A stretch of DNA of 64,000 nucleotides from Candidatus Sulfurimonas baltica (GTDB taxonomy: Bacteria > Campylobacterota > Campylobacteria > Campylobacterales > Sulfurimonadaceae): contig NZ_CP054492.1 in the NCBI RefSeq assembly GCF_015265455.1, forward strand, positions 186,001 through 250,000, read 5' to 3'. Position numbers and translations under genes: made by a program. This document shows positions 1 through 64,000 of the stretch, piece by piece. Positions within the stretch are counted from its first letter, which is position 1. The number at the start of each line of letters is the position of its first letter. The notes below the pieces were generated by a model. The model searched no databases and was not told where the DNA came from. It saw nothing but the letters and a program-made list of their open reading frames with translations.

Positions 1-2573
1 CTACAACAGATGGAGGCTCTACATGGACTCTTATAGATTCAGTTCCATTTGAAGTATCCATGATGGATCTTGCAAACTACAGATTCAACGCTGGAGATAA
101 TTCAGGACTGAATGCAAATGTTAATTGGTCTATTATGACAAGTATCGATAATACATACGCAAGCGGTCTTTATTCAAACACTGCAACAGGTGTTGTGACT
201 ATTATTGATCCTGCAAACAACATCGCTCCTGATGTAAATATAACTTCTAACGGAGTTGATATAAATAACTCCATAGTAACTATAAACGAAGATTCAAAAA
301 CAGAACCAATCTATATCATATTCAGTGATGACTACACTCCTACTGCTTTCTTAGTAGGTGTAATTGATTCTAATGATTCAACGAAAGTATCATTAATGGA
401 TGGAGACTTTAATATCACTAGAATTAGTGATAACAATGTATCTGTTATCATCACCCCAAAAGCAAATGTATATGGAGATATAAACATAACTCTAGGCGCA
501 TTTGATGGAGATAAAAATGGCACGAGGTCATTTACACTTCATATTAATACTCTCAATGATGTTCCAACAGCTCTTAACTTTGAAAAAGTGATTAATGAAG
601 ATAATAACTACAGTTTCGCAACATTAGATCCTACAACTGTATATAGTGATACGAATGATTCATCTCAAGATGCAAATGAGTTGTATCCTAATATCTTTAC
701 TATTGTAACTCTACCTTCTCATGGTATGTTACATCTAGGAGATAATATAGCTCTAGGTGCAGATACAAATGTAAGCATTACAGAGTTACCAACTCTTGTA
801 TATACTCCAAGTGAAAATAACAACACAGATGTAAGCTTCACATATAAAGCATATGATGGTGAAGCATGGACAGAAGTGAAGAGTGCAACTATACATGTGA
901 CTCCGGTGGATGATGCACCTATACTAAGTACTATTCAAAGCCAACTTTTAGATGAAGACTTCAATGTGGTAAGTCTGACACTTATATCAAGTGATGTTGA
1001 AGGAGATGCGATTAGTTACGTGGCAACTTCGAGTAATGGTGAAATAGCTACTGTAACTATCGTTAATGATAAAGTAGTAATAACACCTGTAGAAAATGCA
1101 AACGGAACAGTGCGAGTGGATGTAAACGCTACAGCAAATGGACAAACTACAACGCAAAGCTTTGATGTTGCAATTTCAGCTGTAAATGATGACCCTGCAA
1201 TAGACACAGTCTTTGCAAATCTTTCACTCTTAGAAGATAGCGCTACAGCCAACTATGAACTTAATGTGTCAGATATAGACGGCGATGCACTAACTGTAAC
1301 AATGACCTCAAGTGACTCTGGCATTCTTATGGTTTCACCAAACTGGACAAACCCTTTAGATCAAGCAGCATGGAGTCAAACACTTGACTACAACCTAACA
1401 ACTGTAGCAGATGCTAATGGTGAAGTGACTATTACTGTAACTGTAAGAGATGAAAATGATGCAGCAGTATCTAAAACTTTTACAGTAGATGTAACTCCTG
1501 TAAATGATGCACCAGAGTTTGCTATAGCTGAGACTAAAATCGTTTATAAAAACTTTGTAGATGTAAATATAACTCTTCTTGGTACAGATGTAGAGGAAGA
1601 TCCTCTTACATACACTGCAGTAATAGAAGATGATTCTCTTGCAAGCGTGTCATTTACTAATAATGTTCTTATCTTCGAAGCTATAGATGGAGCAGTAGGC
1701 TCTAGTGATATAAATATTACTCTAAGCGATGGAGATTTAAATGTATCAAATATACTTCACTTTACTGTCCTACCACTCGAAGATGGAGAGGATGTAGAGA
1801 AAGTTGGAGTTGTAGATTATGAGTCTGATGAAAATGGTACAACGACAACACTCAGCATTGACAATAATCTTACGATTTCTACTAAAGAAGACACAAACGG
1901 AACAGTAACCCACGAGATAACAGTGGCTGGAAAAGTTATAACAGCTACTTCAGATCTAAATGGTTCAGAAGTAGCCTTTACAGAGAGTGGAGTAAAAACA
2001 ACATACTCAGATGTAAATCTATCTCTAGAAGTAAACGCAAGCGTAACAGGAGAAGCAAGCCATCTATTAACAGTTACTGGTAAAACAACAACAGCAACTT
2101 CAGAAAAAGTAGGCGCTTCAACTCGTATTGCTAAAGATGCAAATGGTTCTATAGAGATTGTAACTTCAGTAGATGTAAATGGAACTCAAGTATCCGTAAA
2201 AGCAAAAGCAGATGGAACAGCAGAGCATAGTGTTACAACTCCAAGCGGTAGATCTATCGCTACCTCAAAAGTAAAAGGCGCAGCTACAGTTATTAAAGCT
2301 ACAGGTGAAGTACAAACAGAAGTTGGCGATAACACTCCAGATGCAGATGGCTATGTCATAAGAGCAGTAGTAGTGACTAACACAGATGGAACAACCCATA
2401 CACAGTTTGAAAAAGTAAGTACTACAGATGAGAACGATAGAGAAATTGTCTCAAGAACACTCAAAGAGTCAACAGAATTCGATGCTGGAAACAGTGTTGA
2501 AATAGATGAAATTAATAGTGTTTTATATATTAAAACACAAGCAAACCTCACTACAGACTTAGTGATAGAGTAA
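1..2573 (+). CDS. Large repeat-domain adhesin, 3' part (5' end outside window)
   Basis: The frame is open to the left edge (codons from position 3 have no stop), so the ATG at 60 is internal and the gene is cut by the window. The protein is built of tandem beta-sandwich modules of about 90-120 residues. Each ends in the N/D-D-x-P signature typical of cadherin-like 'tandem-95' domains (codons near 559, 909, 1186 and 1503). The last ~280 residues are Thr/Val/Asp-rich with repeated T-A-T-S blocks. It has no Cys-rich segments or membrane helix. Such proteins are surface or secreted adhesins. It is followed after 10 nt by a lipoprotein and then by an outer-membrane barrel, suggesting a surface-protein operon. 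The family is inferred from repeat style; the exact ligand is unknown. Confidence 0.8.
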   Translation, partial: TTDGGSTWTLIDSVPFEVSMMDLANYRFNAGDNSGLNANVNWSIMTSIDNTYASGLYSNTATGVVTIIDPANNIAPDVNITSNGVDINNSIVTINEDSKTEPIYIIFSDDYTPTAFLVGVIDSNDSTKVSLMDGDFNITRISDNNVSVIITPKANVYGDINITLGAFDGDKNGTRSFTLHINTLNDVPTALNFEKVINEDNNYSFATLDPTTVYSDTNDSSQDANELYPNIFTIVTLPSHGMLHLGDNIALGADTNVSITELPTLVYTPSENNNTDVSFTYKAYDGEAWTEVKSATIHVTPVDDAPILSTIQSQLLDEDFNVVSLTLISSDVEGDAISYVATSSNGEIATVTIVNDKVVITPVENANGTVRVDVNATANGQTTTQSFDVAISAVNDDPAIDTVFANLSLLEDSATANYELNVSDIDGDALTVTMTSSDSGILMVSPNWTNPLDQAAWSQTLDYNLTTVADANGEVTITVTVRDENDAAVSKTFTVDVTPVNDAPEFAIAETKIVYKNFVDVNITLLGTDVEEDPLTYTAVIEDDSLASVSFTNNVLIFEAIDGAVGSSDINITLSDGDLNVSNILHFTVLPLEDGEDVEKVGVVDYESDENGTTTTLSIDNNLTISTKEDTNGTVTHEITVAGKVITATSDLNGSEVAFTESGVKTTYSDVNLSLEVNASVTGEASHLLTVTGKTTTATSEKVGASTRIAKDANGSIEIVTSVDVNGTQVSVKAKADGTAEHSVTTPSGRSIATSKVKGAATVIKATGEVQTEVGDNTPDADGYVIRAVVVTNTDGTTHTQFEKVSTTDENDREIVSRTLKESTEFDAGNSVEIDEINSVLYIKTQANLTTDLVIE

Positions 2574-2583
2574 GGAGAAAAAG

Positions 2584-2871
2584 ATGAAAAACATAACAGC
2601 AATCATAACATTCGTTCTACTCACTATAGGCTTTAATGCTTGTAGTGGAGGAGGTGGTGATGCCTCGTTTGAAAATGGACAGACTATCATACCCGTTAGC
2701 ATAGCATGTATAACAGCACCGGATGAAAACGATATAGCTACCTATGAGACACTTTTAAGTGGCGATGCTATCGTTAAAGATGATGTTAATACAACAGTAA
2801 GTATTTACCATGATGTAGATGGAAATAAAAAAATATGCCTTGTGAGCGGAGTCGCTCATATAGTAAGATAA
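2584..2871 (+). CDS. Small exported lipoprotein
   Basis: A 95-residue protein with an N-terminal hydrophobic stretch ending in a lipobox-like G-F-N-A-C at residues 16-20, followed by S-G-G-G-G, a typical lipoprotein linker. The mature part is short and acidic, with two further Cys residues that could form a disulfide. A Shine-Dalgarno 'aaggag' lies just before the ATG, right after the adhesin stop, so the two are probably co-transcribed. The family is not recognised. A role at the cell envelope together with the adhesin and the following barrel protein is inferred from position only. Confidence 0.7.
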   Translation: MKNITAIITFVLLTIGFNACSGGGGDASFENGQTIIPVSIACITAPDENDIATYETLLSGDAIVKDDVNTTVSIYHDVDGNKKICLVSGVAHIVR

Positions 2872-2883
2872 AGGAGAATAGAT

Positions 2884-3480
2884 ATGTCTTATATGAAAGT
2901 AACACTTATAACTACACTCCTCTTAGGAAGTGTAGCTACAGCAGATAGTAATTACCTAAAAAATACATTCGTAGGAGTAAGCGCAGGATACTCTTACTTG
3001 AATGTTGACCAAAGAGATAATGTAGGAGTAATCATCCTAGGAAATGAGATACAAGAGAGTGGATATAACCTTACACTTCAAGCAGGATACCACCACTCTA
3101 AAAATGTAGATATCTCTCTTAACTACCAAAGAGTAGAACAAGATGATACCTATGAAAATAACTTCTACCTAGCTACAGAGTTTAAAGTAGGAGAGTACAA
3201 TCAAGTCACACCCTTCATTGGTGCACAACTTGGATACTCACAACTTACATGGTCTAAAAACCCTGTAAACACTACAGATAATGATATACACTCAGACTCA
3301 TACATGGGTGGTATTAACCTAGGTGCAAGATACCCACTTTCAAACAATATAGAACTTACTATGAAGTATGAACTCAACTTTATGAATCATACAACTATGA
3401 TAGACCTACTCAATGCACAATCACAATTAACACATAACAGTGCTCACAATGTGAATGTTGGGTTTAGGTATCTATTTTAG
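2884..3480 (+). CDS. Outer-membrane beta-barrel protein
   Basis: A 198-residue protein with a cleavable signal peptide (to about residue 21, A-T-A-D). Alternating hydrophobic/polar strands follow, and the C-terminus G-F-R-Y-L-F ends in the aromatic residue typical of Bam-assembled barrels. Its length suits an eight-stranded barrel of the OmpA/OmpW-like 'outer membrane protein beta-barrel' group. The start at 2884 is supported by 'aaggag' seven bases upstream; a second Met three codons later is possible. It is the third gene of the adhesin-lipoprotein cluster (12-nt gap), so it may anchor or accompany the adhesin. Specific function is unknown. Confidence 0.75.
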   Translation: MSYMKVTLITTLLLGSVATADSNYLKNTFVGVSAGYSYLNVDQRDNVGVIILGNEIQESGYNLTLQAGYHHSKNVDISLNYQRVEQDDTYENNFYLATEFKVGEYNQVTPFIGAQLGYSQLTWSKNPVNTTDNDIHSDSYMGGINLGARYPLSNNIELTMKYELNFMNHTTMIDLLNAQSQLTHNSAHNVNVGFRYLF

Positions 3481-3498
3481 GAGAGAATAGTGGCAGTT

Positions 3499-3522
3499 AA
3501 TAGGCAGTTCAATCTGCCTATT
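3499..3522. terminator. Perfect 9-bp hairpin between convergent genes
   Basis: AATAGGCAG / CTGCCTATT with a 6-nt loop lies between the rightward barrel gene and the leftward serS remnant. It is placed where a bidirectional terminator would be, but has no clear T-run on either side. Confidence 0.5.
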
Positions 3523-3576
3523 CAGTATAAAAAGAAGAATCTACATCCCCAAATAAGGCTTCAAAACTTTAGGAAT

Positions 3577-5339
<1,763 letters not shown>

Positions 5340-7310
5340 TTAGGAAGTTTTATGTTCTTTTCTTGATGTGTAAGCTTGTCTAGGATCGTTTGGTGTTTGT
5401 GGGAATGCTCTTAGTAACTCCTCTTGTTCTACCATTGGATTTAAAATATCTTTTCGTATATAGTCTTCACTTCTATCTAGCAACTCGGCTAAAATTGCTA
5501 ATGTTAAAAATTTATCTTCACATAGCATTTTAACAATTTTTTTAAATTCATTTTTTGGAAACCTTTTGCTATCTATTATTGGTTTTGTTATTTCTTTTAA
5601 GCTATTTTGTAATGACTCATCCATACTAGCTACACTATCAAAAATAGGAAATTCAAGTCCTTTAACTACATAACCCCCAGAGCTTACCCCCATACCCCCA
5701 GAGCTTACCCCCAGACCTTCAGTTACAATTTTATTGCCATCTTCTGTTATAAGTTTATCACCATTCTCTGTTACTAGGTAGCTTCCAAAAACATCATCTG
5801 GAGTAACTAGAACTTGATTAGGAAGATAATAAACCATGCCTTGACCATAACCACTTGAAAGCAACATATCATCTCGCACAAGTTTATGCAGTGTTTGAGA
5901 AAGATCTGAATTATGTTCATTACAAATCTCTTTTAGTCTAGCGTGAGTTACAGTTTGTTCACTAAAAGCAGTGGATAGTATCAACCTTTGTGTGTTATCT
6001 AATGTGTCAAACTCTGGACCAAATAAAATTTTCATTTCATTTATAACATCAGAAGATATAAGATCAGCCATTCTTAACTCAAATAACGTTTGGTCATATG
6101 GTTCTAGCTTTTCATGCAGATATGGTGGTCGCCAATGATTTTCTCCCCACCACATAAATATATTTGGAATACCTGAACCAGCACGCTCACCAAGACCTAT
6201 AAAATGAAACATCTGATGTAGTTTTTCATTACGACAATCATGCTCATAACCACTAATTGCTTGTTCAATAGAAATACGCATTAACCCAGGATTCCTGAAT
6301 CCAAACATATCAGGCCGTTTCACAACCAAAATAGAAGCTTTCCCACTATAATCAGCATGTACTATTGTGTTGACCAAAGCTTCACGAAGTGCATCATGTA
6401 CTGCGGTTTGATCCTGTCTTTGGTCACCTTGAAGTTTAAAAGGCACTTTTAGGTCTGCTGTTAGTTTGCGAATAACACGCGTATAAAAATCAAATAAGTT
6501 TCCGGACCAGGTACCATCTAAACTTATACGGTCAATCCAACGAGCCTTTGCTCTAGCTTCAGCTCTTTCTTGATAGTCAAGCATGTAGTTTGGAAACTCT
6601 TCTTGTATACTCATCAGCTTTCCAAACATTAACAAACCAGCTATAGTTAAGCTTTCTAAACCACTTTTCCTATCTCTCTTCCATCCGCCAATACTGCGAA
6701 GGAACTCAACATCATCGTAACGATTTCTTTCATTGCTTGAGTCACGATTACTATACATTTGTCGATAAGCTCGCAAACTTTCTTGGTCTATATCTGCCAT
6801 GTCATAATTTTCAAGCATTTTATCATCACGACTATCTTCTAACTGTTCAGACAACATTCGTCTTACAGTTTCTTTAGAACATTTAATATCTGAACTATGT
6901 AGTCGTTGATATGTGCCATCCATTGGGTTCGTTGTTCTATGTACAGGCTTGTCATGTCTAGAGGCCCTTGGTATATAGATTTGAATAATACTCTTGTCAT
7001 CTATAGAAATAATTTGCACAAATTCTTTTTTTAGTAAGTTACAACTAACCGTCTGTGTATTTTCAACTGATGTCCATAGTTCATCTAGAACCTTTTGAAC
7101 ATCTTGAACGCCTGCAATTTCAAAGGTATGGTTTTTATTCTCTTTCACGCCGAGTAATATAGTACCACCATTAGTATTAGCAAATGCACTATATGTTTCC
7201 CAGAATGTTTTTCCAGGTAAGCCACCCGTCCCATTTCGACCGATTGCTAGTTTACATTCAAGCTCGATACTTTCACTTAAGCTTAATATATCTTCAGCAG
7301 TTTTTATCAT
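5340..7310 (-). CDS. AlbA_2 (Schlafen-like) domain protein with RecG-like C-terminal region
   Basis: 656 residues. The N-terminal ~150 residues carry the Schlafen AlbA_2 pattern: E-S-I-E-L-E-C-K near residue 13-20, F-W-E-T-Y-S-A-F-A-N-T-N-G-G-T-I-L-L-G-V, then R-x-x-x-x-x-x-P-V. The middle part has R-E-A-L-V-N-T-I-V-H-A-D-Y, F-R-N-P-G and G-E-R-A-G-S-G-I-P, the motif set of the 'RecG C-terminal' ATPase-like domain. A winged-helix-like tail follows, containing an internal short duplication G-V-S-S-G-G. Such proteins are common in mobile elements and next to defence genes, usually as putative DNA/RNA-binding regulators; the biochemical role is not established. The start at 7310 has no strong ribosome site. 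It lies with the integrase at 7476-8630 in element E1. Confidence 0.8.
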   Translation of the reverse strand: MIKTAEDILSLSESIELECKLAIGRNGTGGLPGKTFWETYSAFANTNGGTILLGVKENKNHTFEIAGVQDVQKVLDELWTSVENTQTVSCNLLKKEFVQIISIDDKSIIQIYIPRASRHDKPVHRTTNPMDGTYQRLHSSDIKCSKETVRRMLSEQLEDSRDDKMLENYDMADIDQESLRAYRQMYSNRDSSNERNRYDDVEFLRSIGGWKRDRKSGLESLTIAGLLMFGKLMSIQEEFPNYMLDYQERAEARAKARWIDRISLDGTWSGNLFDFYTRVIRKLTADLKVPFKLQGDQRQDQTAVHDALREALVNTIVHADYSGKASILVVKRPDMFGFRNPGLMRISIEQAISGYEHDCRNEKLHQMFHFIGLGERAGSGIPNIFMWWGENHWRPPYLHEKLEPYDQTLFELRMADLISSDVINEMKILFGPEFDTLDNTQRLILSTAFSEQTVTHARLKEICNEHNSDLSQTLHKLVRDDMLLSSGYGQGMVYYLPNQVLVTPDDVFGSYLVTENGDKLITEDGNKIVTEGLGVSSGGMGVSSGGYVVKGLEFPIFDSVASMDESLQNSLKEITKPIIDSKRFPKNEFKKIVKMLCEDKFLTLAILAELLDRSEDYIRKDILNPMVEQEELLRAFPQTPNDPRQAYTSRKEHKTS

Positions 7311-7475
7311 TTATGATTCCTTTGATATACTATTAAGCAGTTCTAATGGCACAGGTGACATGCTCTTGGGTCTAGGTATAGTTTTATTTTATTTTATTTT
7401 ATAGATTATATCTAAAAATATAGTTATAGATATAAGGCTTGCGTATACTTAATATTTAGTTCATTAAGAAGTTGT

Positions 7476-8630
7476 TTATATTGATAAGGCTTTAGTTGCT
7501 TCATGTCTAGTATTGGGTATTAAATGACTATATCTAAGAGTCATAGTTAAATCTTTATGCCCAAGTTGATCTTTAATCTGTAAAATATCTAATCCGTTTT
7601 GAGCAAGCCAACTTGCGTGTGTATGTCTTAGACTATGAGCGGTAATTTTATACTTCATGTCTTTTTTCTTATTTCCAGGTATTATAGATTCGATGGCAGT
7701 CATGAAGTATTCCGGCATTTTCAGTACAATGCCACCTCTGCTGTTGGAGATTACTCTATTTGAATTTTTATCTTTATTATTTTGTAAATATTTTATTGTC
7801 TCTAAGAGTAAATCATTCATATATATATGCCTTTCACTACCTTTTTTTGTTTTTACAATATAAATTGAGTTTGTTTTAAAATTTATATTGTTCCAAGTTA
7901 ATCCTGTTTTTTCATTAGTCTTATTCTTTTGTGAGGCAGCGCCAGTAACTTCACTAAATCTAGCACCAGTGAAAAGTAACAATACTGTTAAGTGATAAGT
8001 TAGAAGATGAGTAGATTTTAATATATCTAGTAGGTTTTTAGCCTCTTCTTTCGTTAAAAATGCTTGTCGATTATTATCTATATTTGGCATTTTGACTTTA
8101 CCATTTGCTAGTGGATTATTGAAATTTTTCACTATATCATGCTTTATGGCGTGATTTATAATTGTTTTTACTAAAGTAAGTTGATGTTTAACCGTTTGTG
8201 CTTCATATCCTTCTGCAAATAATTTTTGCTTAAAATCTTCAAAATCTAAGGATTTTAAACTTTTTACGGGTTTGCTTCCGAAAAGTGGTTTTATATGTTT
8301 ATTATAGTTTTGCTTATCAGTTATCCATGACTTTTTATTGGCTTTAGAATACTTAAAATATTCATCCCAGATGGTATCTAATTTAATTTTTGTAGTTCTA
8401 GAGCCTTTTATAGTTGGTTCTTGGTCGTGTTGCAGTTTATATTTAACTTCTATAAGCTTGCTATAGGCATCTCTAGCAGTAAAACTATTTGATATTGTAG
8501 ATTTACCAACTAAAACTTTAACGGGCTTATTATGCTCGTCTCTATAGTTTATATAGTATGATTTATCACCATTTTTAAGCTCGTTAATCCATACGCCTTC
8601 ATATTTGCCACCAACAGGTTTTAATGCCAT
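7476..8630 (-). CDS. Tyrosine recombinase / integrase of element E1
   Basis: About 384 residues with the phage-integrase layout: an N-terminal arm-binding part, a SAM-like core-binding domain (residues ~100-190), and a catalytic domain with F-T-G-A-R-F-S-E (Arg I), A-H-S-L-R-H-T-H-A-S (His-x-x-Arg), L-G-H-K-D-L and the nucleophile Tyr in T-L-R-Y-S-H. The start at 8630 is chosen because 'ggag' lies 7-10 nt upstream; another ATG at 8642 overlaps that site. It catalyses site-specific integration/excision. It sits ~340 bp from a tRNA-Leu 3' fragment, its likely target. It is only distantly similar to the integrase at 9106, so it belongs to a separate element. Confidence 0.92.
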   Translation of the reverse strand: MALKPVGGKYEGVWINELKNGDKSYYINYRDEHNKPVKVLVGKSTISNSFTARDAYSKLIEVKYKLQHDQEPTIKGSRTTKIKLDTIWDEYFKYSKANKKSWITDKQNYNKHIKPLFGSKPVKSLKSLDFEDFKQKLFAEGYEAQTVKHQLTLVKTIINHAIKHDIVKNFNNPLANGKVKMPNIDNNRQAFLTKEEAKNLLDILKSTHLLTYHLTVLLLFTGARFSEVTGAASQKNKTNEKTGLTWNNINFKTNSIYIVKTKKGSERHIYMNDLLLETIKYLQNNKDKNSNRVISNSRGGIVLKMPEYFMTAIESIIPGNKKKDMKYKITAHSLRHTHASWLAQNGLDILQIKDQLGHKDLTMTLRYSHLIPNTRHEATKALSI

Positions 8631-8967
8631 AAGAAACTCCATTCTTCAAGTTTTTTTCTTTAGTATATAATTCTCTAAGATTGAAAAATATTTCCTAGTT
8701 TATATAGAATTCGTTTTGTTAAGATAGCTAAAAACATTCGATTTTTCTTGTCCAAAAGTTATCTTCTATTAATCTGATAATAAAATATCGTTGATATGAA
8801 ATTGTATCAAAAAAAGTAGTTTTTTACTACAGTTTTTACTACAGTATTTGAAAAAATATAGATTAAAATGTAAAAGAATGAAAAAACAAGCATGTCTTTA
8901 AAATACGATGTGCTGGGCTTTTGTTGAGATTTGAAAAGATTTAATAAAGAATGAAAAAGTGTAAAGA
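8631..8967. other. AT-rich non-coding region upstream of integrase E1
   Basis: No gene. It contains the directly repeated 'tttttactacag' (about 8820-8842), which could be a recombinase arm site, and presumably the integrase promoter. The 5' half of a tRNA-Leu gene is not found here, although its 3' half follows immediately. Confidence 0.4.
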
Positions 8968-9025
8968 TTAGACTTAGGATCTGGTGCCGCAAGGCGTGGA
9001 GGTTCAAGTCCTCTCATCCGCACCA
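8968..9025 (+). pseudogene. 3' fragment of tRNA-Leu(UAG) (attachment-site remnant)
   Basis: 58 nt holding the anticodon loop (cttagga, anticodon TAG), a long class-II variable arm (tgccgcaaggcg), the T arm (ggaggTTCAAGTcctct), the 3' acceptor strand catccgc and CCA. The 5' acceptor strand and D arm are absent upstream, so this is not a functional tRNA. Fragments of this kind mark integration of elements at tRNA 3' ends. It is shared as the left boundary of E2 and the right boundary of E1. Confidence 0.88.
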
Positions 9026-9031
9026 TCAAAT
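9009..9031 (+). repeat. Left attachment repeat (att) of element E2
   Basis: 23 bp (tcctctcatccgcaccatca plus aat) are repeated exactly at 32371-32393. The repeat is the 3' end of the tRNA-Leu gene including CCA and 6 nt beyond. The integrase at 9106 lies immediately inside it. Confidence 0.88.
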
Positions 9032-9078
9032 TAACAAACCCCTAAAATACTTACTTTCAGAGACTATCAAATTACCTT

Positions 9079-9105
9079 GGTGCCATATGAGTGCCATTCA
9101 GTGCC
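9079..9105. repeat. Clustered TGCCA repeats, probable integrase arm sites (left)
   Basis: ggTGCCAtatgagTGCCAt followed by tcagTGCC: three units 10-12 bp apart between att and the integrase stop. A matching cluster occurs at the other end of E2. Spacing near one helical turn suits recombinase arm-type binding. Confidence 0.55.
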
Positions 9106-10206
9106 TTATATTTTATTAAAAACATTTCCAAAATCACTTAAATCTCTTGGTATATATTTAGAATAAACTTCCAGTGTCATTCTTGGAGAGCTATGCCCTG
9201 CAACTTTTGAGACTAAATTTATGTCTTCACCAGCACTTATCATAGTAGAACAAAATGTGTGTCTTGTTTGGTGTATTTTTCTGTACTGAACTTTTGCCCT
9301 TTCTAAATCCTTTTTCCAGTTACCTTCTCTAATCTTTGAGATATCCCAATATGGGTTGTTTAGAGTGTTTAAAAATACATACTCACTTTGTTCCCCAGTG
9401 ATTTCAAATTGACTTTTTATAAAGGGCAAGAAGCTTTCAATAATTGGTACAGTTCTAAATGAATCCCATTTAGGTGATCCAGTTACTCCTCTTCCAATTT
9501 GAGAAGATATTTTTATCTCTCTCTTGTCAAAATCCACCAAATTCCATTTTAACCCAATGGCTTCTCCACCTCTTAAACCTGTGGTGAAAAGTAGCATATA
9601 GAAATTTTTCATTTGTGTAGTTTCAGTACTTGCAATTAATGTTTTAATCTCATTTATTGTAAAAGGAAGTAGGTCATCCTCAGAAGTTTTTTTCATACCT
9701 CTTGCAGATAGCAAAGAGGCTAATCTAATTGGATTTTTCTCAATAATTTCTTCTCTTATAGCATCTTCAAACATAGTACTAAGTATTCCTCTTACACCTT
9801 TTATAGTTCTAATAGCATACCCATCTTTTAGCATTTTATTCTGCCATAAAGTAATGTCAGTACCTTTAATTGAATCCAGCATTTTTTTGCCAAAGACAGG
9901 TTTGAGGTGCTTGTTGTACTTGCTCCTATAATCTTCAATAGTTGGTGCTTTTCTGTTTGAACTTTGCAATTCAAAAGATTTATCCATATACTCACTAACA
10001 GTTATCATTTTATTTTTAAAGAACTCACCAGTTGAAACTGCAAGTTGGATAGTTGGAATCATATGATTTAGTGCTATCTTCTTATTAGCTGGTGTATTGC
10101 CAAGATTTAAAGGCTTTCTGTGTCTTTCTCCATTGTGAGTGAAGTCAATCCATAGAGATTCTTTAACACCTTGTTTATTTTTTGTTTTTTTTACATATAG
10201 TCTCAT
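9106..10206 (-). CDS. Tyrosine recombinase / integrase of element E2
   Basis: 366 residues. The catalytic motifs are T-T-G-L-R-G-G-E (Arg I), H-Q-T-R-H-T-F (His-x-x-Arg), A-G-H-S-S-P and the nucleophile in L-E-V-Y-S-K-Y. A SAM-like core-binding domain lies before (residues ~70-160) and an arm-binding N-terminus at 1-60. The start at 10206 has 'aagga' nine nt upstream. The stop codon lies 75 bp from the att repeat, the normal position for an integrase acting on its own element. The 110-residue HTH protein upstream is the likely directionality factor. Confidence 0.94.
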   Translation of the reverse strand: MRLYVKKTKNKQGVKESLWIDFTHNGERHRKPLNLGNTPANKKIALNHMIPTIQLAVSTGEFFKNKMITVSEYMDKSFELQSSNRKAPTIEDYRSKYNKHLKPVFGKKMLDSIKGTDITLWQNKMLKDGYAIRTIKGVRGILSTMFEDAIREEIIEKNPIRLASLLSARGMKKTSEDDLLPFTINEIKTLIASTETTQMKNFYMLLFTTGLRGGEAIGLKWNLVDFDKREIKISSQIGRGVTGSPKWDSFRTVPIIESFLPFIKSQFEITGEQSEYVFLNTLNNPYWDISKIREGNWKKDLERAKVQYRKIHQTRHTFCSTMISAGEDINLVSKVAGHSSPRMTLEVYSKYIPRDLSDFGNVFNKI

Positions 10207-10289
10207 GTGTTTTCCTTTTTATTTGAAACCACTTTCAACCATAAATACAGATAAGAACTATAGCCTAGAGTGGATGAATTTTTAATTAT

Positions 10290-10622
10290 TTAGGCTACAA
10301 ATTGATCTGTAATATGTTTTATAGTTGCATTGATATTGCTATTTGCACAGACATCTATCATATCTATACCAATAACCCATTTATCAAGTACTGACTTGTC
10401 AAACATTCTTTTAGAAGCTCTTTGGTGGTAATGAGTACCTGCAAGAAATTCATTACTTTTTACTTTTGAATCAATAGCATCTTTGGAATATCCAAGGTAT
10501 TCAGCAGTCTCTTTTGTTGAGAGCCACCTTTTTTCTACTTGATTATTTTTAGTGTCTAATAACTGTTTAAGTAGTTCTAGTATTTTTGGAATTTGCTCCA
10601 ATGCATCAAAATTTACATTCAT
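10290..10622 (-). CDS. Excisionase-like helix-turn-helix protein
   Basis: 110 residues; residues ~33-80 (R-W-L-S-T-K-E-T-A-E-Y-L-G-Y-S-K-D-A-I) form the winged helix-turn-helix of the AlpA/Xis-type 'helix-turn-helix domain 17' group, which binds attachment DNA or promoters. The start is supported by 'aagg' upstream. It is encoded just before the integrase in the same direction and so probably serves as recombination directionality factor. Its promoter holds the shared E2 operator (10668-10687) followed by TATAAT ten nt later on the minus strand. Confidence 0.75.
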   Translation of the reverse strand: MNVNFDALEQIPKILELLKQLLDTKNNQVEKRWLSTKETAEYLGYSKDAIDSKVKSNEFLAGTHYHQRASKRMFDKSVLDKWVIGIDMIDVCANSNINATIKHITDQFVA

Positions 10623-10652
10623 CTGTTAGCCTTTATAAGTAAAGATAAATGT

Positions 10653-10687
10653 ATTATATTTTCAACTTAGGTGCTAATATGCACCTA
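10653..10687 (-). promoter_or_regulatory. Operator-promoter module 1 (excisionase side)
   Basis: Inverted repeat AGGTGC-N6-GCACCT (10669-10686) followed on the minus strand by exactly 10 nt and TATAAT (10658-10653). On the plus strand a TATACT (10692-10697) lies just downstream, so the site could control both divergent genes. The same module recurs at 30564 and 31524. Confidence 0.75.
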
Positions 10688-10726
10688 GTGTGATATACTG
10701 TTGTTATCAACTTAAAGGGAAAAATA

Positions 10727-12127
10727 ATGACTAAGGCAGAAGAGAAGAAAAAAGCAAAAGAACTAAAAGAAGATAAAGAGAATTTATTAATCAGGCTTGA
10801 AGAGATTAACCCCTTTAACAGGGATAATGATTTATATAATATTGCAGATCAGCTAAATATATTGACTATCAAAGATGTTCAAAGTGAATATGAAAAGATT
10901 GATCAAAAATCTGTTAAAACTTGTAGAAAATATATTGGTAAAGATTATGAGATAGGTAAAGTTATGTACAAGATATTTGATAAGTTTATTGATGATTCAA
11001 ATGTAATGTCAAGAATAGATATATTAAAATATATTAAAGAGGATTTAGGTTACTCAGCATCATCTGATGATTCAATAAATTACTTATTAAATGGAAGCTT
11101 AGGTACATTGAAATGTCTTCATTTAATAAAAAATAACACAAAATCTATGAAAAGTTCTTTTGAAAAAGACAACATACTATACAATAAAACATACACCTAC
11201 TATACTATGGAAATTAATAAATGGTTTGCAGAACAAAAATATTATATATATAATAAATCTTTATTAAAAATATTAGCACCAATATTAATCCAATATTCTA
11301 GGTCTTCAATATCAACACCAGTTCCTAAATTTTTTGATAAAATTGATTCTGTTTTAGAGTATGTCTTACAACCTTTTGAAAATCACAATGAGAACTTTGA
11401 GCTTGAAAAATACTTTCTTGATAATATAAACAATGAAGTTAGTACTAGGATGGTAGATAATTCAGGTAGTAAAGATAGCTTAACTTTGACTATGGATAAA
11501 ATTGAAATATTTACCAAGATAATTACTATTACACCAATCAGAATACTTTTTGGTGAGGATGAAAAGTATTTAGAGTACAGTGATAAAAATGATGAGACAT
11601 ATACAGTTACTTTATCAGACATAGTTAGAATTCAAATATATGACACTAATATTATTGATAATATAAAAGAAGAGATAACCCAAGATTTCAGCTGTGTAAA
11701 TTCCTATATTACAGATAAAGATAAAAAAGGTAATGACTATTATTATATATGTAATCCAAAGTATTTAGAGGCTTTTAAAGATAAGGTGTCTATTGAAGAC
11801 AAGCTATATACAATTATTTTAGAACTACCACTAACTGCATTAGAGTTTTTCAAAATCCAGCCTCTTGATCATATGAAAATATATGCAAAAGCAGATGAAA
11901 TTGTAGAGTTTGAAACTATTATTAAGACAGAGGAGCTTAAATCAATTATTCCAAGAGAGTTTAAAATTAAAGACTCATATTTTTATGTCATAGCAAATGA
12001 CACTCTTAATAATGCAACTGCAATTGTTTTAGACACACTCAGTGATATTAGAATTGTTGCACCAAAGAACTTGCATCAAAAAGTAATTAGCATTTTCAAT
12101 AAATATAGTAGTAATAGTAGGTTGTAG
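10727..12127 (+). CDS. Unknown 466-residue protein, possibly WYL-like regulator
   Basis: I do not recognise a family with certainty. The first ~25 residues are a charged K/E-rich helix. A helical, possibly DNA-binding region follows (residues ~30-150). The C-terminal third has the strand pattern S-Y-F-Y-V-I-A-N-D near residue 415-423 and then V-L-D-T-L-S-D-I-R-I, which resembles a WYL ligand-binding domain. It is divergent from the excisionase gene and shares its operator region (start preceded by 'aaaggg'). It is therefore a candidate for the regulator that binds the repeated operator; this is inference. No membrane segment. Confidence 0.6.
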   Translation: MTKAEEKKKAKELKEDKENLLIRLEEINPFNRDNDLYNIADQLNILTIKDVQSEYEKIDQKSVKTCRKYIGKDYEIGKVMYKIFDKFIDDSNVMSRIDILKYIKEDLGYSASSDDSINYLLNGSLGTLKCLHLIKNNTKSMKSSFEKDNILYNKTYTYYTMEINKWFAEQKYYIYNKSLLKILAPILIQYSRSSISTPVPKFFDKIDSVLEYVLQPFENHNENFELEKYFLDNINNEVSTRMVDNSGSKDSLTLTMDKIEIFTKIITITPIRILFGEDEKYLEYSDKNDETYTVTLSDIVRIQIYDTNIIDNIKEEITQDFSCVNSYITDKDKKGNDYYYICNPKYLEAFKDKVSIEDKLYTIILELPLTALEFFKIQPLDHMKIYAKADEIVEFETIIKTEELKSIIPREFKIKDSYFYVIANDTLNNATAIVLDTLSDIRIVAPKNLHQKVISIFNKYSSNSRL

Positions 12128-12514
12128 AAAAGTAAGTAAGTGCTGGATACCAAGCTAAAATCTTGATATATTTATCATAAAGCCAAGGTCTTTATTCCTA
12201 TTCAATTTGTGTTAGTCATTCCCATTCCCCTTTTACCTACTCAGTAGCTCTCATTGAGAGAGCTTTTATTAATTATAGAAGTTTCTTTAAAACTAAAACC
12301 CTTTTGAGACAATAGAATTCTACTGCACTGCATTACTTACATAAAAATCAAACAAGTTTATATTTTTCTCCAAGCATAGTGCAATTTATTGTCTTTGTTC
12401 AAAAGGGCATTTAGCCCAAAAGAATATTAGGAAGAGTTAGAGACAAGGGCAAAGAGAGTTTCACTCCTTAGAGTGCCAAACATTTTTAAAAATATTTGAT
12501 AAAAGGATTTTATT
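12128..12514. other. Intergenic region before ardA
   Basis: 387 bp without a gene. It holds the terminator hairpin at 12246 and an AT-rich leader before ardA; the ardA ribosome site 'aaagga' ends the region. No recognised RNA family. Confidence 0.5.
12246..12267 (+). terminator. Rho-independent terminator
   Basis: AGCTCTC / GAGAGCT stem with a 5-nt loop followed by TTTT, about 120 bp downstream of the 466-residue gene. Confidence 0.7.
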
Positions 12515-13045
12515 ATGAGAGTTTACATTACTGACCTAGAAGCTTACAATTGTGGACATTTAGTGGGAAATTGGTACACATTGCCAATGAATGAAGATTT
12601 ACTTGCTGAGGCTATTGAAAATGAGTTACAGAGGGGTAAAGAGATTTGTAATTCAGATCATTACCATGAAGAATTTTTTATTACAGATTATGAGTGTGAT
12701 TATTTGGTAATTAGTGAATATTCATCACTAACTAATTTAAATGAAATTGCTGAAAAAATGGAAGCATTAGATGAGCAACAACAAACAGCAGTTAAAATAA
12801 TGCTTGAAAACAATCTTGCCAATGATATAGATAGTGCAATTGAGAATATTGATAATCTAATTTGTACAGGAGAAGTAAAAATATCTGATGTGGCTTATAA
12901 TTATGTAAATGATTGTGGTTTATTAGAGACTATGCCTGAGAATTTACAATCATATTTTGATTATGATAAATTAGGTAGAGATATGGAAATTGAAGGTTCA
13001 TACTTTGAAGATAGTGATGGTGTCTTATGGGAATATGTGGCATAG
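12515..13045 (+). CDS. ardA: Antirestriction protein ArdA
   Basis: 176 residues, very acidic (many Asp/Glu, few basic residues). It has the ArdA start R-V-Y-I-T-D-L-E-A-Y-N-C-G-H-L-V-G and the G-x-W family pattern, ending D-G-V-L-W-E-Y-V-A. ArdA is a DNA mimic that binds and blocks type I restriction enzymes when a mobile element enters a new host. The start is supported by 'aaagga'. Length matches the family (~165-180). A hairpin overlapping the stop codon terminates the gene. The neighbouring decayed type I system in E3 shows that such restriction exists in this lineage. Confidence 0.93.
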   Translation: MRVYITDLEAYNCGHLVGNWYTLPMNEDLLAEAIENELQRGKEICNSDHYHEEFFITDYECDYLVISEYSSLTNLNEIAEKMEALDEQQQTAVKIMLENNLANDIDSAIENIDNLICTGEVKISDVAYNYVNDCGLLETMPENLQSYFDYDKLGRDMEIEGSYFEDSDGVLWEYVA

Positions 13046-13055
13046 TTGCCACATA
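13034..13055 (+). terminator. Hairpin terminator overlapping ardA stop
   Basis: TATGTGGCA / TGCCACATA, 9-bp perfect stem with TAGT loop; the loop contains the ardA stop codon. An AT-rich stretch follows. Confidence 0.65.
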
Positions 13056-13758
13056 AGGATTATTTTATCTACTTTTATAGATATTTAAAACTTTCAAATT
13101 TATACAAAATATATTTATATTTTCTGTATGAATTTTAATGCAATAATTACAATTTATATGATAAATTCTTCTGATTTATTGTATAAATTTAATTTACTAA
13201 ATTATAGTTCCAATTTTATATCAAAGTTTTATTGTTGAATGGTATCAAGTACCAAGTATATAGATTCATTTTAAGTGAATATTGTTTACTTTTATTAACT
13301 CTAAAAATATGATAAATCAACTATTTGGGACATACTATCCCCCTAATGAAGACCTGATTTTACCCCATTGAGGAACTACTATCCCACTAATAAGTCCTAA
13401 TATCCCCCTAGTTTTTTAGCTCTCCTAAGAGTACTCTAAGAGTTCCTTTAAGAACTCTCTTAATTAAATCTCTTTGATAGAGATTGTAATACAAGAGTAT
13501 AGGGTTAGTAAGAAAAGAAGTCTACTTCCATAAACATTGACATGATGTTTTATTGGGACATGGGTTTATAAAGAAAGAATAGACATAGTGACAAGTTTAT
13601 CTACTGAACTAAGTATTTTGGAATATTCCAACTTAAACATTCTTCTTTAATCACCCTAATTTCAACACTTTTAGAGTGGTTTTTATACCCTAAATGTAAA
13701 TTACACATAAAATATGATATAAGGATTTCATAGCAAAAAATGCTATTGTATAATCAGC
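13056..13758. other. Non-coding region containing the left origin-like module
   Basis: 700 bp without a gene, very AT-rich at 13060-13320, with the iteron/hairpin module at 13328-13580 described separately. The remainder up to 13758 shows nothing further that I can name. Confidence 0.5.
13328..13580 (+). repeat. Iteron and hairpin module, left copy (oriV-like)
   Basis: Four imperfect units spaced 21-23 bp, with the core TAtCCCCcTAAtgAaGaCCT, start near 13336, 13361, 13381 and 13402. Next come ttttttagctctcctaagag, then hairpins (AGAGTTC/GAACTCT around 13440-13459; AATCTCT/AGAGATT around 13467-13485). The whole 250-bp block recurs inverted at 21770-22016 with roughly 80% similarity. Iterons followed by single-strand initiation-like hairpins recall IncQ-type plasmid origins; the replication function is inferred. 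Confidence 0.6.
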
Positions 13759-15087
13759 CTATTTTCTTCTTGTATTTTGTCTTACTGATACAAGAAATTG
13801 ATAAACCAGATAAGCCATTGAAATTTTTAAAAATAGTTGATACATACTAAAACTATCAGACTTTACACTTAAAATACTATGTATAGACATAGCAATATCA
13901 TTAAGTTTGTCATCACTGTAGATGAAACTAAACAAAGAGCAAATTACATTGTTTTCTATTCCCAATATACTAATAACTATAATCCAAAATAAAGCTAATA
14001 TATAGCTCTGGGAATGATTAGAAGATATCCAATGAGCTTTAAATAAAATCCATTCAGGTAAGTTTTTTAATAGAGAGAGTTCTTTGCTTTTTTCTCTTAA
14101 TTCTAATGCATGATATTTATTCGATTCTATAAGATTTTTTTGCTGTTCAAATGAGCTTTTTATCAATCTTGCTGTTTCTCTATTTGCCATATTTGCTTTC
14201 ATACCTAAAAAATTAACTTCATCCTTAAATATAGTATCTCTAAGGTTCAAAGTATCACTAAATACACTATCTCTAAAAAGTGCTAATTTGTTAAAAGTTG
14301 TATATTTGAAGTCAATATCTTGTTGAAAAGTAGTTTCAATAAAAACAACTGAATCACCAAATAATGTTCCAGTAAAGTCAGCTTTTATAAAATTTGAATT
14401 CATAAAGTTGCTAAAACCATTTAGAGTTGAATTACTAATATCAAATAAATTTATATTTTTACAGTTTTTCATAATTAAGACATCTTCAAAAATAGACTCA
14501 CTAATATCTAAATCTTTATTATTAAAATCACAGTCATAGAAACTTAATTGAGATTTTTGTGTTTTACCTAGTAGTAGAGTTTTTTCAAATTTACACTCAT
14601 TAAAAGTGAGCGGGCTTTTTCTATAATATTTTTTAAAATTTGCTTCATCTAAAAAAGTACAACCTTTAAAAGTAATACTTAATTTATTGAATATTTGATT
14701 TACCTCTTGGCTTGGTTGTTCATTTTGATTTTCAAATACACCAAATGAGAAAAAGTTTGTACCCATATCAGGTTCATTACTTGCATAGTGGTTGTATTCA
14801 TATTCTTTTTCAAATTTTGGAAATATAACATCTGTGTATTGGTATTCACTTGTAGTATCATAATAGTCAAGTAAATTATCTTGATATATATTATCTAATT
14901 GCTGTTGAATATATAGCCAAAAAGTATTTAACTTTTCAGTCCATTCTTTATCATGAGAATTTATGGAATACCAACCATTTTTATCAGTTTTTTCACAGTG
15001 TAAAATACATTTATTTTGCTCTATATCAAAATTATTTTCATCTAATTCATCTTTACATATTGAACAAGTGTATTTTTTAGACTCCAT
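13759..15087 (-). CDS. Pentapeptide-repeat membrane protein
   Basis: 442 residues. The N-terminus has Cys pairs C-S-I-C and a later C/C, suggesting a small zinc-ribbon. Residues ~140-300 are pentapeptide-like repeats (A/x-D/N-L/F-x-x) such as S-N-F-I-K-A-D-F-T-G-T-L-F, forming a right-handed beta-helix. The C-terminal ~100 residues have two hydrophobic helices (near residues 355-380 and 415-435), placing it in the inner membrane. Last gene of the leftward caspase operon (stop of the previous gene 10 nt upstream). Membrane pentapeptide proteins occur in toxin and defence contexts; here it could be an effector target or pore. Role unknown. Confidence 0.75.
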   Translation of the reverse strand: MESKKYTCSICKDELDENNFDIEQNKCILHCEKTDKNGWYSINSHDKEWTEKLNTFWLYIQQQLDNIYQDNLLDYYDTTSEYQYTDVIFPKFEKEYEYNHYASNEPDMGTNFFSFGVFENQNEQPSQEVNQIFNKLSITFKGCTFLDEANFKKYYRKSPLTFNECKFEKTLLLGKTQKSQLSFYDCDFNNKDLDISESIFEDVLIMKNCKNINLFDISNSTLNGFSNFMNSNFIKADFTGTLFGDSVVFIETTFQQDIDFKYTTFNKLALFRDSVFSDTLNLRDTIFKDEVNFLGMKANMANRETARLIKSSFEQQKNLIESNKYHALELREKSKELSLLKNLPEWILFKAHWISSNHSQSYILALFWIIVISILGIENNVICSLFSFIYSDDKLNDIAMSIHSILSVKSDSFSMYQLFLKISMAYLVYQFLVSVRQNTRRK

Positions 15088-15096
15088 AAAATTAGC

Positions 15097-16086
15097 CTAT
15101 TTTGTTCTTGTTCTAAGCAACAAAGAACTATACTCAGCTTGATTCATAACACCAATTAGTTCATCAAATTTATAAGCCAACTCACTTGAAGCCAAATCTT
15201 CATTAGCATACTCAAATCTACTCATATTAAGTGGCTCTTTTGTGTAGATAGCTACATATAAATCATAAGTATTTTCATCCTCTTTTACTAACCCTGCTTC
15301 AAAATAGTTTTCACTATCTTTTGAGGGGATTTGAATACTGTTTTTTATAGGTGCTGATGGTTGAAGTAGTGTGACAACACCATTTTCATAAACATTTAGA
15401 AGTGTAATATATCCATCTTGTTTAGAGTTAAATGTGAAGTAAAAACTATCTCCATCAGTTAAAACTGTTTTATTAGATTTAAACTCAAAATTATCATTTA
15501 TGTTTGTTTCATATAATTCCTCAAATTCATCATCACTGAGTAAAAATAAATACTCTTTATATTTTAGATACCAAGCTTCATTTCTTCTATCAAGTTTAAA
15601 ATTAAGTTTACAACCAAGTGAATCAGTTAGTTTTTTGACAAGAGGGGTTAGTAAAAGATAAGAGTTTAGTTCTTGTTTTGTACATTCAAAATTTCCAATA
15701 GTAGTTTTCACTCTATATGCCAAGTCAAGATTTTTATATTTTAGAGCTACATAAAACAAACCATCAATTTGCTCTTGCTTGATAGTTTTTACATTTTGCA
15801 GATTTAAGTTACTTGTAACTTTTAGTATAGCCTTACTGGTAGTTTTATCATCTGTTGAAGTAGAAGTGAAACTACTATCAACCTTACTAATCAAAGTTTG
15901 TGCTATATCTTCTTTTGCAGAGGCTTCTGCATCTTTAATTGTATTGCCATTACCATAACCTATTATTTCATATTTAACTGCTGATTGTAGCTCTCTGTTC
16001 TTATACCACTGTGGATAAACTTTTGGTTTTGGAGTTCCACAAGCTACAAACAATAAAGCCAGCAAGGCAAGAAAAGCTATCTTCAA
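15097..16086 (-). CDS. Lipoprotein with LPP20-like and DUF4384-like domains
   Basis: 329 residues starting at TTG. The start overlaps the stop of the upstream caspase gene (TTGA), so translation is coupled. Signal sequence with lipobox L-F-V-A-C near residue 16. Residues ~25-125 (P-Q-W-Y-K-N, I-G-Y-G-N-G, A-E-A-S-A-K-E-D-I-A) match the LPP20/Flp-assembly-lipoprotein pattern. Residues ~205-290 (G-D-S-F-Y-F-T-F-N-S-K-Q-D-G-Y-I-T-L-L) match DUF4384, a domain often found with caspase-like proteases. Probably an envelope accessory of the caspases; function not known. Confidence 0.75.
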   Translation of the reverse strand: MKIAFLALLALLFVACGTPKPKVYPQWYKNRELQSAVKYEIIGYGNGNTIKDAEASAKEDIAQTLISKVDSSFTSTSTDDKTTSKAILKVTSNLNLQNVKTIKQEQIDGLFYVALKYKNLDLAYRVKTTIGNFECTKQELNSYLLLTPLVKKLTDSLGCKLNFKLDRRNEAWYLKYKEYLFLLSDDEFEELYETNINDNFEFKSNKTVLTDGDSFYFTFNSKQDGYITLLNVYENGVVTLLQPSAPIKNSIQIPSKDSENYFEAGLVKEDENTYDLYVAIYTKEPLNMSRFEYANEDLASSELAYKFDELIGVMNQAEYSSLLLRTRTK

Positions 16087-18056
16087 AATTCCATAGCCTT
16101 ATTTCCACTCATTGTAGGTTCTTGTAATTTCATATCACCCATCTTATATGATTCATCTTTAACTTTAATATAGACATCACTATAAATATCTTGGAGACTT
16201 GTTCTCCCTTTTAGCATTGATTCCATTAAAAAATAACTAAATAATCTATACTTTTTCTCTTCATACATATTTGAATATTGATTATCTTTACCTGCTGTTA
16301 ATATAACCATTTTCTTTGTATCAAAAGTTACACTCTTAGGTTTTATTCTCGTTGCAGCCACACCCTTGATGACACTTACTCCATCTGTGGCACCACTAAA
16401 GCAACTATCTATAAAGGCTACCACTTTTGAAGCTTTACTATCTGCAAGTGTTTTATAAATATTTTGTAATTTAAAGAAGGGTGCTTCACTTATAAATTCA
16501 GGCTCAACATCTATTGGTAGGATATAAGGTTCATTTTTTTGTGAAACAACAGGGATCCCATGCCCACTATAATAGAAGTAGACAGTGTCTCCATGCTTTA
16601 CTCTTCTAAGTAATTTTTTCATTTTCATTTGAATTCTACCCATTGAAGCATTTTTGCTTGTTAGTTCAAGTGTATTTGATTCTGATATTCCTAATGTTTT
16701 TTGGGCTACATCTGTAAACATTTGGGCAGTGTTTTGTGAGTAAACTATATTATCTGTGTATTCATAGTTTTCAGCACCAATTACAATTAAATATCTTTTA
16801 TAGCTTACTTTTTTTTGTTGAAATTTTTTAACAAGAACTGCTATATTGTCACTAATTGTAGGTGCATCAAAAAGATAAGTTAATTGATAATTTTCTTGTG
16901 AAGCATCTTTTCCAAGACTGTTAGCTCTTTCTTGCCAATAAGTTGCTGTTTGTTTATTTGCTTTTACATTTATTCCATTTTTGTATATCCAAGCAAGATT
17001 TAGATTGGCTGCCACATTATCTTTTTCAGCAGCCTCTTTAAAAAGTTTAAGTGCTTTTTCAGTGTTTTTCTCTACACCATAACCATTTAAATATATCCAG
17101 GCTAAATTATTTTTAGGATCTGGAAAATCATTATTAGCCTCTATTATTTCTTCTAATAATTGTATAGCTTTTGAATAGTTTTTTTCTACACCCTGTCCTC
17201 TAAAGTACATAAGAGCTAAGTTGGATTTTCCATCAAGTGAAATACTGCTATCAACATCTTCAAATAGTTCTCTTGCTTTTTTATAATCTTTGATTGGTTT
17301 TTCTGTGTAATACATCCAGCCAAAGCTAGATTTTGCAAATCCATAACCATCTTTAGAAGCTTCTTCAAATAATTGTATAGCTTTTGAATAGTTTTTTGTT
17401 ACACCTTGCCCTCTATAGTACATATTTGCAAGAAAAACCTTTGAATTAGTGTCACCAATATTGGAACATTCTTCAAATAATTGTATAGCTTTTGAATAGT
17501 TTTTTGTTACACCTTGCCCATCTCTATACATCAGGGCAAGATTATATTTTGAACCATAATTACCAGCATTTGAAGCTTCTTTAAATAATTTTATAGCTTT
17601 TGAATAGTCTTTTGTTACTCCTGAGCCATTCAGGTATATATTTCCAAGTTGATATTTTGAACCTATATGTCCACTGTCAGATGCTTCTTCAAAATATTGT
17701 TTTGCTTTTGTGTAGTCTTTTGTTACTCCCAAGCCATTCAGGTATATAGTTCCAAGTTGAAATTTTCCTTCTATACTTCCACCATTTGCTGCTTCTTCAA
17801 GATATTGTTTTGCTTTTGTATAGTTTTTTGTTACTCCTGAGCCATTGACATACATATACCCAAGTAGATATTTTGACCAAGCCTCATTACTACCACCTTT
17901 TGCAGCTTCTTCCAAATAATATTTTGCATCTTTATAGTTATTATTTTTTATATAATTATCAGCCTTCACTGCCATATCATAACTATAATCTGCCAGTAGT
18001 TGAACTGGTAATTGCAACAGTGTAAAAAGCAATAAGATTTTTATTTTTTGTTTCAT
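16083..18056 (-). CDS. Exported Sel1-repeat protein with C-terminal caspase-like protease
   Basis: 657 residues. Signal peptide (residues 1-22, cut near L-L-A-D). About nine Sel1-type TPR-like repeats follow at ~45-375 (A-x-M-Y-x-x-G-x-G-V-x-K-N-Y-x-K-A), a protein-binding solenoid. Residues ~415-655 are a C14 caspase-like domain with Y-Y-S-G-H-G (His ~498) and I-D-S-C-F-S-G (Cys ~551), both catalytic motifs intact. The repeats are so similar that recent internal duplication is likely. Start supported by 'aagga'. It lies between the DUF1566-caspase gene and the coupled lipoprotein. Predicted periplasmic or envelope-associated, unusual for caspase homologues; substrate unknown. Confidence 0.88.
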   Translation of the reverse strand: MKQKIKILLLFTLLQLPVQLLADYSYDMAVKADNYIKNNNYKDAKYYLEEAAKGGSNEAWSKYLLGYMYVNGSGVTKNYTKAKQYLEEAANGGSIEGKFQLGTIYLNGLGVTKDYTKAKQYFEEASDSGHIGSKYQLGNIYLNGSGVTKDYSKAIKLFKEASNAGNYGSKYNLALMYRDGQGVTKNYSKAIQLFEECSNIGDTNSKVFLANMYYRGQGVTKNYSKAIQLFEEASKDGYGFAKSSFGWMYYTEKPIKDYKKARELFEDVDSSISLDGKSNLALMYFRGQGVEKNYSKAIQLLEEIIEANNDFPDPKNNLAWIYLNGYGVEKNTEKALKLFKEAAEKDNVAANLNLAWIYKNGINVKANKQTATYWQERANSLGKDASQENYQLTYLFDAPTISDNIAVLVKKFQQKKVSYKRYLIVIGAENYEYTDNIVYSQNTAQMFTDVAQKTLGISESNTLELTSKNASMGRIQMKMKKLLRRVKHGDTVYFYYSGHGIPVVSQKNEPYILPIDVEPEFISEAPFFKLQNIYKTLADSKASKVVAFIDSCFSGATDGVSVIKGVAATRIKPKSVTFDTKKMVILTAGKDNQYSNMYEEKKYRLFSYFLMESMLKGRTSLQDIYSDVYIKVKDESYKMGDMKLQEPTMSGNKAMEF

Positions 18057-18075
18057 AGTAAATTTCCTTAATTTT

Positions 18076-19953
18076 TTAAAGCTCTAATCCAATATTCCCA
18101 TTATAAACAGGAACTTGTTCATAACTTGCACCCATTTCATATGACTTCTCTTGGACATTTGATTTTACATAGTCATATAATCTTTGAGTATTTGAATTGT
18201 TTTCAATTAATCCTCTCATTACAAAATATGAAAAAAGTCTATTGCCTTTTTCATCATATTTGTTTGAGTATTGAGTTCCACTTCCAGCACTTATAACTAT
18301 CATCTTACTTGTGTCAAAAGTCACACTCTTTGGTTTAATCCTTGTTGCAGCTACACCTTTTATAAGTGCTTGGTTATCTGTGCCACCTGAGAAACAACTA
18401 TCAATAAAAGCTACCACCTTAGTTGCTTTTGAATTGCTCAGAGATTTATAAATATTTTGGAGCTTGAATCTTTCATCTGTTAGATAAGCTGGATTCATAT
18501 CTTGTGCCAACATATATGGTTCATTATTTTGAGATGGGACTGGAATACCATGTCCACTATAATAAAAATAGATAGTATCTCCACTTTTTACTCTTCTGAG
18601 CATATCTTTCAAGTTATAATCTATTTTAGCACTGGTAGCACCTTGGTTTATTAGGGTTCTAACATTGTTCTCAGGTATCCCAAGTCTTTTTTTCATAACA
18701 GATTTAATTTGTTCAGCACTATTTTCTGAATACTTGACTGAATCTGTAAACTCATAATTTTCTATTCCAACTATAAAAAGCCATTTGGTGTTATCAGTCT
18801 TACCAGATTTGGAATTTTCTAAAAACTTAGGAATGTCATTTTGATACTCTTTAATTATATTTTCACCATACTCAATTTGCTTATATATTGCCACTTTAAT
18901 ATCATTGGGCTTATAGTCTGCATCTCTCAATACAGCTGAGTATATTTTCCCTTCATATGGAACAACAATATTTTTTAAAAAAACCTTTTCATCTCTATAT
19001 TCATAAATTACCTTTACTTTTTTCTCATACTTGTAAAAATCTTTGGCAATTTCTAATGGAATATTTATAGCTATATCTTTGGAAAACTGTCCTTCACTAG
19101 ATGTTAATTTACCATAAAACAATTCATTATCAGCATCATAATCAATTGATTTTATTAATGGTTTAGCATAAATTTTATTATATGCTTTACTCATATTTAC
19201 ATTGGTAATTTCTTCTATATTATTTTTCACATAATCTACTCTTTTTTTAAAATCTGATGTTTTTTCAAACTTATCTTTTTCTAAATTATATTTTTTGAGG
19301 ATTAAGTGGTTAGTTATTATAGAGACTTTTTCTTGATCCTCTAAGATATTGTTAAAAGCTAGATTACTTAATACTTCTGTGTTATCACTTATGCATCTAA
19401 CATAATAAGGAAATGCACCATAAGGATTTACAATACTTTTTGTTTTAAAACCTACAACACTTCCACTGGCAGCCCAATAATAACTATCTAAATAATATTT
19501 AATATTTTTTTGATCTAAATCCACCAATTGTTTTTCAGATGGCAAATACCAGTTTCCATGTCCTGAAAAGTTAAGGTTTTTGCAATACTTTTCTGCATCA
19601 TATAAGTTAACTCTCACTGTTTTGGTATCAATATTGTCTTGCCATATTATGTTGCCTTGATTAACTACATTATTAATTGAATTTTGTATGTTTTTGTACT
19701 TTTCTGGATATTTTTGTTTAGAGTAATTTGTGATAATTTTTTGATATTCATTATTATCAATTTCAGACTTACTTCCATCCCAAACTATTTTATTGCTTAA
19801 TACTTCTGTGCTATCTATGCTTGTTACTTTTAGTTTTGATGCTTCTGGTTGATTGTTGTGAGTGTTATCCAAACTTGTAACTTTTGGTTCTATATTTCCA
19901 CATCCAGTAGCTAAAAGTAAGATTAATGAAGTTGTAAAAAGTTTTAAAAGCAT
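18076..19953 (-). CDS. Lipoprotein: DUF1566 lectin-like domain fused to caspase-like protease
   Basis: 625 residues. Lipobox A-T-G-C at residue ~18. Residues ~58-190 match the small DUF1566 proteins at 24355/24913: same E-Y-x-K-x-I-x-x-Y start, then I-W-Q-D-N, N-W-Y-L-P-S-E-x-x-L, Y-Y-W and Y-Y-V-R-C. This is a C-type-lectin-like fold. A linker (~190-390) shared with the other caspase genes follows, then the C14 domain with Y-Y-S-G-H-G (His ~467) and I-D-S-C-F-S-G (Cys ~520). The fusion is direct evidence that the separate small proteins work with a caspase. First gene of the leftward operon, 19 nt before the Sel1 gene; start supported by 'aagga'. Confidence 0.88.
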   Translation of the reverse strand: MLLKLFTTSLILLLATGCGNIEPKVTSLDNTHNNQPEASKLKVTSIDSTEVLSNKIVWDGSKSEIDNNEYQKIITNYSKQKYPEKYKNIQNSINNVVNQGNIIWQDNIDTKTVRVNLYDAEKYCKNLNFSGHGNWYLPSEKQLVDLDQKNIKYYLDSYYWAASGSVVGFKTKSIVNPYGAFPYYVRCISDNTEVLSNLAFNNILEDQEKVSIITNHLILKKYNLEKDKFEKTSDFKKRVDYVKNNIEEITNVNMSKAYNKIYAKPLIKSIDYDADNELFYGKLTSSEGQFSKDIAINIPLEIAKDFYKYEKKVKVIYEYRDEKVFLKNIVVPYEGKIYSAVLRDADYKPNDIKVAIYKQIEYGENIIKEYQNDIPKFLENSKSGKTDNTKWLFIVGIENYEFTDSVKYSENSAEQIKSVMKKRLGIPENNVRTLINQGATSAKIDYNLKDMLRRVKSGDTIYFYYSGHGIPVPSQNNEPYMLAQDMNPAYLTDERFKLQNIYKSLSNSKATKVVAFIDSCFSGGTDNQALIKGVAATRIKPKSVTFDTSKMIVISAGSGTQYSNKYDEKGNRLFSYFVMRGLIENNSNTQRLYDYVKSNVQEKSYEMGASYEQVPVYNGNIGLEL

Positions 19954-20215
19954 TTATAGATTCCTTAAAGAAAATGATTATTTGTTAGATTTTATCATAT
20001 AGAACTTAAAAAACAGAAAGTTAGGACATATGTATATCCCACTAGTTTTGTTGCTCCTTTCATTCAATCACTGTTATCCATAAGTATGTATTTGCCTGGC
20101 AATCACTATTAACACTTTCTTTTTTACAAACTCTATCAACTGTCCAAAAATTTTATCACATCTCCTTTTTTTGACACTTTGTACTTAAAATAGATATTCA
20201 AAAGGAGTACATAAA
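19954..20215. promoter_or_regulatory. Divergent promoter region of caspase operon and relaxase, with partial iteron
   Basis: 262 bp between divergent genes. At 20024-20055, ggacata..tatcccactagtttt..tgctcc is a third, partial copy of the iteron/hairpin-module border seen at 13329 and 13402. Regions upstream of MobV relaxases usually hold oriT, and none of the sequence here contradicts that, but I cannot name the nick site. Confidence 0.4.
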
Positions 20216-21592
20216 ATGTCAACCAGTTTCATTCAAATCAAAGCCATCAAAACAAAAAAACATCTACAAGAAAGGGTTACACACATAGTCCAACCATACA
20301 ACAGGTTCAAAGGAGTATTTGATAATATCATCTATATTAATGAGGAATTTTCTCAAGATACTGAAACAAAAAACATTCCTGATGCCAAAGCAACAACAGT
20401 ATTAAGAAGTAAATTAACCAGAACAATTGGAAGCTATAAAAATCAGCTAAACAAACAAACTTTAAAACTAAAAAATGCACAATTTATTTCAGACCAAAAA
20501 GGAATAAGCAGAGCTGAATCTGCTATTGCAAGGAATGAAGCAAAAATCAAAGAGCTAACAGAACAGAGGGATTCAATTTCAGACAGCAGAAAAGATAATG
20601 CTGGAGGCAATAAAATATCTTACAGAGAAATAGTATTTAGCATTACAGGTGTTAGACACTTACTTGAAGATGAACAGTACTCCAATAGACTATACAATTT
20701 ATCAAGACAGTTTTTAGAAGACAATTTAAATGCCAAACTCATCAAGGCAGTAATCCACAGAGACCAGCCAGGTAATGTACAGCACATCCACTATTTAATA
20801 GAATATGATGCAGATAATAGTTTCACAAATGATATGAAATTAAAATATAAAGATGATGAGAAACACATTCAAGATTTAGCTATTGAATGGGAGCAAAAAA
20901 TTAAACAGAGTAGAGTTGTAGAGCAATTTCATATAGATTATGAGGATATAGTTAAAAATGGAAAAAGAGAATATAAAACTCTTGCAAAGTTTAAAAGAGA
21001 ACAAAAAGAAACTCTCCTAGAAGTTACAGAGGAAGCCAAGAAAGAAACTCAACAACTAAAATCTAAACTTATCAAAAAAAGTAAAGACTCAAAAGGGAAT
21101 ATTGATAAGGTAAAAGTTTTAAACAGTTTGCTAAACACTGTTAAAGCTATGAAAATAGAGTTTAAATTGCTTGTGTCAAGTCTTAGCACTAATAAACTAC
21201 TTAAAAAAAATAATCAGTTAAATAGTACAGTTGAAAAACTTACATCAGATTTAGAGAGAAATGAGAGATTGTCAGATGAGTTTTATCAAGAAAATGTCAA
21301 GAATTTTGACAAGAGAGTTAGAGCTAAAAACACTGCACTGGTTAGGTCAGAACATAAACTCTCTAAACTTGAAAAATCACACACAGATTCAGAAAGGGTT
21401 AATAAAGAAAATATAACTAAGGTTGCTAAACTAACTTTATCAAATCAAGAGCTTCAAGCAAGAGTAAAATCTCTTGAAAGTCAGCTTGGAATTATGCAAA
21501 GAGCAAAGATCAAAATAGGTTCTACCTTGAAGAAACTAAGAAGTGGGAAAAGAGAAAGCAATATGAGCTTAATTGACTTGATAGGAAAATAG
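20216..21592 (+). CDS. MobV/Pre-like relaxase (mobilization protein)
   Basis: 458 residues. The N-terminal ~230 residues carry the rolling-circle relaxase pattern: conserved start F-I-Q-I-K-A-I-K, then A-V-I-H-R-D-Q-P-G-N-V-Q-H-I-H-Y with the H-x-D...H-I-H metal-binding motif. The remaining half is a long charged coiled coil (~250-440), typical of Pre/Mob proteins. A relaxase nicks at oriT and pilots the strand during conjugal transfer; with no secretion genes nearby, the element would be mobilized by a helper. Start preceded by 'aaaggag'. Sequence identity to known families could not be measured; an IncQ-type MobA is less likely because no primase domain is seen. Confidence 0.72.
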   Translation: MSTSFIQIKAIKTKKHLQERVTHIVQPYNRFKGVFDNIIYINEEFSQDTETKNIPDAKATTVLRSKLTRTIGSYKNQLNKQTLKLKNAQFISDQKGISRAESAIARNEAKIKELTEQRDSISDSRKDNAGGNKISYREIVFSITGVRHLLEDEQYSNRLYNLSRQFLEDNLNAKLIKAVIHRDQPGNVQHIHYLIEYDADNSFTNDMKLKYKDDEKHIQDLAIEWEQKIKQSRVVEQFHIDYEDIVKNGKREYKTLAKFKREQKETLLEVTEEAKKETQQLKSKLIKKSKDSKGNIDKVKVLNSLLNTVKAMKIEFKLLVSSLSTNKLLKKNNQLNSTVEKLTSDLERNERLSDEFYQENVKNFDKRVRAKNTALVRSEHKLSKLEKSHTDSERVNKENITKVAKLTLSNQELQARVKSLESQLGIMQRAKIKIGSTLKKLRSGKRESNMSLIDLIGK

Positions 21593-22077
21593 AGTAAATT
21601 TTTACTATTTTTGTGTTGCCCTATGTTTTATGTGCAATATTGAATAATGGTATAAAAAACAGTGGAAAAGTGTTGAATTAGAGTTAATAAAAAGAAATAT
21701 GTGAAGCTGGAATACAGACAAAATAATCAGTTCAGCAGATAAGCCTGTTACTATGGTTCTTCTTTCTTTATAAACCCCTATACTAATAAAACATAATCTC
21801 AATGTTTATTGAAGCAGACCTCTTTTCTTATTAACCCTCTACTCTTGTATTAATATCTCTATAAAGAGATTTAATTAAGAGAGTATCTTAAAGACACTCT
21901 TAAAGATACTCTTAGGAGAGCTAAAAAACTATGGTGATATTAGGTCTTTTTAGGGGAATAATGAGTCCTCAATGGGGTATTTTTAAGTCTTATATGGGGT
22001 GTTAGTATGTCCTGCTAAGTTTAATATGTTAGAATACAACAAATAATAATCATTTTACTAATACAAGGGATTAACAA
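21593..22077. other. Non-coding region with right origin-like module and cargo promoter
   Basis: 485 bp between relaxase and the first gene of the rightward caspase operon. It contains the inverted iteron/hairpin module (21770-22016). The stretch after it ends with 'aaggga' six nt before the ATG at 22078. Confidence 0.5.
21770..22016 (-). repeat. Iteron and hairpin module, right copy (inverted)
   Basis: The reverse complement matches 13328-13580 block by block: gacatacta, taccccattgagga, cccct..aagacct, ttttttagctctcctaagag, hairpins, aataagaaaaga and gggtttataaag. The two copies enclose 8.2 kb with the leftward caspase operon and the relaxase. They diverge at single positions and small indels, so the duplication is not recent. 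Confidence 0.65.
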
Positions 22078-24291
22078 ATGCTTTTAAAACTTTTTTTATT
22101 TTCAGCTACTTTATTTTTTATTAATGGATGTATGGATAGACAACCAGAAGTCAGAACCAGTAAAGTTAATAATAGTGAAATATCTTATGCAAAAAATATA
22201 GATGTATCTGTTGATGAAAAAACTGCTGAAATGAATTGGAATAATTTTGATAATGTGAAGATAGATAATGAGCCAACAGAGCTATTGAATTTCAATAATT
22301 TAACTTGGGCTAACAAAGAAAAAAACAATATTGCAACATGGAAGAAAGCCTATAAATACTGCACTGATCTTTCAAATCATGGTATTTCAAATTGGAGACT
22401 TCCAAGCCAAAATGAGCTAAATTATATTAGAGAAAATAGAAGTATATTTTCTAATATTTCATTAAATTATTATTGGAGTTCTGATACTAAAGATATTGAC
22501 AATATACCAAATGCAATTGCTGTCAATATAAAAACAGGAAGTGCTGATTTTGATTTTCAAAATAACCAAAATTTATTCTTATGTGTAGGTGATAAATTTG
22601 TCTTGTCTGAGATAGATCAAATGGCTTTATACAAACAAAGGATGGAAGTATTAACTAATAAATTGATATCAAAAGCATTGGAAGTAGAAAAACCAAAGTT
22701 TCCTAAAAAACCAGATACACCAATAGTTCCAAAAGCAAAGAATCTTATTAAAGGTGAATTTGAAAAAACTGCTATGTTTGAAGATAGAGTAGCAGTAGAG
22801 AAAAATAATAGATTACAAATAATCACTTCTATTGAAAAACAATATACCAAAGATGTCAAATTATATAATTCTGAAATCAAAAGATTAACAGATGAATATA
22901 ACAATAAAGTGGCAGGAAACAAAAATAAAATTAACTTAATTACATATGAGTCAATACTTAAAGCATATTATCTAGTTTATGGAATACCTTATTTAGATAA
23001 AATTTTAAAATATGATGCAGATAATGAAAAATTTTATACTAATATAAAATCTACAAAAGGTGGATTTGAAGAAAAAATTGAAATAATTGTACCAATCAAT
23101 GAAGCAGAAAAATTCAAAGAAAATTTAAGCTTACTAAAAATTAATGTAATATTTACATATAAAGATAAGAAATTAGTGTTAAAAAAAATAAACATTAAAA
23201 ATTCTGAAATCACTTACATAGCAACCTCTACTATTAGAAATTATCAAGATAGAGCAGTATCAGTAGCAGTAAATAATGGGAGTCTTAATCTTCCAGCTAC
23301 TCCACTTCTCAGCTCTTCTTTGGCTATAAGTTCAGCTGATTATGATATTGGAGAAATAAACTATTCAAAAGATCCAGAAATAGCAAGACTGCAAAAACAG
23401 AAGTTTGAACTTGAAAATAGGCAAAGAGATAAAAAACAATCTCTTGCAAAAGCAGATCTATTAAGACAGCAAAAACTTGCCCTTGAAGCTCAAATAGCAC
23501 TCCTTGAACAAACAAAGGGAGGAGTCAATGATATTCCAAGTCTTCTTAAAAAATCAAAAGCTAAAAAAGTAGATAATACTAAATGGCTCTTCATAGTAGG
23601 AATAGAAAACTATGAATATACAGACCCTGTGGCATTTTCAGCTAATAGTGCAAAAGAGTTTAAATCTGTTATAGAGAAAAGACTTGGTATCCCAGAGAGC
23701 AATATTAGAACCCTCATAAATAGAGGAGCTACTAGCTCAAAAATAGATTATAACTTGAAAGATATGCTCAGAAGAGTAAAGAGTGGGGATACTGTTTACT
23801 TTTATTACAGTGGACATGGCATTCCAGTTCCAGCACAAGACAATGAAGCATATATGTTGGCACAAGATATGAATCCAGCTTATTTAACAGATGAAAGGTT
23901 TAAGCTTCAAAATATTTACAAATCTCTGAGCAACTCAAAAGCAACTAAGGTAATAGCTTTTATAGATAGTTGTTTCTCAGGTGGAACAGATAATCAAGCA
24001 CTTATAAAAGGTGTAGCTGCAACAAGAGTTAAACCTAAGAGTGTGACTTTTGATACAAGTAAGATGATAGTTATAAGTGCTGGAAGTGGAACTCAATACT
24101 CAAATAAATATGATGAAAAGGGTAATAGACTTTTCTCATATTATGTTATGAGAGGATTGATTGAAAACAATTCAAATACTCAAAGATTATATGATTATGT
24201 AAAATCAAATGTACAGGAAAAGTCATATGAGATGGGTGCAAGTTATGAGCAGGTTCCAATATATGATGGGAATATTGGGTTAGAGCTTTAA
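22078..24291 (+). CDS. Lipoprotein with DUF1566-like domain and C-terminal caspase-like protease
   Basis: 737 residues. Lipobox I-N-G-C at residue ~17. A DUF1566-like domain at ~75-170 (L-T-W-A-N, N-W-R-L-P-S-Q-N-E-L, Y-Y-W-S-S) is present, but its C-terminal part has drifted from the V-R-C-V ending. A basic helical region (~195-285) and a coiled coil (~440-475) precede the C14 domain with Y-Y-S-G-H-G (His ~580) and I-D-S-C-F-S-G (Cys ~631). The segment 23491-23819 is identical at the DNA level to 26423-26751 in the next caspase gene. It heads the rightward operon, directly behind the inverted origin-like module. Predicted envelope-anchored protease; substrate unknown. Confidence 0.88.
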   Translation: MLLKLFLFSATLFFINGCMDRQPEVRTSKVNNSEISYAKNIDVSVDEKTAEMNWNNFDNVKIDNEPTELLNFNNLTWANKEKNNIATWKKAYKYCTDLSNHGISNWRLPSQNELNYIRENRSIFSNISLNYYWSSDTKDIDNIPNAIAVNIKTGSADFDFQNNQNLFLCVGDKFVLSEIDQMALYKQRMEVLTNKLISKALEVEKPKFPKKPDTPIVPKAKNLIKGEFEKTAMFEDRVAVEKNNRLQIITSIEKQYTKDVKLYNSEIKRLTDEYNNKVAGNKNKINLITYESILKAYYLVYGIPYLDKILKYDADNEKFYTNIKSTKGGFEEKIEIIVPINEAEKFKENLSLLKINVIFTYKDKKLVLKKINIKNSEITYIATSTIRNYQDRAVSVAVNNGSLNLPATPLLSSSLAISSADYDIGEINYSKDPEIARLQKQKFELENRQRDKKQSLAKADLLRQQKLALEAQIALLEQTKGGVNDIPSLLKKSKAKKVDNTKWLFIVGIENYEYTDPVAFSANSAKEFKSVIEKRLGIPESNIRTLINRGATSSKIDYNLKDMLRRVKSGDTVYFYYSGHGIPVPAQDNEAYMLAQDMNPAYLTDERFKLQNIYKSLSNSKATKVIAFIDSCFSGGTDNQALIKGVAATRVKPKSVTFDTSKMIVISAGSGTQYSNKYDEKGNRLFSYYVMRGLIENNSNTQRLYDYVKSNVQEKSYEMGASYEQVPIYDGNIGLEL

Positions 24292-24354
24292 TTTTAAGGA
24301 AATTTACTATGAAACAACTAATAGTTATAGATATTATATTTAAGGAAAACACAA
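24292..24354 (+). pseudogene. Relic of a Sel1-caspase gene start
   Basis: Downstream of the caspase stop, aaggaaatttactatgaaac (24297-24316) equals the leader and first codons of the Sel1-caspase gene at 18056, in the same position after a DUF1566-caspase gene. The open frame then decays. This indicates the rightward operon once had the same gene order as the leftward one before the small DUF1566 genes took this place. Confidence 0.6.
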
Positions 24355-24885
24355 ATGTTTTTAAAGCTTTTTTTATTCTTACTTCCTTTTAGTCTATTTG
24401 CAGGAGAAGTTGTTTGGAGCAGTGACGCCAGTAGTGAAATTAGTCAAAGTGAGTATGACAAAGTTATAGAAGAGTATGTTGATAATAAGTATCCTGAGAG
24501 GGTTGAAGCTTGGGAAAAAAAACAAAAAGAGATACAAAATAATACAATCTCCTTAGATGGTTTGATGTGGCAAGATAACAAAGATGCTATATTCATAGAA
24601 AGAGACTGGATTGGTGCAAAAGAGTATTGTAAAGATTTAATTCTTGGGGGTTTTAATGACTGGAGACTACCAAATATAGATGAGCTTAAAAGCATATTGG
24701 ATAAAAACAGAAAACCAACTATAAAAAAAGAGTTTAAAAATACTGTCTCTGGCAGTTATTGGAGTTCTACTACCACTGCTAGTAATACTACCGGTGCGTG
24801 GCGTGTCTACTTCAGCTATGGCGGTCAGAGCAGCTTCAGTAAGACTTATTACTATTATGTTAGGTGTGTTAGGGCAGGACAGTAA
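24355..24885 (+). CDS. Exported small DUF1566 protein 1 with hypervariable C-terminus
   Basis: 176 residues. Signal peptide (1-16, F-A-G-E). N-terminal E-x-x-Y-D-K-V-I-E-E-Y segment, then a DUF1566 domain: L-M-W-Q-D-N, W-R-L-P-N-I-D-E-L, S-Y-W-S-S-T-T, A-W-x-V-Y-F, Y-V-R-C-V-R-A-G-Q. This is a C-type-lectin-like fold of the kind diversified by DGRs. The C-terminal 35 codons (24751-24855) differ from the paralogue at 24913 almost only at adenine positions. Start supported by 'aagga'. Its N-terminal region also occurs fused to a caspase at 18076-19953, so it likely serves as the sensor partner of a caspase. Confidence 0.88.
   Translation: MFLKLFLFLLPFSLFAGEVVWSSDASSEISQSEYDKVIEEYVDNKYPERVEAWEKKQKEIQNNTISLDGLMWQDNKDAIFIERDWIGAKEYCKDLILGGFNDWRLPNIDELKSILDKNRKPTIKKEFKNTVSGSYWSSTTTASNTTGAWRVYFSYGGQSSFSKTYYYYVRCVRAGQ
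24751..24855 (+). other. DGR-type variable region (VR) of DUF1566 protein 1
   Basis: 105 nt aligned without gaps to 25303-25407: 23 differences in 16 codons, 22 of them with A in one copy, the remaining one G versus C. The following tail (tat gtt agg tgt gtt agg gca gga cag taa cttt g) is identical in both genes and is the likely homing-initiation segment. Sequence upstream of 24751 differs by ordinary changes, including T/C. Confidence 0.8.
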
Positions 24886-24912
24886 CTTTGATTTTTGTAA
24901 GGATACAATAAA

Positions 24913-25437
24913 ATGATTTTAAAACTATTTTTATTTATACTACCCCTTACTCTTTTTTCAAGTGAGATGGTTTGGAGTGGTGATGTTAGTGGTGAGCTGA
25001 GTCAAGCGGAGTATGACAAAGTTATAAAAGATTATGTTGACAAGAAGTATCCTGAGATAGTGGAAGCTTGGGCCACCTTTAATAATGGTTTGATGTGGCA
25101 GGATAATAATGGTTTGATGTGGCAGGATAATGAAGATGTTTTGTCAACTATGAAAAATTGGTCAGGAGCAAAACAGTATTGTGAAGATTTAACTCTTGTG
25201 GGTTTTGATGACTGGAGATTACCAAATATAGATGAACTTAAAAGTATAGTGGATAAAAACAGAACACCGGCTATAAAAAAAGAGTTTAAAAATACCATCT
25301 CTAACGGTTATTGGAGTTCTACTACCAATGCTAGTAATACAGCACGTGCGTGGAATGTCTACTTCAGCAATGGCGGTCAGTACTACTACGGTAAGGCAAG
25401 TAACTTTTATGTTAGGTGTGTTAGGGCAGGACAGTAA
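24913..25437 (+). CDS. Exported small DUF1566 protein 2 with hypervariable C-terminus
   Basis: 174 residues, paralogue of the previous gene. Signal peptide (1-17), E-Y-D-K-V-I-K-D-Y segment, and a DUF1566 domain ending N-F-Y-V-R-C-V-R-A-G-Q. It carries a perfect 24-bp tandem duplication that repeats N-N-G-L-M-W-Q-D just before the domain. Its variable C-terminal codons are rich in Asn and Tyr (A-W-N-V-Y-F-S-N-G-G-Q-Y-Y-Y), closer to what an adenine-rich template would encode. 27 nt after the first paralogue and 28 nt before the caspase gene; start after 'aagga'. Probable exported ligand-binding partner of the caspase. Confidence 0.88.
   Translation: MILKLFLFILPLTLFSSEMVWSGDVSGELSQAEYDKVIKDYVDKKYPEIVEAWATFNNGLMWQDNNGLMWQDNEDVLSTMKNWSGAKQYCEDLTLVGFDDWRLPNIDELKSIVDKNRTPAIKKEFKNTISNGYWSSTTNASNTARAWNVYFSNGGQYYYGKASNFYVRCVRAGQ
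25081..25128 (+). repeat. Perfect 24-bp tandem duplication inside DUF1566 gene 2
   Basis: aataatggtttgatgtggca plus ggat occurs twice head to tail (25081-25104 and 25105-25128), keeping the frame and adding eight residues. Absent from paralogue 1. Confidence 0.95.
25303..25407 (+). other. DGR-type variable region (VR) of DUF1566 protein 2
   Basis: Partner of 24751-24855. Every codon that differs between the two can be derived from one template by changing A only, e.g. agc/tac from AAC, cgt/aat from AAT, ggt/cgt from AGT, act/gca from ACA. The identical tail follows from 25408. Confidence 0.8.
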
Positions 25438-25465
25438 CTTTGCTATTTGATTTTTCTTTAATGGA

Positions 25466-27223
25466 GTGTTTATAATGATAAAAAGAGTTTTTATTTTAGG
25501 TTTGATGGTTTTTGTTTTGTCTGGGTATGCAAGTGGTCTGAAAAATCCATACAACATCAATCAATCAGAAAAGTTTACAGCTTTAACAAATTATCTTATT
25601 GGGTTAGAGTTACAACCAAGTAAACCAACCTTGCCAAATAAACCAAAACAGCCAACTATACCATTAGCCAAAAAACTTACAAAAGGTAAGTATGAAAAGA
25701 CTGGTACTTTTGAGCAAAGAGTAAAAAAAGAGAAAGCAAAAAGATTAAAAACTATAAAAACTTTAGAAGTAAATTATGCGAAAGATGTAAGAGTATATAA
25801 TGATGAAGTAAAAAAACTTACAGATAACTACAACAATGAATTGGCTAAAAAACAAAAAAAAATAGATGATATAACTTTAAAAGCTATGGAAAAAGCTTAC
25901 TCAATTGTTTATGGAAAACCATACTTAGAAAATAGTTTAAAGTATGATGCAGATAGTGAGACGTTTTTTGGAGTGGTAACATCTACAAAAGGTGGTTTTA
26001 GCGAAAAGGTTGCTGTAAGAGTTCCAATAGACCAAGCAGAGAGTTTTGAAAAAAACATAAACTCTTTAAAAACAAGTGTAGTTTTTGACTACAAAGATAA
26101 TCAACTCGCTTTAAAAAAGATAGTTGTAAAAAAAGCAAACACTCCTTATATAGCAATGCTAAGTGATATTAATTTTAAAAGTGAGAACATAAGTGTAGCT
26201 GTTGGCGGCGGTAGTTTAAATCTGCCTGCTTCACCACTTCTAAGTTCATCCTTAGCTGTGAGTGCAAGTGATTATAGCATTGGCGAGGTTAGTTACTCTA
26301 AAGACCCTGAAATAGCAAAACTTCAAAAACAGAAGTTTGAGTTAGAAAAAAATGTAAGATATAAAAAACAAACCCTTATTAAAGAAGCAGAGTTAAGAGC
26401 ACAAAAACTTGCACTTGAATCACAAATAGCACTCCTTGAACAAACAAAGGGAGGAGTCAATGATATTCCAAGTCTTCTTAAAAAATCAAAAGCTAAAAAA
26501 GTAGATAATACTAAATGGCTCTTCATAGTAGGAATAGAAAACTATGAATATACAGACCCTGTGGCATTTTCAGCTAATAGTGCAAAAGAGTTTAAATCTG
26601 TTATAGAGAAAAGACTTGGTATCCCAGAGAGCAATATTAGAACCCTCATAAATAGAGGAGCTACTAGCTCAAAAATAGATTATAACTTGAAAGATATGCT
26701 CAGAAGAGTAAAGAGTGGGGATACTGTTTACTTTTATTACAGTGGACATGGTATTCCAGTTCCAGCACAAGATAATGCTCCATACATGTTAGCCCAAGAT
26801 ATGAATCCAGCTTATATAGATGATGAAAGATTCAAGCTTCAAAATATTTATAAAAAACTTTCTAATTCAAAAGCTACAAAAATTGTAGCTTTCATAGATA
26901 GTTGTTTTAGTGGGGGAACAGATAATCAAGCCCTTATAAAAGGTGTGGCTGCAACAAGGATTAAACCTAAGTCAGTAACTTTTAATAAGAATAAAATGGT
27001 GGTTATAAGTGCTGGAAGTGGAACTCAATACTCAAATAAATATGATGAAAAAAGTAATAGACTTTTCTCTTATTATTTAATGAGAGGTCTCATTAATAAT
27101 AATACTGACATAAATAGATTATATGACTATGTTAAATCAAATGTTCAAGAGAAGTCTTATGAGATGGGTGCAAGTTATGAACAAGTTCCTGTTTATTCTG
27201 GAAATATTGGATTAGAACTTTAA
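25466..27223 (+). CDS. Exported caspase-like protease without its own DUF1566 domain
   Basis: 585 residues. Signal sequence ending L-S-G-Y at residues 16-19, where the lipobox Cys of the related proteins is Tyr (one-base change), so it may be released rather than lipid-anchored. Basic helical region (~40-130), coiled coil (~285-330), C14 domain with Y-Y-S-G-H-G (His ~428) and I-D-S-C-F-S-G (Cys ~480), ending G-N-I-G-L-E-L like its relatives. It lacks the DUF1566 domain of the other two, but two small DUF1566 genes lie directly upstream: the split version of the fused architecture. 329 bp are identical to the caspase gene at 22078. Confidence 0.88.
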   Translation: MFIMIKRVFILGLMVFVLSGYASGLKNPYNINQSEKFTALTNYLIGLELQPSKPTLPNKPKQPTIPLAKKLTKGKYEKTGTFEQRVKKEKAKRLKTIKTLEVNYAKDVRVYNDEVKKLTDNYNNELAKKQKKIDDITLKAMEKAYSIVYGKPYLENSLKYDADSETFFGVVTSTKGGFSEKVAVRVPIDQAESFEKNINSLKTSVVFDYKDNQLALKKIVVKKANTPYIAMLSDINFKSENISVAVGGGSLNLPASPLLSSSLAVSASDYSIGEVSYSKDPEIAKLQKQKFELEKNVRYKKQTLIKEAELRAQKLALESQIALLEQTKGGVNDIPSLLKKSKAKKVDNTKWLFIVGIENYEYTDPVAFSANSAKEFKSVIEKRLGIPESNIRTLINRGATSSKIDYNLKDMLRRVKSGDTVYFYYSGHGIPVPAQDNAPYMLAQDMNPAYIDDERFKLQNIYKKLSNSKATKIVAFIDSCFSGGTDNQALIKGVAATRIKPKSVTFNKNKMVVISAGSGTQYSNKYDEKSNRLFSYYLMRGLINNNTDINRLYDYVKSNVQEKSYEMGASYEQVPVYSGNIGLEL

Positions 27224-27225
27224 AA

Positions 27226-27858
27226 ATGTATGAAGCAGATAAGAATGAAATGATTTTAGGTATAGATAACTTAATCACTACAATTGAAACAAGGTTGCTA
27301 CCAAGTTTTGATAATCTTGAAGTAGAGGCACAAGCTGCTGCTGATAAGAGATTAGAAGAACTTGCTGAAACATATGGAGGAGCAGAAGATCCATCTCCTT
27401 ACTATGAAGAAGCATATGATACTGGTGGAGAATATTATGTAACATATACAGAAATGAAAAATGATTTTTTAAATATGACAACAGTTTGGCTTTATCATTT
27501 ATTTGAACAGGATTGTAATAAAATTTTTAGTGATACAAAATGGGGAATTAGAAAAGAAAAAATTGCAAGTTTATCTATCTCAACAATTACACCCTCTAAC
27601 TTTTATAAAATCAATGAAGAGCTACAACATATATGTGACATAAATAAACATGGAGATGGCAGGGCAAAGGAAAAGCTATTAGTTATAAGACCTGACTTGA
27701 TTGATAGTAAAATTGAAAAGCATTTTGGAGACAATCCAGATACTACCACACATACTTTAAAAAATATTTCATTAAAACAGCTAAAAGAATATGCTGAATA
27801 TATGAAGTCATTTTGGATTGAGTTATATGAAGCCTTACAATTGAAGAAAAGTATGTAA
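27226..27858 (+). CDS. Unknown helical protein coupled to the caspase operon
   Basis: 210 residues, no signal peptide, mostly alpha-helical and acidic. It starts two nt after the caspase stop, so it is translated with it. The middle part (T-V-W-L-Y-H-L-F-E-Q-D and later N-E-E-L-Q-H-I-C-D-I-N-K-H-G) is reminiscent of HEPN-type helical proteins, but the R-x4-6-H RNase motif is not clearly seen. It could be a cytoplasmic inhibitor, adaptor or second effector of the exported caspase system; I cannot decide. A terminator-type hairpin follows at 28014. Confidence 0.65.
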   Translation: MYEADKNEMILGIDNLITTIETRLLPSFDNLEVEAQAAADKRLEELAETYGGAEDPSPYYEEAYDTGGEYYVTYTEMKNDFLNMTTVWLYHLFEQDCNKIFSDTKWGIRKEKIASLSISTITPSNFYKINEELQHICDINKHGDGRAKEKLLVIRPDLIDSKIEKHFGDNPDTTTHTLKNISLKQLKEYAEYMKSFWIELYEALQLKKSM

Positions 27859-27953
27859 ATGATTTTACCTCTGCAAAATCCATATATGAAGATAAAGAGT
27901 TCTTTTGTTTAGCAAAAGCAAGTAGTGTTAAATATGTAAAAAAAGTTAGCTAA
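27846..27953 (+). pseudogene. Short out-of-frame coding relic
   Basis: An open stretch E-E-K-Y-V-N-D-F-T-S-A-K-S ending at TAA 27951 overlaps the end of the previous gene in another frame. It has protein-like codon use but no start. Probably the tail of a lost gene. Confidence 0.3.
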
Positions 27954-28013
27954 ACCTAATTTTCTCACACATTAACCATTCAACTTGCTCTATGAGATTT
28001 AAGAGAGAAGGGA

Positions 28014-28036
28014 GCTAAATAGATTCACTATTTAGC
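28014..28036. terminator. Bidirectional terminator-type hairpin
   Basis: GCTAAATAG / CTATTTAGC, 9-bp perfect stem with 5-nt loop, exactly between the convergent cargo operon and the replication gene. Confidence 0.65.
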
Positions 28037-28037
28037 C

Positions 28038-28946
28038 TTAGTAGATTGTAATTCCACTTGCTTGATCATAACTATTTTTTAACAGTGTATTATTAGCCTG
28101 TGCAGAAGCTGATACTACTTGTTGAGATACACCAGCCTTTTTAAGCTCAGTATCTACAGTCCAAAAATTAATATCATTTTGCTTGTTGTAGCTTACTTGT
28201 TCAGAATCAGTTATAGTAATTCCAAACACTGATAAGTCAAAATCTTTAATAGTTTTTTTAATTTTATTAAGTTGTCTTGTGCCAATGGCCTTAGTATTAA
28301 TTCCAAGCTGTTCCAACACATAAACTAACTGAAAATTAATAAAATCATTAGCTAATACATACCTCACAAATGATTTAATAGTGTCATTTCTGATAGCTAA
28401 AATTGCTGGAAGATATTTATCATAGTTGACTAGGGTATCAGTCTTAAAACTATTGATATAATCACTGCTAAACTTAATAATAAACTTATTATTTTTTGAG
28501 CTATATTGTGCTTTGTCTAGTATATGAATATCTGACCAACTATTTGAACTACCATAAAATCTTTCAAGGCTAATTACAACATCAACTAAATCTTGTATCT
28601 TTTCTTTGAGGAAATCTCTATTCTTGCCACCTTGACTCTTTCCTAATTTCTTCAAAATAAAATACAAACTGAACTCAGCATAGTGCTCATTATTTGTAGT
28701 TCTTTTGAGTAGCTTTTCAGAAAAAATCACATCAAGTATATCTCTATGAGATTGACCAAGAAGTCTATTCCTTATCTTGATTTTATACTCTCTATTTTCA
28801 AAAATAGAACCTTTATTTCCATTACTTACAAAATTTTTGTAAGTATTAGTACTTTGTATATTGGAATATGGCAAGAAAATAGAGCTTCTAGTAGTATCCA
28901 CACTGCTTGTTGCATTACTTAATATATCTAATAAAATTTTACTCAT
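28038..28946 (-). CDS. Putative replication initiator (Rep_3/RepC-like winged-helix protein)
   Basis: 302 residues, basic. The layout suggests two winged-helix units: Y-K-I-K-I-R-N-R-L-L-G-Q-S-H-R-D-I-L-D-V-I-F (from ~60) and a second near R-N-D-T-I-K-S-F-V-R-Y-V-L-A-N-D-F (from ~190). These are as in plasmid initiators that bind iterons. It lies 11 nt behind the helicase gene, reminiscent of the repA-repC pair of IncQ-like replicons, and iteron-like arrays are present in the element. Assignment rests on layout and context, not on a firm motif. Start is ATG at 28946 after a weak 'aggag'. Confidence 0.55.
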   Translation of the reverse strand: MSKILLDILSNATSSVDTTRSSIFLPYSNIQSTNTYKNFVSNGNKGSIFENREYKIKIRNRLLGQSHRDILDVIFSEKLLKRTTNNEHYAEFSLYFILKKLGKSQGGKNRDFLKEKIQDLVDVVISLERFYGSSNSWSDIHILDKAQYSSKNNKFIIKFSSDYINSFKTDTLVNYDKYLPAILAIRNDTIKSFVRYVLANDFINFQLVYVLEQLGINTKAIGTRQLNKIKKTIKDFDLSVFGITITDSEQVSYNKQNDINFWTVDTELKKAGVSQQVVSASAQANNTLLKNSYDQASGITIY

Positions 28947-28957
28947 AATCCTATCTC

Positions 28958-30247
28958 CTAAAATGGTATTTCATCACAGTCATAAACAGCTGTGTTGTTA
29001 TTTACTTCTACTGGTGCTACTAATTCTTTGGAAACTATTGGTTGATTGTCTTCTGATTTAGGAGCAAATATTTTAATCTCAAATACACCATCCCCTGGAT
29101 CAAAATGATTAGCTTTTTCTACTTTGCAATATCTGTAAATCTTACTCATCTTTTGCTCAACTTTAACAGCTTTACCTTTGCTATCCTTGATAGGTTTTAT
29201 TCTTGGGTCTATTGCACTAATAGAGTAGTGCACCCTAACAGCATCAATAATAGCACTGGCCCCCCTTACACTGGTGGTTTTATTACCATTGGCATCATTA
29301 GAACCTTTATTATGATGGTGTATTATGATAAAAGTTTTACTTTCTTCTTCTGCCCAAGTATTTAACAAATTAAAAAAATACCTAACTTCTCCATTGTTAT
29401 TTTCATCAATATTTCCCATAAATTGAATAAGTGGGTCTAATAGAATCACATCATAAGAAACCAATTGTTTTTTAAAGAACTCAAAAAACTTACTTGCTTG
29501 AAGATTTCCATTTCTACCTTTATCCACAAACCCCATTGCATGACCTTTACCAGCCAAATCAAAATTAATATCAATTTCATTATTATAAATTGCTTTTAAT
29601 TCAATTCCTCTATTTTTTACAAAACCTGCTGTATCCTCTGAAAACCAAGAAAATATATTTATCCCTTCATATTCTTTTTTTAATTTAGAGAGTAGTAAAA
29701 TACCCAAGTAGCTTTTACCCACTCCACCACCAGCACTTATTAGATTTATTTCATTTTTCTGTAATGGTAAAAAATCAGTTAAATAAAAAGCAGGTTGCTC
29801 TATTATTACATCAGATAGATTCTGAATATCAAGTGAAAAAGTACCTTCATTTGATTCCTTTTCTAGCTCTGAAACTAAACTCCCTAATTCTTCTATAACT
29901 TGACTTGAATTAATATCCTTATCAATAGTAGAGTACTTCTTTAAAGCTTTTTCAATAGCTTGTTTCTTAGTGATTTCTTTCATTCTATGGACATATCTTG
30001 TAATATCACTTACTGAATTAGATTCAATTTTATCTTGATAGTCATCCATATATTTTGGATCTAAATCAACTAAGAGTTCTTTTAGTTCAATATAACCATC
30101 TTCATCATATTGTGCTTTCATATTTGTAAACATTTCTTTATTTTCTTTTACAGTAAAATCATTAACAGTTAAGTCAATGTTTTCCATTAAAGAGTTGTCA
30201 TTTAGAATAGAGTTTAATACTGTTGATTCATTATTAATATGGGACAT
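28958..30247 (-). CDS. RepA/DnaB-type replicative helicase
   Basis: 429 residues. N-terminal ~110 residues resemble the DnaB N-domain (S-T-V-L-N-S-I-L-N-D-N-S-L then D-F-T-V-K-E-N-K-E-M-F). The C-terminal RecA-like ATPase has Walker A S-A-G-G-G-V-G-K-S-Y near residue 170, Walker B Y-D-V-I-L-L-D-P-L near 265, and the following I-I-H-H-H-N-K-G. This is the AAA_25/RepA pattern of plasmid hexameric helicases. It probably unwinds the origin of E2 after excision or during transfer. The first gene of the operon, at 30479, ends two nt upstream. Confidence 0.85.
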   Translation of the reverse strand: MSHINNESTVLNSILNDNSLMENIDLTVNDFTVKENKEMFTNMKAQYDEDGYIELKELLVDLDPKYMDDYQDKIESNSVSDITRYVHRMKEITKKQAIEKALKKYSTIDKDINSSQVIEELGSLVSELEKESNEGTFSLDIQNLSDVIIEQPAFYLTDFLPLQKNEINLISAGGGVGKSYLGILLLSKLKKEYEGINIFSWFSEDTAGFVKNRGIELKAIYNNEIDINFDLAGKGHAMGFVDKGRNGNLQASKFFEFFKKQLVSYDVILLDPLIQFMGNIDENNNGEVRYFFNLLNTWAEEESKTFIIIHHHNKGSNDANGNKTTSVRGASAIIDAVRVHYSISAIDPRIKPIKDSKGKAVKVEQKMSKIYRYCKVEKANHFDPGDGVFEIKIFAPKSEDNQPIVSKELVAPVEVNNNTAVYDCDEIPF

Positions 30248-30248
30248 A

Positions 30249-30479
30249 CTATATCTCCTCTGCTGGATAGTCAGGATGACTTGTATATAGATGTTCTAAC
30301 TGTTCAAGATCTGCATCTATTTTATCTTCATTATCTTGTGATTGTTTTTCCATATCTATTTCATATTGAGGAGAGTTTTCATACTCTTCATATAAAGCTT
30401 CTAGTCTTTCTTCTGCACTTTCATTAGTGAAACTATTTGTGTGTTTTGTGCTCTCTGCACTGTGTTTTGTATTTTTCAA
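30249..30479 (-). CDS. Small acidic protein at head of replication operon
   Basis: 76 residues, highly acidic and helical, no recognised family. The stop lies two nt before the helicase start. Its ATG follows an 'aagga' site, and its promoter is operator module 2. Could be a copy-control protein or leader; unknown. Confidence 0.6.
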   Translation of the reverse strand: MKNTKHSAESTKHTNSFTNESAEERLEALYEEYENSPQYEIDMEKQSQDNEDKIDADLEQLEHLYTSHPDYPAEEI

Positions 30480-30547
30480 AATCTATCCTTTAAATTTTAT
30501 TTACAATCCACTTACTAATTTGACTCAATAAATGTTTTGATGGGAGT

Positions 30548-30582
30548 ATTATAATTTCATATAGAGTGCTAATATGCACCTT
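30548..30582 (-). promoter_or_regulatory. Operator-promoter module 2 (replication operon)
   Basis: Minus strand: AGGTGC-N6-GCACTC, then 10 nt, then TATAAT (30553-30548). One half-site has changed bases relative to modules 1 and 3; spacing is identical. Confidence 0.7.
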
Positions 30583-30587
30583 ATATT

Positions 30588-31445
30588 TTAAGCAACATCT
30601 TGTGCAAATAAATTACTATTGTTATTTATTGGCTTATTTACAGGATTGTTTTTTATTCTTGAAACAGAGGTGTCAAAAAATGTTTTGTCTAGTTCTGCAC
30701 CTATAAAGTTTCTACCAAGGTTAAGAGCAGCAACAGCAGTTGTGCCACTCCCTGAGAATGGGTCTAAGATCAGGTCATTCTCTCTACTTGAATTTCTTAT
30801 TAATCTCTCAATATGTTCTAAATGCTTTACTGTTGGATGAGCATATTTCTTATTATCTTTTGCATTAGTAGCATCAAGGAATAAAGTTGAAGCATCCTCC
30901 ATATTTTTAGGCATACAAAGTCCACCCTTCCTGAAATACAGGCAATATTCTGTATCAGTGGTATATTTATTGTAAAAGGTAGGAATAGGGTTAGTTTTAA
31001 CCCATTTTAATATATCAAATGAACAACCAAGCCCATCTATAAAATAGTTAAAGTATGTAGGTATCTGTGCTTTATTACACCAGATATACATATTTATTTT
31101 TCCTTTCTGTAATTTGACTAATCTATCAAGTACAGCTTCATAGTCAAAGCCTTCTGTAATAGAAGCTTTTACTAATTTATCTTGTGATTTCTGTAAAGAT
31201 TTGGATAAATTAGATTTACTACCAGATTTTGTATTAAGTATTAAGTAGGGGGGATCCATAACAACAAGAGGTATATAAGTATCATCAGCAATCAAACTAT
31301 CCATAACTTTAATACAATCATTATTATGTACAGTTGCACTTGTGCCATTATCAAATGAAATCACTTCCACATTACCTGCTATCACATTATCAGTAATAGT
31401 ATTATGATTTATAGTCTCATCTAGACTGTCAAATAAACTTCTCAA
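30588..31445 (-). CDS. DNA methyltransferase (N6-adenine/N4-cytosine type)
   Basis: 285 residues of the N6_N4_Mtase family. The catalytic D-P-P-Y (~residue 64) precedes the AdoMet-binding D-P-F-S-G-S-G-T-T (~235), the order of beta-class enzymes. A target-recognition region lies between. No restriction endonuclease gene is adjacent, so it is probably a solitary methylase that protects the element or regulates its replication. Start ATG 31445; driven by operator module 3. The recognition sequence cannot be read from the protein. Confidence 0.9.
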   Translation of the reverse strand: MRSLFDSLDETINHNTITDNVIAGNVEVISFDNGTSATVHNNDCIKVMDSLIADDTYIPLVVMDPPYLILNTKSGSKSNLSKSLQKSQDKLVKASITEGFDYEAVLDRLVKLQKGKINMYIWCNKAQIPTYFNYFIDGLGCSFDILKWVKTNPIPTFYNKYTTDTEYCLYFRKGGLCMPKNMEDASTLFLDATNAKDNKKYAHPTVKHLEHIERLIRNSSRENDLILDPFSGSGTTAVAALNLGRNFIGAELDKTFFDTSVSRIKNNPVNKPINNNSNLFAQDVA

Positions 31446-31508
31446 AAAATATCCTTTTTAGATAGGTGTTAAATTTCAATCAACCTCTAAAAGTTAATTG
31501 ATAAGAGC

Positions 31509-31543
31509 ATTGTATTTTGAAGTTAGGTGCTAATATGCACCTA
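31509..31543 (-). promoter_or_regulatory. Operator-promoter module 3 (methyltransferase)
   Basis: TAGGTGC-N6-GCACCTA (31524-31543), then on the minus strand 10 nt and TACAAT (31514-31509). The site may also affect the rightward genes starting at 31647. Confidence 0.72.
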
Positions 31544-31646
31544 ATAATTTAGAGTTTTTCTTAAATGAAAGATGATTTTTTGACAGAAGTACAAAAGCAA
31601 ATGCATTTCAACTTAAAACTGTATATAAAAATAAGGAGGTCATATA

Positions 31647-31919
31647 ATGGCTAATATTAAAGATAAACAAGAAGAGGAGAGAATAGATAAGTTCTTAGGT
31701 AATGATAAAGCACTTAATGAATTAAAGGACAGTTCAGAAGAAGATATCAATGAATTAATGAAATATGGAGTCAATAAAGCAAATAATTTAACACCTATTG
31801 AGTTTGCAGAAGAGTTTTTAAAACAATTAAAGCTATACCCTCAGTTATTAGACAGTAGAGATATTTCAAAAATAACTAATAAAATAGAAATAGATATAGA
31901 TATAGATGAGGAAGAATAA
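31647..31919 (+). CDS. Small acidic hypothetical protein
   Basis: 90 residues, strongly acidic, ending in an Asp/Ile/Glu-rich tail; helical. Excellent ribosome site 'aaggagg' nine nt upstream. Its stop overlaps the next start (taATGa). No recognised family. Given its place at the element end it may be a regulator or a second antirestriction-type DNA mimic; this is speculation. Confidence 0.6.
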   Translation: MANIKDKQEEERIDKFLGNDKALNELKDSSEEDINELMKYGVNKANNLTPIEFAEEFLKQLKLYPQLLDSRDISKITNKIEIDIDIDEEE

Positions 31920-32245
31920 TGATATTTATACTTTTATTATTATTAGAAGATGCTAATGAAGATGCAGTTGATATTTTTAATAAACTTGATAATGATAAAA
32001 AATTGCTACTATTAAAATTATTCAAAAAGATATTTATGGATGAATTTAACAGGGAAATAGCTCTGTATAAGAAGATACATAAAGCATATGAAGATAAGAG
32101 AGTTGAATTAAGTATTTTACATGAGTTTGGTGTAGAACAAGGCTATGTTAATGAAGCTAGTTCATTTACTGATGACATTGACTATCAAATAATAAATCAT
32201 TTTAAAAATGTAGATAATGTTGAAAATATGGATATGGATATCTAA
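31919..32245 (+). CDS. Small hypothetical protein coupled to preceding gene
   Basis: 108 residues, helical and acidic, start overlapping the stop of the 90-residue gene. N-terminus (I-F-I-L-L-L-L-L-E-D) is too short for a clear membrane anchor. Last gene of E2 before the right end repeats. Function unknown. Confidence 0.55.
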   Translation: MIFILLLLLEDANEDAVDIFNKLDNDKKLLLLKLFKKIFMDEFNREIALYKKIHKAYEDKRVELSILHEFGVEQGYVNEASSFTDDIDYQIINHFKNVDNVENMDMDI

Positions 32246-32255
32246 AAGAATATTT

Positions 32256-32281
32256 GGTGCCAAATGGGTGCCATTTAATAC
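32256..32281. repeat. Clustered TGCCA repeats, probable integrase arm sites (right)
   Basis: ggTGCCAaatgggTGCCAtt followed by taaTACCAt, matching the left cluster at 9079 in unit and spacing. Lies about 90 bp inside the right att repeat. Confidence 0.55.
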
Positions 32282-32370
32282 CATTAAATAGGGTATTTTT
32301 AGAGTGATTGAAAATAGTAAAGTCTGTATTTATGGTATTTAGTGGTATTTGATAGGGTTTGTTTTTAGTT

Positions 32371-32393
32371 TCCTCTCATCCGCACCATCAAAT
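32371..32393 (+). repeat. Right attachment repeat (att) of element E2
   Basis: Exact copy of 9009-9031. Only the last 17 nt of tRNA-Leu (to CCA at 32387) are present here. The next 90 bp (32394-32480), with two copies of tttctaacc, resemble the sequence after the third att-like site at 40861. Confidence 0.85.
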
Positions 32394-32506
32394 AACTGAA
32401 TCTCTCAAAACTCCCTTAATAACGAACTTTCAAAGACTTTAAGAAAACTTCAAAATTATTTTTCTAACCTATTTCTAACCTTGAATTGTAAAACTTTGCA
32501 ATACCA

Positions 32507-33427
32507 TTATTTATTCAGTATATCTTTTATACTTCTCTTCCAATATTTTCTATGTATAAGTCTATGCACTTGTAAATTTTCTGCTAATATTTCTGCTTTC
32601 GATAATTGAGAAAGAGTTTCCCAATCATTGTTAAATATATATGTAGCATTTCCTGCAAATGAGTTTTCTAATACATATAAATTTCTATCAGTAAAACCAA
32701 AGACAACATAGTCATTAAATCCACCATTACCAGTCGCTACAAAATCAGGACTGAAACTATTGATATATTCAAACCTTCTTAATGTGTCTTCCTTACTTAC
32801 AACTTCTGTTTTATCAAGTAAATCAATTAGTGCTTCTTTTAACTTAACCCACGGCATTACACCCTGCGGTAAAATATTCCAACTTACTTTTTTTATTTTT
32901 GTTTTTTGTCTTGAAAGAAATTCAATATCTACAACACTACATTCACCAAAGAGTTCTAAAAATAGATTTATTGTATGTTTTATTAAGTTTTTATTATTTT
33001 CATTGAATATCAATTTATCAGAGGTAACTATTTTTTCATTATTATCATCAAGTAAAATTAGTAATTCCATTGAAGGAGCTACTTCTATAAGTCCAACTTG
33101 AAACTTTTTATATGGTTGTTGTTTTGTAATATGCACATCATGCTTACCATATGCTTTGATTGTTGCACTTTGTGTTTTATAATATGTTTCTTTTGGCAGG
33201 TCTTTTAATTTTTCATATCTTCCATTAGCATTGATTTCAGATACATTACCGCATAATATAGAAGGTAAAACTTTCTCACCAATTGGCAAGGAACTGCTAA
33301 AACCTACCTGCAATAATCTATCTTTGAAACTATCAATATCATCTAAAATAATATATAAATTTTCATCTTTCTTAAATTCAAGTAGAAATTTATCGACATT
33401 CTGGATTTTACTTTGTGCTATACGCAT
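32507..33427 (-). CDS. Unknown protein, last gene of hsdS-linked operon
   Basis: About 306 residues from the ATG at 33427, which lies one nt after the stop of the preceding gene with 'aagga' upstream; a longer start at 33472 would overlap that gene. Mixed alpha/beta, no signal or membrane segment. The C-terminal part has a conserved-looking block G-N-G-G-F-N-D-Y-V-V-F-G-F-T-D-R-N and R-L-I-H-R-K-Y-W. I do not recognise the family. Coupling to DUF4145 and type I specificity genes suggests an accessory defence function. Confidence 0.65.
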   Translation of the reverse strand: MRIAQSKIQNVDKFLLEFKKDENLYIILDDIDSFKDRLLQVGFSSSLPIGEKVLPSILCGNVSEINANGRYEKLKDLPKETYYKTQSATIKAYGKHDVHITKQQPYKKFQVGLIEVAPSMELLILLDDNNEKIVTSDKLIFNENNKNLIKHTINLFLELFGECSVVDIEFLSRQKTKIKKVSWNILPQGVMPWVKLKEALIDLLDKTEVVSKEDTLRRFEYINSFSPDFVATGNGGFNDYVVFGFTDRNLYVLENSFAGNATYIFNNDWETLSQLSKAEILAENLQVHRLIHRKYWKRSIKDILNK

Positions 33428-33428
33428 T

Positions 33429-34271
33429 TTAGTCCTTAATAATTTTAATAAGTTTAGCATCTCTTGTTTCAATTAAATCACCCATTCTAATGATAGGTTC
33501 AACTTCAATTTTGATTGAATTAGATTTTTTAAAATAATCACTGACTGCTTCTAACTGTTTATTATTAGTATGGACTTTTATTTTGCCTATAAAAGCAACT
33601 TCCATCATAAATGACATACTGGCTCTTGTCAGTCCGTCAGGAACACCAGAAATTGTTATATTTTCAATTTTAATGGTATTTATCTCATTTTTATTCAAGA
33701 GTTCTTTTGTTAAATTATTTATCTCCAATAATTCAATATTGCCTTCGGCTTCTGATGAGAATGTTATTGAAGTGGGTTTTAATGAATGTTCTTCGGTATT
33801 TTTTCCAACTATTGAAGCGATTTGTTTCATCGCTTGGTAATTAGCCAGTTCAGCATTTATAAGTTTAGTATTTTTTTCGATAGTTTGTTTTTTCTTTTCA
33901 AACCTTACATCAAAATATTCAGCCTCTACTAAATCTAATGCAAGTTTAAAAGTTTCATCAACAAGTTTTTTAATATCTTCTGTTTTAGTTTCAGAGTTTA
34001 GATATTCTCTCATTTTATGTATTAAATCATACAAAAAAGCACCTACAAGACCTTCTGATACTGTTTGCATACTTATGGGGTCAATTAACCCTAAAAGTAT
34101 CTCAAAGCTACCTTCTTTATTCGCTTCTATGTAAATATTTTGATTTTTAGTACCGTGAATTTGATATTCATAGTTATAAGATATTTTTTGAATACTATCT
34201 GACAATTTTCTCATATCAGTTAGTGAAATCATATGTGAATCAGTGGAGCCACCATTTAATTTTACTATCAT
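33429..34271 (-). CDS. Unknown protein in hsdS-linked operon
   Basis: 280 residues, begins directly after the DUF4145 gene (stop and start adjacent). Central coiled-coil-like helices (residues ~90-155) between beta-rich ends. G-S-F-E-I-L-L-G-L-I-D-P near residue 54 and repeated strand segments (F-I-G-K-I-K-V) suggest duplicated domains. No recognised family, no export signal. Function unknown; operon position ties it to the restriction genes. Confidence 0.65.
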   Translation of the reverse strand: MIVKLNGGSTDSHMISLTDMRKLSDSIQKISYNYEYQIHGTKNQNIYIEANKEGSFEILLGLIDPISMQTVSEGLVGAFLYDLIHKMREYLNSETKTEDIKKLVDETFKLALDLVEAEYFDVRFEKKKQTIEKNTKLINAELANYQAMKQIASIVGKNTEEHSLKPTSITFSSEAEGNIELLEINNLTKELLNKNEINTIKIENITISGVPDGLTRASMSFMMEVAFIGKIKVHTNNKQLEAVSDYFKKSNSIKIEVEPIIRMGDLIETRDAKLIKIIKD

Positions 34272-35021
34272 TTACACACCTTTTTTAGCATTTATTTTTT
34301 TAGCTAATTTTGTAACATGAGTGTGTTTGTTATCATATAGCTCTTCTAAAACAAAAGAGAGCATATCGTAGCCATTAAATACATCGTCAAGTGTTATATC
34401 ATCGTCACAGTGACTTCCTGCATTACCGAGCCACTTTATAGCCAAGCAAATATCTTTGATTTTTTGATACTTTGTCGGTAATAATCCAATTCTTTTATGT
34501 AAGGATAGTTTATTTCTTCTTCCTCCACTTGTATGATAGTTCTTAATTTTTAAGTGTGTTAATAAACACTCTATTGCAATCCTTACCTGATTTGCTGCGG
34601 ATGACTTATTATTAAATACAAGTGAAAATGATGACTTTATAGAATTTTGAACATTTTCAGGAGTTTTTTCAGGTATTTGAAAAATATTCAACGGTGGGTA
34701 AAAGAAAACAGGCTTAAAGTATTCGACATGTCTATAATCATCATATGAATATTGTTCTCTTTCTACACCACCAGTTCCTGAACAAGTCACAACTTCTTTA
34801 CAACTTGGATTAGTGCATGATAATAATGCTGTAAATGTATATGTTATCATCTCTGGTGCTTGAAACCAATTCTCATGATAATTGATTTCAGTTTCAGAAT
34901 TATGTTGTTTCAAAAATTTATCTTGTATTACTTGCAATGAACCACTATTACATGTAGGACATTGCCATTTTGACATATCATCATGTGTAAAATATCCTTT
35001 GTATAGTTCTCTGTTTATCAT
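34272..35021 (-). CDS. DUF4145 domain protein with zinc ribbon
   Basis: 249 residues. N-terminal C-P-T-C (~20) and later C-T-N-P-S-C form a probable zinc ribbon. The C-terminal ~110 residues (K-S-S-A-A-N-Q-V-R-I-A-I-E-C-L-L, K-R-I-G-L-L, I-K-W-L-G-N-A-G-S-H) match DUF4145, a helical domain frequently encoded inside type I restriction loci, often related to HEPN folds. The start overlaps the hsdS stop by one nt (taATG), so translation is coupled. Confidence 0.82.
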   Translation of the reverse strand: MINRELYKGYFTHDDMSKWQCPTCNSGSLQVIQDKFLKQHNSETEINYHENWFQAPEMITYTFTALLSCTNPSCKEVVTCSGTGGVEREQYSYDDYRHVEYFKPVFFYPPLNIFQIPEKTPENVQNSIKSSFSLVFNNKSSAANQVRIAIECLLTHLKIKNYHTSGGRRNKLSLHKRIGLLPTKYQKIKDICLAIKWLGNAGSHCDDDITLDDVFNGYDMLSFVLEELYDNKHTHVTKLAKKINAKKGV

Positions 35022-35328
35022 TATTTTTCAAATGCCTCTTTTAATACTGCTTGTATAAGTGTTTGGCTATTTGTTTTTGAACTATTGATTTGAGTATCAA
35101 GTTCATCACAAATTGAATAAAGGTTTTCTATTTTTTTTAATATTGCATTTTGTTCTTCAAGTGGTGGTAGAGCTATCATAGTGTTTAATACTATTGGTTG
35201 ATTTATTTTTGGCATATTTTTTTGAGCACCAGAAGCATTTGTTTGAAAATATTTTCGTGTATAAATTGACACTAAACTTTTTTGTAAAAAATATTTAGAA
35301 CTATATTTACTACATTTTACTTTCCTCA
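35021..35328 (-). pseudogene. hsdS: Type I restriction specificity subunit, 3' fragment
   Basis: About 102 codons with the HsdS C-terminal conserved region: P-L-P-P-L-E-E-Q-N-A-I-L-K-K-I-E (here starting A-L-P-P-L) and the following coiled coil. The 5' three quarters are missing because an IS4-like element abuts at 35329. The apparent start codon at 35338 is inside the IS end. No hsdR or hsdM is present, so the restriction system is dead here, while its downstream genes remain intact. Confidence 0.85.
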
Positions 35329-36587
35329 ACTTTCGCACATAGATTTCACTAAATCCACGAACTTAATTTGAGTATTAAAGCCCATAAATAGCCACTTTTT
35401 AGTATAATTTTGTCACCACAACATCAAAAATACAAGGCTATTTTATGGAACTTGACAATTATATACAAACTGCAGTGAGAAGCATATTAAAGAATCCAAT
35501 ACTTGAAGTGCTAACAGAGATAAAAATCACAAAAATACTTAAGCAGAGCAACTTCATTAAACGAAATGTTGGCTATCCACCATTTCAAATAATATTACAC
35601 TTCGTTTATATGTTAGTGATGCAAAAACGCCAGTCAACATTTATAAAAAAGAGCGATAGTGCATTTGGGAAAGATGCCTATTACAGATTTATCAAAGATA
35701 GTCGTTACAACTGGCGAAAGTTTTTAATGCTAAGTACTACTGCACTTTTGCAAAGAATAAAACCACTACATAAAAAATGGTGAACATCGCTTACTCATTA
35801 TTGACGATACAGTAGAGTCTAAGAGAGGTAAATACATTGAGGGAAGCTGTAAATATATTTGGAGCAATAAAGAACATAGGAGTATCAATGCGCTCAATAT
35901 CGTATCTCTAAATTATGCAGATTCACATTCAACTTTTCAATTAGATTTTTCTATAAAAATGAATGGTAGCAATAGAAAAGATATTTCAGAGTTCACAAAT
36001 AAGCTACATCACAGAAGTAATGCATATCAGAGAAAGAGTGAAATTACTAAAGGCAAAAATATACTAGCTATTGAGATGCTGCAAAGAGCTTTGGATAACG
36101 GTGTTGATGCAGATTACTTGCTCGTAGATAGCTGGTATGCTAAACCGAATTTCATACATCAAGCTAATGAACTTGGTATGCCAGTAATAGCAAGACTTCC
36201 AAACAATAAACTTATTTGGAACTTTAAAGGCAAACATAAAACTATGAATGCAATCTATGACAGTATGAAAAACTATCGTCACAAAAGTAGTGGTAAACAT
36301 GGCAAAATATCGTACAAATATTTCGATGCCATTGTAGAACATGCAGTTTTAGGTAAAGTCAAGCTCGTATTTTTACACACAGGTAAAGAGTTGTTAGTTT
36401 TTATCTCAAGTGATATTACTATTGCAGGCAAAGAGATTCTAGCAACTTATAAAAAGAGATGGAATATTGAACAAGGCTATAAAGATCTCAGAAACCTCTT
36501 CGGTTTTGGAAAAGAAGAAAATCGTATCTATGAATCACTAATTGCAAAAATAACACTATCTATGTTTGCATATAACATTGTAAGTTA
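35329..36587 (+). mobile_element. IS4-like element copy A, truncated at right by IS110
   Basis: Left end actttcgcacata (35329-35341) is the 13-bp terminal repeat also found at both ends of copies B and C. The right ~220 bp are missing: the element stops at 36587 where the IS110-family element begins. The left flank is the hsdS fragment. Confidence 0.85.
35445..36587 (+). pseudogene. IS4-like transposase, frameshifted and truncated (copy A)
   Basis: Matches the 454-residue transposase at 42126-43490. A run of A near 35770 has six bases instead of five (cataaaaaatgg versus cataaaaatgg), shifting the frame just before the D-D-T-V-E catalytic block. The C-terminal ~70 codons are lost to the IS110 insertion after N-I-V-S-Y. 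Confidence 0.9.
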
Positions 36588-36628
36588 CTCAACTCGTATG
36601 TTCTTTTTTTTGTAAATTTTTAGTTTAT

Positions 36629-36800
36629 ACTTCTTTTGAGTTGTTCGTTAGAAGTAATGTATCGGTACTTAACTAAAGCGGCATAGTCTAGCTTGTGCGA
36701 AAGTCGGATAATTACACTTTAAATTTGAGTGGCGAGTGGATCGGTTTCTAATATCTTTTTTTTGCAAGAAAAAGTTGAAGCTAGATCGGATTGAATCACG
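36629..36800 (+). ncRNA. Predicted bridge RNA of IS110 copy 1
   Basis: Order of parts as in IS621-type bridge RNAs. A 5' stem-loop ACTTCT/AGAAGT lies at 36629-36655. The target loop has candidate left guide ttaact (36669-36674) and right guide tgtgcgaaagt (36694-36704), the latter complementary to the IS4 end actttcgcaca. The donor loop has gtggcga (36729-36735), identical to the element's right end, and agttga (36773-36778), complementary to tcaact of its left end. RNA ends are approximate. A CATAGGAG/CTCCTATG hairpin follows at 36838-36857. Confidence 0.7.
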
Positions 36801-36892
36801 AGGCAAAGTTATGTGTAGTATTATTGCTTAAAAGTCACATAGGAGTTTACTCCTATGCTAACGAACTCTCTTAAAATAGTAGGAGGTTCACG

Positions 36893-37891
36893 GTGTCAAA
36901 TTGTATCGGAATTGATGTATCAAAAGCAAGTATAAATATTCATATAGCAAAGAATAAGCAGGATTTAGTTTTAGAGAATAGCATTAAAGGTTTCAGGTCT
37001 CTTATCTCTAAATTAAAAAAAATATATAAAAAAGAGATGGAGAATATTGTCTTTATTTTTGAGCCAACAGGTAGTTATTCTGAAGCACTTAGAAAATATT
37101 CTTCAGAACAAAATATCAAGTGTTTTATCATAAATCCTAAGCAGTTTAGTAATTATGCTAAAGCATTGGGAGTGGAAGTAAAAAATGATATTGAAGATGC
37201 TAGAGTTCTTTCAAAAGCTCTTCATTTAGCTAAAGATAATCAGATCAAGGTTCCTGTATATAACGAAGATATAGAACATATTAAGGAGTTGATGAGTTTT
37301 TATAAATTCACGAAAAAACAAACAACACAACAGAAGAATCATCTTGAAGCATTGACAAGTAAAGATGGTGATAACTTCTCAATTAAAGAACTTAAAAAGT
37401 CTATCAAAGAATCGAAAGAAAAAGAGCTTAGAATTATTGAACAAGTACAAACTTTAATTGATTCTACGGATGAATATAAAATTGCATATGACAATATTAT
37501 ATCAATAAAAGGAGTTGGTCAAATTGGTGCCATTGTACTTTTACATCTCTTTTTAAAATACCCAGAAGCTAATCAAAGGCAGATTACCTCGTTAACAGGT
37601 CTAAATCCAATTTATAGACAATCCGGTACATCAATTCAATCAGGTTATAAAATAGCAAAGTCAGGCGCAAGTCTATATAGAAGTGTGATTTTTATGTCAG
37701 TTCTTACTGCTGTACAACATGATAAAAATTTTAAAAGTTTTTATGAGAGATTGAAATCTAAAGGAAAACATACAACATCTGCTCAAATTGCTGTCATGCG
37801 AAAAATAATACTTACTGCACATTCTCTTTATAAAAATAATAGAAAATATAATGAAAATTATAATACTCATGAAGCTTCTGATATGGAATAA
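36893..37891 (+). CDS. IS110-family DEDD transposase/recombinase (copy 1)
   Basis: 332 residues. N-terminal RuvC-like DEDD domain: G-I-D-V-S-K (Asp ~8), F-E-P-T-G-S-Y (Glu ~60), K-N-D-I-E-D-A-R (Asp ~104/107). C-terminal Transposase_20 domain: S-I-K-G-V-G-Q-I-G-A, L-T-G-L-N-P, and the Ser-rich block R-Q-S-G-T-S-I-Q-S-G with the likely nucleophilic Ser. Start GTG with 'aggagg' seven nt upstream. The enzyme recombines element and target guided by a bridge RNA. Product identical to the copy at 43662. Confidence 0.94.
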   Translation: MSNCIGIDVSKASINIHIAKNKQDLVLENSIKGFRSLISKLKKIYKKEMENIVFIFEPTGSYSEALRKYSSEQNIKCFIINPKQFSNYAKALGVEVKNDIEDARVLSKALHLAKDNQIKVPVYNEDIEHIKELMSFYKFTKKQTTQQKNHLEALTSKDGDNFSIKELKKSIKESKEKELRIIEQVQTLIDSTDEYKIAYDNIISIKGVGQIGAIVLLHLFLKYPEANQRQITSLTGLNPIYRQSGTSIQSGYKIAKSGASLYRSVIFMSVLTAVQHDKNFKSFYERLKSKGKHTTSAQIAVMRKIILTAHSLYKNNRKYNENYNTHEASDME

Positions 37892-37934
37892 AATTGAAGA
37901 GAATTGTTACTATCGGTATCATTTTTAAAGGAAG

Positions 37935-39308
37935 TTAAACGTGGCGACTTTCGCACATAAAACCTAACTCTTTTTGAGTGTAAGCACTTAGCACTGCGAG
38001 AATAGTGAGTAAATCTTTATTATCCTTTACAACATTCTCAATTTCAGAGATTTTTGTCAGTATTTGAATAAAAAGTTGCATAGATATTGCCAAAGTTTCA
38101 AGTTCGCATTCTAAATCTCTAAATAGTTCTCCAAGAGTTTGAGGCTCATGTTTTATGCGATTTATATAGCTTACAATATTGTATGCGAACATGGATAGCG
38201 TTATTTTTGCAATCAGCGATTCATAGATGCGATTCTCTTCTTTTCCAAACCCAAATAGGTTTCGTAAATCTTTATATCCTTGCTCGATATTCCATCTTTT
38301 TTTGTAGGTCGCTAAAATCTCTTTACCAGCTATAGTGATGTCAGTTGAGATAAAAATTAATAAGTCTTTGCCTGTGTGTAAAAATACGAGCTTGACTTTA
38401 CCTAAAACTGCATGTTCTACAATGGCATCGAAATATTTGTACGATATTTTGCCATGTTTACCACTACTTTTGTGACGATAGTTTTTCATACTGTCATAGA
38501 TTGCATTCATAGTTTTATGTTTGCCTTTAAAGTTCCAAATAAGTTTATTGTTTGGAAGTCTTGCTATTACTGGCATACCAAGTTCATTAGCTTGATGTAT
38601 GAAATTCGGTTTAGCATACCAGCTATCTACGAGCAAGTAATCTGCATCAACACCGTTATCCAAAGCTCTTTGCAGCATCTCAATAGCTAGTATATTTTTG
38701 CCTTTAGTAATTTCACTCTTTCTCTGATAAGCATTACTTTTGTGATGTAGTTTATTTGTGAACTCTGATATATTCTTACGATAACTATCATTCATCTTGA
38801 TAGAAAAATCAAGCTGGAATGTTGAATGTGAATCTGCATAATTTAGAGATACAATATTTAAAGCATTGATACTTCTATGTTCTTTGTTGCTCCAGATATA
38901 TTTACAGCTACCTTCGATAAATTTACCTCTTTTAGCTTCGACTGTGTCATCAATAATGAGCAAGCGATGTTCACCATTTTTATGTAGTGGTTTTATTCTT
39001 TGCAAAAGTGCAGTAGTACTTAGCATTAAAAACTTTCGCCAGTTGTAACGACTATCTTTGATAAATCTGTAATAGGCATCTTTCCCAAATGCACTATCGC
39101 TCTTTTTTATAAATGTTGACTGGCGTTTTTGCATCACTAACATATAAACGAAGTGTAATATTATTTGAAATGGTGGATAGCCAACATTTCGTTTAATGAA
39201 GTTGCTCTGCTTAAGTATTTTTGTGATTTTTATCTCTGTTAGCACTTCAAGTATTGGATTCTTTAATATGCTTTTCATAGCAGTTTCTATATAATTTGCA
39301 AGTTCCAT
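37935..39308 (-). CDS. IS4-like DDE transposase (copy B)
   Basis: About 457 residues from M-E-L-A-N-Y (39308, inside the element; the longer open frame starts upstream without ribosome site). DDE landmarks: L-L-I-I-D-D-T-V-E (first Asp), Y-L-L-V-D-S-W-Y-A-K-P (second), and K-K-R-W-N-I-E-Q-G-Y-K-D-L-R with the catalytic Glu, matching the IS4 Y-x2-R-x3-E signature. The frame has no stop inside the element: it runs through the terminal repeat into IS110 DNA and ends R-H-V. It differs from copies A and C in blocks, e.g. E-A-K-R-G-K-F-I. Confidence 0.92.
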   Translation of the reverse strand: MELANYIETAMKSILKNPILEVLTEIKITKILKQSNFIKRNVGYPPFQIILHFVYMLVMQKRQSTFIKKSDSAFGKDAYYRFIKDSRYNWRKFLMLSTTALLQRIKPLHKNGEHRLLIIDDTVEAKRGKFIEGSCKYIWSNKEHRSINALNIVSLNYADSHSTFQLDFSIKMNDSYRKNISEFTNKLHHKSNAYQRKSEITKGKNILAIEMLQRALDNGVDADYLLVDSWYAKPNFIHQANELGMPVIARLPNNKLIWNFKGKHKTMNAIYDSMKNYRHKSSGKHGKISYKYFDAIVEHAVLGKVKLVFLHTGKDLLIFISTDITIAGKEILATYKKRWNIEQGYKDLRNLFGFGKEENRIYESLIAKITLSMFAYNIVSYINRIKHEPQTLGELFRDLECELETLAISMQLFIQILTKISEIENVVKDNKDLLTILAVLSAYTQKELGFMCESRHV

Positions 39309-39424
39309 AAAATAGGCCTTTATAATGATGTTAGTGGTAACAAAATTATACATTAAAGTGCCTATTTATGGGCTTTAATACTTAAAATTGGTTCGTGGAT
39401 TTAATGAAATCTATGTGCGAAAGT
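37947..39424 (-). mobile_element. IS4-like element copy B
   Basis: 1478 bp between terminal repeats actttcgcacata (37947-37959) and its complement (39412-39424), same length as copy C. Left neighbour is IS110 copy 1; right flank tgagtaatg begins E3 DNA. No target duplication can be recognised. Confidence 0.88.
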
Positions 39425-39466
39425 TGAGTAATGTAATTCTTAGAATTTATACTAAAAAGGCAAAAA

Positions 39467-40732
39467 TTGGATTTTGAAAAAAGATTAAGTAAAATAGTTG
39501 ATAATTTATCTATAAAATATGATTTTTTTTATCTAATAAAAAATAATAAATTAACCTTTTCATTATTATTTATTATTTATTTAATATTTATAATCTACGT
39601 TGTATATGAAATATATACGAAACATACTTTTCAGGGAATAATTGATAATATATTTCCATTTTTTGTGGATATAGCAATTGTATTTTTAATAACTGTTACA
39701 GTTTTAGTTATTAGAATTATATATAATGATGAAGATGGACGAATTAATGAAGATGAAAAAGAAAATTTAAAGATATATCAACTAAAGAACTTTAATGTAG
39801 ATATTAATAATATAGAAATTATTTTTAATAAAGAAGAATATTACAGCCAACCACAACTAATAGAAAATTTATTAAAATGGATTGACTTTGATAAAGATGA
39901 TTATTTTAGAACTCATTATGGCTCTCTTGACATAAGTAAAATAGCAGTGAAAAGAATTGTAATTGAAGATAATAAATTAAAGATTCATTGTAATCAAGCA
40001 TCATTTTATGATATAGCATATACTCATTACTTTCCAGATTATAAACTTTCTTCGAGTAGTAGCACAGATTCTAAAAATATATTTACATTAAGAAGTTTAT
40101 TGAAAAATAATTTAGATGAAACTTATAGTAGTCAAAAGCTTTTATCAAATAGTATTGAACTTTTTAACTTACTACCAAATCCATTAGGATTGACAGGTAT
40201 TGTCACTTTGAACTTCAATAATAAGAATTATTATATTTTACAAGTAAGACATAAATCAGAAGCTGCAGCTAAAAATAAAATACAATGGTCTTTTGCTGGA
40301 ACAATTGATACTGTTCCGAACCTATATAAAGATAAAATATCCTTTAAGGAACTAATTGATAATGAATTAAATGATGAAATTATAGATATTAAAAATTCTC
40401 CATTTACAACTTTAAAAGATTGTAAAAAAGAGTATAGACTAATAGGTTTTGTCTTAAATCCATTATACTTATATCAACCGGAATTCTTTACTAATGTAAC
40501 ATATGATATAAATGATAATAAACATATTGATTTACAAAATTACATCATTGATAATGAAAAATCGTTTAGTAAATATTTAAATGATGGTAATGATGGTAAT
40601 GATGGAAAAATAAGTAATTTTATTATACTGTCAGACTTGAAAATGATTCAAAAGATTATGAAGCATAAAGATTTAAAAGTTCGTAACTTATTCAAACCAG
40701 GTTATGATTTTCTAACAAGAGAAGTAAAATAG
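39467..40732 (+). CDS. Two-helix membrane protein with Nudix-like domain (possible defence effector)
   Basis: 421 residues from a TTG with 'aaagg' six nt upstream; an in-frame stop just before excludes a longer start. Two transmembrane helices lie near residues 30-48 and 65-84. The remaining ~330 residues are cytoplasmic, with N-P-L-G-L-T-G-I-V-T-L-N-F and W-S-F-A-G-T-I-D-T-V resembling the Nudix-fold domain (Sa_NUDIX type) seen in nucleotide-signalling defence systems. The classical Nudix box with its E-x-x-E-E is not evident, so catalysis is doubtful. The IS copy B ends 42 bp upstream, so any former promoter or partner gene is lost. Confidence 0.6.
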   Translation: MDFEKRLSKIVDNLSIKYDFFYLIKNNKLTFSLLFIIYLIFIIYVVYEIYTKHTFQGIIDNIFPFFVDIAIVFLITVTVLVIRIIYNDEDGRINEDEKENLKIYQLKNFNVDINNIEIIFNKEEYYSQPQLIENLLKWIDFDKDDYFRTHYGSLDISKIAVKRIVIEDNKLKIHCNQASFYDIAYTHYFPDYKLSSSSSTDSKNIFTLRSLLKNNLDETYSSQKLLSNSIELFNLLPNPLGLTGIVTLNFNNKNYYILQVRHKSEAAAKNKIQWSFAGTIDTVPNLYKDKISFKELIDNELNDEIIDIKNSPFTTLKDCKKEYRLIGFVLNPLYLYQPEFFTNVTYDINDNKHIDLQNYIIDNEKSFSKYLNDGNDGNDGKISNFIILSDLKMIQKIMKHKDLKVRNLFKPGYDFLTREVK

Positions 40733-41098
40733 TCTTGTTTGTAAATTGCTCATTATGGGTTAAATACAGTAGTGTGAAACTTATGGGAAACTGAAATTAT
40801 GATAAAATATAACTCTACTTTGCCGACATTATGGGGCTTACAGGATACTATCAGTCCCATCATCCGCACCATAAACTTTTAATAAACTCAATAAAACCCC
40901 TTAAATAATTACTTTACAGAGACTTGAAGAAAACTAAAATTTTATTTTTTCGACCTACTTCTATCCTTACTTTCTAATCAATTCAATAAAGCTATAAACT
41001 TAAATTAATAACCGATAACGCCAATTATTTATATGCTATACTATTCCTTAAATAAATAAATAAAAACATCTCATCTTTTTTAATTGAAGGAGTTTAAT
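40733..41098. other. Non-coding region with third att-like site
   Basis: 365 bp without a gene. It holds catccgcaccat (40861-40872), the last bases of the tRNA-Leu 3' end, followed by DNA resembling that after 32393. It probably marks the right border between island and chromosome; an 'aagga' site before the gene at 41099 ends it. Confidence 0.5.
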
Positions 41099-41314
41099 AT
41101 GGCAATGGGTTCAGGAATTACAACAAAAATTATAGGAATAGGCTTAGTAGTTTTAGGAGTTGGTCTTGCAGTATGGGGGTATCAACTATCCGGTTCTGTC
41201 GGCTCACAAATAACACAAGCTGTCACAGGTTCAGATACAGACAAGGTCATGACTTTCTACATCTCCGGAGCGGTCAGTTTTTTTGTAGGTATATATCTTT
41301 TCAGAAAAAAATAA
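41099..41314 (+). CDS. DUF3185-family small membrane protein
   Basis: About 71 residues from the ATG at 41099 with 'gaagga' upstream; the longer TTG start would include the ribosome site. Two transmembrane helices (I-I-G-I-G-L-V-V-L-G-V-G-L-A-V-W-G-Y and the C-terminal I-S-G-A-V-S-F-F-V-G-I-Y-L-F) with the DUF3185 pattern. Probably an envelope stress protein, since it is paired with the GlsB-like gene 13 nt downstream. Confidence 0.8.
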   Translation: MAMGSGITTKIIGIGLVVLGVGLAVWGYQLSGSVGSQITQAVTGSDTDKVMTFYISGAVSFFVGIYLFRKK

Positions 41315-41327
41315 AATTGGAGACATT

Positions 41328-41579
41328 ATGGATATCATTAACTTAATAATTTTTTTAGCAGTTGGTGCGCTGGCTGGGTGGCTTGCTGGCATCATAATGA
41401 AAGGAAGAGGATTTGGCGTCATTAGCAATATAATTGTGGGAATTGTCGGCGCTTTATTGGGTGGCTTTGTATTCGGTTTGCTCGGCATAACCACAGGCGG
41501 TTTTTTAGGCTCTATAGTTATGGCCACCATAGGCGCTGTTATTTTGCTATATATGATTAAAATACTTAAAAAGGTTTAG
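41328..41579 (+). CDS. GlsB/YeaQ/YmgE-family membrane protein
   Basis: 83 residues with three Gly-rich membrane helices. The family pattern A-G-W-L-A-G, M-K-G-R-G-F-G and N-I-I-V-G-I-V-G-A-L-L-G-G is complete. Members are small inner-membrane proteins associated with general stress; molecular role unclear. Likely co-transcribed with the preceding DUF3185 gene. Confidence 0.88.
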   Translation: MDIINLIIFLAVGALAGWLAGIIMKGRGFGVISNIIVGIVGALLGGFVFGLLGITTGGFLGSIVMATIGAVILLYMIKILKKV

Positions 41580-41752
41580 CTCTATAGTAGCTAAAACTGA
41601 AGATTCTACTTTGTCATTAGAAAATATTGAATCTAGCATTTGTCACAAAAAATCTCACGGACTTTTTGAAAAAGAATATGGTGAAAAACTCTGTTCACTA
41701 TATTAAGCAAAACAATCTGGAAAAATTTAGTTGTTATATTTAAAGGGTAAAA
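41580..41752 (+). other. Intergenic stretch with a coding relic
   Basis: An open stretch without start (about 41595-41706) reads S-L-E-N-I-E-S-S-I-C-H-K-K-S-H-G-L and ends at TAA 41704-41706. It looks like a gene tail; family not recognised. Confidence 0.3.
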
Positions 41753-42106
41753 ATGAAATATATTATAGATATGATAGATGATATACGAGAGAATATACAA
41801 AACTCTAAAGAGTACACGCTCGTAGCTATGCTATTAAAAGAAAACACTTCAGAGAATTTTCAAAATGCCGGTGAAAAAGTTATTTCATCTTTGTTTATTG
41901 ACCATGACACCAAACAGTTACAGTTAGGATTTGCAGATGAAAATGATACTACAAAGGAGTTACTAGAGCTTGTTGACTCTTTGCAAATGCAAGCAATGAT
42001 GTATGAATTGGTTGTGAAAATTTCCAATGAGCATCCGCTTATGCCTGTTATAGGATTTGGTGAAAATCATGAAGAAAAACAGTACATTTTTTTTCTAACA
42101 GCCTAA
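41753..42106 (+). CDS. Hypothetical cytoplasmic protein
   Basis: 117 residues, no signal or membrane segment, mixed alpha/beta with central Asp/Glu-rich helix. The start follows 'aaaggg'. Not recognised. The IS4-like copy C begins 22 bp downstream but leaves the gene intact. Confidence 0.55.
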   Translation: MKYIIDMIDDIRENIQNSKEYTLVAMLLKENTSENFQNAGEKVISSLFIDHDTKQLQLGFADENDTTKELLELVDSLQMQAMMYELVVKISNEHPLMPVIGFGENHEEKQYIFFLTA

Positions 42107-42125
42107 AGTGTTTTAGTTAATTTAC

Positions 42126-43490
42126 TCAACTTTCGCACATAAAACCTAACTCTTTTTGAGTATAAGCACTGAGCACAGCGATAATATTGAGTAAATTTTT
42201 ATTATCCTTGACAACATTTTGGATTTCAGAGATTTTTGTCAGTATTTGAATAAAAAGTTGCATAGATATTGCCAAAGTTTCAAGTTCGCATTCTAAATCT
42301 CTAAATAGTTCTCCAAGAGTTTGAGGCTCATGTTTTATGCGATTTATATAGCTTACAATATTGTATGCGAACATGGATAGCGTTATTTTTGCAATTAGTG
42401 ATTCATAGATACGATTTTCTTCTTTTCCAAAACCGAAGAGGTTTCTGAGATCTTTATAGCCTTGTTCAATATTCCATCTCTTTTTATAAGTTGCTAGAAT
42501 CTCTTTGCCTGCAATAGTAATATCACTTGAGATAAAAACTAACAACTCTTTACCTGTGTGTAAAAATACGAGCTTGACTTTACCTAAAACTGCATGTTCT
42601 ACAATGGCATCGAAATATTTGTACGATATTTTGCCATGTTTACCACTACTTTTGTGACGATAGTTTTTCATACTGTCATAGATTGCATTCATAGTTTTAT
42701 GTTTGCCTTTAAAGTTCCAAATAAGTTTATTGTTTGGAAGTCTTGCTATTACTGGCATGCCAAGTTCATTAGCTTGATGTATGAAATTCGGTTTAGCATA
42801 CCAGCTATCTACGAGCAAGTAATCTGCATCAACACCGTTATCCAAAGCTCTTTGCAGCATCTCAATAGCTAGTATATTTTTGCCTTTAGTAATTTCACTC
42901 TTTCTCTGATATGCATTACTTCTGTGATGTAGCTTATTTGTGAACTCTGAAATATCTTTTCTATTGCTACCATTCATTTTTATAGAAAAATCTAATTGAA
43001 AAGTTGAATGTGAATCTGCATAATTTAGAGATACGATATTGAGCGCATTGATACTCCTATGTTCTTTATTGCTCCAAATATATTTACAGCTTCCCTCAAT
43101 GTATTTACCTCTCTTAGACTCTACTGTATCGTCAATAATGAGTAAGCGATGTTCACCATTTTTATGTAGTGGTTTTATTCTTTGCAAAAGTGCAGTAGTA
43201 CTTAGCATTAAAAACTTTCGCCAGTTGTAACGACTATCTTTGATAAATCTGTAATAGGCATCTTTCCCAAATGCACTATCGCTCTTTTTTATAAATGTTG
43301 ACTGGCGTTTTTGCATCACTAACATATAAACGAAGTGTAATATTATTTGAAATGGTGGATAGCCAACATTTCGTTTAATGAAGTTGCTCTGCTTAAGTAT
43401 TTTTGTGATTTTTATCTCTGTTAGCACTTCAAGTATTGGATTCTTTAATATGCTTCTCACTGCAGTTTGTATATAATTGTCAAGTTCCAT
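42126..43490 (-). CDS. IS4-like DDE transposase (copy C)
   Basis: 454 residues, the best-preserved copy. Same landmarks as copy B (I-I-D-D-T-V-E, L-L-V-D-S-W-Y, R-W-N-I-E-Q-G-Y). Its last codons (C-E-S) are written by the terminal repeat itself, and the stop TGA comes from flanking DNA (42128-42126), so the element borrows a stop from its target. Nearly identical to copy A apart from that copy's frameshift. Confidence 0.93.
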   Translation of the reverse strand: MELDNYIQTAVRSILKNPILEVLTEIKITKILKQSNFIKRNVGYPPFQIILHFVYMLVMQKRQSTFIKKSDSAFGKDAYYRFIKDSRYNWRKFLMLSTTALLQRIKPLHKNGEHRLLIIDDTVESKRGKYIEGSCKYIWSNKEHRSINALNIVSLNYADSHSTFQLDFSIKMNGSNRKDISEFTNKLHHRSNAYQRKSEITKGKNILAIEMLQRALDNGVDADYLLVDSWYAKPNFIHQANELGMPVIARLPNNKLIWNFKGKHKTMNAIYDSMKNYRHKSSGKHGKISYKYFDAIVEHAVLGKVKLVFLHTGKELLVFISSDITIAGKEILATYKKRWNIEQGYKDLRNLFGFGKEENRIYESLIAKITLSMFAYNIVSYINRIKHEPQTLGELFRDLECELETLAISMQLFIQILTKISEIQNVVKDNKNLLNIIAVLSAYTQKELGFMCES

Positions 43491-43606
43491 AAAATAGCCT
43501 TGTATTTTTGATGTTGTGGTGACAAAATTATACTAAAAAGTGGCTATTTATGGGCTTTAATACTCAAATTAAGTTCGTGGATTTAGTGAAATCTATGTGC
43601 GAAAGT
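42129..43606 (-). mobile_element. IS4-like element copy C
   Basis: 1478 bp between actttcgcacata (42129-42141) and its complement (43594-43606). Left flank is chromosomal (tttactca); the right end abuts IS110 copy 2. Mentally removing the IS110 gives the right flank tatttatat. Confidence 0.9.
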
Positions 43607-43661
43607 CGCCACGTTTAACTTCCTTTAAAAATGATACCGATAGTAACAATTCTCTTCAATT

Positions 43662-44660
43662 TTATTCCATATCAGAAGCTTCATGAGTATTATAATTTTC
43701 ATTATATTTTCTATTATTTTTATAAAGAGAATGTGCAGTAAGTATTATTTTTCGCATGACAGCAATTTGAGCAGATGTTGTATGTTTTCCTTTAGATTTC
43801 AATCTCTCATAAAAACTTTTAAAATTTTTATCATGTTGTACAGCAGTAAGAACTGACATAAAAATCACACTTCTATATAGACTTGCGCCTGACTTTGCTA
43901 TTTTATAACCTGATTGAATTGATGTACCGGATTGTCTATAAATTGGATTTAGACCTGTTAACGAGGTAATCTGCCTTTGATTAGCTTCTGGGTATTTTAA
44001 AAAGAGATGTAAAAGTACAATGGCACCAATTTGACCAACTCCTTTTATTGATATAATATTGTCATATGCAATTTTATATTCATCCGTAGAATCAATTAAA
44101 GTTTGTACTTGTTCAATAATTCTAAGCTCTTTTTCTTTCGATTCTTTGATAGACTTTTTAAGTTCTTTAATTGAGAAGTTATCACCATCTTTACTTGTCA
44201 ATGCTTCAAGATGATTCTTCTGTTGTGTTGTTTGTTTTTTCGTGAATTTATAAAAACTCATCAACTCCTTAATATGTTCTATATCTTCGTTATATACAGG
44301 AACCTTGATCTGATTATCTTTAGCTAAATGAAGAGCTTTTGAAAGAACTCTAGCATCTTCAATATCATTTTTTACTTCCACTCCCAATGCTTTAGCATAA
44401 TTACTAAACTGCTTAGGATTTATGATAAAACACTTGATATTTTGTTCTGAAGAATATTTTCTAAGTGCTTCAGAATAACTACCTGTTGGCTCAAAAATAA
44501 AGACAATATTCTCCATCTCTTTTTTATATATTTTTTTTAATTTAGAGATAAGAGACCTGAAACCTTTAATGCTATTCTCTAAAACTAAATCCTGCTTATT
44601 CTTTGCTATATGAATATTTATACTTGCTTTTGATACATCAATTCCGATACAATTTGACAC
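43662..44660 (-). CDS. IS110-family DEDD transposase/recombinase (copy 2)
   Basis: 332 residues, same protein as the gene at 36893, GTG start, intact DEDD and Ser-containing domains. Together the two copies form a 5.7-kb inverted pair around B, the Nudix-like gene, att-like site 3 and copy C. Confidence 0.94.
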   Translation of the reverse strand: MSNCIGIDVSKASINIHIAKNKQDLVLENSIKGFRSLISKLKKIYKKEMENIVFIFEPTGSYSEALRKYSSEQNIKCFIINPKQFSNYAKALGVEVKNDIEDARVLSKALHLAKDNQIKVPVYNEDIEHIKELMSFYKFTKKQTTQQKNHLEALTSKDGDNFSIKELKKSIKESKEKELRIIEQVQTLIDSTDEYKIAYDNIISIKGVGQIGAIVLLHLFLKYPEANQRQITSLTGLNPIYRQSGTSIQSGYKIAKSGASLYRSVIFMSVLTAVQHDKNFKSFYERLKSKGKHTTSAQIAVMRKIILTAHSLYKNNRKYNENYNTHEASDME

Positions 44661-44752
44661 CGTGAACCTCCTAATATTTTAAGAGAGTTCGTTAGCATAG
44701 GAGTAAACTCCTATGTGACTTTTAAGCAATAATACTACACATAACTTTGCCT

Positions 44753-44924
44753 CGTGATTCAATCCGATCTAGCTTCAACTTTTTCTTGCAAAAAAAAGAT
44801 ATTAGAAACCGATCCACTCGCCACTCAAATTTAAAGTGTAATTATCCGACTTTCGCACAAGCTAGACTATGCCGCTTTAGTTAAGTACCGATACATTACT
44901 TCTAACGAACAACTCAAAAGAAGT
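44753..44924 (-). ncRNA. Predicted bridge RNA of IS110 copy 2
   Basis: Same elements as in copy 1; the right target guide lies at 44859-44849 and is complementary to the IS4 terminal repeat that flanks this copy at 43604-43594. Ends approximate. Confidence 0.65.
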
Positions 44925-45108
44925 ATAAACTAAAAATTTACAAAAAAAAGAACATACGAGTTGAGTTATTTATATATTAACTGATAATATTAGAATTTAT
45001 TTTTTATGATACTATAATCTACGTTTTGCAGAGAGCGAATTTAATATTTAATAATGTTTAAAATGGTAGAATACTGTATGTTGTACAAATAATTTTAAAG
45101 GTGTTAAA

Positions 45109-45681
45109 ATGCTAAATCCTGTTATTTTAAGAGTTGCCAAGAGCGCACTTCTTAGTAGATTTGAAGATAAATATGTACTCGAGAGGGGGAGTGTTTTGAC
45201 TCAATACCCATTTTTAAAAAAAAATGGGGCAGCCTTTGTGACCCTGAAATATAATAATGAGTTGCGTGGATGTATTGGCTCAGTGGTTGCACATTGCGCC
45301 CTTTATGATGATATTGTAAATAATGCCGTCTCAGCGGGATTTGGCGACCCAAGATTTGAGCATCTCCATGCTGATGAACTCTCAAATATTTCTGTTGAGG
45401 TCTCTGTTTTAAGTGAACCGACAATTTTGGAGTATAAGGATTTTGATGACTTATGTCAAAAAGTCAAGCCTAAGGTTGATGGACTTATTTTAAAACATGG
45501 CTCATACCATGGAACCTTTTTACCTCAGGTATGGGAGCAGCTCGCAACTCCTAAACTGTTTTTGCAACATTTAAGCATGAAGGCGGGTGCTTCACCAGAT
45601 ATATATGCACTGCATCCTACAATCTACAGGTATGGTGTTGAGGCGATAGAGGGAGCTTTTAATGAAATTGTTCCGTTGTAG
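45109..45681 (+). CDS. amrA: AmmeMemoRadiSam system protein A (AMMECR1 domain)
   Basis: 190 residues with the AMMECR1 core: G-A-A-F-V-T-L-K, L-R-G-C-I-G-S, A-G-F-G-D-P-R-F, and V-E-V-S-V-L-S-E-P. Together with the next gene this is two thirds of the conserved AmmeMemoRadiSam set, a proposed radical-SAM modification pathway whose product is unknown. The radical SAM partner is not adjacent here. Start preceded by 'aaaggtg'. Confidence 0.9.
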   Translation: MLNPVILRVAKSALLSRFEDKYVLERGSVLTQYPFLKKNGAAFVTLKYNNELRGCIGSVVAHCALYDDIVNNAVSAGFGDPRFEHLHADELSNISVEVSVLSEPTILEYKDFDDLCQKVKPKVDGLILKHGSYHGTFLPQVWEQLATPKLFLQHLSMKAGASPDIYALHPTIYRYGVEAIEGAFNEIVPL

Positions 45682-45725
45682 ATGTGAAAAAAGTTAAGAT
45701 TTAAATTACACATGAGGAGTTGTTT

Positions 45726-46511
45726 ATGAAAAGAGAGATGAGTGTGGCGGGAACATTTTATCCGGCAAGAGAAGTTGAATTGGAGAGGTATTTTGAACAC
45801 TTTAGCAGGACATATGATGAGGATTTAGTTCTTCCTCATGTAAAAAGCAGAGCGGTTATAGTGCCTCACGCGGGGTATATATACTCTGGATATACAGCCA
45901 ATGTGGCATACAGGATTTTACAAAAAAGCGGCATTAAAAACTTTGTTGTTATTGGGCCTTCCCACAGAGTAGCCTTTGAAGGGGTTAGTCTTTGTGATTA
46001 CAAGAGCTATGTAACCCCATTTGGAGAGATTAAATCAGCGGATACTTTAGTTGAAAAACTTCAAGAAAATTTTTCACTTTCATGTTTCACTCAAGCACAC
46101 GAAGAGCACTCCACAGAGGTGCAGTTCCCATTTATAAAACACTATATACAAGATGTACATATAATTGAGTTGGTGTACAGCCGTGAAAGCGCAAAAGAAA
46201 TCTCAGAGATTATAGATTTCGTCTTAGAGCAAGAGGATTGCGGAGTTATTATAAGCACAGACTTAAGCCATTTCTATAACCTTGAAGATGCAAATAAACT
46301 TGATAATATCTGTTTGGAAGCGGTAAAAAATCTTGATTTAAATCAGCTTCATGAAGGTTGTGAAGCTTGTGGTATGATTGGTGTCGAAGCGATGATGATA
46401 AGTGCTAAAAAGCTTGGACTCTCATCTCATATTCTTGATTATAGAACCAGTGCCGATGCGAGTGATGACACAGACAGAGTTGTCGGATATATGAGTGCAT
46501 GTTTCTTATGA
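45726..46511 (+). CDS. amrB: AmmeMemoRadiSam system protein B (MEMO family)
   Basis: 261 residues. MEMO-type metal site: V-P-H-A-G-Y (His), I-G-P-S-H, H-E-E-H-S-T-E-V-Q-F-P-F, S-T-D-L-S-H-F and C-x-x-x-G. Related to LigB-type dioxygenase folds. Start at the ATG 45726 with 'gagga' upstream; a TTG six nt earlier is less likely. The stop overlaps the next start by four nt (ATGA). Confidence 0.9.
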   Translation: MKREMSVAGTFYPAREVELERYFEHFSRTYDEDLVLPHVKSRAVIVPHAGYIYSGYTANVAYRILQKSGIKNFVVIGPSHRVAFEGVSLCDYKSYVTPFGEIKSADTLVEKLQENFSLSCFTQAHEEHSTEVQFPFIKHYIQDVHIIELVYSRESAKEISEIIDFVLEQEDCGVIISTDLSHFYNLEDANKLDNICLEAVKNLDLNQLHEGCEACGMIGVEAMMISAKKLGLSSHILDYRTSADASDDTDRVVGYMSACFL

Positions 46512-46825
46512 ATATATCAAATATATTTGAGGAGATTCCAAAGGAGTTAAAAGAGGAGCTTTTTCAAGAACTAATATCAAAAGATTCTATTAAAATTGAG
46601 CGTATAGTTTCGTATGGGCATAAAAGTGCAGAGTCTGAGTGGTATGACCAAAAGGGTGATGAGTGGGTTATTTTACTTAAAGGTGAGGCTATTATCTCAT
46701 TTTTGAATGAAGAGGATGTTAGGTTAAAAGCTGGAGATTATCTGAATATTGTTGCACATAAAAAACATAGAGTATCTTGGACAAAGCCAGACCAAGAGAG
46801 TGTTTGGCTGGCAGTACACTATTGA
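46508..46825 (+). CDS. Cupin-domain protein coupled to amrB
   Basis: About 105 residues with a small cupin barrel: D-E-W-V-I-L-L-K-G-E-A near the first motif and L-K-A-G-D-Y-L-N-I and H-K-K-H-R-V for the second. It starts inside the amrB stop codon (ATGA), so translational coupling is likely. Single-domain cupins bind metals or small ligands; a link to the AMMECR1/MEMO pair is inferred from coupling. Its 3' end overlaps the convergent cytochrome gene by seven bases. Confidence 0.8.
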   Translation: MNISNIFEEIPKELKEELFQELISKDSIKIERIVSYGHKSAESEWYDQKGDEWVILLKGEAIISFLNEEDVRLKAGDYLNIVAHKKHRVSWTKPDQESVWLAVHY

Positions 46826-47964
46826 TTATTTGGAGTTTCTCTGTCGTAGTGTCTTCTCTCATGGCAAATTGGGTTACATGAACCACCTGTCGGTTTTTCA
46901 AGAAAACGGAGTGAAAAGTTCGCACTCCCGAAATTAGATTTTTCTCTCAAATGGTGCGGAAGATTTTTGCTTCCGTGGTAATCGTGACAAGCTCTACATG
47001 TAATGCTTTTGTCTTTTACATGTATAAAGTGAAGATTTCTTTCCCCTTTTCTAAAGTTTGTAAACTCTGTTGTAAATTTATCCTCTATTTTTTGAGGCTC
47101 ATGACACTTAAAGCATACATAACCCTCCGGTAAAAATTTTGCTGTTGATTTTTCCGGAAATGGCATTTTTAACATTCTATAATTGTCTGATCCGTGAGGA
47201 TTGTGGCAAGCAGCACAATCACCCCATAAAATTGGTCCATGCCAGTCGGGATTATCCTCAAGATGTTGTCCCATGTTCATAAGAACTTTTCCGTCCTCTT
47301 CACGATTCCACTCATTACTATGACACTGCAGACATAAATCTTTTGGAGTTTCCGCTTTAAGCATTTTAGGACGTCCAGTTGCGTGCGGGTCATGACAGTT
47401 TAAACACTTGTCACCCATCTCAATAGCGCCATGTTTATTTTTAGAGTTGGTTATTCTCTCTTTTTTATCAATATGACACATAAGGCATAACTCTTGCGTT
47501 CTGTCGCCTCTTAATTGAAACTTGTTATTTTCTGCATGTGGGTCATGGCAGTTTATACAGCTATCTTTTACCGGCGGATGTATGTTGTCCACGCTCGCCA
47601 ACATCTCGCCTTTTTCAGAATGACATGTAGTACAAAGTTCATTTATTGTCTTGTAAACCAGAAGCTTAGGATTCTCAGATTCATGCGGGTCATGACACAA
47701 CATACATCCGCCTGCACCAACAGGTCCATGAATGAATTTATTGTTATCATAGCTTTTATGGCAAGAGTAACATAGTCCCGGCATATCATCTTTTAGTTCA
47801 GCCGTTTTCCCCTTTTTGTCAACGTGGCACGAAGCACACTCTTTATTTGCGAAAGGCTTATGTTTAATCATTTTTTTAGCTGACTCTTTTGCGTAAAGAG
47901 TATCTGTAAACAAGATAAAGAAAAAAGATAAAAAGATAAAGTTAGTAAAATGAGATTTTTTCAT
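46819..47964 (-). CDS. Periplasmic multihaem c-type cytochrome (doubled-CXXCH type)
   Basis: 381 residues with signal peptide (1-25, L-Y-A-K). Eleven CXXCH motifs (C-A-S-C-H, C-Y-S-C-H, C-M-L-C-H, ... C-R-A-C-H) plus one C-N-P-I-C-H with an extra residue near the C-terminus, so up to 12 haems. The alternating short spacing and C-x-x-C-H-D-P-H pattern place it in the doubled-CXXCH family, which carries electrons in the periplasm or to the outside. No membrane anchor besides the signal. Redox partner not known. Confidence 0.92.
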   Translation of the reverse strand: MKKSHFTNFIFLSFFFILFTDTLYAKESAKKMIKHKPFANKECASCHVDKKGKTAELKDDMPGLCYSCHKSYDNNKFIHGPVGAGGCMLCHDPHESENPKLLVYKTINELCTTCHSEKGEMLASVDNIHPPVKDSCINCHDPHAENNKFQLRGDRTQELCLMCHIDKKERITNSKNKHGAIEMGDKCLNCHDPHATGRPKMLKAETPKDLCLQCHSNEWNREEDGKVLMNMGQHLEDNPDWHGPILWGDCAACHNPHGSDNYRMLKMPFPEKSTAKFLPEGYVCFKCHEPQKIEDKFTTEFTNFRKGERNLHFIHVKDKSITCRACHDYHGSKNLPHHLREKSNFGSANFSLRFLEKPTGGSCNPICHERRHYDRETPNNQ

Positions 47965-48045
47965 TTAGTTTTCCTGAAAAATATTTTTGGAATTGTAACA
48001 TAATTTTATTTTCAGTATTTTAAATTTATACAATTTTTAGTGTAT

Positions 48046-49251
48046 CTACATCTCTTTTATTCTGTTTTTAAAACCGCTGTTTATACGTAGTCGAAGTCCA
48101 AAATGATACGCGCTTGTTATTGCTTTTTTAAGCAAATAGGCTTTGTAGCCTTTTACTTTTAAAAATTTAAACATCTCTCCTACAGCATAGTTGCCGCCAA
48201 GTGCAACAAAAACACCAGAGACACTTCCGTTAAATGGTTTTGCTTGATTGCCATCTATTCTTTTTCTGATTGTTTTTGCTACATACTCTGCACTTTTTTC
48301 TGCTATTTGCGCTGTGGGTGGAAGAATATTGCCATTTCTGTCTCGAACCTCTACGCAATCACCTAAAGCAAACACATTCTTTTTGCCTTGTATGTTCAGC
48401 TGTGAATCTGGGATAAGCTGATCAACTCTGTTTTTGTCATGATTGATTGTAGTGTTTAGCTTTGTTGCTTTAATCCCCCCGGTAAAAACCATGAACGAGT
48501 AGTTTAATTTTTCACCATCTCTAAAGTATATGCATGAGTCATCAAGAGAGCTTATAAAAGTATTAGTAAGAATTATTACATCGAGTTTTTCTAATCTTTT
48601 TTTTGTATTAGAGATAGTATATTTGCCCATTCCTGGAAGTATAGTTTCACTTGCATCAACAAGATATATTTTAATATCCTTTGCCGCTTCACCAATTGTT
48701 TTGCTGTGAACATTTATTACATGTGCCATCTCAGCAGCAATCTCAACTCCACTTAGTCCTGCCCCTCCAATGACAATATTTACTTCACCATCATTTGTCT
48801 CTTTTGTATTTAGTAGCTTTTTATATATGATATCTTCAAATTTTTGCCTGAATGAATAGGCTCTTTTTAAATTTTTTACACCATAGCTATGCTCTTTTAG
48901 ACCATTTATAAATGAAAAAAAGTTAGTTTGGGCACCTGTTGCAATTATTAGATAATCATAAGCTATTTCCATATTACCTAAATCTATATTCTGCTTGTCA
49001 AAATCTATTGTTGTCACTTCTTTATGTATAAAACGAACTTTTTCTTTAAAACCACTACACCAACTGCTTAGGTTAATAGCAATATCATGCATATTAAATC
49101 TTCCAGCAACATAGCCGTAAGCTTCAGTTTGAAGATAGTGATATGGATTTTTGTCAATTAGTGTTAACTTTACATCTTCATATTTATCTAAAAACTCTAT
49201 GGCGCGAAGACCACCATACCCGCCACCTATTATAACTACATGTTTGCTCAA
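48046..49251 (-). CDS. NDH-2-type FAD-dependent NAD(P)H oxidoreductase
   Basis: 401 residues. FAD-binding G-G-G-Y-G-G-L at residues 8-14, A-T-G-A-Q (~108), second dinucleotide site G-G-A-G-L-S-G-V-E (~165), and F-A-L-G-D-C (~295). These are the features of type II NADH dehydrogenases and relatives; the Cys pair of sulfide:quinone reductases is not seen. It would feed electrons from NAD(P)H to quinone at the inner membrane without proton pumping. The C-terminal ~60 residues are basic and possibly amphipathic. Confidence 0.85.
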   Translation of the reverse strand: MSKHVVIIGGGYGGLRAIEFLDKYEDVKLTLIDKNPYHYLQTEAYGYVAGRFNMHDIAINLSSWCSGFKEKVRFIHKEVTTIDFDKQNIDLGNMEIAYDYLIIATGAQTNFFSFINGLKEHSYGVKNLKRAYSFRQKFEDIIYKKLLNTKETNDGEVNIVIGGAGLSGVEIAAEMAHVINVHSKTIGEAAKDIKIYLVDASETILPGMGKYTISNTKKRLEKLDVIILTNTFISSLDDSCIYFRDGEKLNYSFMVFTGGIKATKLNTTINHDKNRVDQLIPDSQLNIQGKKNVFALGDCVEVRDRNGNILPPTAQIAEKSAEYVAKTIRKRIDGNQAKPFNGSVSGVFVALGGNYAVGEMFKFLKVKGYKAYLLKKAITSAYHFGLRLRINSGFKNRIKEM

Positions 49252-49387
49252 TATTTTTTCTCATTTCTTTTGTTCTTGTAAACAATTTTTTAGATTTTAA
49301 CATATTATTTATGTGACGTTTCTATTGCTAACATATCGCTTACACAGAGGTGTTACAATTTTCCTATCTAAAAACAAAAGGATTAAC

Positions 49388-49522
49388 ATGAAAAAATTTA
49401 TTACAGCGGCACTATTATTTGGAGCTTTAGCTTCTAGCGCATTTGCTCACCACATGTCGGCTTACGATGACGCGGGTATTAATATCCCTATCACATCTCC
49501 GCATTTAGATATGGTGTTTTAA
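49388..49522 (+). CDS. Tiny exported peptide (44 residues)
   Basis: ATG at 49388 with 'aaagga' upstream. A signal peptide of ~20 residues (A-S-S-A-F-A-H) leaves a mature peptide of about 24 residues starting H-H-M-S-A-Y-D-D-A-G. The His-rich start could bind metal. Between the divergent oxidoreductase gene and the mod operon, followed by a hairpin. Function unknown. Confidence 0.65.
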   Translation: MKKFITAALLFGALASSAFAHHMSAYDDAGINIPITSPHLDMVF

Positions 49523-49548
49523 AAATACGCTTTAAAACTTTCTAAAAT

Positions 49549-49570
49549 ATGACACTTTTCTAAGTGTCAT
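49549..49570. terminator. Hairpin after tiny exported peptide gene
   Basis: ATGACACTT / AAGTGTCAT, 9-bp perfect stem, TTCT loop, no T-run. It may end transcription from both sides. A second imperfect stem (tgaagc...gcttca, about 49580-49617) follows before modC. Confidence 0.55.
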
Positions 49571-49637
49571 CTCCCTTTGTGAAGCATAAATTCTCTCCTA
49601 CGGTTTTACGCTTCATGTGAGGTCTTTATATTTAATC

Positions 49638-50498
49638 TTACAGCTTACTTTGCTTGATTGTCGGGCTGAAAGCTTTCGTGCTGACACTGACCAAATCACC
49701 AACTCTTAAACTCTTAGCTTCATCTTGAGTAACAACTATCTCAACCAACTGCTGACCTATAGCTATAATTGCAATGAAAATAACATCAACCTTTTTTATC
49801 TCTAGAAGCTCCCCTTCAAATGAGAATTTTTGGCTTCCTGATGTACGAAGGAGTATATCTTTTGGAGTTCCATCGTTTATAATTTTTCCATGCTCGAGCA
49901 CTATTACTCTTGAAGCAAGTCTATAAATCTCGCTTGGGTCATGGCTAACCATAATTGTAGTAGTTTTAAACTCTTTATGAAGTGCAAGTATCTCATTTTG
50001 AAGTTTTGTCCTCATGGTAGAGTCAAGGGCGGAGAGAGGCTCATCTAAAAGAAGAAGTTTTGGCCGCTTCATCATCGCACGACAAAGTGCCACTCTCTGT
50101 TTTTGTCCACCGCTTAGAGTGCTTGGAGCTCTGTTCTTTAACTCGCTGAGTTCTGTTACATGTAGAAGATGTTGCGCTAGCTTTTTGTCTTTTTGAACAT
50201 ATAAAAGATTCTCTAAAACACTCATGTTTTCAAACAGGGCGTAGTCTTGAAAAACAAAACCAATCTCTCTTTTTTGTACTGCAAGATTGAAACTTTCACT
50301 TAACCATACTCTGTCATCTACATGTAGATTTCCACTCGCCGTCTCAAGCCCTGCTAAGATACGCAAAAGTGTTGTTTTTCCACTTCCGCTTTTCCCGCTA
50401 AGTGCTATAAAATCACCACTTTTAATCTCAAGGTTTACGTCTAAAAGCATATCTGCCTGAGAGCCGTGAAGGTTTTTATTTATGTTTATTTTTATCAT
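49638..50498 (-). CDS. modC: Molybdate ABC transporter ATP-binding protein
   Basis: 286 residues. Walker A G-K-S-G-S-G-K-T-T (~35), signature L-S-G-G-Q-K-Q-R (~128), Walker B L-L-L-L-D-E-P (~147), H-loop V-S-H-D (~185), and a short C-terminal TOBE-like part. It energises molybdate (possibly tungstate) import. The start overlaps the permease stop by four nt, so the four mod genes form a tightly coupled leftward operon. Confidence 0.9.
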   Translation of the reverse strand: MIKININKNLHGSQADMLLDVNLEIKSGDFIALSGKSGSGKTTLLRILAGLETASGNLHVDDRVWLSESFNLAVQKREIGFVFQDYALFENMSVLENLLYVQKDKKLAQHLLHVTELSELKNRAPSTLSGGQKQRVALCRAMMKRPKLLLLDEPLSALDSTMRTKLQNEILALHKEFKTTTIMVSHDPSEIYRLASRVIVLEHGKIINDGTPKDILLRTSGSQKFSFEGELLEIKKVDVIFIAIIAIGQQLVEIVVTQDEAKSLRVGDLVSVSTKAFSPTIKQSKL

Positions 50499-51190
50499 TT
50501 TATAAACCCGGAAAATTTTTGTTTATGGTTAAAAGTATAAACACCAAGCAAAACTAAAAAGCTCATAATAACCATAATCGCACTGTATATATGAGCAGAT
50601 GAGTAGTCCATAATCTCAACCATCTCATAGATTGCAACCGAAGCAACTTTTGTCTCTGCTGGAATACTTCCCCCAACCATAAGAACTACTCCAAACTCAC
50701 CGACTGTATGGGCAAAGGTTACAATAATTGCCGTTATAAGAGCCGGTTTTATATTTGGAAGAGCTACTCTAAAAATAGTCTCAAACTTACTTTTACCGCT
50801 GATATATGAGGCTTCAAGCATGTTTTTGTTTATAGATTCAAAACCGCTCTGTAGAGGCTGAACCATAAAGGGGAGAGAATAAAAACAACTTGCAACTACT
50901 AGCCCTGTAAAGTTAAAAACTAAGTCAACACCGAAAAACTCTTTAAAAAAAGCCCCTATAGGTGAGTTGTATGAGAGGGCATAAAGTATATAAAAACCTA
51001 AAACAGAAGGTGGAAGAACTATCGGTAGAGCAGTAATAGCTTCTAAAAAAGGTTTTGCTTTTGAGCGGGTTTGCGAAAGGTACCAAGCTAGTGGCAAACA
51101 TAAAATAAAAAGTATGAAAGTTGTAATGCCTGCTAGTTTAAAAGAGAGTAAAAAAGGTGTGAACTCTAGATTTTGTAAAATCTCAATCAT
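50495..51190 (-). CDS. modB: Molybdate ABC transporter permease
   Basis: 231 residues with about five membrane helices and the ABC permease EAA-type loop (E-A-S-Y-I-S-G-K-S-K, I-F-R-V-A-L-P-N-I-K-P-A-L). P-I-V-L-P-P-S-V-L-G is the ModB/CysT signature. The start overlaps the upstream TOBE gene. Confidence 0.92.
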   Translation of the reverse strand: MIEILQNLEFTPFLLSFKLAGITTFILFILCLPLAWYLSQTRSKAKPFLEAITALPIVLPPSVLGFYILYALSYNSPIGAFFKEFFGVDLVFNFTGLVVASCFYSLPFMVQPLQSGFESINKNMLEASYISGKSKFETIFRVALPNIKPALITAIIVTFAHTVGEFGVVLMVGGSIPAETKVASVAIYEMVEIMDYSSAHIYSAIMVIMSFLVLLGVYTFNHKQKFSGFIK

Positions 51191-51584
51191 TTAAAATTTC
51201 CAAAACAGAAAGCTCATTTGCTTTTATAAATGCAGTAACTTCATCACCTACATGTAGTGACATTCTCTGGCTTGATTCTCTTGTGATTATAGACTCTAAA
51301 ATTGTGCTCTTTACCTGCAATGTTATGCTACTTAAGAGTTCTCCATTTTCTACATGTAGAATTTTTGCAGGTAGTTGGTTTGAATAAGAGACTTCTCCGC
51401 CAAATGCTTTTGCGATTGCTACATGTGTAGGTTTTGTACTAAGTTTTACATTAGCTCCAACTTTCACACTGCTGTTTAGTTCTAAACTCATCATACTGAG
51501 CGCTACACCATCAAAATCAAACTTGACTATAGTGAGGTTATCGACACTATCTATTTTTTTAACTTCTGCTGTAAATGTATTCAC
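51183..51584 (-). CDS. TOBE-domain (Mop-like) molybdate-binding protein
   Basis: 133 residues made of two consecutive TOBE/Mop units (each V-x-x-G-A/D-x-V-x-x-x-x-K/I-A, e.g. V-G-A-N-V-K-L-S-T-K-P-T-H-V-A-I and V-G-D-E-V-T-A-F-I-K-A-N). Binds molybdate, as store or sensor. It is inserted between modA and modB with overlaps on both sides, a frequent arrangement in Campylobacterota. Confidence 0.85.
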   Translation of the reverse strand: MNTFTAEVKKIDSVDNLTIVKFDFDGVALSMMSLELNSSVKVGANVKLSTKPTHVAIAKAFGGEVSYSNQLPAKILHVENGELLSSITLQVKSTILESIITRESSQRMSLHVGDEVTAFIKANELSVLEILND

Positions 51585-52318
51585 TCTGTTTTGTATCCGT
51601 AATTTTTAAAGATTTTTTTGGCACTTTGACTTAAAATAAAATCATAAAAGGCTTTTGCCTCAGAAGAATTTTTAATCATAACAACACCCTGATCTATTGG
51701 TGTGTATAGTTTTGAGTCAACTTCAACCCAATTTATGCCTTTTTTATACATTGTCAATTGAGGAGAGTATAGTGATGACTTCGCAACAACTCCAATGTCA
51801 GTTGCAGTAACAGTGTAAGAGAGTGTTTGTGAAACAGACTCCCCGTAAACAAATTTACTCTTTATATCTTCAAGTAAGTTGGCATTTTTAAAAGCTTCAA
51901 AAGCTGCTTTTCCATAAGGGGCGGTTTTTGGATTTGCTACTGCTATTCTTGAGATTTCACTATATTTTAATAACTCTATCCCTTTGGAAAAATCTAAATT
52001 TTTAATGCTAAAAAGTGCAAGAGAACCTTGAGCATAAACAGCAGGTTTACTACTAGTGAGTTTCTTCTCGTAAAGCTTATTCGGATATTTCATATTTGCA
52101 GACATAAACAAATCATATGGAGCACCGTTGCTTATCTGTGCTGTAAGTTTTCCACTGCTTCCAAGCGTTATGGTTACTTTAGTCTTCGGATTGGTTTTGT
52201 TAAACTCTTTTATCAAATCATCTATTGCGTAGCTTACATTTGCCGCAACAGCAACTTTTATATCAGCATAACTCAGTGAAGTAATAGATATGAAAATAAG
52301 TAATAATATATACTTCAC
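51581..52318 (-). CDS. modA: Molybdate-binding periplasmic protein
   Basis: 245 residues with signal peptide (1-18, S-Y-A-D). ModA pattern: A-A-N-V-S-Y-A-I, L-G-S-S-G-K-L-T-A-Q-I, G-A-P-Y-D-L-F-M-S-A-N, P-K-T-A-P-Y-G-K-A-A. First gene of the mod operon; it captures molybdate/tungstate for molybdoenzymes such as nitrate reductase. The start at 52318 has no obvious strong ribosome site. Confidence 0.92.
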   Translation of the reverse strand: MKYILLLIFISITSLSYADIKVAVAANVSYAIDDLIKEFNKTNPKTKVTITLGSSGKLTAQISNGAPYDLFMSANMKYPNKLYEKKLTSSKPAVYAQGSLALFSIKNLDFSKGIELLKYSEISRIAVANPKTAPYGKAAFEAFKNANLLEDIKSKFVYGESVSQTLSYTVTATDIGVVAKSSLYSPQLTMYKKGINWVEVDSKLYTPIDQGVVMIKNSSEAKAFYDFILSQSAKKIFKNYGYKTE

Positions 52319-52361
52319 TGCAATCCTTTTGTGCTATTTTATCTTAAACTTATTAATTTAT

Positions 52362-53744
52362 TTAGTTACTAAAGTATCCTGTAAATTGAACCATAAAACG
52401 ATTCCCTATATTGTCAACAACCGTTTGCGCACCTGGGTTACCGTTGGCAAAAGCATCTCTTATCGCATAGTTAAAGTCAACTCTTGTCGCCCCTTTAAAC
52501 CTATAAGATGCTCCAAGGGTTAAAGTTTTGAATATTCTCTCAGCGGATGCATCATTTGTTAAGCGGTTGTATTGGTCATAACGTCCAAATATCTCAAACT
52601 TTTTTGGAACCAGTTCATACTGAACATTGAAGTATCCACCAACTGATTTGTTCTCCACTCCAACAGCGTGTTGAACCTGCCAGGCTTCTACATCAACAGT
52701 TGGGTCACTGTCTTTAGCCCCTGTGTAAATCATCCCCTCTGCGCCCATTAGCTCTGAGGTAACCCTAAGGCCATCTTTGTAGTAAGTCATACCGATACCA
52801 TATCTTTTACGCTTGTTAGTTTGAACACCTGCGTCGGCTGTAACAATTTTGCGATTTCCAGTTTGTCCCCAGAGAAAAGTTTTAAGAGACTCTGTATAAA
52901 AACCTTTTCCTTTGCCAAACTCTTTTTCCAATGCAAGATATCCATAATGTGTTCCCTGCCCACTTGGTGTATACATCTTTAAATTACTCCCATTACCATA
53001 CATGTAGGCATAAGTAAGTTTATAGTTTGCGGCAAACGGCAGAGCAACAGTGTCAAATACCTGAACACCCTTGTCTCTAAAAGCACCGACTGATGTATAT
53101 GGGTCACCCTGATAGTGGATTGTTGAGGCACCGCCTGCAGGGTTTCCTGTTTGTGCTGACCCGACAACGTTGGTCTGACGCTCCATAAGCTCCCCATTTG
53201 TAAAAGAGGTAAACTCAATATATGGAGATGCAAAAGTTGCTCTAAGACCCTCTTCAGAGCCAGGTGTTTTAAACTGCCCGATTCTTAATTTTGCATATGG
53301 AATGTGTTTTAGTGTAACCGAGGCATCTACAAGAGCTTCACTCGTTGTAGCTCTTGTATTGAGCAGGTTTGTGATCCCACTGTTTTCAATAGCTACCAAG
53401 GTAAAGTAATTGATTTTATTATCCTCATCTATCATACCTCTGAGGCCTAAACGTCCTCGCCCAAGATTAACACCGGACTGCCTTTTTAAATCAGGTATCA
53501 GCAAAGAAAACGGTGTTTTATTGACACCCGTGTCTAGTACATCTCCAAAATCTCTTTTATAGTTTACCTGTATAAACCCCCAAATAACGGGTGTTGTTCT
53601 TGTGTTTTTAACAACTTTTCCATCTTTTTTAACAAAGCTTTTTTCCGTCCCTTGAAGCATTAGCCAGTCTGCAGCCTGAAAATTGTCTGTCAATAACACA
53701 AAGGTTAAAACAGTTAAGCCGAGTTTAGTTGAGATTTTTTTCAT
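52362..53744 (-). CDS. Outer-membrane porin (phosphate-selective porin-like)
   Basis: 460 residues, signal peptide 1-24 (F-Q-A-A-D), then alternating barrel strands. It ends Q-F-T-G-Y-F-S-N with a near-terminal aromatic. The pattern G-R-G-R-L-G-L-R-G near residue 95 and overall length are those of OprO/OprP-type porins. It lies just upstream of the mod operon in the same direction (43-nt gap) and may be co-transcribed, so a role in oxyanion entry is possible but inferred. Confidence 0.82.
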   Translation of the reverse strand: MKKISTKLGLTVLTFVLLTDNFQAADWLMLQGTEKSFVKKDGKVVKNTRTTPVIWGFIQVNYKRDFGDVLDTGVNKTPFSLLIPDLKRQSGVNLGRGRLGLRGMIDEDNKINYFTLVAIENSGITNLLNTRATTSEALVDASVTLKHIPYAKLRIGQFKTPGSEEGLRATFASPYIEFTSFTNGELMERQTNVVGSAQTGNPAGGASTIHYQGDPYTSVGAFRDKGVQVFDTVALPFAANYKLTYAYMYGNGSNLKMYTPSGQGTHYGYLALEKEFGKGKGFYTESLKTFLWGQTGNRKIVTADAGVQTNKRKRYGIGMTYYKDGLRVTSELMGAEGMIYTGAKDSDPTVDVEAWQVQHAVGVENKSVGGYFNVQYELVPKKFEIFGRYDQYNRLTNDASAERIFKTLTLGASYRFKGATRVDFNYAIRDAFANGNPGAQTVVDNIGNRFMVQFTGYFSN

Positions 53745-53826
53745 GAAATTCCAATATTTTTTTTGTCATAGTAACATAAAATTTTAGTAAAATACGCTAA
53801 ACAATTTTGAAAGTAGGAAAAAGTTT

Positions 53827-54105
53827 ATGGCAAAAGCAACAGCAAGACATATTTTAGTAGATAGTGAAGAGCAGTGCAATGCACTAAAGTCGGAGATAGA
53901 AAATGGGGCATCTTTTGCAGATGTTGCACAAGCAAACTCTCAGTGTCCATCACGCTCAAGTGGCGGAGATTTAGGTGAATTTGGTCCTGGTATGATGGTT
54001 CCTGAGTTTGATAAAGTGGTTTTTTCTGCTGAAGTTGGTGTTGTGCAGGGTCCTGTAAAAACTCAGTTTGGCTACCACCTTTTAGAGGTTACAAGTAGAA
54101 GCTAG
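53827..54105 (+). CDS. Parvulin-type peptidyl-prolyl isomerase
   Basis: 92 residues, a stand-alone PpiC/rotamase domain without signal peptide: A-R-H-I-L-V at the start, C-P-S-R-S-S-G-G-D-L-G-E-F, M-V-P-E-F, G-P-V-K-T-Q-F-G-Y-H-L-L-E-V. Cytoplasmic folding catalyst. 'gtagga' lies before the ATG; the aguB gene follows 31 nt downstream. Confidence 0.93.
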   Translation: MAKATARHILVDSEEQCNALKSEIENGASFADVAQANSQCPSRSSGGDLGEFGPGMMVPEFDKVVFSAEVGVVQGPVKTQFGYHLLEVTSRS

Positions 54106-54136
54106 TAGCTTCTACATTAAATTTTAGGGGTAGATT

Positions 54137-54979
54137 ATGGTTAAAGTAAGCGCAATTCAGATGAGTATGGGCGAAGATAAAAAGGCTAATGTTCATAAAG
54201 CAGAGCAGTTGGTTAAAGAGGCTGTAAAAAACGGTGCGCAGATTGTCCTTTTACCGGAACTGTTTGAGGGTTTGTATTTTTGTAAAGATATGGATGAAAA
54301 ATACTTTTCATGGGCAACGCCTAGAGAGAATAACAAATTAATACAACGCTTTAGTGACTTGGCAAAAGAGCTACATGTAGTTATATTAGTTAGCTATTTT
54401 GAAAAAAGCAAAGATGATTATTTTAACTCTCTAGTGGTCGTAGATGCCGATGGAAAAGTTATGGATAACTACCGCAAGACTCATATACCGGACGGTCCGG
54501 GTTATGAAGAGAAGTTCTACTTTAAGCCGGGAGATACCGGTTTTAAAGTTTATGAAACAACTTACGGCAAGATAGGTGTGGGAATTTGCTGGGATCAGTG
54601 GTTTTGTGAAACAGCAAGAGCCTTGACGCTTATGGGTGCAGAAATAATATTTTATCCCACAGCAATAGGGAGTGAACCAGAAATAGGGCTTGACTCAAAA
54701 GAGCATTGGCAGAGAGTTCAAATGGGACATGCCGCTACAAATACCGTTCCTGTTGTGGTTGCCAACCGCATAGGCGAAGAGGCGGGGGAGAGTTGCAGTT
54801 TGAGTTTTTACGGCTCATCTTTTATAACCGACTATACAGGTGCTAAAGTGGCAGAGGCCAGCAGAGACAAACAAGAGATAATCTATGCAGAGATAGATTT
54901 GATAGAAAATGCACAACAAAGGGAATATTGGGGTTTGCTAAGAGATAGAAAACCTGAGATGTACAAAAATATCTGCTAA
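54137..54979 (+). CDS. aguB: N-carbamoylputrescine amidase
   Basis: 280 residues of the nitrilase superfamily with the catalytic triad in place: Glu in L-P-E-L-F (~42), Lys in Y-R-K-T-H-I-P-D (~116) and Cys in G-I-C-W-D-Q-W-F (~154). The D-Q-W-F-x-E-x-A-R context is that of AguB, which converts N-carbamoylputrescine to putrescine in polyamine synthesis. Slightly shorter than typical 290-300. The agmatine deiminase partner is not in the window. Start with 'aggggta' upstream. Confidence 0.9.
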   Translation: MVKVSAIQMSMGEDKKANVHKAEQLVKEAVKNGAQIVLLPELFEGLYFCKDMDEKYFSWATPRENNKLIQRFSDLAKELHVVILVSYFEKSKDDYFNSLVVVDADGKVMDNYRKTHIPDGPGYEEKFYFKPGDTGFKVYETTYGKIGVGICWDQWFCETARALTLMGAEIIFYPTAIGSEPEIGLDSKEHWQRVQMGHAATNTVPVVVANRIGEEAGESCSLSFYGSSFITDYTGAKVAEASRDKQEIIYAEIDLIENAQQREYWGLLRDRKPEMYKNIC

Positions 54980-55032
54980 GTGGAACTATTTTTGCTTTAA
55001 AATGTAAAATAATTCAATAAAGGTTAGAATAT

Positions 55033-55836
55033 ATGAAAATTGTTTTGCGCAATAATCTTATTCTCATCACTACGGAATTTGATACGTTAAATGCAAAGTG
55101 GATGAGAGAGTTCTTAAGTCATCACTCCCGTGGTATGCTTTTTCTGCCAAAAGCAGTTCTAGTATTTAGAAATGAAACATTAAAAGAAGTTAGAGAAGAG
55201 TTTTTAAGCCAATTAAGCCAGCATCATGCCAAAATAAATGAGTTTTCACATGAGTTTTTCTTGCGCTCAATGCTTAAGTACGGAACACAACCCATAAAAA
55301 TTGAGTTAAATAAACTTCAAGAACCCGAAGTAGTTCAGGTAAACCTGTATGCTTACGATAAAGATACAGTTTTAATATCTTTGCTTTATCCAAACTCATG
55401 GGTTGTTAACTATCTCCGCTCTCAACTAGAGGTTTATGTTGAAAGAGGCACAGATATCTCTTTGGTTATAGACGTTTCAGACTACAAAGCAAAAAGTAGA
55501 CTAGAGCGTGCTCTTAACAAACGCCATATTCTTCATTACCAGATTCAATATACTTATGATAATCACTTTATGAGCAAGCTTTACAGTGATTTTGCAAATT
55601 TTAGTTTTGGTGATTTATGTAAAGCCGAAGAAGATAAAGAAAATATCCACCTATACACAGTGTTGGAGTGTCCGGTAGGGGCAAGTCAGGATGCACTTAA
55701 AAAGAGCTATAAAAAATTAGCCAAAGTTTACCATCCAGATAAAATAGTCCATGAAACTCCTCACATGGTAAGGCGTTACACGCAAAAATTTCAGCTTTTA
55801 CAAGAGGCGTATACCGCTCTTAGAATTAGCAGTTAA
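55033..55836 (+). CDS. DnaJ-domain protein
   Basis: 267 residues. The C-terminal ~60 residues are a J domain (L-K-K-S-Y-K-K-L-A-K-V-Y-H-P-D-K with the HPD motif, then F-Q-L-L-Q-E-A-Y). The first ~190 residues have no recognised family and no membrane segment. It would recruit DnaK to a specific client through its N-terminal part. Start after 'aaaggtt'. Confidence 0.85.
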   Translation: MKIVLRNNLILITTEFDTLNAKWMREFLSHHSRGMLFLPKAVLVFRNETLKEVREEFLSQLSQHHAKINEFSHEFFLRSMLKYGTQPIKIELNKLQEPEVVQVNLYAYDKDTVLISLLYPNSWVVNYLRSQLEVYVERGTDISLVIDVSDYKAKSRLERALNKRHILHYQIQYTYDNHFMSKLYSDFANFSFGDLCKAEEDKENIHLYTVLECPVGASQDALKKSYKKLAKVYHPDKIVHETPHMVRRYTQKFQLLQEAYTALRISS

Positions 55837-55840
55837 GTGC

Positions 55841-56785
55841 TTATGAGCTAAAGAGCTCTTTTATCAGCTCATGCTCTTTAGCATTTTTAACCAGTGCTTC
55901 AAAGTCTTCAGACCTGTATAGAGCCAGCTTTTTCCCCTCATACTGTTTCAACTCCTTAGAAAAACCTCTTTTAGAGAAGAAAATTATTTGGTCAGGGTCA
56001 ATCTCAAGTTTTTCACACTTCTCTTTTATCTTATTTAACTCTGATTTATTTACCTTATGATTTGTCCATTTGCACTCAGCAACATAAACTTTTTCATCAC
56101 TGGTAATAGTCAATATATCAATTTCTACATTTGCATCCCAGTAACTGCCTGAACTTAAAATCTGTGAATCTCTGAGGTTATAATTAAGAAGCACCTCTGA
56201 GAGTTCCTCAAAAACTAGGCTTGTATAACTGTTTTGCTTAAGCTCAAAATCTTTTAAAAATTTATCATAATCACCCTGAGCTATCTCTCTTGCATGTGGA
56301 ACTATAAAATAAAACCAAAATCTTATAAAAGGGTATGTAAAGAGAACTTTATGCGAGATTCTATGTTTTGCAACCTCTCGTTTTACTTTACCTTTTGGAT
56401 TTAGACTCTTTGCAGGTTCCTCTCTTGAGTACTCAATCTGGATTAAACCTTTGTCTTGGAGATGATTAAGAGCAATGCCACCATTTTGATTGTTTAATCT
56501 GGCTCTGTTAAAAGCGGAGAATATTCTTCTGTCCCCAACAGCAAGTGCTCGAAGCAATCTTGTATATTCTTTGTTTTGATTGGTAAGCTCTTCTATCTCT
56601 TTGTTTAACTTTTGAAAATTTTCCAATATTAACTCTTGGATTAAAAAGTCAATCGGCTTTGTCGTGTCTATTTCTCGACCAAAGCCACCAAATACTGCGA
56701 AGTAATCAATCTGCGTTTCCATGTCATCTGGAAAGTTTCTTATATAAAATGAACGAAATTGTTCTAAAAGTGTATTATCTAACAT
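55841..56785 (-). CDS. DUF234-type protein with nuclease-like C-terminal domain
   Basis: About 314 residues from M-L-D-N-T; an upstream ATG would extend it into the dinB gene. The N-terminal half is helical with a winged-helix-like region. Residues ~225-300 (E-I-D-I-L-T-I-T-S-D-E-K-V-Y-V-A-E-C-K-W) show the D...E-x-K pattern of restriction-endonuclease-fold domains, as in DUF234 C-terminal regions of archaeal-type ATPases. The ATPase part is absent. Possibly a nuclease or DNA-binding protein; function not known. Confidence 0.7.
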   Translation of the reverse strand: MLDNTLLEQFRSFYIRNFPDDMETQIDYFAVFGGFGREIDTTKPIDFLIQELILENFQKLNKEIEELTNQNKEYTRLLRALAVGDRRIFSAFNRARLNNQNGGIALNHLQDKGLIQIEYSREEPAKSLNPKGKVKREVAKHRISHKVLFTYPFIRFWFYFIVPHAREIAQGDYDKFLKDFELKQNSYTSLVFEELSEVLLNYNLRDSQILSSGSYWDANVEIDILTITSDEKVYVAECKWTNHKVNKSELNKIKEKCEKLEIDPDQIIFFSKRGFSKELKQYEGKKLALYRSEDFEALVKNAKEHELIKELFSS

Positions 56786-56808
56786 GTGGAAATTGTAGCA
56801 TAAAATTT

Positions 56809-58080
56809 CTACATTTCGCTTCCCCATTTCAACATATTTATTCCGTATTTCTCCCTTATTTGCTGTGAGTGCTCTGTCAGTTTCTTCATTTTGCTCTCAT
56901 CAGCAAAGCCGATAAGTGATAACTCCTTTTTTGAATCTCTCGTAAAACTTGAGCAGTTTATACTGATTCTTATTACATGTAGTCTCTTGTGTATATCTGT
57001 TTCATTAAAAAGTGTTAAACATAGAGAATCAAACTTTTTTTCGGTAAATATTTCACACAGGCTTATATTTTTGTGCGATTTTTGATTCATCTCATAAGAT
57101 AAGGAGAGATGAAAAACTGTTGGAATAACATTTAGTTTTAATATTGCAAAACTTAAGTGACGAGCAAGTACATGCACTCTTCTTTTTAACTCATATCTGT
57201 CAAAAATGGGGTCAAATGTACGAGAAATTCCTATGGATTTTCTTTTATGTTTTGTCTGAATCGGTGCATCGCTGATTCCGCTAACTCTTGCGTATAACTC
57301 TTTTGCATAAGGTCCCCAAGACTCAACAGTTCCACGTCTGCTTTTTAAATCACCCAAAGTATGAATCTGTGCCGAACGAAGTTTCTCTTTCATGCTCTTT
57401 CCAATACCTGCAAACTCACTAACTGGTATTTTGTTTATAAAATTATCGAGCTCATAGGGTTGAATGATTTTACACCCAAAAGGTTTTGCGGCAGTAGTAG
57501 CTAGTTTTGCTATATATCTTGTATTTGCCGCGCCTATAGAAACAGGGAGTTTTATAACCTCTTTAATCTCATGACGCAAATCATCTATAAAACGTGGTAT
57601 GTCCACATCTTCAACCCAGCCGCTTAAATCTCCGTAAAACTCATCTATGCTTGCCTGTTCAATAAGCGGAATCTTTGATTGTAAGAACTCATGAAGTTCA
57701 TGAGAGAGTTTTTGGTAAAGTGACATATTGGGTGCTTTTATAATCAGTTGAGGACACAGACCCAAAGCTTCTTTTATGCTAATTGCAGTTTTTACGCCGT
57801 AAGCCCTTGCTTCATAGCTCGAAGTTGTAAGTATGCCGCGAACTCTTCCGTCTGAATCTTTAAAAGCATTTAAATCATCATCGCTCTTTTCATAAGCCTT
57901 ATAAAAAGTTGGTACAAAGCTCCCGGAGTTCTCAAAATTTACCGTCTGTTTTTTAGCATCTTTTGTAAAGATTTTGGTATCACTTCTCCCGCCAATTGCA
58001 ACAGCTTTACGTTCAAGAGAAGGGTCTTGTATTCTGGCAGCACTCACAAAAAAGCAGTCTATATCTATATGTATTTTCAT
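56809..58080 (-). CDS. dinB: DNA polymerase IV (Y-family)
   Basis: 423 residues beginning M-K-I-H-I-D-I-D-C-F-F-V-S-A at 58080. Y-family motifs: D-x-D-C-F-F near the N-terminus, S-S-Y-E-A-R-A-Y-G-V (~95), the catalytic I-E-Q-A-S-I-D-E-F-Y (~150), and a helix-hairpin-helix I-P-V-S-E-F-A-G-I-G (~215). A translesion polymerase. Longer than typical DinB (~350) owing to an insert near residue 25-75 and a C-terminal extension. Confidence 0.92.
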   Translation of the reverse strand: MKIHIDIDCFFVSAARIQDPSLERKAVAIGGRSDTKIFTKDAKKQTVNFENSGSFVPTFYKAYEKSDDDLNAFKDSDGRVRGILTTSSYEARAYGVKTAISIKEALGLCPQLIIKAPNMSLYQKLSHELHEFLQSKIPLIEQASIDEFYGDLSGWVEDVDIPRFIDDLRHEIKEVIKLPVSIGAANTRYIAKLATTAAKPFGCKIIQPYELDNFINKIPVSEFAGIGKSMKEKLRSAQIHTLGDLKSRRGTVESWGPYAKELYARVSGISDAPIQTKHKRKSIGISRTFDPIFDRYELKRRVHVLARHLSFAILKLNVIPTVFHLSLSYEMNQKSHKNISLCEIFTEKKFDSLCLTLFNETDIHKRLHVIRISINCSSFTRDSKKELSLIGFADESKMKKLTEHSQQIREKYGINMLKWGSEM

Positions 58081-58148
58081 AAAAATGATTATATATAAAT
58101 CTACATGTAGAGGTTGAAAATATGACAAAGTGTCAAGAAAAATATAAT

Positions 58149-58547
58149 TTACTTAAGTAAAAGCTCGTTTGTAAAAAGGTCTTCAAGATACTCTACTGTT
58201 TGGTAGCCATATATCTCGTGGACTATTTTTGACTCATTGTTTTGGTCTAGCTCAATTATGTAGGTCATAGGGTAGATAACTATTTTTTTATCAAATTTCT
58301 TTGTGAATTTTTTAAATACTTCACTCCACTTTTGTGCCTTGAAAAATTTTACATCTGTTTGATATTTTTTTATTGATTCTGAGTTTAGAACATTTTTGTA
58401 CCTTACGCACCACGGGCATCCGTTTTTCTCAAAAGCAAGTAAGATAAGCTTATGCTCCTTTAGTTGCGACATCGACTTTATCTCCTCTATGGCGCTGAGC
58501 GAAGAGGAGAAAAACAGCAGTGTTATAAATAATATAATTTTTTTCAA
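58149..58547 (-). CDS. Exported thioredoxin-fold protein
   Basis: 132 residues, signal peptide 1-18, then a thioredoxin-like domain with the redox motif C-P-W-C (G-C-P-W-C-V-R-Y, ~44-47). The later conserved cis-Pro is in Y-P-M-T-Y-I-I. Periplasmic disulfide reductase of the SoxW/thioredoxin_2 type; partner unknown. Some sulfur oxidisers have such proteins with Sox enzymes, but no sox gene is near. Confidence 0.85.
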   Translation of the reverse strand: MKKIILFITLLFFSSSLSAIEEIKSMSQLKEHKLILLAFEKNGCPWCVRYKNVLNSESIKKYQTDVKFFKAQKWSEVFKKFTKKFDKKIVIYPMTYIIELDQNNESKIVHEIYGYQTVEYLEDLFTNELLLK

Positions 58548-58630
58548 ATCAAACCTTTTACTGGCATTTTATCAAAAAACATCTCAATAAATTTAACAAT
58601 AGAGTAATCAATAACCGCTATAATTTCCAA

Positions 58631-59101
58631 ATGAAGTACTTATTGCCTATATTTATACTATTTTTCAGTGCATGTAGCGTTAAAAACTACGATGTTACTC
58701 AGACAAAAATAATCATAATAAAATCACCTAAAATAAAATTTTCTGACCTTGGATATATTCGCAACAGCGATAAAAGTATAGAGTTGGAACTCTTTATAGC
58801 GGGCAAAGCTGTAGATAAAATCAGCGTCAATCATCTAATCTGTACAAATGACGGGTGCATGAGCAAAAGCGGATTTAATAAAGATTATTTAAACTATTCA
58901 TACCCCGAAGAGACTCTTCAAAATATACTTTTGGCTCGTGAGATTTATGGCGGAAAAAATATTGTAAAAACAGCGGATGGGTTTGAGCAAAATATACAAG
59001 ATGTACATGTAGATATAGAGTATAAAGTAGGCTTACATGTAGTGTTTTTCAGAGATAGGAAAAACAATATAATTTTTAAGATAAAGGATACAAATGAGTA
59101 A
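58631..59101 (+). CDS. Putative lipoprotein
   Basis: 156 residues with lipobox F-F-S-A-C at residues 11-15. The mature part is beta-rich with two Cys (I-C-T-N-D-G-C) likely in a disulfide. No recognised family. It overlaps the start of nfo by eight nt, so the genes are co-translated. Confidence 0.75.
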
Positions 59102-59981
59102 TAAATTTGTAGGAGCACATACAAGTGCAAGCGGTGGAGTTTTTAATGCAGTGAAACATGCGCAGGAGATAGGAGCAAAGGCATTTGCACTTTTTACCAA
59201 GAACCAAAAGCAGTGGGTAGCCAAAGATTTAGACGGCGAGACAATAGAGAAGTTTAAACATGCACTTGAGCAAAGCGGCATTTTACCTAAGCATGTATTG
59301 CCTCATGACTCATATCTTATAAATCTTGGAAATCCAGAGGCTGAAAAACTTGAAAAATCAAGAGCCGCATTTATAGACGAACTGCAAAGATGCGAGCTTC
59401 TTGGGCTTGACAAACTTAATTTTCACCCGGGAAGCCATCTTGTTAAAGTTGGTAAAAAAGATAAAGAGAACGCAGATGTGATGCGAGAGATTGAAGATAA
59501 ATGCCTTGATACTATTGCAGAGTCCATAAATATAGCTCTTGATAAAACAAGCGGTGTGAGTGCAGTGCTTGAGAACACAGCAGGGCAGGGAACTAATCTT
59601 GGCTGGAGGTTTGAACATTTAGCTCATATTATCGATAAAGTTGAGGATAAGTCCAGAATCGGAGTCTGCATAGATACATGCCATATGTTTACAGCAGGCT
59701 ACGATATAAGAACAAGAGATGTATATGAGAAAACTTGGAGCGAGTTTGAAAAAATAGTAGGTTTTAAATACCTGATGGGTATGCATATAAATGACTCAAA
59801 ACCGCCTTTGGGCTCACATGTAGACAGACACCACTCTTTAGGAAAAGGCGAAATCGGACTTGATGCATTTAGATTTATAATGAATGATGAGAGGATGGAT
59901 GATATTCCGCTTATTCTTGAGACGATAGATAGCGATATTTGGAAAGAGGAGATAGAGCTTCTCTACTCTTTTGAAAATTAA
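59094..59981 (+). CDS. nfo: Deoxyribonuclease IV (AP endonuclease)
   Basis: 295 residues, the full Nfo TIM-barrel. Zinc ligands are seen in [35 protein letters not shown], and [11 protein letters not shown]. Cleaves abasic sites in base-excision repair. Start ATG with 'aaggat' upstream inside the previous gene. Confidence 0.96.
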
Positions 59982-60028
59982 GCTTAGATTGTGTAGTATT
60001 GTCCGACGTAAAACAATTGGATGAAAAT

Positions 60029-61234
60029 ATGAAAAAACTTCTTTTAATCTCCTTAGCTGCGAGTTCAGCTTTAATGGCAGGCGGGTATAAAATACCCGAA
60101 ACTTCACTCAATGCCGTAGCTTTAAGTGCTGCGAATGTTGCACACTCCAATGGGGCAGATGCAGCCTACTACAATCCAGCAAATATGGCTTTTATGAAAG
60201 ATGAAGATGTCATGGAAGTCAATCTTATGTATGTCGGTCTTAGTGATATTAATTATCAAGCTACAGGCGTGGATATAAATGCTAAAAAAGAGCATTTTCT
60301 TATTCCATCGCTTCACTATGTTTCATCAGCTATAAATGGTCTTCGTTTTGGTTTAAGTCTGTTTTCTCCAGCAGGATTATCAAAAAGATGGGATGCTGCT
60401 CCAGCAGTTTATACAGCAGAAGAGTTTACTCTTCAAATAGTTGAGATAAATCCAACAGTTGCTTATTCTATAACTGATAAATTAGCAGTAGCCGTTGGGC
60501 TGAGAGCTTTATATTCTAAAGGTGTAGTTAAAAGTACATCACCAATATCTTCAAGAGACCTAGAAGGGGATGCTATAGATTTTGGGTACAACTTAGCACT
60601 TTCATACAAGCCAACTAAAGAGCTAGAGTTAGCCGTAACTTATCGCTCAAATATTGATTTAAGCGTAGAAGGTGATGCAGACTTGTCTTTCACTGATGCA
60701 ACTAATGCTTTTGGTGGTGGTGCAGGTGCTATTTATACTTCTACTAGTAGTGCAACTGTCTCTGTTCCTGTCTCAGCTTTATTAAATATTGCAGTAGCAT
60801 ATACACTGCCAACCAAAACAACAGTAGAATTTGTTTATGAGAAAAACTATTGGAGTTCATATAGTGAACTAGATTTTAATTATGGAGCGAGTGTAAATCC
60901 TGTTACAGATTATGTATTTGGAGCATCAATAACAAAAAATTGGAAAGATACAACTGTTTACCGATTAGGGGTTACTCAGGATTTGGATAAACTCACTCTT
61001 ATGGCGGGTGTTGTGATTGATGAAACACCTATACCAGATAATACGCTAAGTTTCGAGTCGCCTGATTCTGATTCTATCTCAGTATCATTCGGTGGGCGTT
61101 ACCAAATAGATGAAAAGATGAATATAGGGTTAGCAGCTCTTTATTCAATGAAAGATGATAGAGACATAGCAAGTGGTGAATTGACAGACTCAAATGTATT
61201 GATAATCTCTGCTGGTTTAGAATATAAATTTTAA
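60029..61234 (+). CDS. FadL/OmpP1-family outer-membrane transporter
   Basis: 401 residues from the ATG at 60029 (signal peptide 1-17, A-L-M-A-G). The FadL N-terminal hatch pattern G-G-Y-K-I-P-E-T-S, N-G-A-D-A-A-Y-Y-N-P-A-N-M-A is clear, and the protein ends S-A-G-L-E-Y-K-F like a barrel. It takes up hydrophobic compounds across the outer membrane. An earlier in-frame start at 59999 lacks a ribosome site. Confidence 0.92.
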   Translation: MKKLLLISLAASSALMAGGYKIPETSLNAVALSAANVAHSNGADAAYYNPANMAFMKDEDVMEVNLMYVGLSDINYQATGVDINAKKEHFLIPSLHYVSSAINGLRFGLSLFSPAGLSKRWDAAPAVYTAEEFTLQIVEINPTVAYSITDKLAVAVGLRALYSKGVVKSTSPISSRDLEGDAIDFGYNLALSYKPTKELELAVTYRSNIDLSVEGDADLSFTDATNAFGGGAGAIYTSTSSATVSVPVSALLNIAVAYTLPTKTTVEFVYEKNYWSSYSELDFNYGASVNPVTDYVFGASITKNWKDTTVYRLGVTQDLDKLTLMAGVVIDETPIPDNTLSFESPDSDSISVSFGGRYQIDEKMNIGLAALYSMKDDRDIASGELTDSNVLIISAGLEYKF

Positions 61235-61242
61235 GGAAATTT

Positions 61243-62979
61243 TTGAAAACATTAATAAATTTTTTAGACACTAAAGACGTTGAGAAGTCTGAGGTTTTTG
61301 TACAACTAAAGTGCCGTAGAGAAGAGGCTGTTATACTTCAGCATTTAGCAAAAAAATATGTTGAGGGTCAAGATGATGTTTTGACTATAGATATTCTTCA
61401 AGATATTTATGGAGATAAAAAGTATGAGCCAATAAAGCATTTAAATGAGGTTAAGGTACTTTTAGAACTCGGTTGGTTGAATCAACAAAGTTTTACTCCT
61501 GTAAAAATATCTGAGGTAACGCCACTAGAGCTTTTAAATAGTGCAGTTGGCTTGTCACCATCAATGTTGAAGCTTTTACAGTATGGAACATTAGATAGTG
61601 ATTTACCTGATATAAAGCCATATCTTGACCATTTAGAGTATCTTCAAGATCAGTTTTTTCGTATAGAACTTTACCAAAAAATAAGCATGATAAGACAAAA
61701 TGTACATGAACACTCACTTGGCATTGACAGAACACAACACAAATTGCAACTTTTAGAAAAACGAATTGAAGAGAGAGTTACACAAACTAGTGAAAAACTT
61801 GTATTGGATAAATTTTTCAAACAAAAAAAGATGGCTTACAAAGAGCAGGTAATTTTTATAGCTCTGCTTCGTGAAGAGTATAGCGCATCAGATTCATCGT
61901 TGAGAGAGATGAATGCTCTTATTGAGTTAATCTCTCTTGATGAGTACGACAAAATCAAAAATCGCTCACTTTTAGAAGATGGTTCAAACTTAATAAGTGA
62001 GGGGATTATAGACTATGAAGAGATGTTGAACCCTTTTGGGGGGATTTCTCGTGCATTTTATATAGTTGATGACATTCTTCAAAGCATTATTCATCCACAA
62101 AAGAATAAAAAAGTCACAAGATTAAAACTCAATGCTCTGATAAATGAACAAGATATCTTTGAACTTGTAGAACCTACTACATCTTTAGATGACGTAGTCT
62201 TGGCTACTGAGACAAAAGAGACACTAAATAATCTAATGAGACAACTCGATAAAGAGGTTGTTGGAAGACTTGTAGAGTGGGGAGTAAAAGATAAAAAAAG
62301 CGGGATTGATGCCAGGATTATATTTTATGGTGCAGCAGGAACAGGTAAGACAATGACAGCTTATTCGCTTGCAAAATCATTAAAGCGCCAAGTGCTTGCT
62401 TTTGATTGTTCAAAAATTTTATCTATGTATGTTGGAGAGAGTGAAAAAAATGTCCGTAAAATATTTGATACTTTTTATGACCTTTGTGAGAAAACAAAAT
62501 CAGAACCAATATTGCTGCTAAATGAAGCAGACCAATTCTTAGGAGCGCGTTCAAGCGGCACAACATCAGGTGCAGATCAGATGCATAATCAGATGCAAAA
62601 CATATTTTTAGAACAGATAGAAAAGTTTAGGGGTATGCTTATAGCTACGACAAACTTGTTGGAAAATATAGATAAAGCATTCTCAAGAAGATTTAACTAC
62701 AAAATAGAGTTCAAAAAACCAAGTGAGCAACAAAGAGTAGAACTTTGGAAATTAATGCTCCCTGTTAATGCTCCGTATGAGGAAAAATTTGATTTAAAAG
62801 AGTTGGCAACTTACGCTCTTACTGGCGGTCAAATAAACCTAATCATAAAAAACACTGCGTACAAAGTTGCAGTTAGAGATGAACCGCTCTTTAGATTGGA
62901 AGATTTTGTTCAAGAAATCAGACGAGAAAAAGATGCAAGCTTTGACAGTGAAAAATCTATGGGATTTTTAACTAAGTAG
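61243..62979 (+). CDS. AAA-family ATPase
   Basis: 578 residues from TTG 61243 with 'aaggaa' upstream, eight nt after the fadL-like stop. The first ~330 residues are helical with no recognised domain. The AAA module follows: Walker A G-A-A-G-T-G-K-T (~365), Walker B I-L-L-L-N-E-A-D (Asn in place of the usual first Asp), and sensor/arginine-finger region A-F-S-R-R-F-N-Y. It is like 26S-type/CDC48-type cores. Could remodel proteins; target unknown. Confidence 0.85.
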   Translation: MKTLINFLDTKDVEKSEVFVQLKCRREEAVILQHLAKKYVEGQDDVLTIDILQDIYGDKKYEPIKHLNEVKVLLELGWLNQQSFTPVKISEVTPLELLNSAVGLSPSMLKLLQYGTLDSDLPDIKPYLDHLEYLQDQFFRIELYQKISMIRQNVHEHSLGIDRTQHKLQLLEKRIEERVTQTSEKLVLDKFFKQKKMAYKEQVIFIALLREEYSASDSSLREMNALIELISLDEYDKIKNRSLLEDGSNLISEGIIDYEEMLNPFGGISRAFYIVDDILQSIIHPQKNKKVTRLKLNALINEQDIFELVEPTTSLDDVVLATETKETLNNLMRQLDKEVVGRLVEWGVKDKKSGIDARIIFYGAAGTGKTMTAYSLAKSLKRQVLAFDCSKILSMYVGESEKNVRKIFDTFYDLCEKTKSEPILLLNEADQFLGARSSGTTSGADQMHNQMQNIFLEQIEKFRGMLIATTNLLENIDKAFSRRFNYKIEFKKPSEQQRVELWKLMLPVNAPYEEKFDLKELATYALTGGQINLIIKNTAYKVAVRDEPLFRLEDFVQEIRREKDASFDSEKSMGFLTK

Positions 62980-63186
62980 TTTTACAAACATAAACAGCAC
63001 TTAACATGTTACTAATATACGCATTTGACCTATTTGAATTTTTTTCTGTGTAGTATATAGTAACAACCACCACTGTAAGTTTCATCGTTTTCTTTTATTT
63101 AATACTCTTTTTGATATACTCCAACCAACTGTTTTTTGTATAAATATTTAAAAAGCAAAAACAATAATAATATAAAGGTAGGTTAT
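62980..63186. promoter_or_regulatory. Intergenic region upstream of the nuo operon
   Basis: 207 bp with no gene. It must carry the nuo promoter; a clear conserved element was not identified. 'aaagg' precedes the nuoA start. Confidence 0.4.
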
Positions 63187-63576
63187 ATGGAGCATATTAG
63201 TACTGCAAATCCGTATTTTGGGGTATTTGTACTTTTTCTTGTAACATTTGGTGCATTTACAGCAACAACAATCATTGCTCGTTTGGCGAGTCGTGCGCTA
63301 GCGGCTAAAGACAGCGAGAAAATTAAATTATCGGTATATGAGTGTGGACCTGAGGTTACTAGACAACCAAATAGAATTTCACCACAGTTTTACCTGTTCG
63401 CACTGCTATTTTTACTTTTTGATGTAGAGATAGTATTTATGTTTCCATGGGCAGTAGACTTTAAACTACTTGGCTGGTTTGGTTTTGCTGAGATGTTAAT
63501 GTTTATATTATTGTTAACAATCGGTTTCGTATATGCATGGAAAAAAGGAGCACTTGAATGGCACAGCATAAAGTAA
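63187..63576 (+). CDS. nuoA: NADH-quinone oxidoreductase subunit A
   Basis: 129 residues, three membrane helices, family motif Y-E-C-G-P-E and R-F/Y-F-type region [18 protein letters not shown]. Membrane subunit of complex I near the quinone site. The start at 63187 (M-E-H-I-S) has 'aaagg' upstream; the longer frame from 63136 is not needed. It overlaps nuoB by 19 nt. Confidence 0.95.
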
Positions 63577-64000
63577 ATTATACACAAGATGGTGGCTTGC
63601 CTGTAGCACTTACAAGTATAGATAAAATCGTAAACTGGGGTCGTTCAAACTCACTTTGGGCACTTACTTATGGTCTTGCTTGTTGTGGTATTGAGATGAT
63701 GGCTTCAGGGGCATCAAGATATGACTTTGACCGTTTTGGAACAATATTTAGAGCATCTCCTCGTCAGGCAGATGTTATGATTGTTGCTGGAACTCTTACT
63801 AAAAAACACGCTGAGTTTATTAAAAGACTGTATGACCAGATGACTGAGCCTAGATGGGTAATCTCTATGGGTTCATGTGCAAATACTGGCGGTATGTTTA
63901 ACACTTATGCAACTGTTCAGGGTGTTGATAGAATTATCCCAGTAGATTTATATCTTCCAGGTTGTGCGCCTCGTCCTGAAACACTTCAGTATGGCGTTAT
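63558..64000 (+). CDS. nuoB: NADH-quinone oxidoreductase subunit B (3' end outside window)
   Basis: The first ~147 codons are visible from ATG 63558, preceded by 'aaagga'. [10 protein letters not shown] gives the cluster N2 cysteine pair, [10 protein letters not shown] the third and [10 protein letters not shown] the fourth. It carries Fe-S cluster N2 of complex I. The gene runs off the right edge. Confidence 0.96.

Follow-up and report, generated by a model that had tools for sequence, protein, structure and literature searches.

The two adjacent DUF1566 genes of the window (the whole 64,000-nucleotide stretch of Candidatus Sulfurimonas baltica DNA that was analysed) are very probably former targets of a diversity-generating retroelement (DGR), rewritten from a shared A-rich template after their duplication and since then deprived of the DGR core, i.e., reverse transcriptase (RT), Avd and template repeat (TR). 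In the proposed sequence of events, a tandem duplication would first have produced genes 1 and 2. Error-prone reverse transcription of the common template would then have rewritten the final ~105 nt in each copy, altering the template-A positions alone and leaving the remaining positions alike, before RT, Avd and TR were lost. Because the sequenced genome contains no core, the variants in the two variable regions (VRs) are most likely frozen. The products would be exported C-type-lectin binders situated beside exported caspases, some of which appear to carry the same lectin domain. The features are collected in Table 1.

Table 1. Features of the DUF1566 gene pair and its surroundings, in window coordinates.
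Feature	Position	Strand	Remarks
DUF1566/Lcl_C gene 1 (176 aa)	24355..24885	+	Pfam Lcl_C E 6e-28; very probably an orphaned DGR target
DUF1566/Lcl_C gene 2 (174 aa)	24913..25437	+	Pfam Lcl_C E 2e-31; very probably an orphaned DGR target
VR1 (gene 1 variable region)	24751..24855	+	23/105 sites unlike VR2, 22 with A
VR2 (gene 2 variable region)	25303..25407	+	Compared with VR1 and with the congener TR
Tail after VR1: IMH-like end TATGTTAGGTGTGTTAGGGCAGGACAG, stop codon, 5 nt	24855..24890	+	36 nt, identical to 25407-25442
Tail after VR2	25407..25442	+	Identical to 24855-24890
Caspase-domain protein with N-terminal DUF1566-like domain, directly upstream	22078..24291	+	Peptidase_C14 E 3e-16, Lcl_C E 4e-15
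Caspase-domain protein, directly downstream	25466..27223	+	Peptidase_C14 E 2e-17
N-terminal extension of the type of genes 1/2 and DUF1566-like domain, fused to a caspase	18076..19953	-	From the translation

Realignment of the two VRs confirms the coordinates given for them in the earlier note, its gap-free alignment and its count of 23 differences, 22 with A and one G/C. Specifically, there are 10 A/G, 9 A/T and 3 A/C pairs, a single C/G pair and no C/T pair. The differences are distributed 12/8/3 over the three codon positions and alter the amino acid in 15 of the 16 unlike codons, which sit at positions that are variable throughout the DUF1566 family, as judged from its consensus. A single template with A can yield all 23 differing sites, the C/G site included, so that the derivation of the differing codons from one A-rich template, as suggested earlier, holds throughout. 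The identical tail, put at ~35 nt in that note, comprises 36 nt after the last VR difference and reaches past the stop codon. The divergence upstream of the VR is indeed ordinary: 60 of 294 sites differ between the genes, only 33 of them with A and 15 of them C/T, and the involvement of A is significantly higher in the VR than upstream (Fisher P = 2.5e-4; binomial at the upstream rate 2e-5). At third codon positions, 3 of 44 differ in the VR plus tail, all with A, which leaves 0/44 non-A differences, compared with 33 of 117 upstream, 16 of them without A. The variation thus follows what is expected of a DGR target, being restricted to template-A sites close to the 3' end. As the two sequences and the congener TR described below show, a single A-rich template wrote both VRs, with the IMH-like tail retained.

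To trace the template itself, we rebuilt it from the two window VRs and searched for it through the genus Sulfurimonas, which led to DGR cassettes in G089, G008, G102 and other genomes, each cassette combining DUF1566 targets with a TR, an Avd gene and an RT gene. The best foreign match (85%) lies beside a reverse transcriptase on contig G089:C84 (L068, 3,991 bases), where a DUF1566 target, Avd, TR, RT and a second DUF1566 target make up a complete cassette with A-only TR-VR differences. The TR of G089, SNNYWSSTTNANNTDNAWNLNFNNGNQNNNNKTNNNYVRCVRAGE, in which AAY codons are abundant, played no part in rebuilding the template and therefore provides an independent test. It aligns with both window copies without gaps over 135 nt. 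Of the 23 sites at which these differ, 21 carry A in the TR, compared with 49 of 105 sites overall (P = 7e-7, hypergeometric; 2e-5 in a permutation matched for codon position). Because of this agreement with an independent TR, and with cassettes now found in congeners, we regard the DGR footprint claimed in the earlier note as right. Both exceptions fall in a single codon, which is GAC in G089 and probably read differently in the lost TR of the window. Over a slightly shorter stretch, the TR of G008 has A at 18 of 20 differing sites.

The layout of G089 (target1–Avd–TR–RT–target2) recurs in G008 and in G102, where the contig ends short of any target1; G057 has RT, Avd, two targets and a TR-like stretch, which brings to four the other genomes of the genus with a DGR. 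In the TR-VR pairs of G089 and G008, 34-44% of the A sites are changed, with a single non-A change in each pair. The best PDB match of the congener RT is 8ub7 (E 3e-35), which we take to be a DGR RT, and the congener Avd matches NF033474 (E 4e-6) and PF22296 (E 3e-8), in both cases below the cut-offs of those models. In the IMH region, the G089 TR reads GAG, whereas the two VRs of G089 and the two of the window all read CAG; by homology with the congener TR, the VR end is therefore slightly unlike the IMH* of the TR. A hairpin follows just 3' of the IMH after target2 of G089 and after both targets of G008 and G106, and is absent after both window genes and after target1 of G089; some DGRs have no such hairpin. 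A search of other genera of the order for a nearer TR left the congeners as best matches. In L080 (G102:C74, 1267-2901), the RT is seemingly whole, yet 9 non-A sites distinguish the TR from target2, which could mean either an inactive DGR or a TR that has drifted.

The own genome is a single contig of 2,737,757 bases and 100% complete. An RVT_1 profile search of it gave no match, while the same search was positive in 54 of 199 relatives as well as in control genomes, and the congener RT finds there at best a stretch with stops (E 0.42), not a DGR-type RT. The best match of the congener Avd across the genome has E 1.3, too weak for an Avd, and a search with the rebuilt template recovers no TR, just VR1 and VR2 themselves. 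Remnants of RT or Avd were seen neither near genes 1 and 2 nor elsewhere in the genome, and specifically no RT remnant lies upstream of gene 2, its place in the congener cassettes; an Rfam search of the window gave no match. RT, Avd and TR are thus missing from the assembly, not from the window alone, which extends to the whole genome an absence that the earlier note had reported for the window. Since each of the three was looked for and none was found, we file the genes as a former DGR target pair and not as a DGR. The search for TR and RT that the note had proposed came out negative in the own genome and positive in congeners, where Avd and DUF1566 targets accompany them. The note had also left open whether diversification was in trans or past; we favour the past over the trans alternative because one complete contig contains no reverse transcriptase.

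Genes 1 and 2 are sisters in a tree of their non-variable part (support 98/90), gene 2 being a tandem duplicate. The last homing would be later than this duplication, because the VR backbone is identical, without any non-A difference, while the rest differs by ~20%. How long ago this was is only loosely bounded, by 0/44 non-A changes at third positions. In gene 2, a 24-nt tandem duplication (NGLMWQDN x2, at about 25089-25136) directly precedes the lectin domain. The products are probably exported: the N-terminus of gene 1, MFLKLFLFLLPFSLFA, is signal-like when the translation is read. Among solved folds, an AlphaFold2 prediction (mean pLDDT 85) most resembles the C-terminal domain of Legionella Lcl (8q4e; Z 13.2, with 26% identity and an rmsd of 2.2 over 106 residues), and it also matches Mtd (Z 8.9), a classic DGR target. 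Both proteins are accordingly predicted to be C-type lectins with the VR at the C-terminus, in line with the C-type-lectin-like fold that had been attributed to DUF1566 beforehand.

How well do other explanations account for these observations? A DGR located on a replicon or in strains outside the assembly might still act on the targets in trans: like those of intact cassettes, their VRs are without non-A differences, and incomplete loci of Thiohalocapsa are described as being diversified in this way (PMC10907252). However, the single complete contig gives no RVT_1, RT, Avd or TR match, the congener core sits in cis with its targets and the hairpin after the IMH is missing, and we consider continued diversification very unlikely. 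The core would also have left no remnant if the pair had been diversified in another species and horizontally transferred without it, in which case this lineage never had a DGR. Candidate plasmid replication genes lie nearby (28038-30247), but DUF1566 genes with a similar N-terminal extension sit upstream of related caspases in G018 and G043. The locus therefore has the look of a resident of the genus, and such a transfer is very unlikely.

It could further be argued that the genes are ordinary duplicates under diversifying selection on the lectin binding face, the A bias reflecting chance and composition, since the differing codons occupy positions that vary across the DUF1566 family. This account would have to explain A in 22 of 23 differences and no C/T where the upstream part has 33 of 60 with A and 15 C/T, VR third positions that are identical bar three A-type changes, and a congener TR that predicts the differing sites; moreover, the older tandem pairs of G105 and G032 show many C/T and non-A differences. 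We regard it as highly improbable. Past homing from a common template, followed by loss of the core, remains the best explanation, and we infer that an RT was formerly present in this lineage.

Pairs of DUF1566 targets in the genus form a decay series. The core between them is whole in G089, G008 and G057. G106 has kept its TR and lost the middle of the RT, and its target1 has a stop and six non-A changes. Only RT pieces lie between the targets in G072, G116, G063, G077 and G206, Avd and RT stubs in G051, an Avd stub in G204 and nothing in G061; G109 is a further member. Single broken genes may be assembly errors, several of the genomes being fragmented drafts, but the series rests on no single one. 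The window pair stands at the 'nothing' end for machinery and at the fresh end for its VRs.

At the G106 locus (L069, G106:C6, 719-2986), which looks half-decayed, only the two ends of the RT are present, Avd is apparently frameshifted and the stop lies in the VR of target1. In several cassettes (L068, L075, L080, L081, L210) target2 starts within the 3' end of the RT gene, an overlap which would explain why C-terminal remnants of the RT persist beside target2 after loss of the core. The congener target2 that overlaps the RT has an N-terminus of the type MKxILLxMIGLS, and gene 2 has none of this kind. Excision of the core from between genes 1 and 2 was considered and dropped as unproven: the two are sister duplicates and not a target1/target2 pair of the congener type, gene 2 does not have the target2 N-terminus, and no RT remnant was found. 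The lost core may have sat beside the two genes or elsewhere.

Four Peptidase_C14-like caspase genes, two per strand, surround the DUF1566 pair (16083-27223); two are fused to DUF1566-like domains and one has, by eye, Sel1-like repeats. In the fusion directly upstream of gene 1 the Lcl_C match exceeds the Pfam cut-off; the minus-strand fusion has a weak Lcl_C match at 19462-19656, below the cut-off, and its caspase part shares 83% identity over 256 aa with the downstream caspase. Further copies occur at G000:C1:2278054-2279962. DUF1566 genes also adjoin caspase genes in G018, G061, G204 and G212, and G057 has a caspase-family N-terminal domain beside DUF1566. This recurrence suggests, more weakly than the other results, that the lectins may act as binders for the flanking exported caspases, in a sensor role.

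Two minus-strand genes at 28038-30247, of which the second matches DnaB-N and AAA_25, may serve in plasmid replication, and the start of a gene at 20216-21592 is relaxase-like by eye; perhaps an integrated plasmid adjoins the caspase cluster. Two carriers were tried and rejected: phage records contain no DUF1566 relative and viral contigs no RT relative or match to the VR tail, and plasmids contain only distant DUF1566 proteins, with <40% identity among the matches listed.

Taken together, the Sulfurimonas core might be a disposable diversifier, repeatedly lost beside paired targets, with the frozen lectins kept as sensors for exported caspases and the non-A differences of orphan VRs dating the losses; we put this forward tentatively, as a generalization that may well prove wrong. 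DGR surveys commonly begin with the reverse transcriptase, so targets without remaining machinery escape them. Two paralogous VRs alone can reveal a lost DGR. They allow most of its template to be reconstructed, for comparison with a sister species, and their non-A differences can limit how long ago homing last took place. Sulfurimonas thereby allows whole, broken and vanished DGRs to be compared within one genus, and the adjoining caspase genes may indicate the purpose of the variable lectins. In our literature search, Sulfurimonas and DGR were found together only in passing, in the context of Helicobacter pylori.

DUF1566 is the commonest Pfam domain reported among DGR targets (PMC6642488). 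The window pair resembles such DGRs in several ways: the final ~35 codons of a protein with the C-type-lectin fold vary at A positions only, the IMH-like tail is invariant and has a G/C difference from the congener TR, and there are kin with Avd-TR-RT cassettes; it differs in that its genome has no RT, Avd or TR. Legionella Lcl differs in its collagen-like repeat, which the window proteins do not have. The DiGReF survey of 2012 (PMC3521204) described A-only changes in DGRs whose RT is dead and interpreted these cases as recently inactivated. As in the window pair, A-only VR changes there outlast the RT, but those cases keep the TR and a broken RT, whereas the window genome has neither, so that the VRs and a sister species are the only sources for the template. 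Thiohalocapsa PB-PSB1 has degenerate loci, trans-diversified targets and caspase-type effectors nearby (PMC10907252), and thus shares with the window incomplete loci, C-type-lectin targets and neighbouring caspase-type effectors; however, it has full DGRs elsewhere in its genome, of which the window genome has none, and the window lectins and caspases, unlike those of PB-PSB1, look exported. DGRs with dead RTs are therefore already known, as are degenerate loci, targets diversified in trans and effectors of the caspase type; new are the orphan pair in a complete genome without machinery, traced via the TR of a sister species, and the genus-wide decay series.
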